Assembly: GCA_009760855.2 (NCBI GenBank)
Contig: WPIO01000007.1
Location: 4,552,001 to 4,616,000, forward strand
Direction of reading: 5' to 3'
DNA from: Cristatella mucedo
Taxonomy: Eukaryota; Bryozoa; Phylactolaemata; Cristatellidae
Length of the DNA stretch: 64,000 bases
Shown here: positions 1-64,000 of the stretch, one piece after another
Numbering within the stretch: position 1 is the first letter of the stretch
How the letters are laid out: each line of letters starts with the position of its first letter
Made by a program: the position numbers and the translations under genes
Notes under the pieces: model-generated
Databases searched by the model: none
What the model saw: only the letters and a program-made list of their open reading frames with translations
Told to the model about the DNA's origin: nothing

Positions 1-367
1 CAGATTCTTGACATGTGCCACTCACAGTGTCTATAGCTGCAAGTAAAATTTACGCGTGCATCGGGTCGCTTCTACCAAGGGACGCAAGCGTCTTATTTAT
101 GGCGAGAGTTTGGCGAGAGTTTTAGCGCGTGAACTGAAGTCTTCATTGAGCCGCTCCGATCGCCACCCATTCTTCCGGCTATGCTTTGCATCGCCGTCGA
201 ATAGAAATCAGACACTGAAAGAAACTCGTCGCCCGGAAATAGCTCTTCAGCGGTGATTCCTTCTCTTTATTCGTATCGTTACATCGTGCAACATGGCTGA
301 GTCGTGCACAGCTAAGTCTTAGCGGTGCACTTACGCAGCAAGCGGAGTGCAGATTTAATCCGGGACC

Positions 368-417
368 AGTGAGCAGCGGTAGCAGAGTGGTGAGCAGCGG
401 TAGCAGAGTGGTGAGCA
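368..417 (+). repeat. 21-bp tandem repeat, about 2.4 copies
   Basis: The unit gagcagcggtagcagagtgg plus one t is repeated twice exactly and then partly. It lies just downstream (minus sense) of the last visible LamG exon, in presumed intron. Confidence 0.8.
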
Positions 418-513
418 GCAGCTTGAAGCGTCGCAATGGCATCCGGCAGTCCCGCACTTTTGGCGGTACAGCGTCACTTGGTGCGCCTCGATTAGAAAGC
501 GACTCTCACTCAC

Positions 514-8153
<7,640 letters not shown>

Positions 8154-8469
8154 CTGGAACGCGCGACAGCAGCGAGACAGCGGTCAGGCGGGCGCTGGCA
8201 GGACCGCGAGAGCGAGGCCGTTCACTTACGTCAGCCGATTGCAGATCTGCGAACACGAACGAAGCTCTCGATTAGTAGCAACGAGCGGCGGCGAACGTGC
8301 AGCAATAGCGCCGGCAGCCCAAGCACAGAAAAGGAGAGGAAAAACGGAGCTGGGAGGACGGGTGGGCGGGCGGGCGGCCGGAGGAAGGAATGGCAATCAC
8401 ACGAACGCAAACGCCCAAGCACTCCAGTCTCGATGTTCAGCACGCTCACATATACGGCGCACATCGCAC

Positions 8470-8500
8470 AGGCGCACTCTCTCTCTCTCTCTCTCTCGCG
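8470..8500. repeat. Short (CT)n run
   Basis: CT dinucleotide run in GC-rich DNA upstream of the first visible LamG exon. Confidence 0.85.
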
Positions 8501-9101
8501 CCTGTCTCGAGCGCGACGTCAATGAAGGTCCCACCGCGCGGACTGGCGCGAGATGCGCCAGCTCATAAATTATTAGTCGCGGCGATGGACGAGCGCACAA
8601 TGGTGCGCCGCCGCTTTTGTGGTCCTCGCAACGCGAACAACAGCGGCCGCTCGCTGCGCGCTCGCCTGCGCCGACTGGACGCGCGAGCGCAGGCGCGCTT
8701 GCGACGGAGGCGAGAGGCCGATCGATGGCAGCCAGAGCAGACGCGAGCTCCCTCCTCCTCCCTCCAAAGCAGCGCTGCGCGCGCGCTCTCAACGAGCGAG
8801 CGCCACCGCCAGCCCCCAAAGCTGAACTGTGCATGAGCATGAGGAGTTCCTGTCCTGAGCGCGAAACATGTTCGCTGTTCCCCAATCAGAGGCGGCAGAG
8901 GCGCCAGCGGCAAACTCGTAAAATTCAGCTGCCGCCAACGCAGCTGGCGCCGAACGAGCTGGGAAACTGAGCGCCCGCGTCTCTCGGTAGCCCCTCTTAA
9001 GTGTGCACACTGGCCGTAACTTCTTAAGCGATGCAACGCACGAACCTACCGTCGATCGAACTCGCAGCGTAACTAGCGAGCGGTAGGGCGAGACCGTGGA
9101 C

Positions 9102-9102
<1 letters not shown>

Positions 9103-9164
<62 letters not shown>

Positions 9165-9249
9165 GCTCTCTCTCTCTCGCTCGCTCGCACTCGCTATCTC
9201 TCTCGCTCTCACCATCTCTCTCCCGCTTTCTCTCTCTCTCTCTCTCCCG

Positions 9250-9299
<50 letters not shown>
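9103..9299. repeat. (CT)n microsatellite cluster
   Basis: Two long CT runs (about 9103-9178 and 9226-9299) joined by imperfect CTCGCT-type units. Confidence 0.95.
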
Positions 9300-9301
<2 letters not shown>

Positions 9302-9716
9302 GCTCGATCTCCACAGCTTTGCAAAACTCGGTGTTGAGTCGCAATGCAGAGCACGATCGATGCGCTGGCGAGCGTCGGAGCGCGGCATCGGAAGAGGCGC
9401 AGCGTTAGGCCGCCCGCGTTTGAGCGCTTGCGAGGAATTCTCGCGAGCGACGACCTGACGGCCGAGCGAGGCCGCTCTAGAAGCCGCTCGCTTCTGCCAC
9501 GGACAGGGCCGACGCTGCTGAGAGCGGCGGACCGAGCCGGAAGCAAAGCTTTCGAGCGGACGAGCGGAACTTGCGGAACAGCCTGTCCTCGGCCACAGCA
9601 GCCCATCGCTACTTCGCTTCTTCGAGGCGCCTTCCCGTGGGCCTTCCCGTCGTGCAGCGTTGCTCTCGCTCCACGGAAGGCGGCTTCCGGCGCTTGAGTG
9701 CAGCGAGCTGTAGAGA

Positions 9717-9765
9717 GCCTGGATAGAGATTAGGTTCTCTTAGGGCGCTAAACAAACGAGACACA
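9717..9765 (+). repeat. Solo LINE A/SINE1 hairpin tail remnant
   Basis: GCCTGGATAGAGATTAGGTT followed by CTCTTAGGGCGCTAAACAAA matches the shared 3' hairpin tail of LINE A and SINE1. Nothing else of either element is recognisable. Confidence 0.6.
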
Positions 9766-10053
9766 CGTTATCATTACTACTATTATTTCTCCTGGGCCTG
9801 GTGCCGCGACGGTTGTAGTTGGCCGCGAAAACTCTCCGAGCTTGCTCGACAAGCTTGCAGATAACTCACCCTCACATAATTGTTTTTTAAACGACACTTC
9901 TTTATTTCTAAATTCATCTTACTGAAAGATAAGAAAGTTGCCTTCATTATTCGGCATGGTGGGTCGGTTCGATTCCACTCGCGAGGCAGGAAGAGGAACT
10001 GCGAGCGGAGGCAGGAAGTTGAGCACGGCACATTTACACTAGTACTACTGCGG

Positions 10054-10420
10054 GCGTGCTGTCGCCATCACGTGGTTCCAACCCCTGCTGATGTTCCGTC
10101 CTCCCCAACGGGCTCGCTCCTTGCCCGCACGTGACCTATCTTTGCCGCGCAAGAGACTTCTTGCCTGTGCGTCGACCTGTACGGACGCTAGGTCTCTCTC
10201 TCGCGCGCGTAGTTTATCACCGCGTGCTCCGGAGCAGCACACACGACGTCTTCGACTACCAGTATGTACGCCCGCGTATTTCATTTGCTTCGCTAGCGTA
10301 GGATACAGCCGTCGCATTTACTACCGCGCGTTTGTGGGGGCATCGTCATTCGTCGTTATTCTTCGTCACGACGCTGCCGCGCGCGAGCTCCTCCAAAGTG
10401 GTGAAGTCCTGACCGTTGAC
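10054..10420 (+). repeat. Repeat family C, copy 1 (contiguous)
   Basis: This segment matches two separated segments. Its first part (10054-10192: CCATCACGTGGTTCCA, GCACGTGACCTATC, ACTTCTTGCCTGTG) matches 10945-11084. Its second part (10225-10420: GTGCTCCGGAGCAGCACACA, TTCGTCACGACGCTGCC) matches 14095-14280. It is a GC-rich dispersed repeat of unknown class; no coding similarity was recognised. Confidence 0.65.
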
Positions 10421-10726
10421 TCAACAACGTAGCCTTACTGGACCGAAAACAACTCGACGTGAATACGCAACTCGGCAACCGACCACCAACGACTGTACTC
10501 TAGCACGCAACTCGGCGACGAACAAACCACGACCAAATGCACGCTACGCTCATCGCGACTAAACGGACACTACGCTGCCGCAAAGGCACTGCGGGCCACA
10601 CTGCCCACGCTAAGGCGCTGCCGCCCGCGCTGCTGCCGACAAAGCGCAGCCGGCCTTTAGGCCCCAAACAACGCCTTAATATCGCCCGGCTGTAAACAAG
10701 CTTCAATACATAATTATATAAAATAT

Positions 10727-10864
10727 AATTCATGTATATAGCGCCGAAAGAGAACTTAATCTCTATTCAGGCGCTTCAATTATGCCTCAGGGCTCGAGCC
10801 CACGACCTCAGTCAGACCTCAGCCGGGGCGAGCACCTTAACCGCTGGATCAACCCAGCTCGGCA
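10727..10864 (-). repeat. SINE1 copy (tRNA-derived)
   Basis: In minus sense: an A-box region (GCTGGGTTGATCCAGCGGTT), B box GTGGGCTCGAGCCC, then AAGCGCCTGAATAGAGATTA and GTTCTCTTTCGGCGCTATA. Head and tail match the copies at 31.5, 37.8 and 57.8 kb. Confidence 0.85.
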
Positions 10865-10944
10865 ATAGCGCTTGACGTGCTCGTCCGCGCCTACTTCATA
10901 GTGTTCGTTCGTCGCACCACTTCGCGTAACGTCACTTGGGCCTT

Positions 10945-11084
10945 TGTGGGTGTCGTCACCATCACGTGGTCCCCCCATCGACGTTCCGCCAGCCCGATGG
11001 GCGTGCTCCGTGCCGGCACGTGACCTATCCTCGCCGCTAAATTCACTTCTTGCCTGTGAGTCGGTCTGTACGCACGCTAAACAC
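10945..11084 (+). repeat. Repeat family C, copy 2, left part
   Basis: Matches 10054-10192 (CACCATCACGTGGTCC, GCACGTGACCTATCCTCGCC, ACTTCTTGCCTGTGAGTCGG). It stops at a LINE A 3' tail; its continuation reappears at 14095. Confidence 0.65.
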
Positions 11085-11088
11085 TCTT

Positions 11089-12043
11089 AATAATAATATA
11101 TAATAATAATAGTGGTGATAATAATAATGCATTTGATATTACACCCTAAGAGAACTCAACTCACTTTACCAGCACGAATAAGCACGTTAAGGACGAATCA
11201 CGTGGACCCACTACACTCATCACATGGACCCACATGCTGTGATAAATAGATGCGCTTATGGTTTCTTTTCAAATGTGGTCAAGTCGGGGAATGTCGTGAC
11301 GAAAGTCGGAAGTGAGTTCCACGTTTTGGGGGCAAACGATCTAAAGGCACGACCTCCAAAGGATTAGAAGTTCGTAGAGGTATAGGTAAACGGTTAGATA
11401 CGTAAAAGCCAGTGGTACTGTGCTAAGCCTGGTTTGGGAGTAGATCTGAAAGGTGGGCACGAGCCAAAGAATAAAGAAACCTAGCAGTGAGTAACAGAAC
11501 CTTGACGTTGATACGTTGCTTGACTGGGAGCCAGTGCAGGTCGGCGAGAAGTGGTTTGATGTGGCAACTGCGATGCTCACGACAGACAAGCCTGACTGCT
11601 GAGTTTTGCACACACTGTAAGCGCCTGATAAAACAGGCCGGTAGACCATTAAGCAGTGAGGTACAGAAGTCGAAACGGGATGTGGCAAATGCATGGACCA
11701 ATTAAGATGTGGTATCCCTGTCTAAACAAGGCAAAATTTCAGCAATATCATGTAGCTGAAAGTAGAAAGATTCGACTCTGGAGCTGACGTGACCGTCTAA
11801 TGAAAGGTCAATTTGAAATAGGATACCTAGACTTCGTGCAGATTCAACAGGAGAAATGATGGCACAGCCGATTTAGAACTTTAGGTTTTCCCATATCTGA
11901 ATGACACCTGGTTTGCCCATAACTTATAAGTTGGTTGTATCATCATTCAATTTAATAAAGTTTGCTGCCATTCATATGCAGATGTCATCAATACATAAAG
12001 CAAAGAAGTTGAGAGAATTCGACTCTGGAGGGCTGGGAGGGAT
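11089..12043 (-). mobile_element. LINE family A, truncated copy in nested stack
   Basis: The 3' tail is at 11089-11160 ((TAA)n, degraded hairpin). Reverse-transcriptase C-terminal fragments lie at 11423-11701 ([48 protein letters not shown]). Upstream (minus) sequence runs to about 12043, where it is cut by the tail of the next LINE A copy. Confidence 0.82.
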
Positions 12044-14095
12044 ATTAATAATAATCATACACTTGATAAAGCGAAATCAGAGAACTCAGTCTCTTTCAAG
12101 GCGCTTTACATTTGCTGCGAAAAAAACACGATCAAGTGGTGAGTGGTATCACGCTTGACAAACACCATGAACAACATGGTTAAGGATGACATAAACAGGG
12201 TCAGCATGCAAGCGTTGTTAGTGGCAGCATGCAACAGTGTCAGCACGCAGAAGCACATAAAGAACGAATCACAGGTACCCACGAAATGCTGTCATAAATA
12301 GGTGCGTTTTTAATTTCTTTTTAAATGTGGTCAAGTCAGATTATGTCGTGACGCAAGTTGGGAGTTAGTTCCAGGCTTTGGGAGCATACGAACTACATGC
12401 ATGGTCTCCAAAGGATTTGAGGTTTGTACGAGGTATTGGTAAACTGTTGAACGACATCTACTCTCCTGATGCCGACTATGGCACATCTTTTTCAGCGGTC
12501 CTGAACTGCTACTTCTATGCTGCTCACTACCTCAACTGCTCTCCTAACTCTGCTATGCTTCCCACTTTCTCTTTGTTGCGTGAGACGAAGTCTGTTGGCT
12601 ACCGAATGCGTACCGAAAGCCGCTGAGGCTGTGAGTGCGCTATACAAAACTCTCCTGCGTAACACCCACATGGTCTTTATGACTTTGTGGAGTTACTGAC
12701 TGAGATACATTACATTACATTACAAATTCCAAAAAGCGCGTGGTACGATGCTTGGCGTGGTGGGGGAGTAGATCTGACAGATAGGCTGGAGCCAAAGAAT
12801 GAAGTGACCTAAAAGTGAGCGACAAAACCTTGAAGTCGATCCGTAGCTTGACTGGTAGCCAGTGCAGGTCGGCGAGAAGTGGTGTGATATGGCAGCTGCG
12901 ACACTCACGACAGACAAGCCTAACTGCAGGGCTTTGCACTAGCTCTAAGCGCCTGGTTGAACATGCTGGTAGACCAGCAAACAATGAGTTACAGAAGTCA
13001 AGACGTGATGTCACAAATGCATAGACCAACTGAGACGTGGTATCCTGCCTTAATATGTCCGAGTTTTAGCGATGTTATGTAGCTGAAAGTAGGCAGACTT
13101 GACTGTTGAGCTGAGAGGGTCATCTAATGAAAGGTAGCTTTGGATTATGACACCTAGATGTCGTGCAGAGTCAACAGGAGATATGCTGGCAGAGCCGATT
13201 GTGAGTGTTAGCCTTTCCAATTTCTGAATCACACTGGGTTGGCCCATAACTAATAAGTTAGTTTCATCCTCATCTAGTTTAAAACATATTGCTGCCGTCC
13301 ATGTGCGTATGTCATCAATACATGCAGCAAATGAGTTGGGAGAATTCGAAGTGCTCGAAGGCTGTGAGGGACCAAAGCAAAAGTACAACTGAGTGTCATC
13401 TCAATAAAAGTGAAAACCTAGATTGTGCTTGGCAATCACATCAGCAGGAGGGAAAGTATAAGCCGTGAAAAGAACTGGACCAAGCAAGGAGCCCTGAGGT
13501 ACTCCATATTGCATAGGTACCTCAGATGACCTTGGCCCATTCCCATCAATACTCTGGAGTCTCCCACTGTGGTAAGATCTAGACCATTGCAGAACAGGGC
13601 CACTAATGCCCTGGCGAGAGGAGAGGCGCTAGTGAAGGACTTGGCGATCAATACCATCAAAAGCTGCCAACAGATCGAGCAAAACAAGCTGAGATACTCT
13701 ACCCATGGCTGCATTCCTAAATAGGTCGGTGTACAGCCGAACCAATGCTGACTCTGTGGAGTGATTAGCTCTAAAATCAGATTGGAAGTTACTAACGAGG
13801 TTGGAAGCTTCAATATATGTGTTACGCTGGTCTGCTACGACTCGTTCCAGTGTGTCTTTGATAGGAGCGGTAGAAGGGAGACTAGGCGGAAGTTGTTCAA
13901 TTTCTCGTGGTCTATTGTTGCTTTTTCGACTATTGGCCTAACTACAGCCTCATTAAAAGGTACTGAGACATAGCTTGAAGCTAATGACATATTTTCGATG
14001 CTAGTTGTGCATGACAGCAGCAGATCTATGCATGCTAAAAGCAGAACAGTGGGAAAAGGGTCCAGAGGACAAGTTGTCTTCAGCATCCTCCTGTC
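12044..14095 (-). pseudogene. LINE family A, longest copy, RT pseudogene
   Basis: The 3' tail starts at 12044 and a LINE B fragment interrupts at 12448-12723. RT segments in minus order: 14122-13835 (CPLDPFPTVLLLACIDLLL, NEAVVRPIVEKATIDHEKL, RLVSLLPLLSK; the RT N-terminus), a frameshifted 13813-13436, 13388-13050 and 13029-12715. The catalytic box reads Y-stop-D-D (TAT TGA GAT GAC) at about 13403-13414, so it is dead. Frameshifts and stops elsewhere confirm decay. The 5' end is truncated at about 14095, where family C sequence resumes. Confidence 0.85.
12448..12723 (+). mobile_element. LINE family B 3' fragment inserted in LINE A
   Basis: It runs from AACGACATCTACTCTCCTGA through CTGCTACTTCTATGCTGCTC to the family B tail GTGGAGTTACTGACTGAGAT and (ACATT)n. 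LINE A sequence is continuous on either side (AAACTGTTG before, AAATTCCAAAAAGCG after), compared with the intact copy at 7176-7230. It closely matches 63091-63352. Confidence 0.85.
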
Positions 14096-14280
14096 TTGTC
14101 GCCACGTGCTCCGTAGCAACACACAAGATGGCTTCGACCATTAGCATGTACGGCCGAGCAGTTTATCTGCTTCTTCAGCGTACAATACAGCCATCGTCAT
14201 TTCTACCGTGAGTGTTTGGGGGCGTTGCCACTTGTCGTGTTTATTCGTCACGTAGCTGCCTCGCGAGATTCCCTACACCA
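14095..14280 (+). repeat. Repeat family C, copy 2, right part
   Basis: Matches 10225-10420 (CACGTGCTCCGTAGCAACAC, TTCGACCATTAGCATGTACG, TTCGTCACGTAGCTGCC). Together with 10945-11084 it makes one family C copy split by about 3 kb of LINEs. Confidence 0.62.
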
Positions 14281-16524
14281 TAATGCCCGCGATCATAGAT
14301 GGCGATTTTGACAGCTGAACCTGGATTACGAACAATGAGCTGGCTGCTGAATCAAAACCGAGCGCTTATGAATTGATAAACCAAGGCTTATGAACAGCGT
14401 GATTTATAATTGTGTACGAAAGAGATTACTGTCGGACTTATGGCCTGCATGCACGGGTGCACGGACTTGACCACAGCCGCTCTCTTGAAGCAATGACCTG
14501 CCAGTCGATGAGTCATAGCGCTGAGCGTGAGCTGCTGCAAGCCTGCCTGCGAGTCGGCTGGAAGTCACTTGTCGTATTAGCTATAAGATACAGGCTATTT
14601 GTCGTGTTGTGTTTTTTCTACTGTGGCGTTGTTGTAAGCTCTGCGTGGTGCAGTATATTGAGCGCTCTTGTTGTCCTCAGCGTAATGCGAGCTTCAGACC
14701 TCTGCTCAGTGCACTCGTTGTGCCGCGATCCGAACTTTTGCGGGTCGTGCGGTCATAGCAGTACCGTGGAAGCCGGTGCTTCATGTTTGATTCTTAAAAG
14801 TTACTCGAAGCCTTTAAGAGTGGTTTGGAAAAGAGAAGTTGATCGATTTGGTACATTTTCTTATTGAACCGGCGGCGTGCAGCGTCTACCAGAATGCGAC
14901 CGATATTCATCCTCCGTGGTTCCTGATTTATAATGGCTAGGAACCTGTTGTTCGATGAACTACGACTAGGTAGGATACGAGCCAACTCGTAAAAAAGGCA
15001 TGTAGTAGGTGCCTTAGCAGTTGAGCTCACCAATGGTCTTGGCCACTGAGCGGTGCAAGAGTCTGTGAAAGTCATGGCCAGTGTTAGACGGCTGTAACTC
15101 TCCGTCACTATTAAATTTACCTTTCTACGCTATATGCGTGGACTTGTTATGATGCGAGCGCGCACTTCGCTGCTGCCGAGTTCCGCTACTGTTGGTGAAC
15201 CTGCATGGATTGTTGCTGCACTAGCGAACCGATTTAAAGGTGTAGGGCTGTACCGGTACTCGTTTCGCTACGAGACCTTCGCACCGCTACGAGCGCTGTG
15301 CTTTCTGCCCTGTTCGTAGTGCTCCATTCGTACGTAGATGCCACTTTTCATTGTTTGCAGCAGTGTGCCGGTGCAATCACAGCTCTCGGGAGCCAACAGT
15401 TGCCGTCAGTGATTTTCGCTAATAAGCGCGTAGATTCTTAGCTGTCAAGCTGTTTGAGCAGTGGCGAAATCGATATTGTGCCCATTTCGAGATGCTCGAA
15501 TGCCTCGGTCCAGCAGTGTAGGCAGCTTTTCAGCTGTCTCTGTTCGGTGGCGTAGTGTCAGTAGCGCTCGTCACGTGAGGTGCTCCTACTATTGATTCGA
15601 TGGCAGCCACGAACTTTGTTCGCCCTGAGCAGTGGATTTTACTCAACAGCTAGCCTATTTCGGTGACAGTTATCACTCTCCAGAAAAGCCGCAACACTTA
15701 GGCTGATAGCACCACCTTTTAGGTAGCCAGCTAAACCGGGAAGTCTCTTATATTATCGACACTAATAACGAATTAGATGGGTGCGCTGGAAGAGAGTACA
15801 TATTAGTCGAGTTATGAGCTTGCAAGGTGTATACCCAGGTGGATGATACCGGTTTAGCAAAAACAGGAGCACAATAAAAGAATTTCAATAATTGCTAAAA
15901 GAGGAGCAATACATTCGTGAGTTGTGTTGAGAATTGAATTAAGGCACGTTGGACCAAGCCCTACATGGCAAGCAAAGGATACAAAAGTGGTTTCCTTGAA
16001 GATATCGTAGGAATTATTTTGACGCGTCAAATCGCCCAGTAGTTGCTGCTGTCCGTCCTCGCGATGTCGACCATTTGTGTCTGACATATCCACACAAATA
16101 CACCTCGAGGCTGCTAATCACTGCATGAACCACATAATCATCGTCTGATCATGCTTCTCTTGCAGAAAATGTAAAGTGCGTAGAAATAGAACAAGTTCTC
16201 TAAGGAGGCTAAGCAAATGTATTTTTATTATTATCAATGTTGCTGTTGCTGCTTGAAGTCAGCCGCTGATAGCAGGTAATTAATTTTCGACGGTAGCTCC
16301 CAGCCTCTCCCTAGCTTTTGTCCCAACCAGTAATTTAGGAAAGAATTAGTAAAGAAAAGAATCTTTCAACGAGAATGTCTACAGCCTTAATAAGTACGTG
16401 CATGACGTACCTAGATGCAGTAGTCATACAGTCGTCAGCAGGAGGAAAGACATCGTTGCCCAAGAATTGTGGAAGTGGGTTCCACAGTCTAGGACCTCCT
16501 CAAGAATGCAGTCTTAGGTTAAGT
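14281..16524. other. Intergenic, nothing recognised
   Basis: No open frame here resembles a known protein, and I recognised no LINE, SINE or tRNA-like sequence. Frames of up to about 150 codons are present but unremarkable. Confidence 0.4.
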
Positions 16525-17881
16525 CTCTCTGCTTGCTTGTTCTATTCATCTTTCAGCAGCGTTTGATACTATTAATCATCAAGTCTTTCTCTGCTGATTC
16601 TCATGTTACCCGGGCGTCGCCGGCACTGCACTAGTCTAGGTCATACTTCAGTAGGAGATTCCAGAGTAGTGATGAAACGGGAAAAGATCACCCAACGAAC
16701 CACTTAAGTACGGGGTACCTCAGGGCTCTATGCTTGGTTCGCTTCTTTTCACAATTTATAATTACCCTCTTGCAGATGTGATCATTGCCGAGCACAATCT
16801 AGGCTTTCCACTTCTGTGCCGACGACACAGCTACACACATGCATTGATCCCTCCCGGACCTCCAGCACGTCGAATTCCCTCAACTTTCTTGCTCCATGTA
16901 TTGCTGACATCTCCACATGGATGGCAGCAAACTTTCTCAAATTGAATGATGATTAAACCAACTTATTACTAAAAGGATAACCAAGTGTGACCCCATTTTT
17001 GAAACTTGACACTCGGAATCGGCTCGGCCAGCATCCCTCCTGTTGTATCTGCTCAAAATCTAGTTCTTCTATTCCCAAGTGATCTATCACTAGACGATCA
17101 CATTAGCTCCACGGTCAAGATTGTCTACTCTCACTTGCGTACATCGAAGAAATTCGGACCTGCTTACGGGTATACTACATTCAAATTGGCCAATCCATTT
17201 GTAAAATCCTGTCTCGACTTCTGTAATAACGAAATAATAATATGTAATAACGAACTGTAATAACCTCATTACTTGCTGGTCTACCCGCCCGTGTAATCTG
17301 GTGCTAACAGTTAGTGCCCAACTCTGCAGCTATGCTTGTGTCGCGAGCCTGGAAGTTGCCACATCACACCACTTCTAGCCGACCTGAACTGGCACCCAAT
17401 AAAGTAGGGAATCGACTACCATATTCTGTCAATCAATATTAAGTACCTTATTTCCCTGGTTTCAGCCTACCTACAAGAACAACTCTTAAACCAGCCTAGT
17501 CGTCGTACTACCTACGGCTGTTGTGACTCAAATCGCTTGACTGTGATTCAAACCCTTTAGAGACCGTGCTTTCAGTTCGTATGCTTACAAAGCTAAGAAC
17601 TCACTCCCAACTGATGTCACGACACCTCCAGAATTTGCATTAAAAAAAGCTAAATTTAGTGAGTCTTTGTCATTTGTGTGCATATGCGTGCTGACACTGT
17701 GTGTTACTACTAACCATATTTACATGATGACAGCGTGCATTTTACCTTTAACCATGTTTTTTTTTTACAAAGTGCATATTGCCACTAACCATTTGATCCT
17801 ACTTCTTTTACGGCATATGTAAACTGCCTAGAAAGATATAAGTTCTCTGAGGGCACGATACAAATTTATTATTATTATTAT
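16525..17881 (+). pseudogene. LINE family A, degenerate plus-strand copy
   Basis: Decayed RT: FQQRLILLIINH-like remnant of the SAAFDTIDH motif near 16550-16580, LFTIYNYPLADVI at 16740-16785, IGSASIPPVVSAQNL and DLSLDDHISSTVK near 17020-17120, then C-terminal remnants to about 17550. The 3' UTR has the family sequence (CTAACCATATTTACATGATG) and ends with TTCTCTGAGGGCACGATACA and (ATT)n at 17881. The YADD region is lost. Confidence 0.78.
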
Positions 17882-17894
17882 CAGGACCTGCCAA

Positions 17895-18140
17895 GCAACA
17901 GCTTTCGTTCGGTCTTAAAGCAAAGAAATGGAACAGCTCATTTTTCTCTGAAGAGGACCCGAGGGCACAACGAGGCTGAAGCTAGTGCAGCAGTTCAGCT
18001 AGATGTTAACTACCCGATCCGTGGCGGGTCTTGTGGGTCAAAATAAGAACTAGCTCTGTATCAGCTGATGAACCTAGAGCCATCCAGCTCGTTGAGCAAA
18101 GGAGACACGTGGCTAATACTCAGGGATTGCATCTGAGTTA
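17895..18140 (-). repeat. LINE family B RT C-terminal fragment
   Basis: Matches 22370-22600 (TTTAAGCGGAAGAATGGGAC-type sequence, GGTGCAGCAGTTCCGCTAGA, CAGCTCGTTGAGCAAAGGAG). In minus sense it encodes the KVLMLTHKTRHGLA region in decayed form. Confidence 0.6.
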
Positions 18141-18297
18141 TCTGGTCACGCTGAGCGAACGAAACGAGAAGAATCTTAAGGCAATCGGCGTGCAGCATCT
18201 TTCATCTTCCTTTACCCGTCCGATCTGTCTAACACCGGCATTCGGCTTTTATGCATCAAACCTATCTTCTGACGCAGTTTGGCTTGAACGTAATGTA

Positions 18298-18556
18298 AAG
18301 TAACTCCGTCTGTAACTCCACAAAGTCATGAAGACCATGTGATTGTTACACAGGAGAGTTTTGTATAGCCCACTCACAGCCTAAGCGGCTTTCGTTACGC
18401 ATTCGGTACCCAACAGACTTCATCTCACAAAACAAAGAGAAAGTGGGAAGCATAGCAGAGTCAGGAGAGCAGTTGAGGTAGTGAGTAGCATGGAAGTAGC
18501 AGCTCAGAACCGCTGAAAAGGACGAGCCATAATCGGCAGTAGTAGAGTAACGTCCT
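18298..18556 (-). mobile_element. LINE family B 3' end
   Basis: In plus orientation it begins CTCCGTCTGTAACTCCACAA, includes CAGGAGAGTTTTGTATAGCC and ends near GGCAGTAGTAGAGTAACG. It is the reverse complement of the 12448-12723 type and nearly the same length as the copy at 42949. Confidence 0.8.
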
Positions 18557-18569
18557 TCATCATGCCCAT

Positions 18570-18790
18570 CTCCTGGGCCAATAAGGCCGAGTTATTCCAT
18601 TGTCGGCGCCGTTTTATATAATGACGTAGTTACGGCTGAGATGAAATGCTTTGGGGTCGTGGGTTCAACTCCAGGGATCTTCTAGACATATCTTTCTTCC
18701 TCTCTCAGGCTAAGACATCCCTCAAAGGAGAGTCATAGAGCTACATATATAAATACAACTGATAGCTCAGCCGCGTGCACATTATTTTTA
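18570..18790 (+). repeat. Possible degenerate tRNA-like SINE
   Basis: It contains a B-box-like GGGGTCGTGGGTTCAACTCC and ends with GAGCTACATATATAAATACA, loosely like SINE2. The A box is poor. Weak call. Confidence 0.3.
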
Positions 18791-19526
18791 ATTTGCCAGC
18801 GTCTCTGTAAAGGCAAATAAAGGATAGCTCAGCTGGCCATAGTCGCCCTTGTGCTATCTGTATGAAAATTTTCGTGAGGGGCACCTCAAATGTAGGGGCC
18901 ACCCAACCACATGTCAGCTCCCAACTTAAAAGCGATTAGATGAGCCCGATATGGTGGACTGCACAGTAAGGCAGGGGGGCATTTGGCTCGCCAGGATCAA
19001 CTCTGTTTGCCTACCGAATATCAACTCAGATGGTTGAGCCATTACATAAGCTTAGCAAAAACTGGCATACGTAGGCACATCGCTTGCGACGAGAGTTCAT
19101 ATCAGCCTGCTCTAGGCAGCTCAAGAACCACAGCTTATGCGGCTGAAACTCTACTCCAGGCTTGTGCAAATCAATGCTCAGTTTAAAATCTTAAAAGCCA
19201 AACGATCTATAACAGAGATAATAACAATAAAAACTTGTATAGCATCCCAAAAAGCTAAATCTCACTAGGCTCTTTGGATATGCTGAGGTGTCGCTTGACT
19301 TATAAAGTAACTAGTGGTTAAGCATGTACCACAGATTCATTTTGTAGCACAGCTACCTAGTGCTCACAATGAACTATACCCACTGAGCCTTTCGGCTATG
19401 CTTTCATGGCCTGCCCAAGTCCACTGCACTGGCATGAATGATGCAGGATCACACTGGGGTTCGAGCAAATGCAAGACACTATCAAATGGGGATGCTTCCT
19501 TTCCTGAATGTGGAAGGTGCCTATAA

Positions 19527-19625
19527 ATGAGATTATAATACATCTGTATAGCATCCTCAGAAAACTTAATCTCTTTCTAGGCCCTTTACATATGCTGCAA
19601 AGGAAGCATGATCGAATGCAACTGC
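19527..19625 (-). repeat. LINE A 3' UTR fragment
   Basis: TATAGCATCCTCAGAAAACT, TAATCTCTTTCTAGGCCCTT and ACATATGCTGCAAAGGAAGC match the 3' terminal segment of LINE A in minus orientation. No RT sequence is attached. Confidence 0.7.
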
Positions 19626-20589
19626 ACAGAGCCACACAGACTAAGTGGGCTTTGAACTGTTTTCTAGGGCACACTGAGCCCAAGCTCAATTGCACACTGA
19701 GCCCAAGCTCAATTGCACACAACAAGAAACAATAAGAAGCATAACTTAAGTCATGACAGCAGCCGGGGAAGTGAGTAGCTGGAAGTGGCACCACCGGATG
19801 GCTGGGAAGGACGTGCTATAGCAGGGATTCGGCAAGACAAAGCCACAAGATCACAGTGCTCCAAAGGAACTGCAAAGATATGTCAATCCATGCTAAGCAT
19901 GCTAAGTTGTGAGACATTCAGAAATTAATGCCGGGTTAGTGGTGGCAGCAAGCTCTAGTTGTTCAAAGCCCCTACGAAATGGGCTACGACCACGAAATAG
20001 AGCCAGCCAGCAGGCCAATGAGCTTGAATAGGTCACCTTTAGTCACAACATTTTTAGCAAGTTCACTTTTCCATAGTACTTTCGTAGAAGCACACTTGGT
20101 TTGCTCGAGTACAAATTTCAGCTAGGTAGCATTTAAAGGGTTAGAGATTGGCTATAAGCGCAGATAAACGATCTTCGATTCAAAAGAGTTGGTCGCACAA
20201 TGGCAGGCCTGAGTGGTGAGTAACAAACGTTTAAGCAGGAATCGCAATGGGCAAGGACCAGCTTGTATTACCCTTGCCTAAGATGGGCCCGATTTATGTA
20301 ATGTTTGTAGTTGAAAGTTAGTAGACTTACCGTGTAATACCTCAATTATCATTTAATTTATCTAGGCATGCAAATGAGTCGGATCGGTACAACTACCACA
20401 TTAATACCCCATCAAGGTCAGGTGAACATTTCATGTGAATTTTGAACGAGACACTATAACGGGTACAAGCAGCACGATGCAGTGGCTAGCTATATAGTAC
20501 TACACTGGTCACAGCTCGAGCCAATTAACATCGGCAGCCGTGCGGTCGGATGAATATAAACTCGATATGCATATAAACTTGATGCTGCA

Positions 20590-21138
20590 TTAGCAGTCCT
20601 CGCTGTTCAACGACTTTGACCGTTGCTGTTGCTGCTCGGATGGTGGCTGCAGTCTGTTCTTCAAGAATTGCATTATCTGATGCATCAACTCCCTATTGTC
20701 CCCCTCGAGCCACCGCATTGACATTGCCGTGCCACTTCCGGGCACCCACGTTAGAGTTAGCACAAACCGAATCAGAACAGCCTTTTCCTTGGTTGCTGTT
20801 CCGATCACTTGATCAGCTGGATCTGCCTCCAAACATGCCGCACTAGCGATGCGGGCTGAGCAGCAGTCAACGTCGCCAGACGCGTCAACTGAAACTTCCC
20901 TAAGGTGATTGGCAGGGCTAACAGCAGCGGGCACGCTGGGCGTGGCAGCCTCTGCATGTCCAGACGACATGCCGCCGGTGCAGAGCACTTTGGCAGCCGA
21001 CGGCAGAGCAGTCTGATCAGGTTCTTCGCTTCGAAGCTGCAGGCGTCGCTTGCGGCGCTGGTGAGTCCATGTGTTCTTCCTGGCAGACACGGTTGCACTA
21101 AAGACGGTTTCTTCTGCTTCCACGATGGTAAATGACAT
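20590..21138 (-). CDS. METTL16: METTL16 coding exon 6 (terminal)
   Basis: 549 bp ending in TAA. The acceptor TTTTTTGCTCCCAAG precedes the in-frame ATG codon at 21138, which is internal here, not a start. It begins with the basic helix SARKNTWTHQRRKRR, then a low-complexity Ala/Ser linker, then AVLIRFVLTLTW and MRWLEGDNRELMHQIMQFLK, matching the last conserved region of the family. It ends with a poly-Gln stretch and an SLNSEDC tail. Confidence 0.92.
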   Translation of the reverse strand: MSFTIVEAEETVFSATVSARKNTWTHQRRKRRLQLRSEEPDQTALPSAAKVLCTGGMSSGHAEAATPSVPAAVSPANHLREVSVDASGDVDCCSARIASAACLEADPADQVIGTATKEKAVLIRFVLTLTWVPGSGTAMSMRWLEGDNRELMHQIMQFLKNRLQPPSEQQQQRSKSLNSEDC

Positions 21139-24100
21139 CTTGGGAGCAAAAAAGAGAAGATCAGCCGAAGATTGAGCCGAGAGCGATGCCCGACGCAGTG
21201 ACGACTCCGTGCAAGCATAATGAGCGTTACTGTCGATCTCACACGGTAGCGCTTACCTCTAGCTCGTCCAGTAGAGCCTTGACGGTGCGAGCCACTTCGC
21301 TGAAGGCAGTGCCAGGGGAGTCTGAATCTGCCCTGCTAATCAGACATATGAATGGCTTCTTGTCTCGCTGCCCCTTTTTCTGGACTTCGGAGAGCGACTT
21401 CTGCAATCGTATGCAAACAGCAACACAATGCCGTGCGTGCACAGGCTGGCACGTAGAATCAGGGGCTCACGTTTCCATCATTAGCAGTATTAGCAGCAGG
21501 CCAACTAAGTAAGGCAACACTCACGGGAAATCGATAGGATGGATGGAACGTCCAAGCCACGCCCCAGCGCATCGTCCTTCCTTGACAGAAAGAAGTGGAT
21601 GCAAAGTTTGTAACTCCCTTTTCACGAAGATAGGCCTTCACCTTTCCCAGGCTGGCCTTTTTGCCAAGCATGGACGTGTACAGCCTATGGGCGTGAAGCG
21701 TAGAGCTGCTTGCTAGCCTTCAGGCTGCTCGCCAACAGTGCCCATCTCACGGACCTGGCACGGAGGCAAGTGCATGCATGCTGGGCAGCAGTACTGCAGC
21801 AACTACACTTCAGGTTTAGTTGCAGAAACAATAGCAACACCATCAACATAGGCTGTTGACGAAAAAATGTCATGGCTATTTCCGTTAAGGTTCAGGAGAC
21901 GCCACGCTTAGAGACCAAATAAGCAGCAGAACCCGAGTGAGCTGTTTACCAGATGTCCCGGAAATTGCCGGCTGGGATGCCGATACAGGCATGCACTGTT
22001 ATGTTACCGAGGTGGCTACGGCTGGGGGGGGGGGGCCCGGCAGACTGACAATCTCCACGGATAGCAAAGTTGGAATTCGGGCACCAAAGATTTGAGGTAG
22101 GTTAGAGGCAAAACCAAACGACTCAAGTCAGAAGGTTGGGCGATTTGATATCTAGCCTGACTGGGAAGTGGTTGGGATATGTAGGCTGGAGCTAAGAGAA
22201 TAAAGAGATATACAGGAGAGTGACAAAACCGTAAGTCAAGAAGCTGCTTGATGGGAAGCCAGTACAGGTCGGTGAGAAGCAATGTAATATGGCAATAGCT
22301 GAGGTGGTGACTAGCATGGAAGTAGCAGCTCAGGACTGCTGAAAAAGGATGAGCCATAGTCGGCAGTAGGAGAGCCAACGGTCTTTAAGCGGAAGAATGG
22401 GACAGCTAATTTATTGTCCACACAGGACCTGTGGATGCGTAGAGGTTGAAACTGGTGCAGCAGTTCCGCTAGATACGAAGGAGCCAAGCTGTGGCAGGCC
22501 TTGTGGGTCAGCATAAGAACTTTGCTCTGTATCCGGTGATCAACCGGCAGTCATCCTAGCTATTTTAGCAAAGGAGATACGTGGTCAAACCTCTGGGACT
22601 TGAAAACAAGCCTTGCAGCCATATTCATAGCCAGCTGCAGTGGCTTGGTTGCTTTCTTTGGTAGCACAGCCAGAACAATAACCAAGCCAAGACAGAACTA
22701 AGTAGCTAGTTAAATTTTTGCAAGCCACTGTGGAAGACAGCCCTTAGATAGAGATCGGACGTGATGGCAAGCTGTGGAAGCAGTCTTCTGAATGAAGCTT
22801 TTAAAATTGAGGCAGCTGTCAAAAACGACACTTATATTTCGAGCACATGGTGATAGTCGCACAACAGCATCACTTATTAGAAGAGCAAAGCCTTGTAATC
22901 CAGCCACACACTTAGGGTGTCCTATGAGCTGCAGTTCGGTTTGATCGTCATTTAGTTTCAAAAAGTGGGCCTTAATCACTTTTCCCAGAGGTTGAGTATA
23001 AATAGAGAACAGCAAGGGACTGAGGACGGACGCTTGAGGGACTCAGCAGGTGATCCGTCTCGTGTGTGAGACCTGACTGCCGAATGACACAGATTGACAC
23101 GATCAGACAAGTACGATTTGAACCACGCCAGTGCCTCGTCTGCCAGACCGATCGTTGTTCGCAATCATTCAAGTAGGAAATCATGATCAATGGTGTCAAA
23201 GGCAGCTGACAGACCTAGCAAAACTTAAACAGTGACATTCCCGTCATCGTTGCCGCATAGAATGTCATTGTTAACACGGAGAGCAGTTTCAGTGGAGTGC
23301 TGCCTCTTGAACCCCGATCGAAATGTTAAACATTTAATTCTTTTCAATATGTGCAACCAGCGGCTTAGCGACAATTTTTTCAAGAATTCTTGAAAAGAAA
23401 GGAAGGGAAGCTGGGCGATAGTTTGCAAGGACCTCTGTATCTAATCCGGGCTTTTTTAGTACGGGTCAAACGATTGCCGATTTGAAGGACTTGGGTACAA
23501 GCCCTCTTTCCAAAGAAGCATTACAAATCTCGGTTATGGCAGGGCTAAGTTTGTCAACCAGTGAAGACCTCAGAGATGATGGTATAGGGTCGTCAGAAGA
23601 CAAGCTCTTTTTACTAGACCTCATTACTAGACGCGATGAGAAAATGCTTCGTCCGCAGGACTGATACGACATCTGAAGCACTAGCCCAACACACATGCAG
23701 TCACAAGGATGGGGCCAACCAGTCCTGATTTGGCAGAGACAAGGTCCACACGGCTAAAGGAGCTGAGTGCTGTCGGGTTTGCGCATGCTCAAGCATCTAC
23801 AGAAACTGACGTTAACTGCTAAGTCTCTCATCAACCAACCCTGCCACCATGTAACCAATTGCAGGACGGTGCTATCTGACTGGCAACATCTGACAAAGAG
23901 CATCAGCCAAAGCCCCGGCAAAGGAACCTCGGCCTGATGGCTTCGCACAGCATGGGCGCAAAACGCTACCTAATGGTACGACCGAGTGCAATGCTTTCGT
24001 CCACCATTCGCTTGACAAACTGCTCGTCCCCTCCTTCGGTGATGCGCTCCACATCGGCAGCAGTGGCAGAGCACGAAGGTGGCGGCTCCGGGAGCGACTC

Positions 24101-27100
24101 TGAGCCGTTGTGAGACGCTCCCTCGGCATCCAAGTCGGAGGAGAAGAAAGGAGGGTTACACATGCAGAAGTCGAATAGCTCCTCTCTGCTCCGACAGGCT
24201 GCCTCGTCAGGCTCTACGCCGCGCGCTGACGACACGACGTCGTGGAGGATTGTACTGCCATCAACCTGTATCACTGCAACACAACCTTTGCAGAATGCTA
24301 ACGGCATCTGCGACTGCTGAGGAGCTAGCTTCCACATCCGATGAGCGGCGCTCAAGTACTAGCAGCCTGCTTTGGTCGGCACAACCGATCATGCTCTTTG
24401 CAATTGCCTGTTATACAGAACCTCTCGGGTTGGCTGTCACGTGCACACGGAGGCATACATCTTTAACTAGTATCCAAGTCACATTTAGAAGACTACTTGG
24501 GAGGAGGAACGAACACTTAGACGTGCCCGTTTTGCACGAATCAGGTCATTGACGTTGGATTGACTGTTCTCTTGCATTAATTAGACTTCTCACTTTTCTT
24601 AGTTCGTGTCAGATGTCCGTTAATAGTCACTGATTACACATCAAACACTGCTCAAGGTTTAACTGTGCCAGAAGAAACTCGACAGAGTTGCATGCGCTCG
24701 AATTTGGTAGTGCACCCCGGTGACAATGCACTGTAAAGCAACTGCTGGCCCACAAAACAGACTTGGAAGGAATACAACAATTAAGCATTCGTTTACTTAT
24801 TAACCGACTTTAGAGCACCCGACTTCCTTTTGACCAATAAAGGGCTGCCTTCGTGACACTTCCTTCCTACTGCTTGGCCTAAGCAGATCAGATCGGCCTG
24901 GACTGTGAGGGTAGAAGGGCGGTCAAAGCGCACTAAGCGTTCGTTGGTGTCCAGCAATTTGCAGCTCATGCAGTATGAAAAATTCTGCAGCTTTCATACA
25001 GCTGTATACGACAGCAACAAAATATTTCCTGATTTAACAGCCTTGTTTGCACTAGCGGCAGAAGAGCCTTAAACGGTTATTATCACTCGATGAGGCGTGA
25101 GATGGCACACTAGGTAAGGCAGTTGCTTTTCACGACTTCTGTACCGAGGTCATGGGTCCGAATCTTGCGCTGGGCGATCCTTTATAGACACTGCAAGCAG
25201 CTGTGAAAGCCGTAAAGGCTCTTCTGTCGATATACAAAAGAAGCTGTTGAATCAGCTAGTAGATTTTTTTTTATCCCGACTTGCAGTTGGCGTTAAAGGA
25301 TTGCCCATTGAAGGATTCGAACCCACGACCACGGTCGTGAAGAGTGAGCGCCTTACTAGTACAAATAAACGGACTCCGACATACTGCCAAAAGAGAAAGT
25401 TTCACGTAAAACGCATGCTGGCAAGAGCTGAACCAGCAATGGCATTCTATGTAAGATGTCCCTTAGTGGCAAGTCAGACTCTAAGTGCTGCATACAAAGA
25501 ATGTACTGCACTACTGGCTGCTACTTAGTTACGACTGGCATTCGCTCTGGTTTGGCCCAGGGGCAAGGTGTTTGCCTTAAACGACCAAGGTCATGGGCAA
25601 GGGCCGCATGGCATATGCAAAGCAGCTGTATAGAGGTTAAGTCTATTAGAGTGCCAATGATTTAGTATAATAATAATAATAATAATTATTTGGGAGCCAC
25701 TGACAGTGATTTCGATAGCTAGCATACGTCGCGTGTTGCAGCAGTCTTAATCAGAATGTTGCCTCCCAGAGATAATAAAACGGAAGATGTCCACTCAAGC
25801 ATTAACAGTGCAGAAATAAAGTGCAACTGTCACCAACTTCATCACCACAAGCACATCATTTTGTTACAAACCCCGTGCACACAAAAGCACGCTTGTTCAT
25901 CGACCAATTATCGCTTTCCAGACTTCAGAGTCTAACGAATAAAGCAAACCGAGTGGTAACAGGAGCAAATGTAAGGCCGCGACTGTTTCGCCAGTGGCAC
26001 ACGCTCGGTGCACTGGGCTTACCTTTAATTCCATCCTGGCATTCATTGCGTCTTACATTTTCGACTGCGTACTTAAAGTTCGTAGCATCCATCTCGCTGG
26101 CGTAGAATCTCCAGCCTTTCAGCTTGGCACCAAGAAGAGGGTAGACGCACGAGCTGCCTGTACCTGCGCTGGCGAAGAGAGCCATCCAGTGCCAAAGCGG
26201 CGAGTGTGGTGCAAGCCCCCACAGCCAATGCCAACATCGCTTACATGCAGTGTGAGCGTTCACTTACAGGTAATAAGTTCTGTCAGCATAGAGATTTCAA
26301 CTGTAGAAGGCCAGTACAAAGCAATCAACAACGACCACATGATTATGAGGTGCCCAGGTCTGAATAATTTAATCACTTTCAACGCGAAGGCAGTCGTTTG
26401 CTGAACGGTTGCATAAAAGGCACGATCTCACGATATAGCTCTGCTTACCCCTCCATTCTTGCTTCACGAGTCTGCTAACCCATATAACTGGCATTTACTG
26501 ATGGTTAACTACAGACCGAAAAACTCTATACAAGCGCGCGCACATACACGCGCGCAATCAAACACACTCACACACACACACACACCAAGGTACAGCGTAA
26601 TGCATGTTTGCTCCTCTGGAACTACCAGATATCCATAAAGTATGGGACTGGTAAAGAAGTTAAGAACACAATCAAGCATGAAAAACAAAACCGAATAATT
26701 CGTTAGATCTAGAATTTAAACATGCAGTCTAACGTTGGAGCCTGAAAGCAAGCACAGTGGACACTAGTATACCTTGAGAGTCAATATTCACAAATTTCCT
26801 GAGAAGATTTATTATCAACCGACACCGGATCAGAACAAAATACCGTCAAAAAAGCTTGGCAGTTGTGACACGTAATAATAACGAATAAAACAGAAAATCA
26901 AGTTCAAGAACACACGAGGACACATTTAGGCAAACCCACACCCCAAATTTCACCTCAATCCATACAGTATTGGCAAAGTTATGGAATTTAAATGGCATAC
27001 ATATAGTTCATTTGTCTACAGCCCTAAGAGAACCGAATCTTTATCAAGTCGCGCTTCACATATGTCGTAGGGCTCGAACCTACGACCTCAGTTGTAAAGG

Positions 27101-27589
27101 TGAGCACCTTGATCTCGGTCGTTAATGGTGAGCACCTTAACCCCTGGGCCAAACCAGGGCGGCGATGACAAAGTAAACTGTAAAGGAGGTGGGTCGAGAG
27201 TTGCAAGCATATACCTATGTACCTTATGTAGCTGAGAACATGTACCACGATGGGTGTCAAGGTTCAACTAGTTGGCATGCATATAACACAGAGATCAACA
27301 AATGTGTTATCTGTATATGTGTCGTTTCCATTAAGCAAGGGTTCGCATCATCATTTTAAATACTTTTTCTTCAAGTGGAAATCATCAAAACAAGAGCGCA
27401 TTTCTATCATGTTTGTCTATTGAAAGGCAACTTAAGCCAAAGTTCGATTGCTTGACCAAATTTTTCAGTGGTTTTCTGCACTAAGTCTTATGATCTCTTA
27501 AGGCACTCTACAAAGGACCTATTATTATTAGCATGCTAGTAACCTTTTTGAGATTCAAAAGGTGCAACAACAATTATGCACAGAGAGTG

Positions 27590-27680
<91 letters not shown>

Positions 27681-27775
27681 CTTTGTGGTCATATCTTCGC
27701 TCATGCGTGCTTGCACACATGTAATTTCGCGTGCAGTTACTCACAACATGTAATCTCAAGCGCGGTTACTCACAA

Positions 27776-27852
<77 letters not shown>

Positions 27853-30546
27853 TGTGTGTGTGTGTGCGAGTGGGAGGTGTGCGAATACACACATGTGCAC
27901 CTGTGTCTCTCTCCGAAATGCGTGCGTGCAGTGCATGCACACAAGAGCACATGAACAACTACAGGACATATTCTCCCATTAGAAATCTCAAAACTGGGGT
28001 ACACGCCATGTAGAACAGGGTAAAGCAAGTCCAGTAGATGGATTTCTTGACACAGTCATCCAAGCCAACCTAGCTTTTTAAAAACTGCTGGTCTGAAGAC
28101 CGCCAGGTCTTGCAGAATTATTTCTATGAAAACCAAACTGCTCAGTTGAAGACTCCATTCCTGTAAGGTCAACAGGCCTGTTTCTAGACAGGACAGACTA
28201 ATTGACTAATACACTTCTTTCCCAATATGACTGCGCTGCAAAAGCTCTGCAGATGTACCAAAATACGGTACCGTTCAAGTTAATTAACTGTTCGGTTACT
28301 AGAAAGATAGAATTCAAGAGTGGGCTTGATCGTGCTGAAGCCAATGAAGACGGTCAGACAAACAGCAGCTCGTGTTAGGCAGCAAAAGCACAGTAAGAAA
28401 GGCGGTAAACCTAAACTCGTAACAGCAGACGAAGTGACTACTCACGCTGAATGTAGTAAGATATAACAAATCATAGGAAGCTTTTTTGTTTGCCAAGTAT
28501 GCACATAATAATAACAATAATAAGACATTTACAGTGCCCTACAAGAACAAATCTCTTTCTAGGCACTAAAACATAAGTTGCAGAGGAAGCAAGTCACAAT
28601 CGTTAAGTGGTAACATGCACAGCGGCAGCACGCATTAGCACACACAGGACAATTCACACGGACTGAGAGAATGCTTTGAGACTAGGTTCGGCTGAAGCTT
28701 CTTTGAAAAGCCGCCGACAAAAAGAGAGTCACGATGTCAGTCAGGAGTGAATGAAGGCATTGAAAGCATACTAACTAATAGCAAGGTCTCTAAAGGATTT
28801 GAGATTGGTCAGAGGCACAGCCTAATGAGTTGATTCAGGAGAGTGGGCGGTACGTGGCCTAGCCTGAATAGAGATTAGTTCAGATAGGTAGGCTGGAGCA
28901 AAGACATAAAGGAGCCTAGAAGTGAGTGACAAAACCCTGAAGTCGATATGATGCTTGATGTCAAGCATGATGGTGAGAAGTTGTGCATTGATGGGCAATT
29001 GTGGAGTTCATCACAGACAAGCCTAGCTATAGAGTTTTGCAGCAACTATAAGTGCCATACTGAACAGAAAGAAGACCTGCAAGTAATGACCTACAGTCTA
29101 GTCGGGTGACATAAATGCATGGGTCGGCTTGGCCATGGTTTTCTCACCCAAACAGGTCCACATTTTGCAATGTTACCTAGCTGAAAGTAGGCAGATTTGA
29201 CCGTGGAGCTGATACGGTCATAATGGTATAAGGAAATGGATAAGGTAGCAAGACATAATCGGATGGGGCCAGCTGGGGCTTCAAACTCAGCCAATGACGC
29301 TAGACACGGAGCTCCTTTATAGTCAAACGCATCACTAGCTTCGCCAACTAATACAACTGAGTAGAATTTTAAAATGGACAATTTTTTGACGAATCATTGT
29401 TTGGGGTGGCCCAGCCAGTCACCTGATTTGAACCCCATAGACCGACTATGAAGTGATTTCGACCGACAGGCGGCTGAGGCCGGGTGTTCGGCCTACACCA
29501 GAAGGCGACCTTTTCAGTAAAACTCTGGCTCTGTGGAATGCGCTACCGCGGACGAGACATTACGGCAGCTGATGGCCTCTATGTCTGGCCAGAATGAATG
29601 GAGAGAATGAAAAAATGATGAAAAAGACGAACGAAGACCTATGTAGGTCATAAAGAATCGTGATGGGACTACGTCACACTAAACGCATACATGCCAACAG
29701 CACATGTGCTTGTTTTTGGGCTATCGGTAAGTATTTTCACACGCTGTGGCTGTGCACATCTTTAGTATGCCAGGCATCGTGCCAAAATCCTCTAAGTACC
29801 GAACAAATTTAACGCCACAGCATCAGCGACCACGATGGATTACGATTTTCTCACGCTCAGTGTACATCAAGAGCCGAGACTTGAAAGACATTTAGCTCCC
29901 CATATTGGGCTAAACAAATGTATTACAATTATTACTCACGAGGTTCGGGATCGAACGCAGTTCGACAGCAAACGTCTCGTGGGTTGCAAACAAACGGCAA
30001 ACGATGCCGGGCCACTCGCGAGGCAGAAATAGGTCAACACTAGCGCAAGGTCTTTTCCGTGCAAGTATAACAGCCTGACCGACGCAACTGGTCAGTGAAA
30101 GGGAAGTGGCAACTGCGCCTCACAAGCGCCGTTGGCAGCGTGCGAGGTACGAGAGCGTGCAAAAATAAGAAAGGATCATCGGTCGCCGAAGCATCGGCCG
30201 CCGTTCTAATCCCCTTACCGATATCCAAGCCAGTTGTGCCGCCTGCGGGTACTGAGCGGTCGGCATTCAGGAGGTCTTCTACCCACAGAATATAATTCAG
30301 GCGTTGAGGCACTGCAGGTATGAGGCGGTCTTCGGGTAGGTCGATATCGATGCCAAAGTCTTCCTTCAGTAGGGCGCACGACAACGCCTTGAGGCACCGA
30401 GGATTTGTAAAGTCAATCACGATGCGACCTTTCAGATCTTGGGAAACGGCGGCGCGAAAAGCCACGTTTTTCACAGCTAACTCCTTGAAATCAGGTTTCT
30501 TAAACTTGTATACATTGCGCGGGTGCATAAATTGATTAAGTGCCAT
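20590..30546 (-). CDS. METTL16: METTL16: U6 snRNA/MAT2A N6-adenosine methyltransferase
   Basis: Complete minus-strand gene. Coding exons in order: 30546-30219, 26163-26023, 24273-23970, 21684-21525, 21400-21257, 21138-20590. The total is 1626 bp (541 aa plus stop), close to the human protein (about 562 aa). All splice sites are GT-AG and phases agree (1, 1, 2, 0, 0). Landmarks: N-terminal RNA-binding module and class I methyltransferase fold with a SAM-binding DIGTG (108-112), catalytic NPPF (196-199, in FDFCMCNPPFF), FCQGRTMRWGVAWTF in exon 4, a basic ARKNTWTHQRRKRR helix (exon 6 start) and a C-terminal MRWLEGDNRELMHQIMQFL segment corresponding to the conserved C-terminal (VCR) region. The family methylates U6 snRNA and MAT2A hairpins, controlling SAM synthesis. 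The start is the first in-frame ATG. Introns contain LINE, SINE, Tc1 and microsatellite insertions. Confidence 0.95.
21257..21400 (-). CDS. METTL16: METTL16 coding exon 5
   Basis: 144 bp, phase 0 at both ends. Acceptor GATTGCAG, donor GAG|GTAAGC. It encodes KSLSEVQKKGQRDKKPFICL and an Asp/Ser-rich link to VARTVKALLDELE, aligning with the first C-terminal conserved region of METTL16 (KPITF and the following helix in vertebrates). Confidence 0.88.
21525..21684 (-). CDS. METTL16: METTL16 coding exon 4
   Basis: 160 bp, phase 2 to phase 0. Acceptor CCCATAG, donor CCC|GTGAGT. It encodes LYTSMLGKKASLGKVKAYL and FCQGRTMRWGVAWTFHPSY, the end of the methyltransferase fold. Confidence 0.95.
22065..22297 (-). 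repeat. LINE A RT C-terminal fragment joined to LINE B
   Basis: In minus sense it encodes CHITLLLTDLYWLPIKQLLDL and LLAPAYISQPLPSQARYQIA, the family A C-terminus. It joins the family B segment at about 22298 with no tail between, so one open frame (22378-22016) crosses the junction. Confidence 0.7.
22298..23700 (-). pseudogene. LINE family B RT pseudogene
   Basis: CR1/L2-like RT in minus sense: DPIPSSLRSSLVDKLSPAIT and ASLERGLVPKSFKSAIV at 23690-23460 (RT start), LFSIYTQPLGKVI near 23010, LKLNDDQTELQLIGHPKCVA near 22960, MLTHKACHSLAPSYLAELLH near 22500. The block between GKVI and LKLNDD, which should hold YADD, is deleted (around 22975). Stops and frameshifts elsewhere. The tail is missing because the element is cut at 22298. 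It lies in METTL16 intron 3, in the gene's orientation. Confidence 0.82.
23970..24273 (-). CDS. METTL16: METTL16 coding exon 3 (catalytic NPPF)
   Basis: 304 bp, phase 1 to phase 2. Acceptor GTGTTGCAG, donor AG|GTAGCG. It carries LFDFCMCNPPFF, the NPPF catalytic tetrapeptide that contacts the target adenine, then a Ser/Pro-rich loop, VERITEGGDEQFVKRMVDES and IALGRTIR. Confidence 0.95.
25025..25075 (-). repeat. SINE2 tail fragment
   Basis: TTAACAGCCTTGTTTGCACT and AGCGGCAGAAGAGCCTT match the SINE2 3' tail in minus orientation. It is in METTL16 intron 2. Confidence 0.5.
25092..25256 (+). repeat. SINE2 copy
   Basis: A-box-like GGCACACTAGGTAAGGC, B box GAGGTCATGGGTCCGAATCT, and tail GGCTCTTCTGTCGATATACA then GAAGCTGTTGAATCAGCT. 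Confidence 0.65.
25300..25365 (-). repeat. SINE2 head fragment, inverted next to previous copy
   Basis: GGATTCGAACCCACGACCAC (B box, minus) and GTGAAGAGTGAGCGCCTTAC (A box, minus). It stands tail-to-tail with the copy at 25092; its own tail is missing. Confidence 0.6.
25545..25680 (+). repeat. Degenerate SINE1 copy
   Basis: GGTTTGGCCCAGGGGCAAGG (A box), then a damaged B box (GGTCATGGGCAAGGGCC), GGTTAAGTCTATTAGAGTGC and a (TAA)n end. It lies in METTL16 intron 2. Confidence 0.5.
26023..26163 (-). CDS. METTL16: METTL16 coding exon 2
   Basis: 141 bp, phase 1 to phase 1. Acceptor GCGCAG, donor AG|GTAAGC. It completes the SAM-binding glycine motif (GTGSSCVYPLLGAKLKGWRF) and continues EMDATNFKYAVENV. 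Confidence 0.95.
26998..27163 (-). repeat. SINE1 copy with duplicated head segment
   Basis: In minus sense: CCTGGTTTGGCCCAGGGGTT, a repeated AAGGTGCTCACC block, B box GTAGGTTCGAGCCC, then a degraded GCGC tail. The GGTGAGCACCTT segment occurs twice (27097-27112 and 27127-27142), an internal duplication. Confidence 0.7.
27593..27679. repeat. (CA)n microsatellite
   Basis: About 43 perfect CA units in METTL16 intron 1. Confidence 0.97.
27779..27866. repeat. (GT)n microsatellite, inverted to the previous
   Basis: About 44 GT units with one GTGG slip at 27841-27847. With the CA tract 100 bp to its left it forms a long inverted repeat. Confidence 0.97.
28505..29235 (-). pseudogene. LINE family A 3' fragment
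   Basis: The 3' tail is at 28505-28580 ((ATAATA)n, then TCTCTTTCTAGGCACT). The 3' UTR has GGTAACATGCACAGCGGCAG. Decayed RT C-terminus extends to about 29235 (AGTAGGCAGATTTGACCGTG is the STVKSAYF region). Inside METTL16 intron 1. Confidence 0.75.
29375..29605 (+). pseudogene. Tc1/mariner transposase C-terminal remnant
   Basis: In plus frame: WPSQSPDLNPIDRL, then a stop, SDFDRQAAEAG, and after a frame change LRQLMASMSGQNEW. WPxQSPDLNPIxxLW is the hallmark around the last catalytic acidic residue of Tc1/mariner transposases. The DD part upstream is gone and stops are present. It is in METTL16 intron 1. Confidence 0.75.
30219..30546 (-). CDS. METTL16: METTL16 coding exon 1
   Basis: 328 bp from ATG (MALNQFMHPRNVYKFKKPDF) to donor CG|GTAAGG (GT at 30218-30217), ending at phase 1. 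It carries the N-terminal RNA-binding module: RIVIDFTNPRCLKALSCALL, KEDFGIDIDLPEDRLIPAVP and QRLNYILWVEDLL, all strongly METTL16-like. Confidence 0.96.
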
Positions 30547-30661
30547 AGTTATCCGAGTCGCTACTAAGCTGAAGCTAATAGACGAACGTGTTCTACGCAG
30601 ACGGCGACGAGCCCGCGGCCGAAGCACACGCGGATAACTCAACCTTCACATTAAAGGTGAT

Positions 30662-30680
30662 GGCCATGACCGTCATGGCC
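30662..30680. promoter_or_regulatory. Palindrome upstream of METTL16
   Basis: GGCCATGAC-C-GTCATGGCC: perfect 9-bp arms around one base, about 116 bp upstream of the METTL16 start codon. The centre TGACCGTCA resembles a spaced CRE/AP-1-like half-site pair. Its position suits a promoter element; the function is inferred. Confidence 0.35.
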
Positions 30681-31462
30681 CACTAGAAGTGTCATAGATA
30701 GACTTGGCAAGTATGCATATCCCTCTAGCAGGTAGGAAACAAGCCTCAATATGTAAAACCGGGTTTTTACAAAGTTTGCACGGTTATTCTTGCTTTCAAC
30801 CTGCTTTCTACCTACTTCAGTCCTGCTTTGATCTTCCTTTTTGTATGAAGTTAACGCGGCAGTCTTGATGCAAGACGCACTTTCTATTCGCTCCGCCCCC
30901 GAGTGTTCATGGGAAATTTGCTTTTGTTAGGGAGGTAGGAAATAGCCCTAGGAAGCGCACAGCTCGACGAATTTTAACCTTCCGCGATTCCTTTTATCGC
31001 CCGCCGCCTCTCTATCAAATTATTGTGAGACCAGTTCGTAGATTTCCATAAACAAACTCTCGCGTAACGCTTCAAAGTTGAGTCGTCCGCCATGCTTTTC
31101 GAATGTAAGAAGCAGGCGCCTCCTTGACGGCGCCTGCGATAGGTCGTTTGCCTAGTCTTGCCTGAGTCTTGGCCAAGAAGTAGAACCACGTTTGGCCTCT
31201 CGGTTTGATACATTTTAGTATGAACCTCATCAAATGTCCGCGAGCTTTATTTTCTGCAATCATGGACAAGTACAGCAAACTATCCAACCGAAACAATATA
31301 TTTTCGACAGCTTGCGGCACAAGAAAAGCTGAACTAGCATTTAAAATTCCAGTCCGATCCGAGCAGTATTAGCTGAGTTATGGAATGTACAAGGAATCAA
31401 GATATACCGAAGACGTAACAGCATACAAGTAACAAAAATGCACCTAAACAAGCTACACGCAT

Positions 31463-31622
31463 GTGCCGTGCTGGTTTGGTCTAGCGGTTAAGGCGCTCGC
31501 CCCGACCAAGGTCTGACCGAGGTCGTGGGCTCGAGCCCCGAGGCACATGTGAAGCGCCTGAATAGAGATTAAGTTCCCTTGGGGCGCTATATAAATGAAT
31601 TATATAAATGAATCATATATAC
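31463..31622 (+). repeat. SINE1 copy, near complete
   Basis: A box TGGTTTGGTCTAGCGGTTAA, B box GTCGTGGGCTCGAGCCCC, tail GTGAAGCGCCTGAATAGAGA then TAAGTTCCCTTGGGGCGCTA and (TATAAATGAA)n. Best reference copy of the family. Confidence 0.9.
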
Positions 31623-31689
31623 CTCAATCTACCAAGGTTTAACAAGGTGGGGTGCAAGTCGCCTGTGATGCAGAGATCTGTAAATCTAA

Positions 31690-32039
<350 letters not shown>

Positions 32040-32044
32040 AAGAA

Positions 32045-32200
32045 CTCACTTCCTGCGGACTCGCTTCACTGAGTCATACTAGAATTATACGTATGTTACA
32101 CGTCACTCCCTGAATTACTGATCGCCATCTTCCTGCATGACGGAGGGAAGGACGGACTTTCTCGCTTCTCATCGCTTTCTGATTCGCTTTCTCATTAGTA
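32045..32200 (+). repeat. Repeat family D copy
   Basis: CTTCCTGCGGACTCGCTTCA, then GATCGCCATCTTCCTGCATG, ACGGAGGGAAGGACGGAC and TTTCTCGCTTCTCATCGC. Confidence 0.65.
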
Positions 32201-32975
32201 GATGTGTTGCTTCCAGTTTACATTTGGTTCAGACATGGCTTGCGTATTCTTTTTTATTTTAAGGGAAAGTTTAATAGTCAAAACTTCCGATCCCATTTCC
32301 AGCATTTTTGTATTTTGAATGATACCATAAACAAATATTCAATTATAAGATCAATTTTATATATATTTTCTTGACCTAGCCCCCTGAGCTGATTTGACTA
32401 TAGGCTTTGAGCCCTACGAGAGTAGTTGCACGTCGTGTCCGATGTTGAACACCTGTAACAATATGTCGCTGCCAAATATACTTCTCTTCTCTATGGATGT
32501 ACATGTTTATGTTAGGGAATGAGTTCTCTACATTGCTGCCGGGATTTTGTTTCCCAATTATAGCAACGTTTTTACCAAGAAAATCTGTTGCAACTGCGCT
32601 GGGACTTTGACATGCACATGGCCTCCAAGAGCCTGGCCAATGGCGCTCTGAATCATTAAAGGGGTTACATTACGGATGAGCATAATGTAAATGCATTAAA
32701 TATGTCTCCGAATGAGCTGCAGCCACTTCCATCGTCAGATTAACACTAAAAAGAAGACATCGTAAAGTTTTCGTATTTCCATTTTCCAATATCGTGACAA
32801 AAGTTATTCCCTTGCCGAGACTACTGCGGCTTCGAATAGCCATCTCAGATGCAGTCGCAGTTAATACATCACACTGATTGTGCATTGATTTTACTGGAGT
32901 AGCGCAAAATACAAGCAATACAAATTTTATAAATATATTTGTGCCCTATAGTGCAAGCTCTGCAATGATTTAAAC

Positions 32976-33166
32976 CAGCGGTTCCCAACCTGTGGGTCGC
33001 GACCCCTTTGGGGGCCAACCGACCCTTTCACAGCGGGGTCACCTAAGACCATTGGAAAACATGCATTTCCACATTTCGCACACAATAATTTTATGGTTGG
33101 GGGTTGCCACAACACACGAGGAACTGTATTAAAGGGTCGTGGCATTAGGAAGGTTGAGAACCACTG
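32976..33166. mobile_element. SPIN-like non-autonomous hAT element (MITE)
   Basis: 191 bp with short terminal inverted repeats: the left end CAGCGGTTCCCAACCT and the right end (reverse complement) CAGTGGTTCTCAACCT agree at 14 of 16 bases. It is flanked by an 8-bp target duplication, ATTTAAAC (32968-32975) and ATTTAAAG (33167-33174), 7 of 8 identical, as hAT elements make. Internal blocks GTGGGTCGCGACCCCTTTGG, ATAATTTTATGGTTGGGGGT, GAGGAACTGTATTAAAGGGT and TTAGGAAGGTTGAGAACC match what I remember of the SPIN (Space Invader) MITE family, which has been reported as horizontally transferred among tetrapods and some invertebrates. It has no coding capacity. Confidence 0.87.
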
Positions 33167-33174
33167 ATTTAAAG

Positions 33175-33900
33175 CGTCATTGGCAATTGCAGTGCCGCCT
33201 TAGATTCGCTTCTATGAAGGCGTAAGAGTAAGGATCTCTATCTTAACCGAACATTTCAGTTTAGGTTATTGCATAGTAAGAGAGTAGTGAATAGCTATAT
33301 ATAATTGACGTGGCATCAAGAGGTTACCTGCACACAGCAGATGCATTTTCAGTTCGATTTTCATTATTTGTTCAGACTAAATGGGAATCATAAGATGTAG
33401 ATTTGTCTGTTGTCTCATCGGACATGGGTTGATTTAAAGCTAATCACCGTAATGGTCACAAAAGCGAAGTTTTTTAGGGAATATTGGTGTTTTTTGTACT
33501 TGTGAGGCATAAGCAATTATGAAAGAACAGTTACAATCCAGGAAAAACACTGTGCTACATAAAGTAGTGCTTCCTTTAGGTTACAGCATTGCCCGGTAGC
33601 TACGGTACGTGACATGCACATTCTCTTTTCCTTTTTATCTTGTGAAACTTCCCGTCATTTACTCATGCGCACTTCGGTTGCAGCCTAGCTACCCTGTAAT
33701 ACCTCGATTGTGGTAATCTTTCTACATACCACACAGGTCTTGCACCGTAGTCTTTCGATGCTGGCTATTATCACGGTAAATCACGACACAAGAATAAAGT
33801 CAAAATGCTTTGCTAATAAAAAGGAAATCTAACTTACATAACTATCAGTGCACAATTTTCAGTCAGGAAATTAGCAATCACAAAAAACATCGTGACCGGC
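33175..33900. other. Intergenic, nothing recognised
   Basis: AT-leaning sequence between the SPIN-like element and the foldback element. No coding or repeat similarity was recognised. Confidence 0.4.
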
Positions 33901-33933
33901 AAACTACCAGTCAGAAGGCGAGGTTGGGTGACT

Positions 33934-34656
33934 ATTGAACCTACGACTACTGACCGTGCGACAATTGGCCTGTACCAAACGGCCTACACGACAATTGATC
34001 TATATACCATCTGGTCTGTGACTTTTGGACCTACGACAAATGGCCTGTACTAACTGGCCTATGCGACAATTGATCTATATGTCAATGTATAAGAGTAATA
34101 CACAATTTTCAATTTAAACAATGGATACAAGCAATAAGGAATGAATTCACGAGTGTCTGAATTTTCTTATATTTATGCAACAGGATTATTAGTAAAACAG
34201 TTTTTTCTCTTAAAAGTGTCAGCAAGCTTTCATTACGTTCTAGACAAAATCGATCTTAATGTTACTGTAGCTTCTCAACTAACTATGCGACAAATATGCA
34301 ATGGCACAAAGAACCTTCAACAGCCCGTCGAACGTTTTCGGCAAGCTCGCGGTATCAATTTGCTTTGACTAAGTGATTTAAAAATATTTTTATGTTCAAC
34401 AAGTATTAACTTCACAAATTACCAATTCTATTTATTTATACTAGCTGATATCCATTCTTTATAATAGTCTCTAGCCTAATTTATGTAGATATAACATGAT
34501 TTGATCAAATAAAACCAACTTGCACCAGTTTTATTTGCGTCCCCATTTCTAATCTTAGGGCCACCTGTCAAAGATAATTTGTCATTTAGATCAATTGTCG
34601 TATAGGCCCGTTGGTACAGGCCAATTGTCGTTGGGTGAGTAGTCACAAGTTCAACT
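33934..34656. mobile_element. Non-autonomous DNA transposon with about 75-bp inverted ends
   Basis: The left end (33934-34015: TTGAACCTACGACTACTGAC, CGACAATTGGCCTGTACCAA, CGACAATTGATCTATAT) is inverted at the right (34585-34656: ATCAATTGTCGTATAGGCCC, TTGGTACAGGCCAATTGTCG). The left end is followed by a second direct copy of the motif (34025-34085). The interior is AT-rich and noncoding. Superfamily unknown; the outer ends and target duplication were not fixed. Confidence 0.65.
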
Positions 34657-34949
34657 GTGGGTACACCGAAAGCGATTGGTCTTTAAAGGAATATTTAGTC
34701 ACAGCTAGTTGGAAATTGAAAAACTCCAAGGCATGCTGTGGAGTAAGGTAGTAAAATCTTTTATCCAAGACCAAAAGAGAACCTGAAACCTTTAGTAAAT
34801 CTGAAAAATGCTCTGAGAATATAATTAAGCAATAATTAATTAATATAGAGCGTTTTAAGCTGAAACTCAACTTTTCAGCGTTTTAAGCCGAAAAGTCGGT
34901 ACTCAATCGTTACTGAATGAAGGCATTGCAAAGCAAAGGTGAAGGTCTG

Positions 34950-35102
34950 TCAATTCAGCAGTCTCATTCAGACAAATAGCGGCAGAAGAATCCTCGCGGC
35001 TGCCAATGCAGTGTGGAGTGGACAGTATAGAAATTTCTAGTGCACGACCCGAACCCAAGGCCTTGGTCGCGAAGGGCGAGCACCTTATCCCTAGGTCAAA
35101 GC
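34950..35102 (-). repeat. SINE2 copy
   Basis: Tail at the left (TTCAGCAGTCTCATTCAGAC, AGCGGCAGAAGAATCCTC), B box CACGACCCGAACCCAAGGCC region, and A box GCGAGCACCTTATCCCTAGG. Confidence 0.7.
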
Positions 35103-35201
35103 GCTCTAGACTCCAAGGGCTCATCTGAAAGTTTTTATCTTTATGCAGCTCTCTGTCTGGAAGAATAGAAAAATGTTGAGCACGACCGCCGCCGCCCTGC
35201 C

Positions 35202-35247
35202 GCCAATCACGACGGTCGCCTCGCCAGAGGCGACCGTCGTGATTGGC
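35202..35247. promoter_or_regulatory. Perfect 21-bp palindrome with CCAAT boxes
   Basis: Left arm 35202-35222 (GCCAATCACGACGGTCGCCT plus C), loop GCCA, right arm 35227-35247, an exact reverse complement. Each arm ends in a CCAAT/ATTGG box. A 19-bp unit, CGTCGTGATTGGCTGCTCG, from the right arm recurs at about 35267-35285. Clustered CCAAT boxes suit an NF-Y-type promoter; the GC-rich 35400-35680 follows. Confidence 0.5.
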
Positions 35248-35380
35248 TGCTCGTGGTTTGGCTGCTGCGTCGTGATTGGCTGCTCGGCTCGTGGCGCATC
35301 TCTCTGCTTGTCTGCTTGCAGGGACCTTGTAGACGTCGGTAAAATCTGGTAAGGGTCCCGCAATGGTTCTCTAAAAAAAT

Positions 35381-35680
35381 TTAATAATCTTCACGAGTGA
35401 GCTGGCCGCCAAAGACAAGTTGACGAGCCTTTAGTCGCAAGGGAGGCGAACCGGGTTGCCCTGGCGAGCCCGAGCAACGGAACGCGGCGCATTCGACTCG
35501 CGCCGCAAAACGACCGGGCAAACGAGCAGCAGCCGGCGACGGGCGCAGCTGCAGCGGCGCCCGTCGAGTGCCAGTGCAGGCCCAGCGGACCTGGTGGCCG
35601 ATCAGGTTCCGGAGTGCTTTCGTCGGTCGTACTTCGGCGGCGTGCGGGGTGGGAGGCGGGCGGGCGGTAAATGACAGCAT
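35381..35680. other. GC-rich block next to the CCAAT palindrome
   Basis: CpG-rich, with frames on both strands that match nothing I recognise. It could be a promoter or first exon of an unseen gene. Confidence 0.3.
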
Positions 35681-35689
35681 GGGTTAAAA

Positions 35690-35852
35690 CAAATATAATT
35701 TACTTGTACAGCACCCTATCGTAGCTCAATCTCTATTTAGGCGCTTCACATAAGCCACGGGGCTCGAGCCCACGACCTCTGCCATCAAATGCAGTTATTT
35801 ACCTTGACCTTGGTCGAGGCGAGGCACTTGAACCACTGGGCCAAGCCAGCGT
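35690..35852 (-). repeat. SINE1 copy with internal insertion
   Basis: Tail (CAGCACCCTATCGTAGCTCA, TCTATTTAGGCGCTTCACAT), B box GGGGCTCGAGCCCACGACCT, then an extra segment before the A box (ACCACTGGGCCAAGCCAGCG). Confidence 0.8.
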
Positions 35853-36232
35853 GGTTGGAGCGCATTAGCCTCTGCCTCTAGAGACTTCTAGATAGGAGGA
35901 GCTGTCGCTTACCGTAGCCAGCCTGATCGGACTCACTTGGGCAGTTACATGGATGGGTCGCGTCAACCTTAACAAACTCGTAGGCCCACTGCTTCAGATT
36001 GCTTCCGTGCGGTGGCTAAATGGAAGCTGCAGCCTTAAATTTATTTGCTACCTCGAACCAATTGCAATTTCATCATGAAATGGCCAGGAATCTCTTCTTG
36101 TATTGTTAGTACAATTCATTTCATCGTTCAACAAGGGTGCATGCGAGCATGTGAACAATCCTCATTCTGTTGCAAAAACGTTCAGTACTGCCTATTCCGT
36201 TGCTAAATTTCAAATTTCTTCTAAATGCGGAA

Positions 36233-36320
36233 GAGCATGTCATGTCATGTCATGTCATGTCATGTCATGTCATGTCATGTCATGTCATGTCATGTCATGT
36301 CATGTCATGTCATGTCATGT
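36233..36320. repeat. (ATGTC)n pentanucleotide array
   Basis: About 17 perfect copies of the 5-bp unit. Confidence 0.97.
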
Positions 36321-37043
36321 CTTTTCTTCAAGGATCTTTAGACCGAAGAATTCAGTCGCATGTATTGTTTGCTAACAGTGATCCAATGGCTTCGAATTCA
36401 ACTGCGAAAGCAATCCCCGATTCTTAATCTGACCTACAAGCTCCACCGTGGATGAGCTATTTCAAGCCAATCTGAACTACTGCTGCAGGAGCAATGTCCA
36501 CGAGTCCACTGGCTCTGTCAAACACGAGTTCAGCAATCTCGTCATCATTTAAGGGTGCTGGCGAAAGGTATTTCTACTTGCATGTCATAGACTATAAAAC
36601 TGGCATCTGCAATCGTTGCTCAACGATTGTATGCTTTTCGCTGTTCCGATTATGCCATTTTCCCTCCAATCTACGCTACTAATTTTAAGCAACTTACTTT
36701 CTCGACTGCCTTTTACACTCTTCATTTTGTTTTTCAAATTTTTCTTATTGAATGATATGAAATCCGTTGGTAACTGATTGCGCACCCTTTGAGCAAAACT
36801 ATATTAAAGTCTGCAGAGTAACTAACAGCTATTTGGTCCTCTTAGCTTTGAGGATTTACAAATTATAATGCAAAACGGAGGTAGATAGCCCTTGAAAATA
36901 AATCAAGCTCTAGCTACATGGACCTTTAGTTGCAGTGACTCTTGGAAGCGCTCTTCCTCTATTGGCTACCCGTTTCAGCCGATGAAAGCGCAGTCCGGCT
37001 CTTTAAGATTCTCAATTGCAATGCCGATGGAACATTTAAGGTT

Positions 37044-37112
37044 AGCTGATTCAACAGTCTCATTTATATAGCGGCAGAAGAGCCTTTTAGTGGCTGCACG
37101 ACGGAAAAATAC
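37044..37112 (-). repeat. SINE2 tail fragment
   Basis: GCTGATTCAACAGTCTCATT, TATATAGCGGCAGAAGAGCC. Only the tail and a little more. Confidence 0.55.
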
Positions 37113-37754
37113 AGTCCTTGATTACGCCTCACCCTTCGCTTGTTAATGTATGCTTACTGTTCCAACATGTATATCTTAGAAAATGAGGCGATTGGTAGCA
37201 CATGGCGGTTTACAAAGCGATCTAATATGGCCTAGTAATAAACCGAATACTGTTCAGATGTACTGCTGACAATCAGAGTTTCATGAATCATGAGATAATT
37301 TGTGTTGGATTTCCTAGTTATAGTCTAGGCTAGACTTTTCTAACGTCAGTAATAATTTTATTCCATGGGTCTGGTGACCTCCCACCAGTGTGGTTTAAAG
37401 CCAAGCCCTTGAGCAGTGCGTAGCCGTCAGACCTAGATTGGCTGGCAAGGAAATTTTCCCGTCTAAAGCGCAATGGAAAATAATTCCACGGCACTGAAAA
37501 AGGGTGCACTAGCTAAAAAATGTACGTAATGTACGTAAGTAAGAAATGAAAATACAATAATTTAATACTCCGGAAATAGACCAATTTATCATGAGAAGCG
37601 AAATAATGATCTCTGCGTGAATAGCGTGTCATTTCACACAATCTCCTTTCGGCGGTTAATCGCGTAGACACCCCTTTGGCTTTGAGGGCGTGAAGCCAAT
37701 ACTACACTTACTCATTCCTGCTTGAATAAGCAAGTTTCAGCTCAAAGCATTACT

Positions 37755-37897
37755 AGAGCTGGGTTGGTCCAGCAGTTAAGGTGCTCGCCCCGACTAGGGT
37801 CTGGCTGAGGTCGTGGGCTCGAGCCCCTAGGCACATGTGAAGCGCCTGAATAGAGATCAAGTTCTCATGGGGCGCTATACAAATGAATTATATTTAT
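37755..37897 (+). repeat. SINE1 copy, near complete
   Basis: GCTGGGTTGGTCCAGCAGTT, B box GTCGTGGGCTCGAGCCCC, tail GAAGCGCCTGAATAGAGATC then AAGTTCTCATGGGGCGCTAT. Confidence 0.9.
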
Positions 37898-38083
37898 AGA
37901 TATCGAAAGTACTCACATGTCCATCTCTGCGCAGCAGTAGTCTCGCCGTTTCATCTGTTAATGTTAAGCAATCGCAGCGCCTGTGACGGAGTCTCCGAAC
38001 GGTTATAGGTGGTTGTAGCAGTTTCCCGATCTCATGTCTTTTGAGACGAACGTTGCGCACGGAACGTGTGTTAGTCTAGCATA

Positions 38084-38223
38084 CGCGCGATGGTTTGGCC
38101 CAGTGATTAAGGTGCTCGCTCCGACGGAGGTTTGGCCGAGGTCGTGGGCTCGAGCCCCCTGGCTAATGTGGAGTACCTAAATAGAAATTAAGTTATCCGC
38201 TATATACATGAACTGCATATATA
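38084..38223 (+). repeat. SINE1 copy
   Basis: GATGGTTTGGCCCAGTGATT, B box GTCGTGGGCTCGAGCCCC, diverged tail GAGTACCTAAATAGAAATTA. Confidence 0.88.
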
Positions 38224-39110
38224 GAGCTAGGGCTTCGGAGCACGACTAACTAGACATAGTCGTTACACAGATACACGTAGGTATATCGACGCCACAATAT
38301 AGCACATTAGGAATTACGTAGTAATTTGGAGTAATAAAGAGTACGCCAATCGTAAACAGCTAGTACATTTCCGAAACGTAGAACTTTAGTATCCAGAGCC
38401 GCAGTTAGGCACGTGCTCACAGCACCAGCACCTACGTATCACTAATTTCGAAACCTAAAATAAAACTTACTAACATCTCCTGAAATGTGTTGTATAGTGT
38501 CTGAACCATAGATTTCGAAAAAATCTTTCAATTCCTTATCACTGTAATTACGGAGCTGCTAAGAATCTGGAGCACTTTCTTAATCCGACCGACCGAACAT
38601 GTTTACACGTTGCGCCGCACAGTCATAAGTTAAGACCCTCATCGGCAAAACTCAATGGAACGTTCAGTCATCTTTATAGTTTCTAATCAGCAATTGTTTG
38701 AGCTCAAGACTAGATCCATACTTTTCTTAAGCTAATTAATTTTATTTCATTCTATTTCCCAAAGTTAGCAGTCTTCGGCCGAGATAATAAAAGGCATCAA
38801 CTGTTGCTGTCTACTTTCGGCTTTCCTATTTCGTCACGTACTGACAAAATTGCTGCGGGAGATATTCAGCCTTACGTACAGCTGTCATAATACCTGTCTT
38901 CCCTTCGTAATCATCACCGACAGGCTACACGCGATCGAGCTGCGCTTTAATGCCTTTTCTGAACCCATGGCTGTCTTGATGTTTCGATCGTTTGAAACAA
39001 AAGAAAACTTTAGCCTCAACTTATTCGCAATAGATACACGGTACAGTATAGAAACTAGAATATGACGACTGCACGCAACACAATGAAGAGCAAACTGGTA
39101 CGACGGGAGG
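38224..39110. other. Intergenic, nothing recognised
   Basis: No coding or repeat similarity was recognised. Confidence 0.4.
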
Positions 39111-39114
39111 CTTG

Positions 39115-39520
39115 ATGAGAAATAAATTCGGCAGCAGAAATAGGTTAGCTGGATCAAGAGAACGAGCGAACAAAGGAAGGTGAGTGACAGAATCTTGAAT
39201 TCAATGCCATGCTTGATAGGCCTCGAGAGCACATTGGTAAGCAGTGGCGTATCGCGGAAGTTGTGACGTTTGAGATAGATAAAACTCTAGCGAGTTTTGC
39301 ACCAAATGAATGCGTGTTATTTCACAGGCACAAAGACGCCCAAGAAGAGGGTCACAGAAGCCTGGTAGGGATTTAGCAATGCGTGGAGCAGCTTGGCTAT
39401 GGCTTCCTTATCCAGGCGAGCCAGTAATAGGCATTTTCTTAGGAAGGTGCAAGCAGGCAAACTTAAATCTGGAGCTGATGCTGTCGTATGATGAAAATCT
39501 ATCGTGGAAGTGGACACATA
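39115..39520 (-). repeat. Diverged LINE A-like RT fragment
   Basis: GGTGAGTGACAGAATCTTGA, AGTTTTGCACCAAATGAATG and AGGGTCACAGAAGCCTGG follow the LINE A C-terminal order at low identity (minus sense). Confidence 0.5.
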
Positions 39521-39927
39521 TAATCCTTCCAGATTATTAAGTTGTTTATACTCATTAAATTTGAGAAAGTGTACGCTTATCTAAGTTCGATTGTCAGCAA
39601 TACATGATGTAAGGGACCTGAGACAGTTTTAGATGTCTGATGGCTAGGAAGAATACAAGCACACGTACTTACGTACATAGAAATGAAACCCGTGATTGCG
39701 TTTGATTATTATTTTGCAAAAGGGAGAGTTCATATGGTCTAAAAATGTGGACCAAGAACGTATCTCAGGAACCCGTCATTGTTCAAAGGCTCACTGGATT
39801 GTCGATGGGCCTTCACATAAAATCTCCTAATACTCCTCCTGAGACAAGACCTAAACCGTTGTGAGACAGTGCCCATGATGCACTGACGAGAAACAACTGC
39901 GTTTGAGAAGTATTTTTGTCAATTCTA

Positions 39928-41126
39928 TAATAATAATAATCATAAATTTGATATAGCGCCCTTAGAGAACTCAATCTCTTTCTAGGCACTGTACATGTGC
40001 TGCAAAGAAAGCGTGATCGAATGGTTAGTGGTAGCATGCTCAATATACAACAAGAATAACATGATTAGGGGTGACATGCACAGTGTCAGTGCGCATAATC
40101 ACATACAGTTGAATTGCAGGGAATCACTAAATGATGTGATAAATAAATACGAAATTAGTTTCTTTTTAATGTGGTCAAGTCGTGGGATATTGTGATGCCA
40201 GTCGGAAGTGTGTTTTTGGCTTTGGGGGCATACGAACTAAAGACGCGGTCTCCAAAAGATTTGAGTTTTTGAAGAGGTATAAATAAACGATTAGATTATG
40301 AAAAGCAGGTGGTACGATGCTTAGTCTGATGGGGGAGTAGGTCTGATAGGTAGGCTAGAGCCAAAGAATGAAGGGACCTAAAAGTGGGTGACAGAACCTT
40401 GAAGTCATTGCGTGCCTTGACTGGGAGCCAGTGCAGGTTGGCAAAAAGTGGTATGATGTGGCAGCTGCGATGCTTATGACAGAAAAGCCTAGCTGCAGAG
40501 TTTTGCACCAGCTGTAAGTGCCTGAATGCACAGATCGGTAGACCAGCAAGCAATGAGTTACAGAAGTCAAGACGTGAGGTCACAAATGCATAACTCAATT
40601 TAGACGCGATATACCTGTCTTAACAAGCCCGAATTTCAGCAAGCAATATTATGTAGCTAAAAGTAGGCAGACATGACTGTGGAGCTGGTGTGGTCATCTA
40701 ATGATACGTCCCTTTGGAATATAGCACCTAGATTTTGTGCAGATTCAACAGGAGATATGCTGGCAGAGTCGATTTCGAGTGTTAGCCTTTCCAATTTCTG
40801 AATCCCATTTGAATTGTCCATAACTAGTAATTTGTTTTTATTCTCATTCAATTTAAGATTGTTTTCTGCCATCCTTGTGCGGATGTCATCAATGAATGCA
40901 GCAAGTGAGTTTAGAGAATTTGAGGTGCTCGAAGGCTGGGAGGGATCAAAGCAAAGGTACAACTGAGTGTCATCTGCATAGAAGTGAAAGCCTAGATTGT
41001 GCCTGGCAATCACATCGGCAAGAGGGAGAGTATAAACCATGAAAATAACGGGACCGAGCATGGAGCCCTGAGGTACTCCATATTGCATTGGTACCTCAGA
41101 TGACCTTGGCCCATTCCTATCAATAG
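39928..41126 (-). pseudogene. LINE family A copy with intact YADD segment
   Basis: 3' tail at 39928-40000 (TAATAATAATCATAAATTTG, TATAGCGCCCTTAGAGAACT). RT frames: 40598-40296 (C-terminus) and 41196-40657, which holds YGVPQGSMLGPVIFMVY, LGFHFYADDTQLYLCF, NNLKLNENKNKLLVM and IDSASISPVESAQNLG. The catalytic YADD is intact here, but the 5' half is missing and frames break between the two segments. Confidence 0.85.
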
Positions 41127-41194
41127 CCATGAGTTTTCTGCATGTTTTTGCAAGCTTAAATTTGCATAACAATAATGATGAATTTGATAACAAC

Positions 41195-42443
41195 AATAAT
41201 AATTATAACAATTGACCATTCGTGTAGCACCCGAAGAGTACTTAATCTCTATCCAGGCACCTAATAACTTGCTGCAAAAGAGTCAGTACCCAAGGATTAG
41301 TGTCATGCGGGTATCAAGCATGCACAAGCAAACGGCTAACATGTTTAGGTAAGCATGCTAAAGTGAACACGAAGAAACCCACTGCTTCATCAAAAATTTC
41401 AATCGAGAACTAGGGTCGGCAAATTGGCCATATGCTGATGAGTACGTGGTACAAGAGCACAGCATAGGAGCAAGCAGTTTGGATAGGCAGGTTGGATAGG
41501 CTGGAGCCAAAGAATGGAGTGACCTAAAAGTGAGCGACAAAACCCTGAAGTCAATCCGTTGCTTGACTGGTAGCCAGTGCAGGTCGGTGAGAAGTGGTGT
41601 GATGTGGCAACTGCGACGCTCACGACAGACAAGCCTAGCTGCAGAGTTTTGCACCAGCTGTAAGCGCCTGATTGCACATGCCGGTAGGCCAGCAAGCAGT
41701 GAGTTACAGAAGTCAAGACGGGATGTCACAAATGTATGGACCAACTTAGATGTCTAATCCCTATCTAAACAAGCCCTAATTTTAGCAATGTTATGTATCT
41801 GAAATTAGGCAGACTTGACTGTGGAGCTGATGTGGTCGTCGAACGAAATGTCACTTTGGAACATGACACCAAGATTTCGTTCAGATTCAACAGGAGATAT
41901 GCTGGCAGAGCCGATTTTGTATGTTAGCCTTTCCAATTTCTGAATCACACTTGGTTTTGCCATCACTAGCAAGTTAGTTTTATCATCATTTAATATGAAA
42001 AAAATTGCTGCCATCCATGTGCGAATGTCATCAATACATACAGCAGGGGAGTTGAGAGAATTCGAGGTGCTCGAAGGATGGGAGAGATCAAAGCAAAGAT
42101 ACAACTGAGTGTCATCTGCATAGAAGTGGAAGCCTAGATTGTGCTTGGCAATCAAATTGGCAAGATGGAGAGTATAAACCGTGAAAAGAACCGAACCTAG
42201 CACGGAGCCCCGAGGTGCCCCATATTTCAGAGGTACCTCGGATGATCTTTGTCCATTCACGTCACTACTCTGGAGTCTCCTACTGAGATAGGACCTGGAC
42301 CATTGCAGAGCAGTGCCAGTGATGCCCAGGCGAGATTAAAGGTGCTCAAGAAGGACTTGATGATCGGTTGTATCAAAAGCTACCGAAATATTGATCAAAA
42401 GAAGCAGAGATACTCTACCTAAATCTGCTTTCCTAAGAAGGGC
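41195..42443 (-). pseudogene. LINE family A copy, second of a same-orientation pair
   Basis: Tail near 41195-41270 (degraded: AGCACCCGAAGAGTACTTAA, CTCTATCCAGGCACC). RT frames at 41744-41358 ([35 protein letters not shown]) and 42260-41805 (YGAPRGSVLGSVLFTVY, LGFHFYADDTQLYLCF). Sequence between 41345 and 41480 is rearranged relative to other copies. The 5' end is truncated at about 42443. Confidence 0.85.
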
Positions 42444-42445
42444 AT

Positions 42446-43710
42446 GAGGATATTGATGAAATGGAAAATGTTGAAGCAGGTACGGACTTGGAAGTGATCA
42501 GCGATGATACATTAGAAGGAGACGTCGGTTACCACGATCTGCTCACGAAATCACGAAAGCTTGTCAAGATCATAAAAAAAAGTTTTCGAAACAATTTCTT
42601 TCAATCCAAAAGTAAAATCTGAGTTCGGACGCGAGATTGAACTGCATTTTGACGTGAAAACGCAGTGGAACTCAATCCAAAAAAGTTAGAACTCCAAGTA
42701 AAAACAGAAGTCGCCATCCACGAGACGCTAACCGATTTTAAGACGCTGGAAATGATTGAGACAATAGATTTTGATGCTCTCAAAGCTCTTCGAAAGGCAA
42801 TAGAACCAGTGAAACCTGTTGCTGAGAATGTAAATTGAGAAGACGCGACGCTGATGAATGCTGACACAATTTTATAATTCATGTTTAACAAGCTCACTAA
42901 CCTGAGAAATCACATTAGTACCAAGATTATGGAAACTTTGAAGTTTTGTATGTATGTATGTATGTATGTATGTATGTATCTCCGTCAGTAACTCCACAAA
43001 GTCATAAAGACCATGTGGGTGTTACGCAGGAGAGTTTTGTATAGCGCACTCACAGCCTAAGCGGCTTTCGGTACGCATTCGGTAGCTAACAGACTTTGTC
43101 TCACGCAACAAAGTTAAAGTGGGAAGCATAGCAGAGTTAGGAGAACAGTTGAGGTAGTGAGTAGCATAGAAGTAGCAGTTCAGGACCGCTGAAAAAGATG
43201 TGCCATAGTCGGCAGTTGGAGAGTAGATGTCATTGCGTAAGTTTTGCATTGAAGAGCGATAGAAAAAGGATATCATGACTCTTTGCCACAGTCTCAAAGA
43301 TCTTTCTTTCGAGCCGTCAGAAACTACGCTAAATATCGTAGGAAACATAGCGTCTCATCTATTTGGAGTCAACGATGTAGAAGTTGTCGTCGAAGAGTCG
43401 TCAAATGAGGCTGAACGTCTGAACGTGTCTTCAAGATGAATTGAATTTGTTGCTTTAAAAGCATGGATCATCAATCGCAGTCGGAGGGAAAGGCAGTTTC
43501 AAATGACTCTAGTTCGAGTTCGCGCTCTTCAGAAACTCTGCCCAGCGAAATGAAAATCTCCTGAAAAAAAATTGTACAACGAAATTCTACCCATTAAACC
43601 AACATCAACGGACGCTGAAAAAGATTTTTCTGCCTGTTAGAATTTCTGCACAGAATTAGGTCGCGTCTCTCAGACAAGTCACTTCGTGCACTGGTGCTCT
43701 TGAAATATTA
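42446..43710 (+). pseudogene. hAT transposase relic
   Basis: Plus-strand remnants in order: LLTKSRKLVKIIKKSFRNN near 42540-42600, FGREIELHFDVKTQWNSI at about 42624-42680 (the DVKTRWNS-type hAT motif), then, after a LINE B insertion, PTSTDAEKDFSAC and, shifted in frame, RSRLSDKSLRALVLLKYYHK near 43600-43710, the C-terminal hAT dimerisation region. Stops and frameshifts throughout. The N-terminal BED and first catalytic part are missing on the left, where LINE A abuts. Confidence 0.8.
42949..43238 (-). mobile_element. LINE family B 3' fragment with 8-bp target duplication
   Basis: A (TATG)n tail at the left, then CTCCGTCAGTAACTCCACAA to GGAGAGTAGATGTCATTGCG. It is flanked by perfect 8-bp repeats AAGTTTTG (42941-42948 and 43239-43246). 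The hAT relic is interrupted exactly here. Confidence 0.9.
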
Positions 43711-44600
43711 TCATAAAAAGTAAAAATGTATGGATTAAAAATATTACATATCATGAAAGATATATTATAAATCGGTGTTTGTCAAAACATAAGCTATTGA
43801 CAGTAAAATTAATGAAAAAATAAAAAGTACAAACAGCTGTCTCTTGAAAAATGGAAACAGTAAACAATCATTTCTCAAAATTACTGTTTTTCAGAAACCC
43901 TAATCGCCACCAGTGTCGCTGGTTGTGGTACTAGCTTAGGTGCCATTTCGGCAACGATTTATAGTCCAAGTAAGCAATTTAAACTTTGCATATATCCGAG
44001 AGCTCCGGTAACTCGAAATACACGTGCGGGACAAAAGCGCACCGACAGAAGCCCGCGAAACAACGTCAAGCGTGCAGGGGAACAAAATGACGCCAAAAAA
44101 TGTGAGCAAAAATAATTTTAAGGAATCTTAGTTTAAATTGATTCTTATAAATAAACTATTTTATTAGAGAAAATTAATACTTAGTATAACTCATACCGAA
44201 TTACACTATATGCCAGCTTTTAAATAAGTTAATATTTATTTAATTTTATTTTGAAATGGTGTAGTTATATTTTGAAAGAACGAGTTAATATAGTCTAAAA
44301 ATATTAATCATTTTTTTAATACAACGCTCAAATTGTTCGCGATTTTCGAAGATTATCTTCCGCTAGGGCTGTTATATTTGTTCCTGTATAGGTTTTTTAG
44401 TTCATTGTAGTTTTAATTTGACAAACTTAAATTTATTTGCATTTTAGGTAAACCTTTACAAAATTTACATACGGAGTTATTATTAATTATATTTTAATGG
44501 GATTTTTATAGTTGCATAGCAGAAATCGCCCTAGTAACGCGTGACGTAACTGGTCATACTATTGTTACTGCCAAGCTAGCCGTACAATGCAATATTGTTT
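43711..44600. other. AT-rich intergenic DNA
   Basis: AT-rich, no coding similarity. It may contain the 3' end of the hAT element; no terminal inverted repeat was identified. Confidence 0.4.
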
Positions 44601-44883
44601 TTATTATGTATGCATTATTGTTCGGCGGCTGCGGCAGCGGCGAGCTTTGCAGTTTGGTCCCACGGAAGTTCGGTCCCGCTCGACGCCGCCTGGCACTTGT
44701 TCGTACCCGTCAAAGCGGGCGCGCGCTACGGCTACGCGCTACGGCGTTCCTGCAAATGAGCGCTAAGCCTCAAAGGTCTACTGAGTATAACTCGACCCCA
44801 AGAGGTCTAGTTATGCCCTAATACGCACTAATTTAAGCGCGGAATACGAGCAAGGATGGATTTAGGTGGCGGAGGCGCAGCCC

Positions 44884-45083
44884 GCCCTAAACCCTAAAAA
44901 CCAAACCCTAAAACCTTAAGAATTAAACCCTAAAGCCCTACACCATAAACTCTAAGCCCTAAACCCTAAAACCCTACACCATAAACTCTAAACTCTAAAC
45001 CCTAAACCCTAAAACCCTAAACCCTAAAACCCTAAACCCTAAAACCCTAAACCCTAAAAACCCTAAACAATAAACCCTAAAAA
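44884..45083. repeat. Interstitial (CCCTAAA)n telomere-like array
   Basis: Degenerate array of CCCTAAA and ACCCTAAA units (7 and 8 bp) with variants such as CACCATAAACTCTAA, about 200 bp. The opposite strand reads TTTAGGG, the plant/algal type, not the animal TTAGGG. Confidence 0.85.
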
Positions 45084-46290
45084 TTTAACTCTTAAACAAT
45101 ATACCGTGGTAATCGTCCTACCCCAGGCGGGAAAACGTCCAGGGGGAAATGTCCGTACCCCGTTATTATCTGTTGCTGTGTTAGGAATTGCTCTACTGCC
45201 TTACAAGGCTACCATTAATTTTGGTTCAATGAAAATTGGTCAGTTTGCTATGCCTGCTCGTACGAAGTACTATAAGTTATATTTGTCATCGTTATGGATC
45301 TGCCCTAAATTAGCCCATGAATTTATATTGTGACCATGCTGGCGTTACAGAAGACAAAGAGCATTTGCATGCCTGCGCACATTTAGTGGTTCTACTACCA
45401 GTGGTTAGCTGATCTTCAGAGTGCTCTCTATTGATTACCATCATTTCACAGCAGCAGCGTTCGCCGCCCGGACGTGAGCTCCAAGTACTCCACGCAAACA
45501 CTCTCTGCTTGTGGAAACGTCGTAGTAGATAGCCGCTCCACGCGCTTGCAACAGTTAGTAACAGGAGTAATAAAATTTGTGGAGATTCCAAATTGTTTCT
45601 AACTACTTCGGCACTATTATTCGAACTCAAACATTATGCCGCAAAGTCTGATCATCAGTGAGCAAATTGATGAGGACTTTGTCTGAAGCACGCATTTCAA
45701 GTTAGGTGAGCGCGAGACGCTCATTAATCCTGGGAATCGTAGTTAGCAGTGCTGGAAAGCTGAATGGGCAGCTGATTGCGCCACGTTACGTCAATAGCGC
45801 TCGGGGGATTGGGCTAAAAAGAAAGCTTCTGGTTATCGAATCACTGAGGTGGCGTTGCTACCGTGCCTGCTTAGCTCAAACTAGAAGCAGGATTCAATGG
45901 AATCAATATCCAAGACAAGATCCTCATCCAATCAGTCAGCAATCGGTTTACAGCGATACCGCTTTTACTAGATTGTATGAACGCAGGTGCAATGCAGCCA
46001 AACGGCAGTGCATGAGCATCAGGTGTTGTCCACGGTGTGCGCTTGAAATAAGAAAATTAGGGAAAGCTGAAATTGTTTTGAAGCCAGACGCAGCGAGTGG
46101 GTAAAGGGAATGCGAAGGTCATTGGTTCCTTGGCTTTTACTGTTATCGTGGTGAACGAGGTGACCTTTCTTTTGCCGCTTTTGATTCTCGCCCTTTGATT
46201 TGCCGCTTTTGATAAGCTATTACTGTTGTAAGTTGGTTCGAGACTGTGATTAAGACAACTGATGATATTTTGGATTGGTGCACTGATCTT
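45084..46290. other. Intergenic, nothing recognised
   Basis: Frames of 75-132 codons on both strands match nothing I recognise. The frame at 45630-45310 (minus) has a hydrophobic LLLLLLTVASAWSGYLL segment, but no supporting context. Confidence 0.35.
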
Positions 46291-46295
46291 GATCA

Positions 46296-46446
46296 ACCTG
46301 GTTTGGCCCAGTGGTTAAGGCACACGCCTTTAATGACCGAGGTCTAAGTGAATGCATTTGATGGCCAAAGTCATGAGCTCGAGCCCCGTGGCATATGCGA
46401 AAGTGCCTGATTAGAGAATAAGTTTTCTCATGGTGCTATGCAAATG

Positions 46447-46455
<9 letters not shown>
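46296..46455 (+). repeat. SINE1 copy with internal insertion
   Basis: CTGGTTTGGCCCAGTGGTTA, an insertion before the B box (GTCATGAGCTCGAGCCCCGT), and tail GTGCCTGATTAGAGAATAAG. It runs into an (AT)n end. Confidence 0.85.

Positions 46456-46497
<42 letters not shown>
46449..46497. repeat. (AT)n microsatellite
   Basis: AT run at the 3' end of the SINE1 copy; it probably expanded from the SINE tail. Confidence 0.95.
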
Positions 46498-46498
<1 letters not shown>

Positions 46499-47284
46499 CA
46501 ATCTATTTGGTATTGGTTTCACAAATACACTTCATATTATGGTCAGTAGTTAGGCGTGTCGTGCATGACCGGCGGCTCGTGCTTCGAGTAAGTACTGTGC
46601 ATCAACTTGTGCGGTTCGCCTATGGATGACTGATTGCAAGATTTCGATCTCTGCTCTAGCGTGTTAACCATCTATCATGATTACAACCAGTTTCGATTTG
46701 CAAAACCGGCATTTTTAAAAGTAAATTCGTGGTATATTATTTGTTGACTGAGTGTCCGATGTCTGATAGTTGGTATAAGATGTAGTAAAGAATTTGGCTA
46801 CACTTTCAAAAATAGCTACAGACACTGACAATTAGGACATGTATTAATAGAGTAACAAAAGCTGATACAGGCAGTCATATATCGGTCGATACCGGCCAAT
46901 TATCAGTAGTTTTGGATCAATTCTTGTGCTTTCTATAGCACGATCATTATCACCAGCTGGCGTCGGGTGCATTGCCTTCGTTTGGCATATCTGGGAAGCA
47001 TGTTGTAATACAGGATAAAGGATTTGCATCCATTTTTAGCCATAAAACAAGAGATTTCGCACGGTTTTGCCGTACTTTATTTGGCCCTATTCAGTATATT
47101 GGTGGGTTGCTCCAAAGCCTTCTTCTTTCTATAATTTTGAAGCCAGACCTTTTATTGGTTTGAAAGGGAACTAAGTTGACTTCGCGGTCGTCCAGCCGAG
47201 TGTGCTCTGTCTTATCTACTCTCAAGCACATATGAACGCTTGCTAAAGCCTCCTACTATACTTGTCTACCAACAAATGTTGGTT

Positions 47285-47410
47285 AGGTGCTCACAGTTGG
47301 TGCAAAACTCTGCAGCTAAGCTCATCTGTCTTGAGCGTCGCAATGGCCACATCACACAACTTTCCGGCGACCTGCGCTGGCTCCCAGTCAAGCACCGCAT
47401 CGAATTCCTT
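47285..47410 (+). repeat. LINE A RT C-terminal fragment
   Basis: [20 protein letters not shown] then LRWLPVKHRIEF in one frame. It joins a LINE B fragment at about 47410. Confidence 0.75.
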
Positions 47411-47700
47411 CACTTTTCTCCATGTACTCAACCTCTGGGAAAAGTAACTTGGCCTCATGGATTAAGCTCTCATTTTTATGCAGACTATACTAAGCTGTAG
47501 TTGCCACTTAAACCGTCGGATTCTGCTGCAGTGTCCGATAAACTCAATTCTTGCCTTCATGACATTAGATCCTGGATGTCGGCTAATCTCCTTAAACTCA
47601 ACGACGATAAAACAGAACTGCTGCTCATAGGACTTTCACTTTTATACCGACGATACTGTGAGCGTGACCAGCTTTGTTGTAGATGGAAAAATTAAAATAG
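47411..47700 (+). repeat. LINE B RT fragment (YADD region) fused to LINE A
   Basis: TQPLGKVTWPHGLSSHFYAD, with YADY in place of YADD, then PSDSAAVSDKLNSCLHDIRS and ANLLKLNDDKTELLLIG. The RT catalytic region therefore follows a C-terminal LINE A piece, the wrong order for a single element. Confidence 0.75.
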
Positions 47701-48639
47701 GTTGATTTGTGAAACCACTAAGAAATCTTGACTGATGATTCTATTTTATCTCTCCTTGACAGCAACCACTTAAACGCTTCGTGGTCCTAAAATAAGAGTG
47801 AACTTTGTGCCCGTAAGGTGTTCCTTTAGCTTCTAGACTATTGCAAGATATTCCAGCTATGTGTCCGAATACTGATGAACATTTAGCAACCATGAGCGTT
47901 TAGCTCCCCGCCACCGAAAGCGGCCAGAAGGCGACGGCCACAATCAGCAGGTCACGAATCACCCCAACTGCCACAATCAGCTCTACAAAAAACTAAACCG
48001 AATTATTTAATTCGTCAGATGTCACGACCAATCTCTTGCACCGATCAGGTAAGCGCGATATCACTTCGGCCACAAATACGTTCTTCAGGTGCTCGAATGC
48101 AGCGGTGCAATTAGGACTATTGAACTCAGATGCAAACATAACCCTATGAATTTTCTGTAGAAGCTGGCAAGCCCTCCTCTAAGAGGTAACGGGGAGTCTG
48201 AAGCTCTGTCGCTAGTCACGACCTTTACCATTCGGGCTGTTGGTGTATGTGAGTCGCATCCCCAATAGATGCTGGTCTTCTAGGTTCGGGATGGTATCAC
48301 CCCCGTAACAGCGTGCTGTATATAGGACTGGACCAGGTCAGTGCGTTTGTCGTAGCGACTTAAGAGTCAAGTGGTAAAATATCGAGACTCGCAGCGACGT
48401 TGTCAGCCCTCTCAAATAAAGTTCGGTACATCCATCAGCTCAAACTTAAGCTCGGTCCAGGGCGTGATAGCGACCCCAGTAAATGAAGCAATATCGCGAC
48501 CAACACAGCGAAGTCAACTACTTATTGTGGACCACGGCACACCTAACCAGCATTTGGCAAGGCTTACGACGTGTGGCTTGGCCGTAAGTTGGACTCACTA
48601 GGGTTTGGCGTTTCACTAGGGCTGGTGCGGCACATATAC

Positions 48640-48810
48640 AGCTCCCTGTGGTTGTCGAGTAGACTGTATTGCATTAACGACATTGAATCGTTATATCAAG
48701 TCAAGGGTTCCTCTGATTGCAGTGTTCTGATTTTGTCACTGACTTATAGGTCTCTCCATTTTCTGGCTTCAGACTACCTATCAGAACTATTCCCTAACTA
48801 GGCTAGGCGT
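48640..48810 (+). repeat. Diverged LINE A RT fragment
   Basis: LILSLTYRSLHFLASDYLSE LFPN-like sequence, matching the [25 protein letters not shown] segment. Confidence 0.6.
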
Positions 48811-49070
48811 AGTAACGTCCGCTTTCCTTGACCTGACTTGACGTAGTTTAAAAAGAAGTTAAAAACGCACCAGCGCCTCACAGCATTTGCTGGTTTCTTG
48901 TGACTGGTTCTTTGTGTGGCCGGCAGGTGTCAGTCACATGGCCCGCCGCCGCCGCCGCCGCCGCGACGTCCGCCGTCTACGGGCGAGCGACGCGTCGCTC
49001 TCGCTGCGCCGAGTCGCTCGATCGGCGCGATCTCGCGAGCGCTCGAGCGCGCTCGAGATGGAAAAGCCAG

Positions 49071-50612
49071 TCAGGACGCACACCTGTATTGCCCAAGCAG
49101 TATCTTGCGAAAAGCTTTGCGGAAATCTGGGCTGAAAATAGTGTAGATTATAGGGTTAAGTGCACTGTTGCAGTAGCCGAGCCAGTTGACCAGGTCGAGC
49201 ACGGTCTCGGGCACCTGGCAGCCGCCGCGGCAGAGCGGCATCAGAGCGGCGAACACGAAGAAGGGCAGCCAGCAGACGACGAAGATGCCAGTGATGACGA
49301 GGAGCGTGCGCAAGGCGCGCCGCTCTCGCTTCACGGCCACCTTCTCGCTGCGACGCGCCGCCGGATCGTCCGCGCCGGCGCCGCTGCCGCCGCTACCGGC
49401 GGCGGCGGCGGCGGACGAATTGCCGAGGCGGCGGCCGCCTGCGGGCGCGCGGCTGATGAGTGGCGAGCTCACGAGCTCGCGAGTCGACGAGCCGACGCCT
49501 GCTCGGCGGCGACGGGGCTTCCTCTGCGGCGGCTTCCTCTTGGACGGCGCGCGCTCAGCCGCCTCCGCCGCGGCGGTAGGAGCGACGACTTCACAGTTGT
49601 CGAGCGGCTGGACGTCTTCGCAGCGAAACGTCGTGGCCGTCGCTGGCTCGCGCGGCCGCGGCTGGAGCAGCTTCGTCGTCGGCGCCGCCACCGCCGCAGC
49701 GCGGCCGCAGTCGCCGCCGCCGTTCGGATGACTCGGCGTCGCCCGCGACGCCTTCGCACTGTCGGCGGCTGCTGCGGCTGCTGCGGCTGCGGCCGCGGCG
49801 GGGTTCGGCTCCGAGGCACGACTGTGCAGCCGACTCAGCAGCCGCTCGCGAACGCGCCGACGCACGAGAAAAAAGATCTTCCCGTAGATCGCTATGATGA
49901 CGAGCAGAGGCGCGTAGAAGGCGAGCACGGTCGAGTAGATCGTGTAGCCGATGTCCTGGCTGATGCGGCACACGCCGTCGTCGCCGTACTCGTTGCGCCA
50001 CTCGAACAGCGGCGGGATGCAGACGCACGCCGCCACTCCCCAGGCGAGCGTGACCATGGCGCAGAAGACCAGCGACTGGCGCTTGCCAACCCTCTGCGCA
50101 TACTCGACGTCGGTGACCGTCCAGTAGCGGTCGACGGCGATGGCGACCAGGTGCAGAATGGACGCCGTGCAGAAGAGGACGTCGACGAACACGAAGAAGT
50201 CGCACATGGCCTGACCAAACGGCCAGGCGACGGTGATGAGCTTGACGGCGGTGAGCGGCATCACCAGGACGGCGACGAGCAGGTCGGCGACGGCGAGCGA
50301 GCCGATCAGACGGTTGGCCAGCGTCTTGTGAAGGACCTTCTCGCGAGCGACGGCCAGCACGACGAACACGTTGCCGACGACGGTGCAGAGAATGATGACG
50401 CACAGCAGTATGGCGACGGTCGCGCGGTACGTCAAGTCGCTGGCGACGGCGGATGCGAGATCGCCGCCTTTGCCGGCGCTGCTGCAGTTAGGCTCCGATC
50501 GGGAGCAGTTCAGCCACTGCACGGCGGCGGTGGCTGCGGCGGCGCCGCCGCCGCCGGTCGACGAAACTTCGAGCGAGCCGCCCGCGGTCGTTTGATTGCC
50601 ACGCGCTTCCAT
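49071..50612 (-). CDS. 5-HT1-like serotonin receptor (rhodopsin-family GPCR), intronless
   Basis: One open frame of 513 aa from ATG 50612 (MEARGNQTTAGG) to TGA at 49071; it is the first in-frame ATG. Seven helices: N1.50 (N81), D2.50 (D110), Cys137/Cys215 disulfide pair, amine-binding Asp (D144 in FVDVLFCTASILHL), DRY 161-163, W191, TM5 YTIYSTVLAFYAP (S227, T228, P235), CWLPFF 447-452, NWLGYCNSALNPIIY (Y480, NPIIY 486-490). The DxxxC...DRYW, GYTIYST and NWLGYxNS patterns are those of 5-HT1-type (also 5-HT7-like) receptors, usually Gi-coupled. NxS/T sites lie at the N-terminus. The third intracellular loop is long (about 180 aa) with a 12-Ala run, basic and Ser/Pro-rich blocks. The C-tail is short, with a Cys three residues from the end. 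Ligand and G protein are inferred from family. Confidence 0.93.
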   Translation of the reverse strand: MEARGNQTTAGGSLEVSSTGGGGAAAATAAVQWLNCSRSEPNCSSAGKGGDLASAVASDLTYRATVAILLCVIILCTVVGNVFVVLAVAREKVLHKTLANRLIGSLAVADLLVAVLVMPLTAVKLITVAWPFGQAMCDFFVFVDVLFCTASILHLVAIAVDRYWTVTDVEYAQRVGKRQSLVFCAMVTLAWGVAACVCIPPLFEWRNEYGDDGVCRISQDIGYTIYSTVLAFYAPLLVIIAIYGKIFFLVRRRVRERLLSRLHSRASEPNPAAAAAAAAAAAADSAKASRATPSHPNGGGDCGRAAAVAAPTTKLLQPRPREPATATTFRCEDVQPLDNCEVVAPTAAAEAAERAPSKRKPPQRKPRRRRAGVGSSTRELVSSPLISRAPAGGRRLGNSSAAAAAGSGGSGAGADDPAARRSEKVAVKRERRALRTLLVITGIFVVCWLPFFVFAALMPLCRGGCQVPETVLDLVNWLGYCNSALNPIIYTIFSPDFRKAFRKILLGQYRCAS

Positions 50613-50990
50613 CGGCGTTCTTCTATCGCACTCGAAACGGGCCGAACGTAGCCGAAATCTAGCTGCAGTCGGCCGCCAGCACGACCTTCGATCATGGTCC
50701 TGGCGAAAGAGGACGATTAAACGTGTCAAATGCACGCGCCGCTACGGCTAACTCGCTTGCTTAAGCATGTCGCTTTGAAAGACGGGGAGCGAGAGAGAGG
50801 GAGGAGGAGGAGCGAAGGAGTCGCCACGAGTCGCTAGGCGACGCCACAAGCCCGCGTAATTGCGCCCGACGATCAATCGAGGTCACGAATAGCGTATTAA
50901 GTGCACGCTCGGCGAGTAGAGAGCAGCGTGCCATACCGGTCTCACTTGGCTCGCGTGCACGAGTCTACTCGCGCTGTTTATGACCTCCGC
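50613..50990. other. Region upstream of the GPCR start
   Basis: GC-rich just upstream of the ATG, with a GA-rich run at 50788-50815. Presumed 5' UTR and promoter; no TATA box is obvious. Confidence 0.35.
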
Positions 50991-50994
50991 GCTC

Positions 50995-51330
50995 CTCCAC
51001 CGCGCTCGCATACCACCCGGTTCTCAGCGTTCAATCGTGTCGCCGCTACTAAACTGAAGGCTTTTGATTATCGGGCCTTCTTATCGTATGCACCAAAGGC
51101 CTAGAACGTGCTTTGTCTGTCGTTGCCACCTGAATGATCTTTGCTTCATTTAAGGCTCAGCTACAGACCCACCCGTTCCGTTCAGTTCCCTCAATTCTAT
51201 TTCCTTCTCACATCTTTCTTTTTCGCTGAGCTTGCTTTGCATGCTTTGCATGCTTACCTGCGCGTGATTCAGTGCATATTTCTACAGCGATATCCTACTA
51301 AAACGTTGACCTGAGTGCCTTATCGTGTGC
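50995..51330 (+). repeat. Diverged LINE RT C-terminal remnant
   Basis: RAFLSYAPKA then a stop, followed by NVLCLSLPPE-like and a LRLSYRPTR-like frame, which resembles the SYAAPKLWNSLP...FKSQLKTHLF end of CR1/L2 ORF2. Low identity. Confidence 0.45.
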
Positions 51331-51334
51331 TTCT

Positions 51335-52110
51335 GCATGATGGTCCAAGTATGACATTCACTTGCTTTTGCTTGCTTGTGTAATAATTATAGCGCTCATT
51401 TGATTGACCCGTGGCTATTGCTTGTCTTGCAGTGAGCTGTAGACCTCATGGATTGAGATTCATCTATCTTAAAACGGTATTAAAATGACTTATGGTGTAC
51501 AAATTTACAAGCGGGTTGTCGGCGGCTCACAACTTAATAGGGCTCGCTGTGACCCGGTCTCAGCAAGTGACCCTATCGGTGCCTCTTACATAATGGTTAG
51601 AACAGAACCGTTAAAGGCAGCAAGTGAAGATTCGGCAATAAATTCTGCACTACGAGAACGACAGAACCGAGCGTCAGTGACGAGTTGTGCGCAGAACGAT
51701 AGCGAAAGGCGGCGAGAACTTCTCGCTGTCTGCCTTTCGAGTAAAGTCAGACAGCGAGTTTCTACATCGACGACACGTGACCAATAGAAATAGACAGCTG
51801 GGTCATCGTGACCTTACTAAATCCACTGTTTTCGTAGGCGGCTCGAGTTCATCAGGACTGCTAAGATTAGCTCGGAGCTCCGCTAAGCTTCGCTTTGTAT
51901 GTGGCCACCCACTTAGGGACTTGCCATGGTGCTGAATGACTCTTGCGAACTCTTTTTACTGAGCACAGCAATGCTACGACAGCCAGTGATGGCACCGTCG
52001 CCACCTCCACTGTGCGCTTCTGACACAGCAGGGCCTTCTCAGTGGCAGAAAGCAGCGAAGCGGAGATTGTATCGCCTCGCCAAGTGGATAGTTAGTCACG
52101 TGGGTAGTTA
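51335..52110. other. Intergenic, nothing recognised
   Basis: No convincing coding or repeat similarity. Confidence 0.4.
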
Positions 52111-52120
52111 GTCACGCGAT

Positions 52121-52300
52121 CGGATGTCACGCCTGGGATCAATTCTTTCAAGATATGGCACAAGTGTAAGGCAAGATGCAGGTCGATAATTGAACAGTAC
52201 TTCAGCATTCAGAGGCGGTTGCTTCAAAATGAACCACAAAATTGCTGTTTTCAACTGAGTCTTTGAAAACAGAATTCCTAATGATAAGTTAAAAAATGTC
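52121..52300 (-). repeat. LINE RT N-terminal fragment
   Basis: In minus frame: TQLKTAILWFILKQPPLNAE then VLFNYRPASCLTLVPYLERI, matching the RT start motif (KPxLDxEVLxNYRPVSNLxFL) of these LINE families. Confidence 0.65.
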
Positions 52301-52650
52301 TTCCATAATGGAGAATGGGTGAACTTTGCTCTTAGCATGCAATGTAGAGGAAGTTTGGTCGAGCATTCTCTCATTGGCTGACTAGTGGAAAGAATTAAAA
52401 ACGCCATTTATATACTTAATGTAAAGGCGGCAAAAGAACTTGCAAGGACCGCGTAAATTCGAAGCCGAGGATCTGCGTTGCATTCTTTTTGTGCATCGGT
52501 GGTTCTGTCTCTGGTGTGCCATATGGCATCCCACAGTTCTCCGCACTCGTGAGGAGGTTGACATTGATAATGACAACAATTGGCTCATGCGAGCGCATAA
52601 TTTACGGACATGCTAATAGATATACAATACCAGCGTACGTTATTATGCGA

Positions 52651-52656
<6 letters not shown>

Positions 52657-52742
<86 letters not shown>
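52657..52742. repeat. (AT)n microsatellite
   Basis: AT dinucleotides with a short ATGTATATGT interruption. Confidence 0.96.
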
Positions 52743-52745
<3 letters not shown>

Positions 52746-52859
52746 TACCGAAGAGTATGGTTTATATACAGAGATCCCGCGCAATTTGCTAATATGCATG
52801 CGAACAAAAACATGCACTCTCACAGTTGAAGTTGAAAACTAATGTGAAAATAAATGATT

Positions 52860-53930
52860 TAAATATAAATCCATTTGTCCCATAAAGGCAATCACTGCTG
52901 ATTCACTAGCCTGATCTGATCGATGGTAAGACAGCAAGGGAAAATTTTAATGAAAATGGCAAAATGCACTCTCGTAGGTGACCTGTGTAAATCAGTACAC
53001 AAGAAAACAAAAAGTGAGAAGATAATAAACTTTAATAGCAATGGATCAGTAACTTAAAGAAATTAAAGCTCGTAGAATATGTGTGCAAATCCTGTCATGA
53101 ACTGTCATGAACTCTGTTAAGAACTGCATTGGCTTTGTATCATTATCGGCTCAGCTCAAAATGCAAATGCTAGTGCTTAGGTTTTCCTGCGAGCCAGTTG
53201 GGTATTTTCTTTGTTCCTGTTCCTCTTCGCGCAAAATGCATGCTACTATAGAGGTTCTTACTAGCCGATAATCCTGACTGTCTTCTCGTGAGTCCTTTTG
53301 ACATTCTGGTCTGGCTGGTCTGAAATTTGCCTGCTTTAGTTTGCCTCTCTAAGCATGATACCACCCATTTGATTAAGCCATGGTCACTGCCTGTTAGCAG
53401 CAATCTGTAAAGCTTCAGCGAAAAGATTCAGTTCTCTTAGGACTTTATGCCAATAACCTGTTAATTGTATAATAACCTTTAACTATCACAGACGAATACG
53501 AAAAAAGCAATATAAACAGCCACTTCGCGTCGCATTGCCGAAAGTCTACGAACACGTAATTGTTTGTCAAGCTCAATAACAGAAAATATTTTTAAATTTT
53601 CTTCTTATGAAGTTTTTTTCTAATTGAAGATGTACTGCAAGACTGCCCTTCTGTGAGGCTGGCTTTCAGCTAGATCAGTGGGTTTTCAGGGACGCCTTTC
53701 CAGGCAAATTTGGAGTTCTCTGTAATTTGTCACCCAAATAAGCATCCCTGTAGACAGTGCTGGTACAAATACTTTACCCATTCTACGAATAAAAAAAAGT
53801 CCCAAGCACTGCAGTCTCTTACAAGATCAAGTCCAATAATAAGATAAAACAGATTGGATTAATACGAGGAAGCAATACATGCTGCAAATTGTCCATGCTG
53901 CTACTTTGGTTAGCTTACTAGGAGTAAAAG
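52860..53930. other. Intergenic, nothing recognised
   Basis: AT-rich. No supported feature, apart from a faint tail-like AGATTCAGTTCTCTTAGGAC near 53430. Confidence 0.35.
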
Positions 53931-53943
53931 AAAATTAAGCCTA

Positions 53944-54107
53944 TTTAACAACTTCATTTATATGGAGAAAGGAGAACCTTCATGGCTATTATCACGATTG
54001 CAGTTGACAGTGAGTGCATGATCACCCACAGCAGGACTCCAATCCACGACCTGGATCGTGAAGAGCGAGCACCTTACCTCCTGGGCTAAGACCCAGGGGC
54101 CAGTAAT
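53944..54107 (-). repeat. SINE2 copy
   Basis: Degraded tail at left (TTAACAACTTCATTTATATG), B box region CACGACCTGGATCGTGAAGA preceded by CTCCAATC, A box GCGAGCACCTTACCTCCTGG. Confidence 0.65.
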
Positions 54108-54248
54108 TAACTCACTTTGCTATTTCTAATGAGTTTGAAAGCAGTTGCAGTCTTTGAAGGAAATAATTTGGTATCCTGATTTGACTGCGGTGAAGGAGAA
54201 ATTTTGATAAGCCACGAGCCACTTAAAAAGTCAGCTCTAAACATTGCG

Positions 54249-54897
54249 AGTGAGCCTGTGGGCTCGCTTTGCTGAGTCATTGTAGAAATACAATACTGTA
54301 CATAAATTTACGCATTTATTACCTCTTGTTACACTGTGTTTTTTGTCGTCGAGTGAGCCTGTGGACTTGCTTACGTGTAATTCTCAACTCAATTTAGGTG
54401 TTAACTTGAACAGGATCTCACGCCTTCTACGGCTCAGAAGCACTGCGCTCCGATTGGCTACCATTAGGCCTCGCGCCTAACAGCAGATACGCTGCGCTCT
54501 GATTCGGTAGCCAAGGTCAGGGAAGGCCATCTTGCCGTGTGGCGGACTTTCTCGCTTTAGAAATTAATAGGGTGCATAGTCTCGTGCCTAGCAGCAGGAA
54601 CGCTGGGCTCTGATTCGCTAGCCAAGGCTGGAGAGCCATCATCTTGCCACGCGGTGGACTTTCTCGCTTTAATTAATAGGTTATACAACCGTACTCAGCA
54701 ATGTTAGTTCTTAACTTAAGTCAGACGTTAACTTGAACAGGAACTCCTGCCATCTGCGATTCATGAACGCTGCGGTCCGATTGGCTACCATCATGTCTCG
54801 CGCCTAGCAGTCGGATGACTGCGTTCTGATTCGCTAGCCAAGGTCGGAGGCCGCCATTTTGCAGCGTGACGGACTTCCTCGCTTTACTTAGTAAAAA
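54249..54897 (+). repeat. Repeat family D cluster (tandem units)
   Basis: Two about 170-bp units, 54402-54572 and 54727-54897, both start GTTAACTTGAACAGG and end near CTCGCTTTA. Both contain CCGATTGGCTACCAT, CTCGCGCCTA, CTCTGATTCG/TTCTGATTCG and a GCCATCTTG/GCCATTTTG block. A half unit (54580-54683) lies between them. To the left, two TGAGCCTGTGG leaders (54249 and 54353) match the left parts of the 31.7 and 32.0 kb copies. Confidence 0.72.
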
Positions 54898-54899
54898 AG

Positions 54900-55840
54900 T
54901 CCGGCGCTTCTAACGGAATGCATAAGGTTTGAGAAATCCGGTTTTTGCATGCATAGACGCAGACTAACCATGGTTTAAGACTATGCAAAAAATTGACAGC
55001 TTAGTTAGAGTGACAAAATAGCCAGCCTCGTTTCCTGAAGAAAAAAGAACTGGAACCGCAGACAAGTGCTTTGAAAGTCTCGGCAAATACGTCAAACGTT
55101 TAAACTATGGTGATATGCACACATTTAAAATATTACGAATACTATTTAGAATATATCGAGATTCTGATGCAATAAATTCAACTTGTTCATTTTAAAAATT
55201 AGTAAATTAGTAACGTAGGAAATAACGTAAAATAATTCTTCCTTCCCCTTTTTATTCAAAAACTAAGGGTATTCTTACTTTCTACTGCGTCATTGATTTC
55301 TTGAATTGTGTCAAATTATGTAAATCCTACGTTTTTTCTTGCTCAAATTAGCATGGTTTAAACCCCGAAGGACTGCTGAAACAAATATCCTATACGATTT
55401 TTGAGACCCGTTGTTAGATAGGGGATACTTTAAGCGTACAGTAAATATTACTTCCAAGTGTTCAGATGATGCTACAAGATTCATATCTTTAAAAAATTTC
55501 TATCATGCTTGAAGCTAGAAATAGCCCCAGATACTTAAAAAAATGATCATTTTGCATGTTTCTACAACTGTTAAGAAAAAAGGCGTTAGCCCGATTTGTT
55601 AGAAATGCATTGTTACCTCACGTGAGTTCAATATTTTGTTGAAGGTTTGGTAGCCAACAGTCCATAAACACTAAAATATCTGATTTTGTTGGAACAAGTT
55701 TTTGTGATGGAACTGTAAGCAACTACTGTAAACTTCTGCACGTGAATCTATATGTGCAATTCCGCAAAGTCACAATGACTAAGTGGCTGCTATACTGGAG
55801 ATTTGTGCGAAGCACAATAAAAGCTAATGCGATTGGCAAC
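54900..55840. other. AT-rich intergenic DNA
   Basis: No supported feature. Confidence 0.4.
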
Positions 55841-55949
55841 GCGTAATCGGTGCCAATAAGCGGCAGCGTATTACAAGCGCTTTGGCATGACGGCGGCGAC
55901 ATTCGCCTGTCAAAATTATGGATTACAAATTCCGCGGCTACCTACAGAT

Positions 55950-56450
55950 CTCCTAAAGTGTACCGCAATCCGTTTGAGGCTCTGAAATATCAAATTTCTC
56001 AAAGCACGGCTGAGCTCCTCCATAACTTGATGAAACTGCTGCATCAGTTCCAGCCTCCTCATGCCTTTGCGTCCTCTATGAATAATAAGTTAGCTGTTCG
56101 AATATTGAGCTTAAAGACCGTTGGCGATAGAGGCTTTGGCGCTGCAGGTCCAAGACTGTAGAACTCACTACCATACTTCTTACGCAACGACATCTAGTCT
56201 CCTGCTTCCGGCTAAGGCATATCAGTTACAGCCGTCCTGAGCTGCTACTACTACGTTAGTCACTACCTCAACTGCTCACATGGCTCAGCTTAGCATCTCA
56301 CTATCTTATCGCTGCGTGAGATGAAATAGTTGGCAACCGCTTGCGTACCAAAAGCCACTTTGAGTGCACTATAGAAAACTCTCATCTATTACTTACAGTT
56401 AGTCTATGTGGCTGTGTGAAGTTATATATAGAGATAAATTTCACTACGTT
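55950..56450 (+). pseudogene. LINE family B 3' fragment, degenerate
   Basis: STAELLHNLMKLLHQFQPPH then NNKLAVRILSLKTVGDRGFG at 56000-56160, followed by family B 3' UTR (CAGTTACAGCCGTCCTGAGC, CACTATAGAAAACTCTCATC) and a degraded tail. Confidence 0.72.
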
Positions 56451-56858
56451 AAAAAACATCTATGCATGACAGCGTGCGGGTGCGCTGTGCTGCCAGCGAT
56501 CTAGGCAAAGAGGCTTAAAGGAGGAGATTGGAGGATAGCAGATGTAAAAATGCATTGAAAATGCACAGATTTGAGCAAATGAGGCAGCAAAATGTCGGCA
56601 GTTGCACAAAATAAAAATGGCATTGGCGTGAATTGTTTAGTGACCCGACACTTAAGCTCGATCGATTGAAATGACTGTCAACCCCACTGGACATTATGAA
56701 CATCCAGCACCACCCATTGGATATGCGATGGGCCCTAAGGATCACAGATATCTCACTGCTTGCATACGCAAAAACACATTTCCGCCGTCTAATGTGTATA
56801 TTCAAGTTAAACATTTTAATACATCTTATATATGTATATACATATGCATATCTATTTA

Positions 56859-56861
<3 letters not shown>

Positions 56862-56938
<77 letters not shown>
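56862..56938. repeat. (AT)n microsatellite
   Basis: Perfect AT dinucleotide run. Confidence 0.97.
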
Positions 56939-56943
<5 letters not shown>

Positions 56944-56959
56944 TTTGAACAGCAGCTGA

Positions 56960-57760
56960 TCATGTGTGTGGAAAGTACCTGCAGCATGAATAGGAAGGCC
57001 AGATGCGATTCTATGTCTGAGGGAGATAAGGAAGAACTCGAAACAATTTAAAATTGATAATTATATAATTGAAAAGGAAAAATAATTTTCATCGCACGCA
57101 GACCCAGAACTAGGCTGAAATACTGTACACGATGTAGACCTCGAGGTCCGAATTCCGAGGCATCTTCCAGAGCTTCCTAGTAGCTCGAAGCTTTGCAAAC
57201 TGTGAACTTCATTATTTTAAGCACGTAAGCTCGTCTCTTTAATTTTGGTCGCTCGTGAAGACGATACCGTATTTGAAAATGCAAGTGCTCTTCGGTCAAA
57301 ATAATTAGTAAGAAAATAAATTATGGTACATTAACTCAGTTTAAATGCACGCACCGCTTAAATAGCTGTATGCAGCTAAGATAAGAGTAGCTGAGAAGTG
57401 AGGCTTTTGGAGTATGCAACGAACAGGCAGCTAGGCAGGACCAGTAAGATGAGCTTGAAAAATTGTAGTGCAAAATCGTAGCTTTTACTGACACGAATGG
57501 TTGCTCATTGAGCGGAATTACGACATAATTTCGTCGTTGGACACCCCCTGGAAGGCAGCCCTGGTCACTTCCCGCTATATGGGGCGAATGACCTTTTTTA
57601 ACTTGGCTACATCCTTTAAGAAACCTAAAATGAAAGTGATAACTGACTATATTTACTGATATATTTACTAAACAAAGCTTACTGGTTTATTGAGTCAAAC
57701 GTAGGTTGATGGACGTCTAGACACTATCCCACGGACCTCAATAATAATTAGGTCTCCCTT
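56960..57760. other. Intergenic, nothing recognised
   Basis: No supported feature. Confidence 0.4.
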
Positions 57761-57767
57761 TTATCAA

Positions 57768-57917
57768 GAATTATATATACATTTAATTAATTTGCATAGC
57801 GCCCCGAGATAACTTAATCACTATTCAGGCGCTTCACATGGCCTTGGGGCTCGAGCCCACGACCTCAGCCAGACCTCGATCGGGGCGAGCACCTTAACCG
57901 CTGGATTCAAACCAGCT
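57768..57917 (-). repeat. SINE1 copy, near complete
   Basis: Tail AGCGCCCCGAGATAACTTAA and TCACTATTCAGGCGCTTCAC, B box GGGGCTCGAGCCCACGACCT, A box GAGCACCTTAACCGCTGGAT. Confidence 0.88.
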
Positions 57918-57919
57918 TG

Positions 57920-60280
57920 TACTCCTTAAGGGAAAAGTGAGTCCGTCTGCTCATTGCCGGTGAAAAATTGCAATAATCTTTCAGGATGATCATGTGTTTT
58001 TCATATTTTTAAGATGCGATGGCGTCTTTTTTAAGACAGAGCTGAAATATGGGAAGCTATTTGTCAGTTATCCGTTTCCCTTGTTACCACACACAGTAAC
58101 TGGTATGTCGCTGACTCACAAGTCAGTGGTATAGTTGCTGCCGTCAAATCAACAACTAAGCAATATTTTATTTTCATTTTATTTGAGATGGTTCTTTCTT
58201 TGTACAGTAACACAATGGATATTTAATGACTATTGAGTTGAATATATTACAAAATATTGTTGTATATCATGCGGAAACCCTTGATCGTTCTGGTGGTTGA
58301 TTAGAATTTTGCCACATTTTTCGAATCATCAGTTACGCGACTCTGCCCTCGAGCTGCATCGCGATAATCAGCACACATTCTTACACTATATTTTCCATGT
58401 CAGTATGTCAGTATCCCAAGAAAATCTCGTACGTCCTATAAGGACCTTACTCTAATTTTAATACTCATTGGGTTTGAGAGATAATTCATTTTATTCGTGA
58501 CCCGATTTGATCAGCTCGCCCCTGATTAAAAAATGCAAAAAAATTTCTCGACTGGCATTCGTCAAAAAAGAACAGCTAATCTTCCTTCTAGTCACTTGCA
58601 TACAAGCCGTTCCTCGATTTACGTTGGACCTTTGCGGTTCTATGTCAAATGTGATCGCTCGAGAGTGCTCGCTCCGGAGAACTGCAGCCGCTTCGTCTCC
58701 TCGACCCGTTACAATCGGCCAAGATTGGGCGATAAGGCCAGGCGCCGAGCGTCGTCCTCCGAACGAGGCCCCGACGTTAAAGCGGCTCGGCAAAAGGCGA
58801 GCGAGGCGTCCCCTGCCGGCGACTACTCTGGGAACTTTCAACAGTGGATCGTACCCCGTTTTCGAGTTGACGAACCTAAGTAAACATCGACGTCGCGCTT
58901 GCTGTTAGACAGATTCTGGCAATGGCGCTTTTAATGAGCCAAAGTCAGGACCAGAGGAGTCCGTTGGGAAATTCGAATGAAGGAGAGCGACGAGAACTGC
59001 ACCCGGGGCCGTTCAGATCGGACCTGGGCAGTCGCCGCGCGAGGGGGTCTGCTCGAGTGGCCGTCGGGCAGTCGTCGCGGGCGAGCTGCTCTCCATAGCG
59101 AGGCGAAAAGGCCGCTCAGCGAGTTCGCTCCTACAGCTCCGACGCTCGCTCGCTACGCTCTGGCGCAGCTGCCGCAGCTGCCCGCGGGCTAGAGCAGCAG
59201 CTGCGGCAGCTTCGAGAGTCGGAGTAGCACGGTCGGGCGCTACTTGGCTCCGCCTCGTTTCTTCGAAGCCCTCTAGTATTGCAGCAGGACAATGGCCGTG
59301 GCTATGGCTGCGACGCTTACTCGGGCCTGCCAAGCTGCCGAGCAGCTCCGCAGCTTGGAAAGGTGACCCGGATCGAGCACTCAGCGAGCCGACTAGACCA
59401 GAATGTGGTGGCAATGTGGATGCAAGCAATGCGCGGCAGTCTATGGGATGAGCATGTGCTCATGCGGTGCCGCTAGGTCTCCTCTCGATCGCGGGAATGC
59501 CAACGCCGTGCCCTGTATACCCAAGCCAGCTTTGGAGTGCATGCTCGGTTGCATTGCTGTCCCTAACTGCTACCTCAGTCTCCAAGAAGAATCGGGCTCC
59601 AAACTCCTACATTACAGCAAGCGAAATTATTGATAAATAAATCAATAATTAGTTGATACTGCTGTCGGCGAAGCACCATTCCCTACGTGGCTCCGCCGCC
59701 GCCGCCGCCGAGTGCCTCGGCGAGCGGTGGATTAGCGAATGGATTAGCATGTGGATATGGATACCGTCAATACCTGACTGGCTCTCAAGTTGACCATAGC
59801 GTAAAATTGTGTTGTAGAAAGTTGCTCGTAAATAAACAAAAAAGTGTCTACCAGTGGGGACTGCCACGCGTCAGTTTCATTATAAGTAAAAAAAAGTATG
59901 CTCATTTTTCACGTTGCTGCATTTTCTGACTAACTCGTCGAGCATAAGGCTCAGTATACTCGTCACACTAAGTCACAATTTATGCGCCTACGTCATAGTT
60001 ATATTGCTGCGGAGCAATTGCGTTCGTGGGTTGACTGGGTAATTGTGAGTAAGATCGCATTAGAGCACTTGCTCAAACAATGGTAATGGTTGTTTAGCTT
60101 ATGAAAATTTTAGCATCGCACCTTCAAACTTAAATGTCGAGTGATGCGGCAAGTGTATCCGAGTGAGCGAAAAAGCACCTGGAAAAGCAAAAAAAAGCAC
60201 CTTTTCAAATGGATGCAATGAGACATCTGCTCCTTAAAGTGGTCGCTGGAATTCTCTGTCCTGGCTGGACTTTCTCGGCA
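57920..60280. other. Intergenic; GC-rich block at 58640-59450
   Basis: Mostly AT-rich. A CpG-rich block at 58640-59450 opens chance frames on both strands with no recognised protein. It could mark a promoter of an unseen gene. A (CCG)n run lies at 59695-59710. Confidence 0.35.
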
Positions 60281-60289
60281 GTCAAATCA

Positions 60290-60655
60290 GCCACTGCTTC
60301 ACGCACTCGAGACAAAAGTTATAGCAACATCTTTGCTTAGACCACGTTGCCAAGTAGGCCATTTCAGTTCATATGCTCCCAGAGCCTGGAACTTAGTCCC
60401 GAATGACGTCACGACATCCCATGACTTGACATTTAAAGACAAGCTATAAACGCACCTGTTTCTCGCACCACTTGGTGGGTTTGTGATTCGTCCTTTGTAT
60501 GCCTATGTGTGCTGAAACTGTGAAAGTTACTAATAACCATATTTACATGTTGACAGTATGCATGTTACCTCTAACCATTTGATCAAGCTTCCTTTACAGT
60601 GCATGCCTAGAAATGATAAAGTTCTCCGAGGGTGCTAAACAAATTTATTATTATT
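60290..60655 (+). repeat. LINE family A 3' end, plus strand
   Basis: CATATGCTCCCAGAGCCTGG, TGACGTCACGACATCCCATG (end of ORF2), 3' UTR TAACCATATTTACATGTTGA, tail AAGTTCTCCGAGGGTGCTAA and (ATT)n. It parallels 17560-17881. Confidence 0.75.
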
Positions 60656-60659
60656 GCTA

Positions 60660-62220
60660 TTATTGTCATACGAGTAAAAATGGTTTAACTCAGATTTGAG
60701 ATCCTTGCAAAACGCTTCTAAATTCTTAAGGGCAACCACGTCGGACTCTTCGTGAGCAACCGCCATCCATTACTGGCTCTATGTATTGCTAATACTCATT
60801 TCCATAATACTAACTGTATCCACAAGCTGCTCTGATTCCTTTTTGCCTATAATTTGCTGCCTACGAACGGCAAGAATTACATGAGCACCGATACTGAGGC
60901 CATCAATGCTGTGAGCTAGTTTTCCTTTCAAAATTACTGCAGCTATCAGCAAGAAGGGCTCACTATTTGACCCTTAAAACAGTGCCCTTGAATTTATAAA
61001 AGAACAACGCAAGGAATATAGGTGCCCGGGATGATGTCGAAATGCTAAAACTAAGTCAAACTGGATTATATCACAGAGACGATGCAGGAGCAATCTCGTG
61101 AAATTTTACAGTCCTGGCAACGATGCAATTGTAAGGGTTCAAGCTGATACCGTTTTTAGAAAATTTCTGAATAGCTCGGTCGTCTAGCAATGCCCATTTG
61201 AGGCCTTTTTGTTTCAGCTTCAGGGAACACAATCGAATTTCATGTCCAACTGCGTTAATGGGGCACGCCCAAGTTTCCGATATAAAAGTGAAATGAGCAA
61301 AAGAAAGAGAGAAAAGCAAGAGAAAGGTCGCGGCTTTTTGATACCCAATTAAGAAATAGATAATTATATATAAATATATGTATGCATAAATAAATAGTGC
61401 AGAGGTCAGGCAATCGGAAATGGGTGCCACCACGAGCGAGATCAAAGAAAGAAGCAAGAGCGGTGGATTGCAATTGTCATTTAATTAATTTACTTTATAT
61501 TAACTCGGCGGAAAGCGCCAGGGACTGTTTGCGATGCACCAGAATGATACTAGAAAGTCAATTCTAAAGCGCCCAAAGAGAACCAAAACTCTATTATCCA
61601 GGGTCTTTACAACCAGCTGGCAAGATATGAAATAGCCAAGGTTCAATGCCAGGCAAGATGCCGTTCTTTTAAAAGCACGCACAAGCGCAGAATTACCGTG
61701 CTTAGACCAGCATGCAAAATCAAACAAGATGACATTCTGGGCAATTGATTCATTGTGGAGTAGGTTCTCTGTTTTTAACTAAGGGTCTAGATGCTAATTT
61801 AAGATTCACAATTAAAGATTGTGCTACTGAAACCCAAGGCAATGCCTTGTTGGTAATGCAAGGTTTTGTTGACGTTGTTTGACAGTAGTTGAAATACCAG
61901 CCGAAGTATTTAGTGAATCTGCCGTGCCGAGCCAGTCGCAGCTGCACAAGCCCGAGGCAAAAATTTTCAAAAATGGCTAAAGGTATGAAACTCTGGTCGG
62001 AGCAAAGGCTTCTGCCGGTGGGGAAAATGACTATTTCCTAAGTGAGGGCACAGTTTTAAAAAGTGCTCATCAAGTAAATGCTGGTACTTTCACCATCTGC
62101 TAAAGAAGTTGCAGAGTCAGCATATTGCAATGGGCGAGATGATATTTCGTTTGATTGCAGCTGTAAAATTCCTGCCGAACTAAGCCTAACATTTTAGTTT
62201 GTGGCCCCCTCTAATAGAGT
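60660..62220. other. Intergenic; faint LINE A tail at 61559-61615
   Basis: Only AAAGCGCCCAAAGAGAACCA and TCCAGGGTCTTTAC near 61565-61612 resemble the LINE A hairpin tail (minus). Otherwise nothing supported. Confidence 0.4.
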
Positions 62221-62221
62221 T

Positions 62222-63352
62222 TATGTTGACCCATCTTACGTTCACCTCTATTTATTCTCAACCTCTGGGAAAAGTGATTCGGGCGCATGGAATAGAATAA
62301 CACTTGCAATGCTGACGATACGCAGCTGTATCTGTCGTTTAAACCGTCGGGATCTGCTGCAGCAACTGATAAATTAACGCTTGCCTTGCCGAAATTCGAT
62401 CTCGGATGTAAGAAAAATTTCCTTATACTAAACGATGATAAAACTGAACGGCTGCTCATAGGACACTGAGCGTGTGGCTGGACTAGAAAGCTTGACTCTT
62501 CTAATAGGTTCTAATCTGTTCGGAGACCAAAACCATCTCCTCGGAATTTAAGTGTCGTCTTCGACAGCTACCTAAGTTTTGAAAGCTTAGCTAAGACGAC
62601 TGCTTGCATGGCTAGCAACCACGTCAGATCTCTATCTAAGATTAGAAACTGTTTTCCACGGTGGCTTGCACAATTTAAGTAACTCCTTAGTTCTGTCTCG
62701 GCTAGATTACTGCGATTCCTCTTTAGCTGGGCTATCGAAAAAAGCCACTAGGCCGTTGCAGCTGGCTATAAATATGGCTGCAAGGCTAGGTTACAAATCT
62801 CAGAGGTTTGACCACGTGTCTCCTCTGTCTTTGCTAAAAGAGCTAGGATGGCTGCCCGTTGATCAACGGATACAGAGCAAAGTTCGTATGCTGACCCACA
62901 AGACCCGCCATGGCTTGGCTCCTCCGTACCTAGCTGAATTTCTGCACCAGTTTCAGCTTTCTCTGGCCCTCAGATCCTGTATGGACAACAAATTAGCAGT
63001 TCCATTCCTCCGCTTAAACGCAGCTGGCGACAGAAGCTTGCTCTCTGCAGGTCCTATACTGTGGAATTCACTTCCACGATTCCTAAGCAACGACAACTAC
63101 TCTCCTGCTGCCAACTATGGCTCATTCTTTTCAGCGGTCCTGAGTTGCTAATTTCATGCTAATCACTACCTCAACGGCCCTCCTGACTCAGCTATGCTTC
63201 CTACTTTCTCTTTGTTGCGTGAGATGTAGTCTGTTGGCTACCAAATGCGTACTGAAAGCCGCTTAGGCTGTGAGCGGGCTATACAAAACTCTCCTGCTTA
63301 ACACCACCATGGTCTAAGTGGCTTTGTGGAGTTACAGACGGAGATACATATA
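62222..63352 (+). pseudogene. LINE family B, longest 3' portion on plus strand
   Basis: It starts at IYSQPLGKVIRAHG, then decayed catalytic-box sequence (GCTGACGATACGCAGCTGTA reads ADDTQL), LLILNDDKTERLLIGH-like, and an open frame at 62666-63151: LVLSRLDYCDSSLAGLSKKA, AARLGYKSQRFDHVSPLSLL, VRMLTHKTRHGLAPPYLAEF, DNKLAVPFLRLNAAGDRSLL, AGPILWNSLPRFLS. The 3' UTR continues to GGAGTTACAGACGGAGATAC and a short ATATAC tail. Stops upstream of 62660 make it nonfunctional. Confidence 0.85.
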
Positions 63353-63730
63353 TACAAGCAAGCAGTTTATTGACGAAGGGAGGTTTCCCTTTACGCTGGG
63401 AGCCTTCTGCACTCGAATCAGTACAAATGTGCACGAGGTCTCCGAGTACAGCCAACGATACGGAGAGACTGCAGCGTGCGTGCCCTTGATGAATGCCCAA
63501 TCTGGGGAACCAGAATTTCTAAAAATCTTATCTTCTTTTCGAATCTTGTTTTGAGCTAGGCACATAAGTAAAACTGAGCTCGGATCACTTGGCGATGAAG
63601 TAGCTTGACTTTGACTAATATAGAGTCCAGCGGCCTTTCGGTGCTCGATGATTGCAGTGGCACGTCCAAAACGGTGGGGGGGGGGGCTGACCCATACACT
63701 TGTCGGTACTTGTCGGTCCCGACATCCTTA

Positions 63731-63874
63731 TCTGATTCAACAGCTTCACTTGCATATCGGAAGAAGGGCCTTATCGGCTATCGCAGTGGGCAATTAAAGA
63801 TCGCTCACTGCAAGGCTAAAATCCACGACCTGTGTCGTGGAGAGCGAGCGCCTTGTAGCTTGTGCTTAGGCGTG
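63731..63874 (-). repeat. SINE2 copy
   Basis: Tail CTGATTCAACAGCTTCACTT, CATATCGGAAGAAGGGCC at left; B box region AATCCACGACCTGTGTCGTG; A box GAGCGAGCGCCTTGTAGCTT. Confidence 0.7.
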
Positions 63875-64000
63875 ATGCAAGAATAAACATTCTGAGTAAA
63901 GCGTAGCCTTTTAAGAAAACAATCTTTGGTGACTAGGCATCACCAATTAAAGTCATCTAGCTTTGTGAAAAGCCCTTTTTGGAAAATGGTGATAAAATAA

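What the first reader, a model, noticed from the sequence alone, without database searches (positions are those of the whole stretch)
32968..33174. SPIN-like hAT MITE: likely product of horizontal transfer between animal phyla
The 191-bp element has hAT-type ends (14 of 16 bases inverted), an 8-bp target duplication with one mismatch (ATTTAAAC/ATTTAAAG), and internal blocks I recognise as the SPIN (Space Invader) non-autonomous family. SPIN is known from established work as patchily distributed in tetrapods and a few invertebrates through horizontal transfer. Finding it among invertebrate LINEs and SINEs would add a host or identify a known recipient lineage.
Basis: partly seen in the sequence, partly recalled or inferred. 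Interest (0 to 1): 0.85.

Follow-up and report, generated by a model that had tools for sequence, protein, structure and literature searches.

The report
SPIN transposon in an invertebrate genome
This 191-base stretch looks like one of many inactive copies of SPIN, a "jumping gene" family known for having crossed between distantly related animals, here in an unnamed invertebrate genome that also keeps broken remains of the full-length parent element.

Summary
32976-33166 is a 191-bp hAT-type MITE with 14 of 16 inverted end bases and an 8-bp target duplication (7 of 8). It is a family: a 34-base internal piece of its consensus occurs 790 times in the 572-Mb genome at up to 3 mismatches (reversed control 0), and the 40 best matches, window copy included, lie on 27 contigs, so contamination is excluded. 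Target sites follow nnnTAnnn, the Buster-type rule. Majority consensus arms from this genome agree with recalled SPIN_NA at 194 of 197 and 109 of 111 positions. Three near full-length elements (3.0-3.3 kb) share the ends and carry frame-broken Buster-type transposase genes. This is SPIN: a MITE and its degenerate parent. Horizontal transfer best explains near-identical non-coding sequence, but my vertebrate reference was memory, not a record. The host uses the invertebrate mitochondrial code; its phylum is not settled. SPIN in invertebrates is already published (Rhodnius; SPIN-like in the snail Biomphalaria), so this is a further member, not a new kind.

The parts
32976..33166 (+). SPIN non-autonomous element (MITE), 191 bp; 11 substitutions and 4 gap columns from the 187-bp family consensus
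32976..32991 (+). left terminal inverted repeat, CAGCGGTTCCCAACCT
33151..33166 (-). right terminal inverted repeat, read inward CAGTGGTTCTCAACCT; 14 of 16 match the left
32968..32975 (.). left target-site duplication ATTTAAAC (TA at positions 4-5)
33167..33174 (.). right target-site duplication ATTTAAAG, 7 of 8 identical to the left
30040..30642 (-). context: ORF holding the first recognised coding exon of host METTL16 (U6 snRNA m6A methyltransferase); the MITE lies about 2.3 kb upstream of this ORF
   Evidence: (PF05971)

Best explanation
The element is a non-autonomous copy of SPIN, a hAT transposon of the Buster group. At 191 bp it cannot hold a transposase gene. It carries the SPIN ends and subterminal blocks, which the SPIN transposase, made by full-length copies elsewhere in the genome, would have recognised; the copy was pasted in at a TA-centred 8-bp site, which was duplicated. 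Shown here: ends, target duplications, a large family, full-length relatives with the same ends and a broken Buster-type transposase gene. Inferred: mobilisation in trans; arrival of SPIN in this lineage by horizontal transfer; present inactivity.
For: 790 places for a MITE-consensus 34-mer, control 0; 40 scored copies, window copy included, on 27 contigs. Of 35 MITE copies examined for flanks 28 have at least 6 of 8 duplicated bases, and of these 28 TA stands at positions 4-5 in 24 (left) and 26 (right); PMC3499496 (passages seen) puts SPIN in the Buster family and gives nnnTAnnn for TcBuster. Recalled SPIN 38-mer (16 bases of it absent from the window): 32 places, control 0; recalled 33-mer (absent from the window): 43 places, 3 of them exact, control 0. 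Arm consensus from 18 and 17 copies against recalled SPIN_NA: 194/197 and 109/111. Using only L126-L131, 6 rows: 196/199 and 128/130. MITE consensus ends against recalled: 85/85 and 80/82. L126 (3110 bp, perfect TSD ATCTAAAT), L127 (3288), L128 (2956): SPIN ends plus tblastn matches to recalled TcBuster transposase of 29-41% in segments of 47 or more residues, best E 2e-63, over several frames.
Against: Twelve of the 18 copies behind the arm consensus were picked because they match the recalled 38-mer, which biases that stretch; outside it the agreement is 156 of 159. Seven of 35 MITE copies lack a clear target duplication; L074 and L075, with identical flanks and ends, are probably one insertion counted twice. 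Random pairing of flanks gives 6 or more matches in 202 of 1,943 pairs, because the target consensus is itself biased, so single duplications are weak evidence. L128 has no clear duplication (2 of 8 by eye). Pfam did not recognise the two transposase pieces tested, and a PDB search with one gave nothing.
Confidence: 0.92

Rival explanations
1. A resident hAT MITE of another family (hAT-Charlie or another Buster) that merely shares SPIN-like ends.
For: The genome has other hAT families, e.g. a 2.7-kb Buster-type element with ends CAGGGGTGTCCAAC (8 of the 10 TcBuster matches that I fetched) and one with BED and dimerisation domains.
Against: Against the MITE consensus, the fetched loci of those families gave no alignment better than E 0.26, and the 2.7-kb family has different ends. 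Recalled SPIN interior occurs in copies with the same ends as the MITE.
Confidence: 0.05
2. SPIN was inherited vertically from an ancient bilaterian ancestor, not transferred.
For: Residence is not very recent: 18 long copies lie 3.0-12.8% from consensus in the right arm. Distribution among relatives could not be examined.
Against: The non-coding consensus agrees with recalled tetrapod SPIN_NA at 303 of 308 positions; unselected sequence would not stay alignable since the protostome-vertebrate split (established knowledge).
Confidence: 0.05
3. Contamination or misassembly with vertebrate DNA.
For: None found.
Against: 40 scored copies on 27 contigs; of 35 examined, 28 have a duplication of 6 or more of 8 bases, and the flanks differ between copies except L074/L075. 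The window contig is 12.8 Mb long with host genes. The common MITE has an interior unlike the recalled tetrapod form.
Confidence: 0.01

Closest known systems
SPIN_NA / SPIN (Space Invader) of tetrapods (Pace 2008; not held; sequence recalled)
   Same: Ends, subterminal blocks and, in the long copies, nearly all of the aligned non-coding interior: 194/197 and 109/111 positions.
   Different: The abundant 187-bp MITE here has a short interior that the recalled form lacks.
SPIN of Rhodnius prolixus (PMC11614815, passages seen)
   Same: SPIN in an invertebrate, attributed there to transfer from vertebrates.
   Different: Mitochondrial code and gene content do not name our host, and copy sequences could not be compared.
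SPIN-like hAT of the snail Biomphalaria glabrata, about 1,000 copies (PMC5440852, passage seen)
   Same: Hundreds of SPIN-like copies in an invertebrate; that paper reports no intact transposases in the assembly.
   Different: Here three near full-length, broken elements were seen; sequences could not be compared; the host is not identified.
TcBuster and the Buster family of hAT transposons (PMC3499496, passages seen)
   Same: 8-bp nnnTAnnn target duplications; SPIN remnants encode pieces 29-41% like recalled TcBuster.
   Different: The genes here are broken; activity untested.

Membership tests
SPIN (hAT, Buster group) | SPIN terminal inverted repeats CAGYGGTTCTCAACC | tested here: met
   that this motif is SPIN's is recalled
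SPIN (hAT, Buster group) | SPIN-specific subterminal and internal sequence, beyond the ends | tested here: met
   two recalled pieces present, controls 0; 303 of 308; outside the piece used for picking: 156 of 159 right, 109 of 111 left; the reference is recalled, not a record
SPIN (hAT, Buster group) | 8-bp target duplication with central TA | tested here: met
   28 of 35 copies with 6 or more of 8; TA in 24 (left) and 26 (right) of these 28; long copies 9 of 11, TA in 7 and 8 of 9
SPIN (hAT, Buster group) | cognate autonomous element encoding a Buster-type transposase | tested here: met
   3 of 6 fetched loci near full length with broken genes; a 192-aa piece found strongly at five places, the query's own included
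SPIN (hAT, Buster group) | alignment to published SPIN consensuses | not testable with these tools
   original papers not held; no copy in held collections
Horizontally transferred SPIN | identity to distant hosts far above neutral, and patchy distribution | tested here: inconclusive
   high identity only against recalled sequence; distribution among relatives not testable
Ac group of hAT | target duplication nTnnnnAn (recalled) | tested here: not met
   T at 2 and A at 7 together in 12 of 28 on each side, against 24 and 26 of 28 for TA at 4-5

The most novel reading that the evidence does not exclude
The host belongs to an invertebrate group in which SPIN has not been reported, and its long-resident SPIN (three near full-length copies 9.2-11.2% from the right-arm consensus) marks a reservoir lineage from which, or alongside which, tetrapods acquired SPIN, and which expanded a short MITE of its own.
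Probability: 0.2. Interest if true: 0.55.

Novelty: new member of a known kind. Interest (0 to 1): 0.36.

Why it matters
SPIN is a classic case of a transposon that crossed animal phyla. A host with at least 790 MITE matches and full-length, though broken, relatives would give a datable recipient (or reservoir) outside vertebrates, useful for working out the route and direction of transfer. The kind of event is already established.

Tried and rejected
Searches for an outside copy: exact SPIN pieces in viral contigs and genome contigs, blastn in phages and plasmids: no match. Pieces of the family consensus in the paper library: 0 papers. Original SPIN papers by id: not held. Assembly size and contig number in papers did not name the host. 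Literature searches for SPIN hosts. Rfam and tRNA scans of the window: nothing.

First candidates for the autonomous element were wrong: the hAT dimerisation matches include a family with a BED finger that I take from memory for Ac-like, and 8 of the 10 TcBuster matches that I fetched (of 75 scored) belong to a 2.7-kb family with other ends. The other two, L089 and L090, were not resolved. The SPIN parent was found only by following the interior of L116.

Age: the 34 copies fetched first were the best matches to the window copy, so their 3.2-7.6% divergence is biased low. Twenty of the 96 exact 28-mer places were then fetched, mostly ones that the listing did not show, so probably biased high; the 15 of 20 with long enough alignments differ by 8.5% at non-CpG sites outside the 28-mer. 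No date is claimed, and it is not shown that the MITE is younger than the long copies.

Circularity check: 12 of the 18 copies behind the right-arm consensus were picked with recalled letters, so I recomputed it without them: 196 of 199 right and 128 of 130 left from L126-L131. These six came from the L116 search, but three (L126-L128) were singled out because a place of the recalled 33-mer lay 2.5-3 kb away.

Host: mitochondrial gene order and the COX1 tail look mollusc-like to me from memory only; not used as a result.

Full report
What is there. The sequence at 32976-33166 is a 191-bp element with terminal inverted repeats (14 of 16; the only placement reaching 14 among 63,809 in the window) between ATTTAAAC and ATTTAAAG. 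It is the only copy in the window and lies about 2.3 kb upstream of the ORF 30040-30642 (minus strand), which holds an exon of METTL16 (Pfam Methyltransf_10; best solved structures named U6 snRNA adenine-43-N6 methyltransferase).

It is a genome-wide family. The window is part of a 12.8-Mb contig of a 572,011,866-bp, 688-contig assembly. The element gave 40 scored matches, its own place included (2,243 first-look candidates); the other 39 are 88-91% identical; together they lie on 27 contigs. A 34-mer of the MITE consensus occurs 790 times at up to 3 mismatches, and a left-arm 28-mer 96 times exactly; the reversed-pattern controls gave 0. From 34 fetched copies plus the window copy I derived a 187-bp consensus; the 34 differ from it by 3.2-7.6%, the window copy by 5.9% plus 4 gap columns. 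Six of the 11 window substitutions are CpG transitions. The 34 were the best matches to the window, so the figure is biased low; 15 long enough of 20 others gave 8.5% outside CpG sites, probably biased high.

Target sites. Of 35 MITE copies, 28 have at least 6 of 8 duplicated flanking bases, and among these 28 TA stands at positions 4-5 in 24 left and 26 right flanks. Of 11 long copies 9 have such duplications, with TA in 7 left and 8 right flanks. Randomly paired flanks reach 6 of 8 in 202 of 1,943 cases. Two of the 35 (L074, L075) look like one duplicated insertion. The pattern is the nnnTAnnn reported for TcBuster; the same paper places SPIN in the Buster family (PMC3499496, passages). The Ac-type pattern (T2 with A7) was met in 12 of 28 on each side.

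Is it SPIN? No SPIN record could be consulted: the original papers are not held and the held collections that I searched gave no copy. I therefore used what I remember of tetrapod SPIN_NA as a prediction. A 33-mer that is absent from the window was found at 43 places (3 exact), and a 38-mer whose first 16 bases are absent from the window at 32 places, both at up to 3 mismatches with controls of 0. I fetched 12 of the 32 places; 11 could be traced from end to end, 189-482 bp, several of them colinear with the recalled form; the twelfth (L119) showed only the right arm. Majority consensus of the right arm from 18 copies agrees with the recalled sequence at 194 of 197 positions (7 gap columns), and of the left arm from 17 copies at 109 of 111 (19 gap columns). 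Because 12 of the 18 were picked with recalled letters, I repeated this with the six others: 196 of 199 and 128 of 130. The MITE consensus agrees at 85 of 85 left and 80 of 82 right positions. The match to genomic copies shows that the recalled letters are a real sequence; that they are tetrapod SPIN remains recall.

The parent element. Using the interior of L116, 20 places were found, its own included. Six were fetched: L126 (3,110 bp), L127 (3,288) and L128 (2,956) are near full length with SPIN ends; they are 82-85% alike over most of their length and 77% in one 498-bp left stretch. L126 has a perfect target duplication, L127 has 7 of 8 and L128 none that is clear (flanks printed, counted by eye). 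The three carry pieces of a Buster-type transposase gene over several frames (recalled TcBuster as query, best E 2e-63); L130 keeps a 47-residue piece and L129 and L131 none. A search with the open 192-aa piece of L126 gave 13 matching rows; the strong ones lie at five places, the query's own included (C133, C676, C111, C658, C332), with open frames of 68-192 aa. Pfam recognised neither of two pieces and the PDB search of one gave nothing. So the family has MITEs, longer deletion forms and a few degenerate parents; I found no intact source, though the search was not exhaustive.

How it works. The MITE was most likely cut and pasted by SPIN transposase supplied in trans, as for other hAT MITEs; the matching ends of the full-length copies support this. 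Mobilisation itself is inferred. The divergence of the copies and the broken genes suggest that it no longer moves.

Horizontal transfer. The assembly's mitochondrial contig reads best with the invertebrate code: in COX1, AGR as serine, ATA as methionine and AAA as lysine at positions that I recall as conserved. So the host is not a vertebrate, and contamination is excluded by the spread of copies. Near-identity of non-coding sequence to tetrapod SPIN is not expected from vertical descent. I hold transfer as likely (about 0.85), its direction as unknown. Invertebrate hosts are already in print: Rhodnius (PMC11614815, passages) and a SPIN-like family of about 1,000 copies in Biomphalaria (PMC5440852, passage). 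Also in print: 385 SPIN elements in the painted turtle (PMC4054807, passage) and transfers into mammals dated 15-46 million years (PMC5857283, passage). Whether the present host is new cannot be told.

Verdict. It is a good example of a known phenomenon.

Noticed in passing
L065:2123-4045 (minus) and other matches: A hAT family with BED finger and dimerisation domain: 16 of 138 listed matches lie in open frames of 635-642 aa, 15 of the 16 with the same Pfam score. Looks recently active.
   Followed up: partly
L083-L088, L091, L092: A 2.7-kb Buster-type hAT family with ends CAGGGGTGTCCAAC, 93-96% alike. Of the 75 scored TcBuster matches in the genome, 70 contain stops.
   Followed up: partly
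L063 and L064 (contig C688, 21,008 bp): Mitochondrial contig, 44% G+C over the 20,000 bases read, with two identical 2.1-kb direct repeats and an identical 1.8-kb inverted copy. ND2 lies on the opposite strand from the other genes that I recognised by eye. Real or an assembly artefact.
   Followed up: partly
window 49071-50735 (minus): Single-ORF amine receptor (Pfam 7tm_1), best solved structure a 5-hydroxytryptamine receptor 1A (E 1e-80), with long Ala, Arg and Gly runs between its matched parts.
   Followed up: partly
window 44885-45081: Degenerate (CCCTAAA)n array, telomere-like in sequence, inside the contig.
   Followed up: no
window 40657-41196, 41358-41744 and 41805-42260 (minus): Apparent non-LTR retrotransposon fragments; the first matches a reverse transcriptase domain (RVT_1), the second no Pfam family, the third was not scanned.
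   Followed up: partly
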